From the IMG/VR virus record IMGVR_UViG_3300029984_000035, positions 1-21,141 of that record: 21,141 bases of DNA. One strand, written 5' to 3'. Below are positions 1 through 21,141 of the stretch, in pieces; positions within the stretch are counted from its first letter, which is position 1; every line of letters starts with the position of its first letter. Made by a program: the position numbers and the translations under genes. The stretch is from a virus. Below the pieces are notes generated by a model. That model did no database searches and was not told the DNA's origin. It worked only from the letters and a program-made list of their open reading frames with translations.

Positions 1-166
1 GGGTAGGGCAGTGATTGCTGTGCCTCTCAAGTCGAGAGAACCTCCCACTGTCAGGTTATCGGGTAGGGCAGTGATTGCTGTGCCTTCCAAGTCGAGATAA
101 CCTCCCACTGTCAGGTTATCGGGTAGGGCAGTGATTGCTGTGCCTCTCAAGTCGAGATAACCTCCC
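1..166 (-). repeat. 60-bp in-frame tandem repeat (about 2.8 copies)
   Basis: Copies lie at 1-60, 61-120 and 121-166, with the last one incomplete. Copies 1 and 2 differ at only three of 60 bases, and all three differences change amino acids (Arg to Glu, Ser to Tyr). The unit is exactly 20 codons, so gain or loss of copies keeps the reading frame. The array continues beyond the left edge. Confidence 0.93.
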
Positions 167-246
167 TTAAATAACTTGCCATCTTTAATCTCCAATTTTA
201 CTTTGCATACATCTTCAAAGTATGCTTTGATTTCTTCTTGTGTCAT
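1..246 (-). CDS. 20-residue leucine-rich-like repeat protein, N-terminal part
   Basis: The gene starts at the ATG at 246-244 and reads leftward, still open at base 1, so only the first 82 residues are visible. A short N-terminal segment (MTQEEIKAYFEDV, then about 15 residues) is followed by units of the form LDLRGTAITALPDNLTVGGS. Each unit is 20 residues, two to three units are seen, and Leu and Pro positions recur regularly. The spacing resembles the 20-residue LPX-type leucine-rich repeats of IpaH/YopM-like proteins, and similar runs are known to me from phage and metagenomic proteins. Such repeats usually form curved binding surfaces. The partner here is unknown. It is the most promoter-distal early gene seen, 10 bases after the preceding gene. 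I am confident that it is coding and unsure of function. Confidence 0.75.
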   Translation of the reverse strand, partial: MTQEEIKAYFEDVCKVKLEIKDGKLFKGGYLDLRGTAITALPDNLTVGGYLDLEGTAITALPDNLTVGGSLDLRGTAITALP

Positions 247-256
247 AATATTGTTT

Positions 257-517
257 TTATTTATTTGTAAAATGATAATTCTGCGCGATAAAGTCTTGTA
301 ATTCGATTGCTCCATTGATAAGGGCACTTAGTTTTGATATTGCTTCGATAACTTCTTCCGGATTGTTCAAATTATTATGAAGCTGGATTGATCCTTTGCA
401 ATCATGAATGGTAAGTTTCATGATTCCATCTTCCATTACTTTGGCATGAAAGCTCGCCATGCTCCGGGGACTATCTGGCAATAGAAATTTTTTACTGTTG
501 TATGTTGGTTTTTCCAT
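257..517 (-). CDS. Small early protein, function unknown (86 aa)
   Basis: The open frame extends upstream to 571, but the likely start is the ATG at 517-515. It overlaps the stop of the exonuclease-like gene as TAATG, a coupling arrangement used throughout this operon, whereas the upstream Met would force a 55-base overlap. The product begins MEKPTYNSKKFLL and ends in a helical segment with the sequence NNPEEVIEAISKLSALI. I see no membrane segment or catalytic motif. Its place directly after RecT, the coiled-coil protein and the nuclease suggests an accessory role in the recombination or replication block, but that is only context. Confidence 0.75.
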   Translation of the reverse strand: MEKPTYNSKKFLLPDSPRSMASFHAKVMEDGIMKLTIHDCKGSIQLHNNLNNPEEVIEAISKLSALINGAIELQDFIAQNYHFTNK

Positions 518-1179
518 TAATTTGTTGCGTAAGTTGTTATTGGTTTTGAATTTCCGTAAAGCAGAAACCATCTGTAAGAGAGTTCAAGATATTTGTCACG
601 TCCATCTTTGTAAAAATCTGAATCACGATTAATTGAAATTCTAAATACTTTGAAATTCTTCTTTGAAATTCCGATTAAAACATCTCTGTCACTTCCTGCT
701 ATATCCATGTACCAAGCTCGCTGTCTATCGTAATCAAAGAACTTGCAAGCAGTTTCAAATTCTTTTTGTGTTGTGGCTGCCGTACTTTTTATGTCACCAC
801 CCCAGTTCCAATCAGCTCGCCATAAATCCCATTTGCATCTTGCGTTCAATTCAAAGTCAAAGCCTTTATAATCCATTTTCCTAAGTGCTGTCATCTTCTT
901 TTGTCCATCTGCCTTCTCAGCTATCATTTGGGAAAAATCATCGTTCCAAAAAGCCTTTTTCATATTTTCAGCTTTTGTAAATTCTTCGACCGAGAAAACT
1001 TCACCGTCAAGGCTTCGTTTGAAATAATCAACCCGATGTGGTTCCGTAATCATAGCATCAATTAAATTTCCAAATCTGTAGGCATCTTTTGAATCAGGCA
1101 TCATTCGGGGAAAGAGTTGGTTTTTAAGCCAACTCAAATCCGAATTTGATACTTCGTTCATGGAGTAGTAAGGGTCCAT
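517..1179 (-). CDS. PD-(D/E)XK exonuclease-like protein of phage recombination module
   Basis: The 220-residue product resembles the RecE/exodeoxyribonuclease VIII-type PD-(D/E)XK family that accompanies RecT in phages. The N-terminus shows the usual layout: a short 'NSDLSWLK' helix and a 'YRFGNLIDAMITEP' segment (about residues 34-47). Candidate catalytic residues are Asp118 in KWD and Asp129/Lys131 in GGDIKST, followed by a QxxxY-type helix (Gln153 and Tyr157 in RQRAWYMD). By family, it would resect a DNA 5' strand to expose 3' single strands for RecT. It lies two genes after RecT in the same operon, one base after the preceding stop. The start is the first ATG, placed as TAATATG after the upstream gene. 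Family is fairly sure; activity is inferred. Confidence 0.82.
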   Translation of the reverse strand: MDPYYSMNEVSNSDLSWLKNQLFPRMMPDSKDAYRFGNLIDAMITEPHRVDYFKRSLDGEVFSVEEFTKAENMKKAFWNDDFSQMIAEKADGQKKMTALRKMDYKGFDFELNARCKWDLWRADWNWGGDIKSTAATTQKEFETACKFFDYDRQRAWYMDIAGSDRDVLIGISKKNFKVFRISINRDSDFYKDGRDKYLELSYRWFLLYGNSKPITTYATN

Positions 1180-1180
1180 A

Positions 1181-1423
1181 TTATTCAGTTACTTTTTTAA
1201 TTGCATCAATCCAATTTTGTGGAACATTATTAGTTTCCAACTGCATTGATTCTATAGCTTCATTTAAGCATTTAAGTAATTCAGGTGCACTCGCAATTAG
1301 TTTTGCATTTGCTTGAGCTTGTTCGTAGTTCCAACCGCTAACCTTTGCAATCTTGCATTGCGATGGCATTGATACCACCTCTGTTTGTCCTGATACAAAC
1401 CAATCTCCATCTGTGTGTTTCAT
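1181..1423 (-). CDS. Small phage protein with 'ANAKLIASAPELL' motif (80 aa)
   Basis: The 80-residue product begins MKHTDGDWFVSGQTEVV and contains NAKLIASAPELLKCLNEAI. This is a pattern I recognise from a widespread family of small phage early proteins that start with HTPGPW-like residues and carry 'NA.LIAAAPELL'. The biochemical role of that family is not known to me. It sits between the coiled-coil protein and the nuclease with 1-2 base gaps, so it is part of the same transcript and presumably made with the recombination proteins. Confidence 0.85.
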   Translation of the reverse strand: MKHTDGDWFVSGQTEVVSMPSQCKIAKVSGWNYEQAQANAKLIASAPELLKCLNEAIESMQLETNNVPQNWIDAIKKVTE

Positions 1424-1425
1424 GA

Positions 1426-2637
1426 TTATTTCGCTTTATAAACTGGTTGGTATTCGATTAAAGGACTTTGAATGAACTCTTCGTTCTTTGCTGCATAGGC
1501 TTCGCAAAAGCGTTTCACACGGTCAAAAGTGAATTTCTCAAACTTGTCGGCTGACATTGTTTTACCCTCTTTTTCAAACCAAAATTGAACAAGAAGCAAA
1601 TAGCCGGCTGTTGATTTTAGAGTGATTAAATAACCCTCTTTCACGTTTGGAGCTTCGGAACTTGCTACGCTTGCATCAATCATTGCTCCGGCTGTTGCAG
1701 CACTAGCACTGATAGCAGCTTCTTCCTGTGCTTTCCTTTCTCTTTCAAGTCGTTGAGTTTCCTGCAACGCTTTTTCTTCTTTTTGGCGTTTGATAGCTGC
1801 TTCTTCAAGGCGTTTCTTTTCTTCCTCTCCGGCTTTTGAAATCTCAATCAACTCAGCTTTTTTGGATGGAAGTTTATCTTTGTATTCTTTCAAAGTAGAA
1901 GTGATTTCACGTGTGTACTCATACTTTTTAGTTGAGTAGTTGACTGCTAAAACCTCTTTGACAATTTTGTCATAATCATCCAAAGAAGTGAATTTCATAC
2001 AAGGAGTTTCCAGTATTATTTCAGTAGGAAGAGTATAGCGGGTGTCAAAATTGGTTGACATTGAGAATAAGTCTAAATCAACATTGTCTATCGTTTCAAG
2101 TGTCAAAGCATTGAAAAAAGAAATAATGTCATTTTTAGTTTTATCAATACAATTACTGAAGAAATTACCCATTTCAATATCGCATAACTGACGAATTTCA
2201 ATTAGCTCTTTGTCTTTGTTCAATTGTAGTTGAGCAATACGATCAGCTTCTTGCTTCTCTTTCATTTTTTGAGTGGCATAATCATCTCTGAGAGCTTTCA
2301 CTTCATCCATGATAGGCTTTAATTCACTCTCAAGTGTCGTGAATTGTTTCTTTACTGCATCGACAATCTGAGTGAATGGTTTACGGCGTTCATTCATTAA
2401 GTCAACCGTTTTCTTAGCCTTTATAATGAATGTGGCTAGTTGTGCATCATACACATCATTCATACCTGTTTTGGCTAATTCTACAAGCTTTTGACCTGCT
2501 TCAATACACTTGGTCTTACTTGTAATGTTCGACTCTAAAATCTCGGGAGCTGTAGCGACTATTTCCTGTAATTGTCCTACTTGTAGCAATGCAGTTTCTT
2601 GAACTGCTAAATCTGTTGTTGTTGTTGTTGTTGTCAT
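1426..2637 (-). CDS. Coiled-coil protein between RecT and exonuclease (403 aa)
   Basis: The product opens with Met followed by seven Thr, all ACA codons, then a mostly helical protein. Charged heptad-like stretches lie at about residues 95-150 and again about 255-310, the latter very rich in Glu, Lys, Gln and Arg. An Ala/Ser-rich linker (about 310-330) leads into a more globular C-terminus ending near 'FIQSPLIEYQPVYKAK'. Long coiled-coil proteins of this sort (for example DUF1351-like) often sit beside RecT and exonuclease genes in phages, so a role in recombination or as a scaffold is plausible. I do not recognise the exact family. The start is supported by a 10-base gap from RecT and an ACA-rich, unstructured leader like that of RecT. 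Confidence 0.8.
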   Translation of the reverse strand: MTTTTTTTDLAVQETALLQVGQLQEIVATAPEILESNITSKTKCIEAGQKLVELAKTGMNDVYDAQLATFIIKAKKTVDLMNERRKPFTQIVDAVKKQFTTLESELKPIMDEVKALRDDYATQKMKEKQEADRIAQLQLNKDKELIEIRQLCDIEMGNFFSNCIDKTKNDIISFFNALTLETIDNVDLDLFSMSTNFDTRYTLPTEIILETPCMKFTSLDDYDKIVKEVLAVNYSTKKYEYTREITSTLKEYKDKLPSKKAELIEISKAGEEEKKRLEEAAIKRQKEEKALQETQRLERERKAQEEAAISASAATAGAMIDASVASSEAPNVKEGYLITLKSTAGYLLLVQFWFEKEGKTMSADKFEKFTFDRVKRFCEAYAAKNEEFIQSPLIEYQPVYKAK

Positions 2638-2647
2638 AATTGATTAT

Positions 2648-3577
2648 TTAAAAAGGGTCAGTATCTTCAATAATTATTGGTTCACCTGGTTTAGTTTCTT
2701 TCGACTCAGGTATATTTTGTGTGTTTTGTGTTTCATCAGTGAATGCTGCGCTTGCTTCTACATCCTCAATTTCTCCCTCAAAGCTTACAAATTCACCTAT
2801 TCTCAATTTAGTGTAGGCGGCCATTGCATGTTTGATTGTTTTAGTAGAAAGAAAGCCCGGGTCAATTCCACCATCTTGAGAGGTATACAGTTTGTTTGCA
2901 GATGTTTTATTTTGTCTCAGTGAGTAGCCTTTCAATCTTTCAATGTCATCAAGAAGTAACCACTTGAAATCAATACCATTGTTAGGAAGTACAATACAGA
3001 CATAAGAGCCGAAAATAGTTTTTGATTTGCGAGGAATACAAGGTAAGTATTCGATTGTCAATTCTCCACGTTCATTGCTTTTTGGTTGGAAGTGATCACC
3101 CTCATAAAGAATTATTGGGTTATTCATTCTGATAATCTGACCGGATCGGATTCTTAGGTTTAACTCACCATAAGCAGTAATCACGAAATTTGCAGTTTGT
3201 ACCCAGGAGTCTTGCGCACCGGTTTGTTTTACTTTTGTTGAGCGACTCTCTAAATATGCTTCGCTCTTTTGTCCTGGCTGAATAGATAGGTTGTTTGTTG
3301 CAATCTCAAGGAATGCAGAGAAAAGAGAAATACCGGTGCATTGAGTCAGTTTATCGTTTGTCATAAATGACTTTCGATAATAAAGCGATTCCTTTTCAAA
3401 GATTGTTTCCGCTTCATCTTGACTCATTCTGTGAACTTTCATCAAGATATTTAGAAACTGAATAGCTGTCGGGATTTGTCTAACAATATCCCTTTTGTCT
3501 GCAACATCCAAGTTTAATCTTTCTGCGAAATTCGTCAGATCAATACTTGTAGTTTGTTTTAATTCTTCTGTTGTCAT
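2648..3577 (-). CDS. recT: RecT-family single-strand annealing protein
   Basis: The 309-residue product matches the RecT layout. There is an N-terminal helical segment, then 'SLFSAFLEIATNNLSIQPGQKSEAYL'-like residues (the family's 'A...GL.p....aYl' region). Next come a beta-rich core with 'AYGELNLRIRSGQI', 'ILYEGDHF' and 'IEYLPCIPR', and a C-terminal helix, KTIKHAMAAY. The C-terminal tail is acidic (DVEASAAF..., ending EDTDPF), as in many annealing proteins. By family it binds single-stranded DNA and anneals complementary strands during phage recombination or replication. The PD-(D/E)XK protein at 517-1179 would be its nuclease partner. It is separated from its neighbours by 10-12 bases within the early operon. 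Confidence 0.9.
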   Translation of the reverse strand: MTTEELKQTTSIDLTNFAERLNLDVADKRDIVRQIPTAIQFLNILMKVHRMSQDEAETIFEKESLYYRKSFMTNDKLTQCTGISLFSAFLEIATNNLSIQPGQKSEAYLESRSTKVKQTGAQDSWVQTANFVITAYGELNLRIRSGQIIRMNNPIILYEGDHFQPKSNERGELTIEYLPCIPRKSKTIFGSYVCIVLPNNGIDFKWLLLDDIERLKGYSLRQNKTSANKLYTSQDGGIDPGFLSTKTIKHAMAAYTKLRIGEFVSFEGEIEDVEASAAFTDETQNTQNIPESKETKPGEPIIIEDTDPF

Positions 3578-3589
3578 AATTTGTTGTTG

Positions 3590-3820
3590 TTATACTAATT
3601 CTTTGTGATTAATTACTTTTACAAGTGATTCGTGCTTTCTTCTCCACATTTCAGCTTTTTCTTTCAGGTCTTCTATTTCATTCTTAAGCCTGAAATTTTC
3701 ACGCATAAGAATTTCTTCAGGGGTAGGATTATTTGAAGCAAACTGACCTATAAAGTCACGTTTAAAAACTTTTTTCACTTCTTCCGTTTCGAAAATTGTT
3801 AGCTGTGTGTAGGTGTTCAT
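3590..3820 (-). CDS. Small coiled-coil early protein (76 aa)
   Basis: The frame opens at 3847, but the ATG at 3820-3818 overlaps the preceding stop as ATGA and is the likely start (MNTYTQLTIFETEE...). The C-terminal half is a heptad-like helix with the sequence LMRENFRLKNEIEDLKEKAEM, which suggests a short coiled coil that dimerises. No enzymatic motif is visible. It lies directly upstream of RecT in the transcript. The function is unknown. Confidence 0.75.
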   Translation of the reverse strand: MNTYTQLTIFETEEVKKVFKRDFIGQFASNNPTPEEILMRENFRLKNEIEDLKEKAEMWRRKHESLVKVINHKELV

Positions 3821-3951
3821 TGCTTTTGAATTACTGATATTACACATTCTATAATCATAAAAACTACTCCCGAAATAACTGTTATTAAACCTGCTTTTTC
3901 AAGTTTTTTGCTATTGAAAAAAGCTTCAAATAAGTACGTTACCTTTTCCAT
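3817..3951 (-). CDS. Tiny single-span membrane protein (44 aa)
   Basis: The annotated frame can be opened as far up as 4065, but that would overlap two other genes. The ATG at 3951-3949 gives MEKVTYLFEAFFNSKKLEKAG followed by a clear membrane span (LITVISGVVFMIIECVISVI) and a short QKQ tail. The stop overlaps the next start as ATGA. The first 13 bases overlap, in a different frame, the end of the 31-residue membrane peptide gene upstream. An upstream Met at 4017 is an alternative start. The function is unknown; small phage membrane peptides can affect host envelope or signalling proteins. Confidence 0.6.
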   Translation of the reverse strand: MEKVTYLFEAFFNSKKLEKAGLITVISGVVFMIIECVISVIQKQ

Positions 3952-4034
3952 TTCTTTGATTTTTTTAATAGTTTGATAGTATAGATAATTGCTAGAACTG
4001 TCCAAAATGTAATCCATAAGAATGCTGGTTTCAT
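3939..4034 (-). CDS. Tiny membrane peptide (31 aa)
   Basis: The ATG at 4034-4032 overlaps the stop of the preceding gene as ATGA. Translation gives MKPAFLWITFWTVLAIIYTI followed by KLLKKSKKWKR and a TAA at 3941-3939. This is one hydrophobic, Trp-rich span followed by a strongly basic cytoplasmic-type tail, a convincing small membrane protein. It overlaps the N-terminal end of the 44-residue membrane gene in another frame. The clean ATGA junction and the protein-like composition are the main support, as it is too short for usual gene callers. The function is unknown. Confidence 0.65.
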   Translation of the reverse strand: MKPAFLWITFWTVLAIIYTIKLLKKSKKWKR

Positions 4035-4231
4035 GATTGTAGTTTTTTGAATTTTTGAGAATCAAGATAATTCTCGAATGATGCCATCCTTTTTTGTTTT
4101 AAATTTCTTCTCTTTCTGGGATTAGGTTGAGGAGCTTCAACCGCTGTCAATAATTCCTCAACCCTTTTTTGCATCCCTATCAATGAACCTCCAAGTTCAA
4201 GTAATTCTTTTCTTAGCTTATTTTCATTCAT
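4031..4231 (-). CDS. Small basic early protein (66 aa)
   Basis: The product begins MNENKLRKELLELGGSLIGM, a helical segment. It continues with a very basic middle (NPRKRRNLKQKRM) and ends in another charged helix. Both ends form ATGA overlaps with neighbours, so it is translated as part of a coupled chain. The basic patch would suit nucleic-acid binding, but I do not recognise a family. Confidence 0.75.
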   Translation of the reverse strand: MNENKLRKELLELGGSLIGMQKRVEELLTAVEAPQPNPRKRRNLKQKRMASFENYLDSQKFKKLQS

Positions 4232-4572
4232 AATTCACAGTATTGTTCAGTTTTACCTTTTCTTCCTGTTTTTACACGCCTTGCTCTCATATCTGATCCG
4301 TTGAAATTGAATACCTCAAAAAATATTAATATCAGCATGGCCATACTTGCAATTTGTCTTTTCATCGGGTTTAAATCCATTGAAATGTTGAATTTCATGC
4401 AGAAGAAATAAGTAGCTATTTCAGTAGCTTTTTGTAGGTGAAGCTTATTCTTTACATTATGCAGGTGATTTTGAATTGTAACCGTTGATACGTGAAGAAT
4501 TTCTGCTTGTTCTTTAGCACTTGCACCCCAGGCAGTCAATTCTATTACTTCTTCTTCTCGTTTTGTCAACAT
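4228..4572 (-). CDS. LuxR/GerE-type HTH protein with C-terminal membrane helix
   Basis: Residues 1-57 match the LuxR C-terminal HTH pattern: LTKREEEVIEL, GASAKEQAEILHVS, then the recognition-helix segment TVTIQNHLHNVKNKL. A hydrophobic stretch at about 73-90 (IASMAMLILIFFEVFNF) looks like a membrane helix, followed by a basic tail (MRARRVKTGRKGK). No receiver or sensor domain is present. I recall short proteins of about 110 residues with this layout in Bacteroides-group phages. By domain it should bind DNA, possibly tethered at the membrane. Targets are unknown. It is joined by ATGA to the next gene and by a 2-base gap to the one before. Confidence 0.8.
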   Translation of the reverse strand: MLTKREEEVIELTAWGASAKEQAEILHVSTVTIQNHLHNVKNKLHLQKATEIATYFFCMKFNISMDLNPMKRQIASMAMLILIFFEVFNFNGSDMRARRVKTGRKGKTEQYCEL

Positions 4573-4574
4573 GA

Positions 4575-4820
4575 TTACATCCTCCCTGTTAGCTTAGCAG
4601 TCTTTTGCTCAATTCGAGCTTGATTATTTTTACGATCGTTCATGAATTCTATAGCAGCAGACCAGGCTACTTGTTCCTTATCACTCATGCTGTTCAAGTC
4701 GTTTTTACATACAGCTGACCATAGAGTCACTGTCGAGACACCTGCTTTTTTTGCAATTGCTTTTTTGTCTCCTCTTTTCATTTGTGCAATGATTTGAGCT
4801 TTTTGTTCCGCGAAGTCCAT
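4575..4820 (-). CDS. Small HTH protein (81 aa)
   Basis: The segment KAIAKKAGVSTVTLWSAV at about residues 19-36 has the spacing of a helix-turn-helix (Ala, Gly-Val-Ser turn, hydrophobic recognition helix). It is followed by a helical tail with the sequence KEQVAWSAAIEFMNDRK. Its start codon directly abuts the upstream stop (TAA then ATG). It is likely a phage DNA-binding regulator of the early operon or of a later switch. The specific role cannot be read from sequence. Confidence 0.75.
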   Translation of the reverse strand: MDFAEQKAQIIAQMKRGDKKAIAKKAGVSTVTLWSAVCKNDLNSMSDKEQVAWSAAIEFMNDRKNNQARIEQKTAKLTGRM

Positions 4821-5060
4821 TTAGTTTAATTTTGAATTGTTTATGTAGTATTTTTTCAATCTCTCTAAAGCCATTTTATGAATGGTTATCTTGTGCTCGT
4901 ATTTGTATCGCTCAGATACTATTTCATCGTGTGAGTAGAAAAGCCAGTTCTTTTCTTGTCTCAGGTTTTCAAGCTGAGCAACTCTGTGAACTTCTGAAAG
5001 AATCATTTCAGCAATTACATTCATCTTGTCAAAGTGCTTAATTACATCTACTGTTTCCAT
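4821..5060 (-). CDS. Small early protein, function unknown (79 aa)
   Basis: The open frame reaches 5102, but the ATG at 5060-5058 directly follows the preceding stop (TAATATG) and avoids a 41-base overlap, so METVDVIKHFDKMN is the preferred N-terminus. The product is mostly helical and charged, with the sequence VHRVAQLENLRQEKNWLFYS and a C-terminal KITIHKMALERLKKYY helix. No domain is recognised. It is the second gene of the early operon. Confidence 0.7.
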   Translation of the reverse strand: METVDVIKHFDKMNVIAEMILSEVHRVAQLENLRQEKNWLFYSHDEIVSERYKYEHKITIHKMALERLKKYYINNSKLN

Positions 5061-5061
5061 A

Positions 5062-5310
5062 TTATTTATCTGCTCTAAATTGTTTGTATTTGTTGTTTTC
5101 AATTACCTCAATAGCTTTGTATTCGTCAGTTTTCCACCATGCTTTAAGTTTTGATGATTCTATTTCTGCTTTTGCTTCTCTTGCTTTATCAGCGAGAAAC
5201 TCTTTCATTTCTTTCCAAACTTTTGACATTGCAAAGCCTAAAGTATAGCCTTGATTTTTTACTAAGTACCAAGCCCTTGTCATTAATTTGCTTTTGTCAA
5301 TTGTTTTCAT
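5062..5310 (-). CDS. First gene of the early operon, small protein (82 aa)
   Basis: The product begins MKTIDKSKLMTRAWYLVKNQG. The segment 'SKLMTRAWYLVK...LGFAMSKVWKEMK' resembles small Bacteroidota phage proteins with two Trp-containing helices (KxMK.AW ... F..ALK.AW) whose role I do not know. The C-terminal half is charged and helical. It is the first gene after the leftward promoter at 5416-5447, with a leader of about 100 bases. It would therefore be the earliest product made on induction or infection. Confidence 0.75.
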   Translation of the reverse strand: MKTIDKSKLMTRAWYLVKNQGYTLGFAMSKVWKEMKEFLADKAREAKAEIESSKLKAWWKTDEYKAIEVIENNKYKQFRADK

Positions 5311-5392
5311 AAAAAGAATTTTGAGAAATGAGCATTTTTAATCATTTGTTTGTATTAAATTTGCTGTTTACTTTGCATTGTCTTAATGTTTC

Positions 5393-5460
5393 GCAAATGC
5401 TTACTTAATACTCTGCAAATATAAGCACTTTATAAGCACGAAGCAAATTTATGCTTATAT
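5393..5460. promoter_or_regulatory. Candidate repressor operators
   Basis: The motif ATATAAGCA occurs at 5419-5427, again as TTATAAGCA at 5430-5438, and inverted as TGCTTATAT at 5452-5460. The outer pair forms a perfect 9-bp inverted repeat. A further TGCTTA half-site is at 5398-5403, and GCAAAT occurs three times (5393-5398, 5415-5420, 5443-5448). The sites cover the -33 to -7 region of the leftward promoter and sit 32-95 bases before the repressor start, as expected for operators controlling both directions. I see no equally good promoter for the repressor itself; TATATTTT at 5456-5463 is a weak candidate. Apart from this cluster, 5311-5491 holds nothing I can name. Confidence 0.6.
5416..5447 (-). 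promoter_or_regulatory. Leftward early promoter, Bacteroidota type
   Basis: On the minus strand TTTG (5447-5444) is followed by 20 bases and then TATATTTG (5423-5416). This matches the Bacteroidota housekeeping consensus of a TTTG -33 element and TAnnTTTG -7 element with about 20 bases between. Transcription would start near 5409, giving a leader of about 100 bases to the first early gene. The elements lie inside the operator-like repeats, which fits repression by the adjacent CI-like protein. Confidence 0.7.
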
Positions 5461-5491
5461 TTTAGGGTTAATAAAATATAAAATAATATAT

Positions 5492-6100
5492 ATGATTGAT
5501 TTTAAAAAGATTAGAATTGAAAATAATTTCAGTCAAGAAGATTTTGCAAATTATTTTGGATGTAAACAGTCTTTCATCTCTCAAATAGAAAGAGGTATAA
5601 GAACTATTCCAGATGAGTATATAAGCAAATTAAAAGCAGATTTAAATATAAAAGGAATGAGTGAAAATTTTGAAACTGCTAGAAATAGTGAGAATTTTCT
5701 TTTGATTCCTTTATACAGTCAAGATGTAGTTGGTGGAGTAAATAATCAGGAGATGGACACAAATGGATATGTGACCGGATATATGCCTTTTGTAAATGCA
5801 AAACAAAATGATATTTGTGTACCTGTTACTAATGATAGTATGGCTCCCCTTTATTCTCCTGGAACAATAGTTCAAATAAGAAAATTAGAATATTGGAAAG
5901 AATTTGTTGAGTTTGGGAAAGTGCATATTATTGAACTTAACGATGATAGAAGATTAATTAAAATAATAAGAAAGGGAGATGATTCAAACCATTTCATATT
6001 AAAATCTGAGAATCCAAAATACGACGATGCTGATATTTCAATAGATTTTATTCGTTCTGTTTGGCTTGTTTTGGCAAAATATCAGAAAGTAGTAATGTAA
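5492..6100 (+). CDS. CI/LexA-like phage repressor (XRE HTH plus S24 domain)
   Basis: Residues about 4-55 form an XRE-type HTH (FSQEDFANYFGCKQSFISQIERG). The C-terminal part is an S24 peptidase-like fold with Ser116 in NDSMAPLYSPG and Lys157 in RRLIKIIRK, 41 residues apart, the usual Ser/Lys spacing. The linker shows no clear Ala-Gly cleavage site (the nearest is VVGGV at about 79-83), so self-cleavage is uncertain. By family it would hold the phage in lysogeny by binding operators in 5393-5460. It is the only gene pointing right from this intergenic region. The start is the first ATG, after an A/T-rich leader typical of the phylum. Confidence 0.88.
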   Translation: MIDFKKIRIENNFSQEDFANYFGCKQSFISQIERGIRTIPDEYISKLKADLNIKGMSENFETARNSENFLLIPLYSQDVVGGVNNQEMDTNGYVTGYMPFVNAKQNDICVPVTNDSMAPLYSPGTIVQIRKLEYWKEFVEFGKVHIIELNDDRRLIKIIRKGDDSNHFILKSENPKYDDADISIDFIRSVWLVLAKYQKVVM

Positions 6101-6123
6101 ATCAAAATTTAATGTAACATGTT

Positions 6124-6936
6124 ATGAAAAAAGATGAAAAAGAGTATCAAATTAGTGAGGATTTAATTAATGGATATTCTCCAGATGGTTTTTACGATGG
6201 GGATAATAATTCTGTAGATGATACAGATAAAGCCGTATTGCAAATATATAAAACTCATGGATTAATTCATGCAGTAAGATTTTATAAAGAAATGTCATCT
6301 GAGAACTTATCTGATTCTAAAAAATACGTACAAGATATTTTGATTAAAAATGGTATCATTGATGCTAAAAATAAAACTTCAAAAAATAATATTATGGACT
6401 TAGAAAAACTAGACAAAGCGGGAACTAATCTTCAAAAATCAGGAAAAGGAGTAATGAAAGGATGTTTTGGATTAGTTGTACTCATAATTATTGGAATAGT
6501 ATTTTTTGCCACTATGTGTACCAGTTCTGATAAAAAAGAAAATAAAAAAGAAGATTCAATAACTTCTATGGAAAATGAAGTTGCATCCATGCAAAGCAAA
6601 TGGAAGGCAAAAAGGCTTGATGATATCAATATGATAATTCAAAAAAATATTGCGATGAAAGATGTTGCTGATATTACAACATTTAAGGCTTACATTATAA
6701 ATGAATACGAGGCGTATTTCAACATGCAGTATAAATATGTAGAGACTGAAATTTGGAATAAAGCTCAAAAGAAATTCCCAAATAGTTTTCAGGATCAAGA
6801 TTCTTACTGTTCAGAGCATAATTGCAAAGTCATTAATTATGGAGATAATTCTGTGGAGCTTAATATCATTAATGATAATGAAGAAAATCATATTGATGAA
6901 ATAAACGAGTTAGTGAGTAGACTGTATAATAACTAG
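6124..6936 (+). CDS. Membrane-anchored lysogeny-region protein (possible moron)
   Basis: The 270-residue product has a segment at about 37-77 (AVLQIYKTHGLIHAVRFYKE...LSDSKKYVQDIL). It resembles the helix-loop-helix of the ribosomal L7/L12 C-terminal fold, which is also found in unrelated bacterial membrane proteins. A membrane span follows at about 113-131 (GCFGLVVLIIIGIVFFATMC), then a highly charged helical C-terminal domain with several Cys (residues near 220-226). It lies 23 bases after the repressor on the same strand and before the attachment-like region, where lysogenic-conversion or superinfection-exclusion genes often sit. That role is inferred from position only. Base composition is very AT-rich, like the repressor and unlike the late genes. 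Confidence 0.72.
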   Translation: MKKDEKEYQISEDLINGYSPDGFYDGDNNSVDDTDKAVLQIYKTHGLIHAVRFYKEMSSENLSDSKKYVQDILIKNGIIDAKNKTSKNNIMDLEKLDKAGTNLQKSGKGVMKGCFGLVVLIIIGIVFFATMCTSSDKKENKKEDSITSMENEVASMQSKWKAKRLDDINMIIQKNIAMKDVADITTFKAYIINEYEAYFNMQYKYVETEIWNKAQKKFPNSFQDQDSYCSEHNCKVINYGDNSVELNIINDNEENHIDEINELVSRLYNN

Positions 6937-7012
6937 TCAAAAAATAAGCATTCCACAATAACAAAACTTCTTGAAAATTACTTTTATGCAGCTATTTAGC
7001 GGACATTATCCG

Positions 7013-7206
7013 GTACATAAAAGTGTATTTTTCATGTACTTTACAAATTTTATTGAACTCGTTTTGTTTTTGAAAATCAATTTATTATGAATCTATAAAG
7101 ATATGAATGCGCAATCTCATTCAGCGTACCAATATTTTTTATAGTTCTGATTTTCAATTAATCTCCAAGTTCAAGTAGGATAAAGTACATTAAAACGTAC
7201 ATAAAA
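7013..7206. other. Candidate phage attachment site (attP) with arm-type repeats
   Basis: The 279-base gap between the membrane gene and int contains four copies of GTACATNAAA. They lie at 7013-7022 (+), 7030-7039 (-), 7185-7194 (+) and 7197-7206 (+), two at each end. Inside are nested inverted repeats: ATGTACTTTA 7034-7043 with TAAAGTACAT 7181-7190, TTGAAAATCA 7070-7079 with its complement at 7148-7157, and a small central dyad TGAATG-CGCAATCT-CATTCA at 7104-7123. This arrangement of arm sites around a short dyad with an 8-base spacer resembles the attP of arm-binding tyrosine integrases. The right arm sites end 9 bases before the int start codon. A regulatory role is an alternative. Confidence 0.5.
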
Positions 7207-7215
7207 ACTACTTGT

Positions 7216-8367
7216 ATGAAAAAAAAGAACTCATTTACCGTACCAAAACTTTGCAATCGTGTAAACGACTTGTCAAAGTCTTGGTACGTTTATTTTACCT
7301 ATACTGATGATTTAGGTAATTGGAAGCAATTCCGGTATAAACACGAACTAAACTCGTATAAAACAAAACGAGAAAGAGAGCGTGAAGCAGGTTCTATGAT
7401 TGCTGTTCTTCATAATCGATTACTAGATGGATGGAATCCGTTTCTTGATAAAATTGAAAAAGAGAAAGAAGATGAAACCGTATCTCAAGCAATTCGGAAT
7501 ATACTTGCCATCAAGAAATCAACCATCACAAAAAGAAGCTACAAAACCTATTCTGATCTAATAGGTTTGTTTGAGAAATGGCTTATCCAAAAAAAATACG
7601 ATAAACTTTTTATTCAAAACTTTACCAATAAACATGCTCGACAATACTTTGATTGGCTATTGCTTGATAAGAAGTATTGCGGAAGAACATTTAATTGTCA
7701 TAGAGCTAACCTGAACGTGTTTTTCAATGCCCTGGTTGAACGACAAGTCATTTCTGAAAGTCCAATCAAAGGAATAAAGAAAAGACCTGAAGAAAGAGGA
7801 AAAAATACAACTTTCTCAAAAGAAGATGAAATCAAATTCATCAATTATGCCAAGGATCACGAGAAAAACTTTTATTATGCAACACGATTCATTAAATACT
7901 GCTTTTTTCGTAGACCTGAACTTGTAGGACTTCAAAGAAAGCATATTAATTGGGATAATAAAACTATTGTGATTGATTCAGAGATAGCAAAAAGCAATAG
8001 ACAAGATAGTATAACAATTCCTAAAACTTTGGAAAAAATCATACTTGAAATGGATATTTTGAAACTCGATCCTGAAACATATATTTTCGGTAAAATAACA
8101 AGCCGGCAATCAGGACCATCTTTAATAAAGCAGAGTAGGGTAGAGGGGTTCTCTGATAAGCAACTTGAAATAAATAAACTTCTTGAAATAACCCGGGGTA
8201 CTTTCTATTCATGGAAACATACAGGAGTCTGTGAGCTGTACAATTCTTTGAAAGATAAAGATATTTATGTAATCATGCGACAATGCCGGCACACCAACAT
8301 TAATATGACAATGATTTATTTGAGGTCTTTAGGTCTTGGAGTAAATGAGCAAGTGAGAGAGTGGTAA
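7216..8367 (+). CDS. int: Tyrosine recombinase / phage integrase
   Basis: The 383-residue product has an N-terminal arm-binding type region with 'SWYVYFTYTDDLGNWKQFRY' (about 22-41). A SAM-like core-binding domain follows (about 85-190). The catalytic domain carries Arg232 (FFRRPEL), Lys259 (IAKSNR), the YSWKHTG box (331-337), His359 (RQCRHT) and the likely nucleophile Tyr368 (MIYLRS). In the usual HxxRH box the first His is Tyr331 and the Arg is Lys334, a variant I recall from Bacteroidota integrases. It would join attP and attB. It faces the late operon, with a terminator between. Arm-like sites just upstream suggest binding near, and possibly control of, its own start. Confidence 0.92.
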   Translation: MKKKNSFTVPKLCNRVNDLSKSWYVYFTYTDDLGNWKQFRYKHELNSYKTKREREREAGSMIAVLHNRLLDGWNPFLDKIEKEKEDETVSQAIRNILAIKKSTITKRSYKTYSDLIGLFEKWLIQKKYDKLFIQNFTNKHARQYFDWLLLDKKYCGRTFNCHRANLNVFFNALVERQVISESPIKGIKKRPEERGKNTTFSKEDEIKFINYAKDHEKNFYYATRFIKYCFFRRPELVGLQRKHINWDNKTIVIDSEIAKSNRQDSITIPKTLEKIILEMDILKLDPETYIFGKITSRQSGPSLIKQSRVEGFSDKQLEINKLLEITRGTFYSWKHTGVCELYNSLKDKDIYVIMRQCRHTNINMTMIYLRSLGLGVNEQVREW

Positions 8368-8399
8368 AAAATAGCTCCTACTTTCACAAGTAAGAGCTA
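8366..8399 (-). terminator. Intrinsic terminator of the late operon
   Basis: Read leftward, the RNA forms a 12-bp stem (one G-U pair; arms 8399-8388 and 8383-8372) closed by a GUGA tetraloop of the GNRA class, followed by six U residues (8371-8366). On the opposite strand the same stem has a C-A mismatch and no U run. It therefore terminates late, leftward transcription before it runs antisense into int, and does not serve int. It directly abuts the int stop codon. Confidence 0.88.
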
Positions 8400-8433
8400 C
8401 AACAACATTATGACAAGAAAAATGAAAATTGAT

Positions 8434-9072
8434 TTATAGAGCAAATTTAATAATTGCGATAATAACGGCTGTGAGTCCGGCGCCTATGGCTATACCATGT
8501 TTTTCAACAAGTGTTCGTTTAACTACTTTTTGAAGACCTGAATTTACTTCAATTTCTTCGCTGAATGATTTGTTTAATTTGGTTATTACAGAATCTTTGA
8601 TACTTTTTTGAGTGTTGCAATCGGTCAAAGCTGATTTTATGTCAACATTTGAATTCCGGACTTCATTGTTTTCAACCTTTAAAGAGTCAATTCTATTTTG
8701 TTGCTTATTTACAAGCGAATCACATAACGGTGTTTTTTGATTTGAATTATCGTAGTTCGTTTGTGCCGTATGAATTTCGGTGTCTTGCTTTGTTCCATTT
8801 TTATTCAGTTTGTCTGCCTTTGAATCATGCTGTTTTGCCTGTAATTCTTTATCAGTTTGCAATGAATCATAAATTGCTGCTTTATCCTCCAAATACTTCG
8901 TATCTAGTTCGCTTTTCTGCTTGATTAAGGCACTTTTTAGCTCTAACTGTGTAATTGTACTCTCTTCCTTTTTTGAGGTGCATTTTGACACAAAAATGAT
9001 TGAAGCAAACAGCAAAATTACTAATACTATCCACCATGTTTTTTTTAGAAAGTCTATAATTTTTGTTTTCAT
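8434..9072 (-). CDS. Spanin-like coiled-coil protein with membrane spans at both ends
   Basis: The 212-residue product has a Trp-rich N-terminal span (about 13-29, WWIVLVILLFASIIFVS). A long charged coiled-coil region (about 36-190) is rich in Lys, Asp, Gln and Asn. A second hydrophobic span ends the protein (AIGAGLTAVIIAIIKFAL). It is the last gene of the lysis cassette, joined to the holin-like gene by ATGA. Inner-membrane spanins have the N-terminal span plus periplasmic coil; the extra C-terminal span could place the far end in the outer membrane or back in the inner membrane. FVSKC is a poor lipobox. Spanin or holin accessory is inferred from layout; no family is recognised. Confidence 0.7.
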   Translation of the reverse strand: MKTKIIDFLKKTWWIVLVILLFASIIFVSKCTSKKEESTITQLELKSALIKQKSELDTKYLEDKAAIYDSLQTDKELQAKQHDSKADKLNKNGTKQDTEIHTAQTNYDNSNQKTPLCDSLVNKQQNRIDSLKVENNEVRNSNVDIKSALTDCNTQKSIKDSVITKLNKSFSEEIEVNSGLQKVVKRTLVEKHGIAIGAGLTAVIIAIIKFAL

Positions 9073-9305
9073 ACTGTGGTCTCTTTTTTAGTTTGCGATT
9101 GAGCGATAAGTAAAATCAGTGCTGCACTTCCAGAAATATAAAATTGATACTTCGTGTACCAATCAGGGGCTAATGTTCCAGAAGTACTAGTGTTTATTAC
9201 TGATAAACCTATCGGAACCCATCCGAATACTGTTTTTATAAAATTCCAAAAAGCGGGTGTTTTAGCTCTAAGCCGGGCAACCCATAAAATAAATAGTTTT
9301 TTCAT
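9069..9305 (-). CDS. Holin-like protein (78 aa, two membrane spans)
   Basis: The open frame runs up to 9488, but that overlaps the endolysin. The ATG at 9305-9303 overlaps the endolysin stop as ATGA and gives MKKLFILWVARLRAKTPAFW. Two hydrophobic segments follow (FIKTVFGWVPIGLSVI and FYISGSAALILLIA), then a short charged tail, KKETTV. Small size, two spans, a basic N-terminus and position right after the endolysin fit a holin that opens the inner membrane to release the lysozyme. Holins are too diverse to assign by motif. Confidence 0.72.
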   Translation of the reverse strand: MKKLFILWVARLRAKTPAFWNFIKTVFGWVPIGLSVINTSTSGTLAPDWYTKYQFYISGSAALILLIAQSQTKKETTV

Positions 9306-9814
9306 GCTGCTTGTTTTGAGTAAAATTTGATTATTCCTTGTGTAAATTGAAGAGCTTCCGAATGCCGGCGAAATACTAAACCATCTCTCTTTATACCATC
9401 CGATGTCAGATAGTGACTGCACCACCAATCGAAAATCAGAGGCGATTTTGCATTTATCAAATTGAACAGAGTACTTGAACTTCCGCAATTGAAACAGAAT
9501 GAAGCTAACGCCTCTCTCTGATTATCATTAAGTGGAACTGTAATTTTGCGAGCGATCAATAAATAAACCGGTTTCAAATCTGATTCAAGTTCTGCCTCAA
9601 CTTCTGCATCAGTTTTCAAAGTTCCAAGCGAGTAGGCTAGTGCTTTGTTAGCTATACCTTTTAAAAACTGTCCTTTGTAAATTATTGCATGCCCTATGCC
9701 AGAAGTCCATATTCCACCGCAATCCATTTTCGGTTGATAACCGATTAACTTTAAGTCGTCATCATTCACGCTTTCGTAATGACGTATAATTGCATTTTCA
9801 AAAATAGTATTCAT
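9302..9814 (-). CDS. Endolysin, GH24 lysozyme-like
   Basis: The ATG at 9814-9812 lies two bases after the upstream stop, giving MNTIFENAIIRHYES and 170 residues. A 9-residue N-terminal extension is possible but would overlap the previous gene. T4-lysozyme features are present: Glu14 in RHYES, Asp31 and Thr37 in a DCGGIWTSGIGHA segment (6 residues apart, as in the Glu-Asp/Cys-Thr triad), and the later GLVFRRHSEALQF box. There is no signal peptide, so release depends on the adjacent holin-like protein. It would cut the glycan strands of peptidoglycan during lysis. Confidence 0.88.
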   Translation of the reverse strand: MNTIFENAIIRHYESVNDDDLKLIGYQPKMDCGGIWTSGIGHAIIYKGQFLKGIANKALAYSLGTLKTDAEVEAELESDLKPVYLLIARKITVPLNDNQREALASFCFNCGSSSTLFNLINAKSPLIFDWWCSHYLTSDGIKRDGLVFRRHSEALQFTQGIIKFYSKQAA

Positions 9815-9816
9815 AA

Positions 9817-10239
9817 TTACGCTGTTTTTCGATTTACACACTTTCCATCAATACAAAAATTCAACTTTATTAGCTCTATTTCTGCGGTATTTGATTGAAT
9901 TAAATCTTTCATTTTATCAAAGTCTTTTTTAAAGCAATCAAGTTCTGAAATAGCTTCATCTCTTTGCTCAATAGCCTTATCCCTTTGTTCACGCATTTGG
10001 TTACGTTCAGTGTGCATAACTTCCCTCTCAGCTATTACATACTTGTTTGTAGCTCGCAAGTCGATAATAGTATCGCGGGAACTCTCTTGCATGAGTACTG
10101 AGCTAGCCCTAAACTCTGCAAACATGTTTGTTTCTGCTTTGCGTTTTCCGTACTTACTTGCCCCAATTACAGCAGCTATAACCGTGGCAAAAGCGGTTAT
10201 AAAGGCTACAAGAATATAAGTTGTTGAGATAGTTATCAT
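9817..10239 (-). CDS. Membrane-anchored coiled-coil protein of lysis cassette (140 aa)
   Basis: An N-terminal span (about 6-27, TTYILVAFITAFATVIAAVIG) is followed by a basic stop (SKYGKRK). A long charged coil comes next (about 60-120, with REQRDKAIEQRDEAIS), then a short Cys-containing tail, CIDGKCVNRK. This is the layout of an inner-membrane spanin (Rz-like), although the final protein of the cassette has it too. It is the first gene of the lysis block, two bases before the endolysin. The function is inferred from topology and position. Confidence 0.72.
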   Translation of the reverse strand: MITISTTYILVAFITAFATVIAAVIGASKYGKRKAETNMFAEFRASSVLMQESSRDTIIDLRATNKYVIAEREVMHTERNQMREQRDKAIEQRDEAISELDCFKKDFDKMKDLIQSNTAEIELIKLNFCIDGKCVNRKTA

Positions 10240-10258
10240 TTAGTACAATTTAATGTGT

Positions 10259-10954
10259 TTACTTGCTTATAATTGCTATTTCAGCATCAGTCAAAATTCT
10301 ATTATAAAGTAAAGCTTGATCATAATATCCTGATACTTTTTGAATCCCTGCTGTAGAACCAGCACCTATTGATATTCCTGAATCATGACTAGAAATTGTG
10401 ATATAATCCTCGAGTATTAAGATTCCATCAATATATATTTTAGCTCTACCATCTGAAGAATCTCGAGTTAAAGTTATATTTTGCCATGTATTTGGAATTA
10501 ATGTACTTGTTGAAACTACAGTACGTGCTCCTCCCCAATCATAATATCCAATTAAACCGTTTATTAAAAAAATTCCCCAGGCAAGTTGTTTTACAAATAA
10601 TCCATTGTATCCTGACATTGATATATCGGGTAAGTTCACCCAGATACTGATTGTAAATTTACTAACTTTTATTTCTTCAGGGTTTCCCGAAAAACACATA
10701 GACTGAGAACTAGTTCCAGTTAAATTGACAGCTCCGTTTTTTTTCCCAATTATCCAAAAATTCGATGATGTTCCTTGCAAAGTCATATCATTTCCTGTTG
10801 GACTTGAATCATGAGCTATACTTCCTAATGCTTCATCAAATTTCCACCAACCAACTAGCCCGTTCGTTGGTGGTAATATTGAGCCAGTATTAAAAATAAA
10901 AGGATTATATATATACATTTTTTTTGGACTTTTTTGTAATAAAGAAAATTTCAT
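10259..10954 (-). CDS. LamG/concanavalin-like (jelly-roll) phage surface protein
   Basis: The 231-residue product contains the pattern of the LamG-like jelly-roll domain: 'GLVGWWKFDEALGSIAHDSS' (about 33-52), 'NDMTLQG', 'FTISIWVNLP', 'WQNITLTRD' and 'KIYIDGILI', ending with 'YYDQALLYNRILTDAEI'. These domains bind carbohydrate or protein and are common on Bacteroidota phage fibres and capsids. No signal peptide is present, as expected for a virion protein. It lies between fibre-type genes and the lysis cassette. I infer a role as a virion-surface adhesin or tail decoration. Confidence 0.82.
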   Translation of the reverse strand: MKFSLLQKSPKKMYIYNPFIFNTGSILPPTNGLVGWWKFDEALGSIAHDSSPTGNDMTLQGTSSNFWIIGKKNGAVNLTGTSSQSMCFSGNPEEIKVSKFTISIWVNLPDISMSGYNGLFVKQLAWGIFLINGLIGYYDWGGARTVVSTSTLIPNTWQNITLTRDSSDGRAKIYIDGILILEDYITISSHDSGISIGAGSTAGIQKVSGYYDQALLYNRILTDAEIAIISK

Positions 10955-10959
10955 AATTA

Positions 10960-11595
10960 TTATGCTGATAAATCATTAAATGGAATATCCAATGGGGTAA
11001 TCCCATCTTCCTGCCATCCTGAATTTATATCAAATATCTGCTTTTCTGAATCCGGTGTGCTATTGAAAGTGGCAATATCAATCAACCTACGAGCGTTTGT
11101 GTCATTATCAATAGTTCTGCTTTGTACTTCCATTGTACGGTCATAAATAGCCTGCTCTGTCGCTGTCAATGCTACTGTTCCATACTTTGCCATAATTGGA
11201 GCATTTACCATGCTCAATTTTGAGAAATCAGATTCAATTGAAACTTTTGTATTTGCTTCAATTTCCCTCTGTTTGATTGATGCAATTAGTTCCGGCAATG
11301 ATTTAAATACATAATGCGTTGATGTTTGAAACTCGTTTACGTTTACATAAATAGCGTTCTTTTGATTTGTTGGTACTGCATTAACTACAGCATCGTAAAC
11401 TCTCATATCAGGAACTGAATCAGAAATTACATTAGTCATGATTAAAAGTTCCTCATTTGGATTTGGTAATGCTTGATTGAAATTCGGGTCAATGGATGGA
11501 AAATCGAAATTTGATGCTTTGATTTGAAAATCAGCATCGGTTAAACTACCATAATTACGCTCGGTAGTTTTCCACAAAATTAAAATTGCTTTCAT
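10960..11595 (-). CDS. Fibre-region protein of unknown function (211 aa)
   Basis: The product begins MKAILILWKTTERNYGSLTD and has a mixed, soluble composition with no membrane span. The C-terminus, NSGWQEDGITPLDIPFNDL, is proline- and Asp-rich. It overlaps the preceding fibre gene by ATGA and is followed by the LamG-like gene five bases later. It may be a fibre chaperone, connector or structural protein by location. No family is recognised. Confidence 0.78.
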   Translation of the reverse strand: MKAILILWKTTERNYGSLTDADFQIKASNFDFPSIDPNFNQALPNPNEELLIMTNVISDSVPDMRVYDAVVNAVPTNQKNAIYVNVNEFQTSTHYVFKSLPELIASIKQREIEANTKVSIESDFSKLSMVNAPIMAKYGTVALTATEQAIYDRTMEVQSRTIDNDTNARRLIDIATFNSTPDSEKQIFDINSGWQEDGITPLDIPFNDLSA

Positions 11596-12575
11596 GTAAG
11601 TTCTTGTATTTTATTCATTAATATTGATGTAACTAAATTTTTTCCGGATTCTGATAATCCAACCTGATTGACGAAAATAGTTCTAATATCACCCACGTTA
11701 AATGTAGTTGTAGTAGATGAAAGAATTTGTGTTCCGGCTATTACCAAAGTTCCGGCTGAAATTTTAGGAAGTGTTGAGAATATTGAAACACCGTTTTTCT
11801 TAATATCGAAAACAATGTCAAGACTTGCAGGCGCTGTCGTTACTTCAGCGTAAATGCTTTCTGATGTAATTGTGTGCTGTTCTCTTACCGTTTCGCTTAC
11901 TATCATCCCAGTTTTAATATCCTGATCTAATCCGGAAAGCACATATTCGGCTAGTTCGGTTGAACTTCCATTAGAACCAGGTGTACCATTTGTTACAGTG
12001 AATGTGTCTGTAGTATCATCCGTATAAGTGATTGTATAAGTATCTACTAGTCCAATAGTTGAAGTTTTTGCAATAGAAGTTATACTTTTTCCTGAACTTA
12101 AATCTCTTAGTTTCGCAAAGTCTTCTTTGGACATAAGTCCATTTTGCAACGCAGTTGCTAAGCCTTGTATTCCTCCTAAACTGTCCCAATTCGCCGAATC
12201 ATAAGGATGTGATTCGGCCACTGTATTGCCTGCATAGACATAATTCATTCCTGTATCAAGCAAATTATAAACATCTCCATTTTCCGGAGATGTTGGTAAT
12301 GCTCCGAAATTCGCAACATTACCTTTGCTTCTGTAAACAGCTGCTATCTTGTCGGACAGTTCTGTTTTAGTTGCATAAGTTGTCTTTACGTAATCAGAAG
12401 AAAATACAGTGCTTGCTGATGAATTTTCCTCACCGGATACAATATCATCATCTTTCACCAATACATTTTGAAGAATTTTTTCTTCTAAGTCCTGATGTTT
12501 TCCGGCATCTATCTTATTCTCAGAATTGGGATAAATGATTGATTTTAGATAACTTATTAATTGACCTCTGTTCAT
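11592..12575 (-). CDS. Tail fibre-type protein (327 aa)
   Basis: The ATG at 12575-12573 overlaps the preceding stop as ATGA and gives MNRGQLISYLKSII; an alternative start 18 bases upstream would overlap more. Residues near 85-135 hold 'VYRSKGNVANFGALPTSPENGDVYNLLDTG' and 'WDSLGG', a module common in phage fibres. A second recurrent fibre motif follows: 'SIAKTSTIGLVDTYTITYTDDTTDTFTVTNGTPG', ending at a short Gly-Ser linker. The C-terminal part is Ser/Thr-rich and beta-like, as in receptor-binding trimers. It probably forms part of the tail fibre or tip. Confidence 0.8.
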   Translation of the reverse strand: MNRGQLISYLKSIIYPNSENKIDAGKHQDLEEKILQNVLVKDDDIVSGEENSSASTVFSSDYVKTTYATKTELSDKIAAVYRSKGNVANFGALPTSPENGDVYNLLDTGMNYVYAGNTVAESHPYDSANWDSLGGIQGLATALQNGLMSKEDFAKLRDLSSGKSITSIAKTSTIGLVDTYTITYTDDTTDTFTVTNGTPGSNGSSTELAEYVLSGLDQDIKTGMIVSETVREQHTITSESIYAEVTTAPASLDIVFDIKKNGVSIFSTLPKISAGTLVIAGTQILSSTTTTFNVGDIRTIFVNQVGLSESGKNLVTSILMNKIQELT

Positions 12576-12997
12576 ACTCGTGATATTGTCCAAGTCCCCT
12601 CAACAGAGAGATCGGATATTTTTAAAAATGGAGTCCAACTTTTGCGACTGAATAAAGTCCCATCGGCGCAAATAGTTCCAAATTCCGAAATGGTCAAACC
12701 GTTAGCATCTCCTGACCCTAATTGAAATGTAATAACTAGTGATGATGAACTAGCTGTTATATTAGCAATTGTCAAATCTACAGCATCAGTTATTTCTGTA
12801 TCTCCTGAATCTGGAGCAGTTCCGTTACTGCCACATTGAACCTTAGTTATATTCTTTCCTGTAATGCCTGACAATGCAGAAAACAAAGCATTGTATCCGC
12901 TATCAACAATCAGGTTCTTTTCCTTCTTAGTCTCGATTAATTTTCCATTCAGAAAAAACCTCAACTCTAAAACTCCTATTAATTTTAGTTTTTCCAT
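12572..12997 (-). CDS. Tail/fibre-associated protein (141 aa)
   Basis: The product contains 'NLIVDSGYNALFSALSG', 'DLTIANITASSSSLVITFQLGSGDANG' and the 'LTISEFGTICADGTLFSRKSW' region. I recognise these patterns as recurring in small phage tail proteins located between collar fibres and other fibres. The composition is beta-rich with no membrane span. It begins one base after the collar-fibre gene and ends overlapping the next fibre gene. The precise role is unknown. Confidence 0.75.
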   Translation of the reverse strand: MEKLKLIGVLELRFFLNGKLIETKKEKNLIVDSGYNALFSALSGITGKNITKVQCGSNGTAPDSGDTEITDAVDLTIANITASSSSLVITFQLGSGDANGLTISEFGTICADGTLFSRKSWTPFLKISDLSVEGTWTISRV

Positions 12998-12998
12998 T

Positions 12999-13604
12999 TT
13001 AATAGAGTTTTATGATTTTGTTTACACAAATAGAAGGGGGCATATTATTGTGCGGCGCTCCTAGTCCTGAATAGTCAGTTACAGACCCAGATATTGCATT
13101 TACTCCGTTGTATTCTCCCGGGGACGTAACTACTAAATTCCCGGGGTCTCCATTATCAGAGTTAGAACCACCAAGTGAAATACCTGAATGTTTGTGTTGT
13201 CCATTCTCATTTGCACTTAATGCATGCGCTCTTTCACCCAATATGTTTCCTAAAGCATACCCGGTAGTCGCACCGCATTGAATTTCCGTGTAACCTTCTG
13301 GAACGTTTGGAATCTGGAAAGTTCCCGCTCCGACGTTAACTCCGTATGGTGATTGATAACCACCAAGATTCAGAAATAAATCATTGTAATCTGTAATTGA
13401 TAGGCTTCTGCCATCTCTCAAACTCCACCCCGCTGGGATTGTAGTTGATGGTCCATGCCAATCCATTGTTGCACCTGCCGGCATATAAGTTGCGCCTAAA
13501 ACAGTATTAAGTGTTTCGCGCGTTTTTTGTCCTGTTATTTCTCTATTTCCGTTAGTTGTGAAAATAGTGTTTATGAGTGTTTGAAGTACTGTTAGTGTGT
13601 TCAT
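12999..13604 (-). CDS. Collar-domain tail fibre protein
   Basis: The 201-residue product carries a phage tail collar domain: 'TIPAGWSLRDGRSLSITDYNDLFLNLGGYQ' (about 55-85), 'GTFQIPNVPEGYTE', a His-rich segment 'ERAHALSANENGQHKHSG', and the typical end 'NNMPPSICVNKIIKLY'. In known phages this domain caps short tail fibres and often binds metal through His-x-His pairs. Here HKH is the candidate. The N-terminal 40 residues are helical and may attach to the baseplate. It overlaps the gpI-like gene by ATGA, the position of fibre gene H in P2-type clusters. Confidence 0.88.
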   Translation of the reverse strand: MNTLTVLQTLINTIFTTNGNREITGQKTRETLNTVLGATYMPAGATMDWHGPSTTIPAGWSLRDGRSLSITDYNDLFLNLGGYQSPYGVNVGAGTFQIPNVPEGYTEIQCGATTGYALGNILGERAHALSANENGQHKHSGISLGGSNSDNGDPGNLVVTSPGEYNGVNAISGSVTDYSGLGAPHNNMPPSICVNKIIKLY

Positions 13605-14197
13605 GTTAATGTGTCGTTTTCTATTGAAAAGTCGTTATTAAAGTCGTTATTAAAGTCTCCACCTGATAGAACTAAGTCATCGGTAAGCGATAAGCTATCT
13701 TCTAATTCTATTCCGAAATATACCTCGGTTAATATACTCCGGGCATTTTTGTAATAACTGATAAATGATTTTAGCATAGTAAGAGAATTTGCACCAATTA
13801 CACCTAAATCATTAGGTGTAAGTTCTACCCGAAAGGCACACCATACATTTTCCCCTCCGGGATAAATGGGAACATTCTCTTGTGTACTTTTTGGCGTAAA
13901 TCCAATTAATGAACAGGCTTTTTTTATCCCCCAAATAGTGCCTATATTTCTGTGCAGTCTTATTGCATTCTTAATAAGCTCTCTTTGCTGTTCTACGGTC
14001 GTGCATTGGTCAAATCCTCTGAATCCATCTACATCGAATTGCTTAGCTAACCAGGGTAAAGCGGAAGATTGAACAACATCAACCAGATAAACCATCATAG
14101 GTGCTAAGTCTATGTTGTCAAACTGGTTTGATATGATTTCATCAAATATTCCAAGTCGACTATCAGCTACAGCCGAAGCCATTAATTTTCTACCCAT
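13601..14197 (-). CDS. Baseplate wedge protein, P2 gpI-like
   Basis: The 198-residue product matches the P2 gpI-type tail protein: 'LPWLAKQFDVDGFRGFDQC' followed by 'QRELIKNAIRLHRNIGTIWGIKKAC'. This is the helix pair typical of the family, and the 'FRVEL' strand region follows. It would join baseplate protein J to the fibre. The C-terminus contains a duplicated NNDF unit encoded by a 12-bp direct repeat near 13628-13656. It overlaps the J gene by 8 bases. A second Met five residues in is a possible start. Confidence 0.87.
   Translation of the reverse strand: MGRKLMASAVADSRLGIFDEIISNQFDNIDLAPMMVYLVDVVQSSALPWLAKQFDVDGFRGFDQCTTVEQQRELIKNAIRLHRNIGTIWGIKKACSLIGFTPKSTQENVPIYPGGENVWCAFRVELTPNDLGVIGANSLTMLKSFISYYKNARSILTEVYFGIELEDSLSLTDDLVLSGGDFNNDFNNDFSIENDTLT
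13628..13656. repeat. 12-bp direct repeat (about 2.4 copies) in gpI-like gene
   Basis: The unit GTCGTTATTAAA is repeated head to tail, encoding a doubled NNDF near the C-terminus of the gpI-like protein. It is in frame and probably a slippage product. Confidence 0.85.
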
Positions 14198-15476
14198 TGT
14201 TAGACCCTGTTATTGTAATTGTTATTCCCCCTGCTTCAAGTTTTGCAACCTGCCAAGGACTTACCACTAAGTTTCTACCGGTTAAACTTCCGATCGTTGG
14301 AATTATCGTTGCAGTTACATCGTATACATTTGATATTCTGCAAATAGATTCTATGTAAGTAGCTACAATATCAAGTCCTAAAGCCTGTTTTTTTGCTGTT
14401 GCAAAATCATTTAATATCGTATACAGTGAACTTGTAAGGTCTGACCCTAAAGCATTAGGACTCTTTATTACATTAACCGATAAGCTATACATTAATTCTG
14501 TCGGTTCTCTAACGACTACAGTATCTGTCAAAGGTCGTATATTTTCATCACTCAATATTTGTGATATTTTGTCATTTATTGCGGTTGTCGGTATTTCTCC
14601 GTTATCCAACAAAGAGAATATATGAACCTCTCCGGCTTTTATCCAGTTTTCGGTATTTGTAAGCGGATTTATACCTACAGTTCCATTCTTTACGCAAACA
14701 GCAACAATACCGTTGATAGTTACAAAGCTATTTATGTTGTAAGTAGTTCCGTTATTGTAAGTTGCTATTGTCTCTATTGGAAGATAGTCTCCTAAAGTGG
14801 CAATGGCAACATCAGAAATAAGAGCGCTTGCTGTTTTAGCCCAATAGATATAAGCGTTTCGGCTCCCTGCTGTGCTGAATTTAGATGTAGCTAATTGAAC
14901 ACGTGACCTTAATTCGTCGTCACTTTCTTCATCTGAACCTCCGGCGGTAATATTCGTGTTTGTAACCGCTGAAATATAGGCATAAGGGTCTTGAACTGTG
15001 TTTATTTCCCCTATTCCGTAGCCGTTACCTGAAACTCCGGTAGTTTGGCAAGTTGCTGAGACTTCAACAGAATCAACTCCAACAGGCACAACTACATCAT
15101 CATCCGTTGCGAATATCATTTGTCCATCTGCGCTAACAACACGAGTACCTAAAGGAATGGTTACCTGTAAATGCCCGGTTACAATAGTGAATCCAAGCGT
15201 ACATACTGCTCCCTGAGCCGGAAGACGTGTTATATTGAATAGCGAAGCTAAATAATCTAATACCGGTGCCGTTGAAAAATCAACTAGCATTGACTTTCCG
15301 GCAGCATTTACTCTGTTCATCGCAAGTGCCTTGTGATATGCGATTGCTGAGGCTATTATGTATTCGGGCTGTGCCGGCTCAATAGTTTTTCCGCTCAAAT
15401 TCTCAAAATCTGATAAAACTTCTGATAAAATAACCGCAGGATCGGAATCCACAAAAATTGGGTCTGTTAGTGCCAT
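14190..15476 (-). CDS. Baseplate protein J-like, with inserted small domain
   Basis: The 428-residue product matches the baseplate J family. It has 'QPEYIIASAIAYHKALAMNRVNAAGKSMLVDFSTAPVLD' in scattered family positions (about 36-75), 'GGSDEESDDELRSRVQLA' (179-196), 'STAGSRNAYIYWAK', and the later 'RPLTDTVVV' and 'AKKQALGLDIVATYIES' segments. In P2 the protein is about 300 residues. Part of the excess here is an insertion at about 231-283 (YNNGTTYNINSFVTINGIVA ... NWIKAG) that resembles chitin-binding-type CBM modules. It forms the wedge ring of the contractile-tail baseplate. It follows the W gene with no gap. Confidence 0.88.
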   Translation of the reverse strand: MALTDPIFVDSDPAVILSEVLSDFENLSGKTIEPAQPEYIIASAIAYHKALAMNRVNAAGKSMLVDFSTAPVLDYLASLFNITRLPAQGAVCTLGFTIVTGHLQVTIPLGTRVVSADGQMIFATDDDVVVPVGVDSVEVSATCQTTGVSGNGYGIGEINTVQDPYAYISAVTNTNITAGGSDEESDDELRSRVQLATSKFSTAGSRNAYIYWAKTASALISDVAIATLGDYLPIETIATYNNGTTYNINSFVTINGIVAVCVKNGTVGINPLTNTENWIKAGEVHIFSLLDNGEIPTTAINDKISQILSDENIRPLTDTVVVREPTELMYSLSVNVIKSPNALGSDLTSSLYTILNDFATAKKQALGLDIVATYIESICRISNVYDVTATIIPTIGSLTGRNLVVSPWQVAKLEAGGITITITGSNNG

Positions 15477-15893
15477 TTAACTATATTGTTTATCGTTATA
15501 TGCTTGTGAATATGCTTTCATTTTCGCTACATTATTAGCAGAAATAAGGTCATTTATTGAGAGAGTTGCTTCTATTTTGGTATTTGTTTGAATGTAAATA
15601 CCCGAAATAGCCACTTTTATATTATTGTCATCGCCAACAATTGGCTTTACCTGCGAAATAGTACATCTAGTCTCCCATTTCTCCAAGTCTTTTATTATCT
15701 GAGCTGAAAAATTTCCGCTAAATCCATTATTTGGCTTGTCTGCATATTGATAGATGTAACTACCAAAATTTGGACGCAATGGGTCGCTACCAGGTATTGT
15801 ATGAAGAATGACATACCAACTTTGAGCTATATCCTCGGCACCTTCCACAGAAACGCCAAATGTGTTTAATGATATACTGCTATCTCCGTTCAT
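15477..15893 (-). CDS. Baseplate wedge protein, gpW/gp25-like
   Basis: The 138-residue product has the family signature: 'EDIAQSWYVILHTIPGSDPLRPNFGS', 'YIYQYADKP' and a C-terminal beta region. T4 gp25 and P2 gpW belong here and have lysozyme-like folds without enzymatic use; they form part of the baseplate wedge and help trigger sheath contraction. It overlaps the preceding small gene by ATGA and abuts J, the conserved W-J-I order. Confidence 0.88.
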   Translation of the reverse strand: MNGDSSISLNTFGVSVEGAEDIAQSWYVILHTIPGSDPLRPNFGSYIYQYADKPNNGFSGNFSAQIIKDLEKWETRCTISQVKPIVGDDNNIKVAISGIYIQTNTKIEATLSINDLISANNVAKMKAYSQAYNDKQYS

Positions 15894-16117
15894 TTTGTTG
15901 CTGTTAAAGTTATAGTTCCGGTTACTGCTACCGAACCGGCTGTCAATATGGCATCCACGGTAGTCGTATCTATTCCGCGTTTAATGGCATCTGCAATTTT
16001 ATCAGAAAGTTGGTCGGCAAATGAATTAATAGCATCTTGCTGATCCCCTGTATCTGTTTTCATTGTATCTAGAATTGATACAATATCAGTTTTCAATTGA
16101 TTTTTATCTATGCTCAT
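15890..16117 (-). CDS. Small baseplate-region protein (75 aa)
   Basis: The product has 'QDAINSFADQLSDKIADAIKRGIDTTTVDAIL' in a helical N-terminal part and a short Val/Thr-rich end, VAVTGTITLTATK. I recall similar small proteins lying between spike and gp25-like genes in Bacteroidota and other P2/Mu-type tails; their role is not known to me. It is coupled at both ends by ATGA overlaps, so it is made with the baseplate. Confidence 0.78.
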   Translation of the reverse strand: MSIDKNQLKTDIVSILDTMKTDTGDQQDAINSFADQLSDKIADAIKRGIDTTTVDAILTAGSVAVTGTITLTATK

Positions 16118-16566
16118 GGTTTTGGAATTGGTTTTCCACTAGGTCCTACCGGAGTTGTGTGTAAATGGTTAATCAATGATATTTCCTCGACTCCCGCAAT
16201 GACATCTCCGGTAACTGTTAGTTTTTTACATTTAAATATGAGTTCTGCTTCAGTTCCTCCATCTATAGTTAGTGTTTTATTTTCTGTATCGTAGGATATA
16301 GAAGTCCCATCACTGAATCTATATCCTTCTGTAGTTTCATTTGCCCATTCCGGTATATTTTCATCGTCGGTTATGACCCGGTGCAATATCTCTCCATCCT
16401 CACCGTTATCATGCATTTCTACCGCAACCTGACAGGTTATAGGAAATAATTTCACTTCGCTCATTGAGTTTGGCAGAGATAGCCAACCGCTCGTTATGTC
16501 TATTTCATCAAAATAAACACGTGCCCGACCTTCTTTTACTTCCGATATGATTCCGTATCTTAGCAT
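16114..16566 (-). CDS. Baseplate spike protein, gpV-like
   Basis: The 150-residue product starts with an OB-like domain (LRYGIISEVKEGRARVYF, about 2-19) and continues with short beta repeats (KTLTIDGGTEAELIFKCKKL). It ends with 'SLINHLHTTPVGPSGKPIPKP'. In P2 gpV a His-x-His near the tip of the trimeric beta-helix binds iron; His134 and His136 could serve here. It pierces the outer membrane during contraction. The protein is shorter than P2 gpV (211 residues), which implies a shorter spike. It sits next to the D-like hub gene, two bases away. Confidence 0.86.
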   Translation of the reverse strand: MLRYGIISEVKEGRARVYFDEIDITSGWLSLPNSMSEVKLFPITCQVAVEMHDNGEDGEILHRVITDDENIPEWANETTEGYRFSDGTSISYDTENKTLTIDGGTEAELIFKCKKLTVTGDVIAGVEEISLINHLHTTPVGPSGKPIPKP

Positions 16567-16568
16567 AA

Positions 16569-17654
16569 TTATTCTTCTTTTTCTTCTCCCAAACTATCAA
16601 AAGCCGTTTCCGATGTTGTCGGTTTTTCCTGCTTAACTCTAGGCACTCGTTTTGGTTTAGGTATTGACCCTGTCTTTCTAATTTCTAATGACATCGTATA
16701 GCCTCCCGAACTATCAATCGTATGCGTGGAAGTTGGTATATGATATTTACCTGAACCCATTCCAAAACCGGTTAAATCAAAATTATTTCCGGCTACCATT
16801 TGCGGGTCACCGGGACCCGTTATTGTACCTGACTGCTTGTATTTATTCTTTCCCCAAAGTCCGCCTTTTACTTTTGCTTCTGCTTGACTACTCGAAGCTA
16901 CAGAACCAAAGAAAATGGCTTTATCATTACCACCCGAAAGAATATTGTCAATGTTGTAAACTACAAGTTTACCTTTTTTGCGGTTTCTCTGCTTTATTTC
17001 ACCGCTCGAATAAGTATCAAATGTTTTTTCGTTTAGCTCATAAGATGATAATTGTGTTTTATCTATCTCTGTAACCGAGGCTACTTCTTCGAGGTCATGA
17101 TAGCTGATAAAAACCATTTTTTGACCCTTGACGGTAAACATAAAACCATACTCCTTAGCCAATTCAGAAAGAAAAGCTAAATCTGTTTTAGTATTTTGAG
17201 TTTTCCTATCCAACCAGATTTGAGAAAGCATATTAGAACCATCTATCAACGTGAATCCATGTTTCCGGCAGAAATAAAGAGCTATCTGCTTTAAGGTTTG
17301 TTCCTCAAAAGCTTTACTGTTTTTTGTTCTCAATGCCTTAGAAATTCCGGCTGAGATAGCTTTAATCGTTATCTGGTCAGGAGGTCCCGAAAGCGTTACG
17401 TCATCAACTTCAAATAGACCACTGTCTATTTGAAGTTGATGATACCCGATGTAGAGTTGTAAAGTATCACCTTCAGCCGGATACCAATCCTCAAACCAAA
17501 CGGCACTCGTATTATCCAAAACCAACGATATCTCGTCAGTGGCTTCTTCCTCGTGGTCTGTGTACGTGACTGATGAAACATATTGCTTTATTTTATTCGT
17601 TACGTTATTCTTATTCCAAAATAGCGTTATATCAGCTTTCCTTGCTACTTCCAT
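16569..17654 (-). CDS. Baseplate hub protein, P2 gpD-like
   Basis: The 361-residue product matches the gpD/gp27-like hub family. It has 'SVTYTDHEEEATDEISLVLDN' (about 28-48), 'GDTLQLYIGY', 'SGLFEVDDVTLSGPPDQITIKA', 'KALRTKNSKAFEE', 'LAFLSELAKEYGFMFTV' and a C-terminal Lys/Pro-rich tail with an acidic end, GEEKEE. The hub forms a trimer between the tail tube and the spike and controls baseplate assembly. It precedes the spike gene by two bases and overlaps the preceding small gene by 23 bases. It contains the perfect hairpin at 17401-17442. Confidence 0.88.
   Translation of the reverse strand: MEVARKADITLFWNKNNVTNKIKQYVSSVTYTDHEEEATDEISLVLDNTSAVWFEDWYPAEGDTLQLYIGYHQLQIDSGLFEVDDVTLSGPPDQITIKAISAGISKALRTKNSKAFEEQTLKQIALYFCRKHGFTLIDGSNMLSQIWLDRKTQNTKTDLAFLSELAKEYGFMFTVKGQKMVFISYHDLEEVASVTEIDKTQLSSYELNEKTFDTYSSGEIKQRNRKKGKLVVYNIDNILSGGNDKAIFFGSVASSSQAEAKVKGGLWGKNKYKQSGTITGPGDPQMVAGNNFDLTGFGMGSGKYHIPTSTHTIDSSGGYTMSLEIRKTGSIPKPKRVPRVKQEKPTTSETAFDSLGEEKEE
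17401..17442. repeat. 19-bp perfect inverted repeat with 4-nt loop
   Basis: Arms 17401-17419 and 17424-17442 are exact complements (TCATCAACTTCAAATAGAC on the plus strand) around the loop CACT (17420-17423). The element lies wholly within the hub gene, at codons 71-85, and would form a long hairpin in the late mRNA. By chance such an exact structure is very unlikely in 21 kb. Confidence 0.97.
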
Positions 17655-17850
17655 TATCAGGGAATATTAATTTTACATATTTAAGATTGACACAAATATC
17701 ACCGATACCCCTAACATTTAAAAGAATTGAATCTTCTTCCCTTGTAAAGGCTATATTACCTGTGAATTCAAAACCTTCTCCAATCACTTTAAAAGTTGAT
17801 TTTTTGAATTTTTCTTCTCGATATGCTTCTAAAATAATTTTCTTTGTCAT
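17632..17850 (-). CDS. Small tail protein of unknown function (72 aa)
   Basis: The product begins MTKKIILEAYREEKFKKSTF and is beta-rich (FKVIGEGFEFTGNIAFT, SILLNVRGIGDICVNLKYVKL). It has no membrane span. It lies between the X-like and D-like genes, 16 bases after X and overlapping D by 23 bases. No counterpart is present in P2 at this point. It may be a small tube- or hub-associated protein. The conserved-looking strand pattern and the tight packing support it as a real gene. Confidence 0.75.
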   Translation of the reverse strand: MTKKIILEAYREEKFKKSTFKVIGEGFEFTGNIAFTREEDSILLNVRGIGDICVNLKYVKLIFPDNGSSKES

Positions 17851-17866
17851 AATGTTATTTTTTTAG

Positions 17867-18082
17867 CTACTTCCATGGCGGTAATTTCGTTGTTAGTATT
17901 GCTGAATCTGTGTCATCTAAAATAGGTACTAAAAGAATTGTTCCTTCAGGTAATTCTGTATCAATAGGAACTGCGGTATTGGCTTCAATCAGTGTTTTAA
18001 TTCCCGACATAGAACCGTACATCTTCCACGCTATAGAGCCCCATGTTTCGCCCTGTCCAGTTGTATAATTAAAAGTGCTCAT
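17867..18082 (-). CDS. Tail protein X-like (LysM-type fold)
   Basis: The 71-residue product has the X/LysM pattern: 'YTTGQGETWGSIAWKMYGS', 'KTLIEANTAVP' and 'ELPEGTILLVPIL'. In P2-type phages, X is a small tail protein encoded between U and D, and the same position is kept here. It overlaps U by ATGA. It is presumed to act in baseplate or hub assembly, as the P2 protein does. Confidence 0.88.
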   Translation of the reverse strand: MSTFNYTTGQGETWGSIAWKMYGSMSGIKTLIEANTAVPIDTELPEGTILLVPILDDTDSAILTTKLPPWK

Positions 18083-18915
18083 TCTCCGCCCTCCCTACTT
18101 CCAATAAAAGCCGCAACAGGTGCATAGCTTTTATTCATATAATAAAGTGAATCTGTCAACTTGTTATTCGCTGTCAGTAAATCGTTTGGATTCTTTACTG
18201 CAGCAGCTGCCTTTATATCATCCAATGCAGAATTTACCATAGTGATAGAATTACTCAGATTAATAGCACGAAAAGCTATTTTCTTTGTTGCTTCTACCTT
18301 TGTATTTGCTTGCATAAATGAAGACTTAGCACTATCTGCCGTAGCTGCTATTTTAGTATACATACCATTTGATGGAGCAGGATTCGCAGCAATTGAAGCC
18401 TGTAATCTGGCTGATGAAATTTGACCGCTCTTTACACTCTCTGCTATTGATAAACCAGTTGATTGTTTCAAAGGTATTGCTGCAATAGGAACAGGACTTT
18501 GACTAACTAAAGCTGACCCTGTTTGTTTTATAAAGCTAGCGTTCGTATTATATTCTAATAGGTGAATCTGACATGTTATAGCAGTTGGATAACCATTATC
18601 GAGACAAACTACTTTACTTTCTGATAATGTTGTTATTACGAATTTTCCGTAATTTTTTCCGGTTCCATCTACTAAATAATCAACAATTCCACCTTTACGA
18701 ACTTTTTGTAAAGCATCCATTTCAGCACGTGGTGTGCAGAACTCAATATGAAATAAGGCTGTTATATCGTATTCGTCTAATTTCTCACCAGTTCCCTGAA
18801 CTACTGGCTTAGAACCGATAATTGGTATCTGTCCATAGTTAGTTTCAAAACTACCATCCCACGATTGCGGCAGTTTTATTCCTTGAAAAGTTATATTTGC
18901 GAACGTTAGAAACAT
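18079..18915 (-). CDS. Tail completion/terminator protein, P2 gpU-like with C-terminal extension
   Basis: The N-terminal region (about 1-135) matches the gpU family: 'LPQSWDGSFETNYGQIPIIGSKPVVQ', 'DITALFHIEFCT', 'EMDALQKVRKGG...YLVDGTGKNYGKFVIT' and a final 'AITCQIHLLEY'. P2 gpU has about 159 residues, so the 278-residue protein here carries an extra ~140-residue Ala/Ser/Asn-rich helical extension not expected for the family. It follows the tape measure gene as TAATG. By family it helps close or complete the tail, while the extension may add a baseplate contact. Confidence 0.83.
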   Translation of the reverse strand: MFLTFANITFQGIKLPQSWDGSFETNYGQIPIIGSKPVVQGTGEKLDEYDITALFHIEFCTPRAEMDALQKVRKGGIVDYLVDGTGKNYGKFVITTLSESKVVCLDNGYPTAITCQIHLLEYNTNASFIKQTGSALVSQSPVPIAAIPLKQSTGLSIAESVKSGQISSARLQASIAANPAPSNGMYTKIAATADSAKSSFMQANTKVEATKKIAFRAINLSNSITMVNSALDDIKAAAAVKNPNDLLTANNKLTDSLYYMNKSYAPVAAFIGSREGGE

Positions 18916-20597
18916 TAGTTAAAGGATAAGCGATTTTGATTTTGAGAATATTTTTTCAACCACTGTTCAATTTCTGTTTTATGCTCATTCAGTATTTTAG
19001 AAATATCCTGTTTTACTGTCGGTGAGCCTCCGTTTAAATGGATAACAGGTGCATAATGAATAGCAGGAGCATTTGATATGTTTGCTCTCTGAATGTTGCT
19101 TGAATTGTACGCTTGTGTTGAACGAACTGCTGCTCGTGATTTAGGCTCGTCTTTTGCTCTTTGAGCAGCTTCCTCAATTGCTAAATGTCGGTTATATGTT
19201 CCCGGCACACTCTTTACAAGTACAACACTCTTTTTGATTGCGTTTTGAGTAGCTGTTATTCCGCTTAAGTCTTTAACACCACTCCATGCTACTTTTCCGG
19301 CTGCTGAAAATTTGCCTTGTCGTAATAATGCAAATGCCTTGCCTATGCTTCCAATTCCAGATATTAGACCTTTTATTCTGTCGATTACGTATTCTTTTAG
19401 GATATTACCGAACCCTTTTATCGTGTCCCATGCTGTTTTTATTCCGGCTCGAAACCATGCAAATTTTTTCCATGCAATTACTATAGCAGCAGTTAATGCG
19501 GCAATTCCTACAACTACCCATGTAATCGGATTTGCTAATAGTGCGGAATTTAAAAGCCATTGTCCTGCGGTAGCTACTTTTTGAGCAACAGCTAAGGCGT
19601 AGTATTGAATTTTGAAAAGAATCATCGAGTTTTTAGTCAGAGCTATCCCGATTCTTGCTAAATCCATTATCTTTTTAAAATTTCCAATAGTTCGTATTAC
19701 CGTTCCAGATACAAGAAGAAAAGTGCCTAAAACAGTGAGAAGAATTCCAGTGCTAGCAGCCATAGTTAAGACTGTTTTAGCTAAAGTTTTATGCCTCTGT
19801 GTCCACATTGAAATCTTCTTAGATATGTCTGCAATTTTCTGCATATACTTTATCACAGTAGGAAGAACGCTTACAGCGATAGTCGTTTTTATTCCCATCA
19901 TTGCCAATTTATTTTCGCCCATAGCAGCTCGGTATTTTTTGAATTCTGCTATCTGTTTATCAGTGAGAACAACTCCGTACTGCTCCATTTTATCTCCATA
20001 CGCTTTGATAGCTTTACTTCCTTGATTAAGCATTGGAATAAGGTCTTTACCTGACTTTCCAAAAAGCATCATAGCAAGAGCTGTCTTTTTCGGTCCGTTT
20101 GGTGCGTTTTTAAATTTATCAGATAATTCAGTTAGGAGCGCTGAACTGTTTTTTAATCTTCCATTTGAATCGTAAATAGATAGTCCAGACATTTTAAAAA
20201 TCTTTGCAGCCGCTTTATTCCCCATAGCAGCGGATATTTGAGCTTTTGACAACCTCCCGAACGCCATTTCTAAACCGGTTATTTCAACACCCATTTTTTC
20301 AGCAAAACCGCTGTATTTTTGAAAACTTTGAGTTGACATTCCTACTTTCTGGGCTGAGAATTCTATCTGTTTTGCTTTTGATGCAATCGAAGCCACATCT
20401 GCAAACAAAGCTCCTGTTATTGCCGCCCCTGAAGCTGCCATTCCTGCGCCTATCTTCTGCATTTTTCCACCAATAGCGTTAGCCCTCTTTTGGAAGTTAG
20501 TCATTGATGCTGTAGACTTCTTTGTTGCTTGGTCGATAACGCGGGACATTTTATCTGTCGCACTCAAAACCATACTCAACTTCATTACTTCACTCAT
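18915..20597 (-). CDS. Tail tape measure protein
   Basis: The 560-residue product has the tape-measure pattern. There is a long helical N-terminal part (ATDKMSRVIDQATKKSTASM), then 'MGVEITGLEMAFGRLSKAQ' and 'LMMFGKSGKDLIP'-type segments (here MMLFGKSGKDLIPML, about 176-190). Two hydrophobic regions follow (about 274-300 and 351-376, the latter including LANPITWVVVGIAALTA) and then a charged C-terminus. It sets tail length and may help DNA cross the inner membrane. At roughly 0.15 nm per residue it would correspond to a tail near 80 nm (inference). It follows the E/E' gene and ends in TAATG with U. Confidence 0.9.
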   Translation of the reverse strand: MSEVMKLSMVLSATDKMSRVIDQATKKSTASMTNFQKRANAIGGKMQKIGAGMAASGAAITGALFADVASIASKAKQIEFSAQKVGMSTQSFQKYSGFAEKMGVEITGLEMAFGRLSKAQISAAMGNKAAAKIFKMSGLSIYDSNGRLKNSSALLTELSDKFKNAPNGPKKTALAMMLFGKSGKDLIPMLNQGSKAIKAYGDKMEQYGVVLTDKQIAEFKKYRAAMGENKLAMMGIKTTIAVSVLPTVIKYMQKIADISKKISMWTQRHKTLAKTVLTMAASTGILLTVLGTFLLVSGTVIRTIGNFKKIMDLARIGIALTKNSMILFKIQYYALAVAQKVATAGQWLLNSALLANPITWVVVGIAALTAAIVIAWKKFAWFRAGIKTAWDTIKGFGNILKEYVIDRIKGLISGIGSIGKAFALLRQGKFSAAGKVAWSGVKDLSGITATQNAIKKSVVLVKSVPGTYNRHLAIEEAAQRAKDEPKSRAAVRSTQAYNSSNIQRANISNAPAIHYAPVIHLNGGSPTVKQDISKILNEHKTEIEQWLKKYSQNQNRLSFN

Positions 20598-20612
20598 AAT
20601 TTTACTTTAAAT

Positions 20613-20643
20613 AAAAAGGGAGTTTTTTAATTTTCTCCCTTTT
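20613..20643 (-). terminator. Stem-loop between E' and tape measure (possible attenuator)
   Basis: On the minus strand AAAAGGGAG (20643-20635) pairs with CTCCCTTTT (20622-20614), a 9-bp stem around a 12-base A-rich loop, ending in a run of T. The E' stop codon (20629-20627) lies in the loop. It may be a weak terminator, an attenuator setting chaperone-to-tape-measure ratio, or an RNA processing point. The stem has only five G-C pairs and its U run is inside the stem, so confidence is modest. Confidence 0.35.
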
Positions 20644-21057
20644 CAAATCCTACAACTAATACTCGTTTTATTGATTCCTGCTCCAATCTATAAAGCTCAA
20701 AAGCTGATTGAAGGCTTATTTCGAAGAAATCTATTTCTAAATCTAATATCTCATTTAATCCCGATCCTGTGAAGTGACTTAAGAAAACCACATCTTCAAT
20801 CGGGATTATGCGTTTTTTAAGTCATCCTCATCAATAAAGAGATTTGATACCAGAACAAAGTCATCCTCGGTCATGTCTAATACATCTTCGAGTACTACCG
20901 CCTTTCCATCAATTAAAATTTTTGCTGCGACTGTGGCGTAGGGAATAAGATACTCTTTCCCTTTCGGCTGATTTCCTGCGGCTGCAAGTTCTCTGACTTT
21001 TACATTCTCTTTTTTTGTGGCTACTTGACCACTTGATAATTTTACTTCACTTTCCAT
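20627..21057 (-). CDS. Tail assembly chaperone E+E' (-1 frameshift fusion)
   Basis: Slippage at 20812-20818 sends ribosomes into the -1 frame after ...DDLKN. That frame stays open for 61 more codons (RIIPIEDVVFLSHFTGSGLN ... RVLVVGFEKGEN) to a TAA at 20629-20627, about 30 bases before the tape measure start. The fusion is 143 residues, close to the P2 E+E' protein as I recall it. C20812 is read twice. The E' part has no separate start. In P2 the two forms are both needed for tail assembly, and the ratio is fixed by frameshift efficiency. Confidence 0.85.
20756..20818 (-). promoter_or_regulatory. Programmed -1 ribosomal frameshift site (E to E')
   Basis: The minus strand has the heptamer A AAA AAC (20818-20812), with AAA and AAC as the zero-frame codons, the canonical phase for -1 slippage. 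Three bases later a perfect 10-bp stem begins: TAATCCCGAT (20808-20799) pairs with ATCGGGATTA (20765-20756). The loop between has a further short stem, TGAA with GTG pairing CACTTCA around a 3-base bulge. The zero-frame stop overlaps the start of the stem. Confidence 0.9.
20806..21057 (-). CDS. Tail assembly chaperone E-like protein (zero-frame product)
   Basis: The 83-residue product has 'VKLSSGQVATKKENVKVREL', 'YATVAAKILIDGKAVVLEDVLDMTEDDFVLVSNLF' and an acidic end. This matches the P2 gpE / Mu gp41-type chaperone family, including the IDGK..V.ED.L.M...D pattern. It coats the tape measure during tube assembly together with a longer frameshifted form. It starts 22 bases after the tRNA gene; the ATG at 21057-21055 is the first in frame. 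The tail tube gene expected upstream lies beyond the window. Confidence 0.85.
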   Translation of the reverse strand: MESEVKLSSGQVATKKENVKVRELAAAGNQPKGKEYLIPYATVAAKILIDGKAVVLEDVLDMTEDDFVLVSNLFIDEDDLKNA

Positions 21058-21079
21058 AATGTTATAAATTTGTTATTTG

Positions 21080-21141
21080 AGCCTCAAACAGGATTCGAAC
21101 CTGTGACCTACTCATTACAAATGAGCCGCTCTACCAACTGA
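21080..21141 (-). tRNA. tRNA-Thr(UGU), partial at 5' end
   Basis: Read leftward, the window holds most of a canonical tRNA: the end of the D stem and loop (TCAGTTGGTAGAGC), anticodon stem GCTCA/TGAGT with loop TTTGTAA (anticodon TGT, reads ACA), variable loop AGGTC, T stem ACAGG/CCTGT with TTCGAAT, and acceptor strand TTGAGGC with T as discriminator. CCA is not encoded. The first 11 or so bases lie beyond the right edge. It precedes E by 22 bases on the same strand. It may be a phage-encoded tRNA within the late operon or a host gene next to a truncated prophage. Confidence 0.92.

Follow-up and report, generated by a model that had tools for sequence, protein, structure and literature searches.

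The earliest cases of quasipalindrome-associated template switching came from yeast CYC1 and phage T4 rIIB (Ripley 1982, cited in PMC7202029), and the process is well studied in E. coli, for which thyA and lacZ quasipalindrome reporters exist (PMC7202029). In these systems one arm of an imperfect inverted repeat is copied into the other over a short distance, turning the imperfect repeat into a perfect one. A template switch in yeast UTP5 extended a 4-bp arm to 11 bp through six substitutions that replaced two residues, and an intermolecular variant of the switch with an identical product has been laid out for the same gene (PMC8604942). Template switching can also make the hairpin stems of RNAs in one step (Monttinen and Loytynoja, PMC8794818). 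Perfect inverted repeats in which both arms are protein-coding are present in the mitochondria of Nematomorpha, where they occur in large numbers and reach 284 bp (PMC6649704).

Here, we describe a perfect 19-bp hairpin within a tail gene of an environmental phage, which very probably arose in an ancestor of that phage lineage through a single quasipalindrome-associated template-switch mutation. As in T4 rIIB, CYC1 and E. coli (PMC7202029), an arm would have been copied into its neighbouring arm; unlike the laboratory quasipalindrome mutants, however, this is a fixed natural allele, in which length and frame were kept while three residues were replaced. The closest resemblance in footprint is to yeast UTP5 (PMC8604942), with a multinucleotide cluster on one arm that matches the opposite one, adjacent replacements and six substitutions in each case. 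Nevertheless, the arm of 19 bp exceeds the longest (16) in Table 1 of the yeast study, and three residues are replaced rather than the two of UTP5. A perfect stem arising from one mutational event is shared with the cases of PMC8794818, but those concern RNA genes with a structural stem, whereas ours lies in coding sequence and shows no sign of conservation. In contrast to the many palindromes of Nematomorpha (PMC6649704), which likewise have both arms in protein-coding sequence, this is a single case with one arm at a plausibly tolerant turn of the protein. No natural phage-genome case of this kind appeared in the titles and abstracts returned by searches of open-access papers, subscription journals lying outside the scope of the search.

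The window, by which we mean the whole 21,141-nucleotide stretch analysed (positions 1 to 21,141 of IMG/VR record IMGVR_UViG_3300029984_000035), gave no DNA match in the annotated phage collection. The protein encoded around the hairpin matched PHROG 52 (tail protein) in a profile search with E=1.7e-82, and its AlphaFold2 model (mean pLDDT 78.5, pTM 0.74) returned the PVC, pyocin R2, Mu gp44 and T4 gp27 hubs and VgrG as PDB matches. By profile and predicted fold, it is a contractile-tail baseplate hub of the gpD / gp27 family. The surrounding genes form a P2-like tail module with gpU, a tape measure, gp25/gpW and baseplate J, together with a neighbour that we take to be gpI-like. Beyond the tape-measure gene, a tRNA gene on the minus strand (21080-21141) is cut by the end of the window. 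The features on which the analysis turns are the following:

16569..17654, minus strand: predicted baseplate hub gene (gpD / Mu gp44 / T4 gp27-like), 361 aa, assigned from PHROG 52 and structure matches
17401..17419, as read on the plus strand: arm 1 of the exact inverted repeat; the second arm in the mRNA, encoding the conserved LFEVDD
17420..17423: loop, 4 nt
17424..17442, as read on the plus strand: arm 2; the first arm in the mRNA, encoding YHQLQID
17424..17432 with 17411-17419: inner 9 bp of the stem, the likely pre-existing seed, from alignment and folds
17433..17439, minus strand: converted tract, TCAACTT in mRNA sense, running from the third base of codon 72 to codon 74

The hairpin is real: its 19-nt arms are 100% complementary, and they occupy codons 71-85, about 212-254 nt into the 1,086-nt gene. 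The original prediction had reported two exact 19-base arms with a 4-base loop in coding sequence, encoding YHQLQID and LFEVDD; our inverted-repeat check agrees, and the minus-strand gene places YHQLQID before LFEVDD in the mRNA. This is the longest perfect hairpin of the window, 8 bp ahead of the runner-up, which has 11-nt arms (loops of 3-30). Second-order Markov simulations of the window (n=30) yielded on average 0.6 hairpins with arms of 10, 0.13 with arms of 11 and 0.07 with arms of 12, and none with arms longer than 12 nt. Assuming a roughly fourfold drop per added base pair beyond the simulated arms, the expectation for a 19-bp hairpin extrapolates to ~1e-6 to 1e-5 per window; the rarity claimed earlier therefore stands, although "far below one in a million" slightly overstated it. 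The further claim that the structure constrained codon choice is borne out in so far as random synonymous codons for the same peptide gave 19/19 pairs in 14 of 400,000 draws, but the main change is in the protein, where three adjacent residues differ on one arm.

Two other inverted repeats came to light in this survey. An imperfect one (15 nt, 87%, 7-nt loop) at 12264-12300, in the tail-fibre-like ORF 11592-12593, is a possible quasipalindrome. A perfect 15-bp hairpin with a 7-nt loop lies at 1092-1128 of locus L025, from a related phage, ~1.4 kb upstream of the hub gene, and is also present in L026 and L027; we considered it as a parallel case and rejected it, as no long open frame runs through it on the hub strand and it has no match in the other loci.

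The five nearest other lineages encode hub proteins with 86-87% (L005/L006/L010), 82% (L055, a Bacteroidota MAG), 78% (L007 and L009) and 75% (L008) amino acid identity to that of the window. An alignment of near and distant lineages shows that none of these five, and none of the more distant relatives, has the hairpin. Counted as Watson-Crick pairs, pairing at the site falls from 19/19 in the window allele to 7-10/19 in the five nearest lineages and 2-6/19 further out. While the near relatives encode Y-[QE]-[DN]-[KRQ]-Q-[IV]-D-[ST]-G-L-F-E-[VI]-D-D, the window allele alone encodes Y-H-Q-L-Q-I-D-S-G-L-F-E-V-D-D; the LFE[VI]DD arm and both flanks are conserved among them, and the protein departs only in the YHQLQID arm. 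Conservation of the LFEVDD arm would make it the donor, with the YHQLQID arm as the recipient. We assigned polarity by comparison with outgroups, using a tree from which the hairpin codons had been left out; in this tree, the window, L005 and L007 form a group (92/98) nested in a well-supported set that also includes L008, L009 and L055; the hairpin allele is accordingly taken as the derived state. It had been proposed beforehand that homologues with the same protein sequence but no pairing would point to a one-off mutation. Pairing is indeed absent in the homologues, but their proteins are not identical to that of the window at codons 72-74, a difference that we read as the footprint of the switch event itself.

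That footprint is sharply confined. Relative to L005, the nearest relative, amino acid changes within residues 53-93 occur only at 72, 73 and 74, the codons of which carry 1, 2 and 3 base changes, respectively, whereas all other local differences, including those in the opposite arm, are silent third positions. Six of seven adjacent bases differ between the tract GGACAAA of L005 and TCAACTT of the window, and the latter is the exact reverse complement of AAGTTGA in the opposite arm (17404-17410), with a match at 7/7 bases; that arm thus accounts for each of the six new bases. The six changes adjoin a partly pre-existing stem, in register, and the replacement is same-length and in-frame, leaving the hub protein full-length. 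We also scanned 3,144 difference clusters, unselected, from ~100 kb of ordered pairwise alignments of all alignable pairs, and a reverse-complement explanation of at least 11 nt emerged only at the hairpin (19 nt), against five relatives; among the controls, mirror repeats reached at most 13 nt and direct complements gave none. A same-lineage pre-switch allele was sought with a degenerate pattern for the pre-switch tract and with two probes exactly matching the flanks; none was recovered, the flank probes matching hairpin alleles only, and the allele searches returned neither intermediate forms of the tract nor a close pre-switch allele. The before-state is therefore read from a relative at 80% DNA identity, and it is conceivable that the changes on this branch came in several steps. 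Taken with the homologues, these observations strongly support the earlier suggestion that the hairpin is the scar of a palindrome-forming template switch.

The hallmarks of quasipalindrome mutation are present at the site: the perfect repeat is derived and imperfect in relatives, the changes are clustered on one arm, and a short imperfect stem, CAAATAG/CTGTTTG, folds at the hairpin site of L005. The codons for QID and LFE would already have formed an imperfect inverted repeat, and relatives retain its inner stem in an imperfect version because both halves code these conserved residues; the priming stem is known from L005, a relative rather than the direct ancestor. In an intramolecular switch, the nascent strand must carry the donor 5' to the recipient, and since 17401-17419 precedes 17424-17442 on the plus strand, the plus strand would have been the nascent one. 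This strand is antisense to the gene, and its synthesis would already have passed through the LFEVDD region and the loop into the first part of the QID region; the nascent end, copied through 17424-17432 (GTCTATTTG), may have folded back on 17411-17419 (CAAATAGAC) in an inner stem of ~9 bp. Extension through 17433-17439 would then have taken its own upstream arm (17404-17410) as template, with ~7 to 10 nt copied, before synthesis resumed on the true template at the outer T-G, for which the two templates call alike. The outcome would be the perfect hairpin together with the replacement of QDK by HQL in a single event. An intermolecular switch to the sister template would give the same product.

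In the protein, the replaced residues 72-74 sit at a predicted beta-hairpin turn: residues 72-73 form the turn between the predicted strands 64-71 and 74-89 in the AlphaFold2 model (block pLDDT ~86-88), and the aligned distant relatives are variable here, even in length. A three-residue replacement at this position was plausibly tolerated.

An identical hairpin allele was recovered in four other IMG/VR records (L002, L003, L004 and L011), with 99.8-100% identity to the window over shared DNA. Because the five records are near-identical over that DNA, the persistence of the allele is uninformative about selection. Among the records compared, L057 (IMGVR_UViG_3300030002_000085) equals the window exactly over 11429-20021 and differs from it at 15 sites within 11242-11428; its alignment stops at 11232, where the compared piece of that record ends. 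A mosaic junction of L057 likely lies in the 10960-11595 ORF, beside tail-fibre-like genes.

We regard it as very improbable that the hairpin is instead a selected functional RNA or DNA element, such as an RNase III or other processing site, an mRNA stabiliser or a translation brake between hub and spike. The fold is very stable, with the 102-nt RNA neighbourhood at -38.4 kcal/mol (z = -5.65 against shuffles), and the allele is intact in all five records that carry it; however, no other lineage has the stem, there is no covariation across the aligned homologues, and the stem lies well inside the gene, away from its border, with no Rfam match at the site. The two regulatory roles put forward in the original prediction, an mRNA stability or processing element and a translation brake between hub and spike, thus find no support. 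A conserved cis-acting RNA element was rejected, pairing being lost in all relatives with no compensatory changes. An intrinsic terminator was likewise set aside: the stem is A+T-rich, a T run is missing on both strands, and the terminator scan did not report the hairpin.

A chance extension of the stem by ordinary point substitutions, at a turn of the protein that is variable, appears very improbable. The turn is among the locally more variable spots across distant relatives, and a 7-nt tract with some donor within 100 nt, at any position in the gene, has a chance of ~0.016, a crude upper bound that does not require an adjoining stem. The tract actually observed, however, has a probability of 7e-8 under independent substitutions at the window-L005 codon-position rates, and it lengthens an in-register stem to a total of 19 exact pairs. 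Moreover, the nearest relatives keep a conservative Q/E-D/N-K/R/Q pattern at these residues, and the cluster scan found nothing comparable elsewhere.

A sequencing, amplification or assembly artefact, such as a fold-back chimera, is scarcely credible and already refuted to a good degree. One record, IMGVR_UViG_3300028763_000120 (L059/L011), ends at 17392, 9 nt past the hairpin, and assemblies do sometimes break off at structures of this type. Against this, the four records besides the window have different dataset numbers, and four of the five run through the hairpin with kilobases on each side; an allele shared by five records at such identity indicates one lineage and no artefact of one assembly. 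The change is, in addition, an in-frame substitution of equal length and not an inverted insertion. The assembly of L059/L011 may have been interrupted by the structure or by a coexisting allele; no alternative contig was recovered with an exact probe in the far-side flank. Finally, a variable site of a diversity-generating retroelement was rejected, as the changes are not restricted to A but also fall at G and C, and as the inverted local arm serves as template; no reverse transcriptase is apparent among the listed ORFs of the window, of which the tail module was covered by profile searches.

With a template switch as the preferred origin, it is still conceivable, although very unlikely, that the lineage later co-opted the hairpin, so that within the hub portion of the late transcript it acts as an element of RNase III type or slows ribosomes; if true, co-option would turn a mutational accident into a new regulatory element.

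The hairpin exemplifies an already known mutational class, as an unusually clean natural template-switch mutation that became fixed in a wild phage, within a structural gene. A single slip in replication would have changed six bases and three adjacent residues, leaving a 19-bp hairpin as its record. This supports the view that a single step can produce clustered amino acid changes in phage tail proteins, and it carries a warning that homologues need to be checked before striking hairpins in coding DNA are called regulatory.
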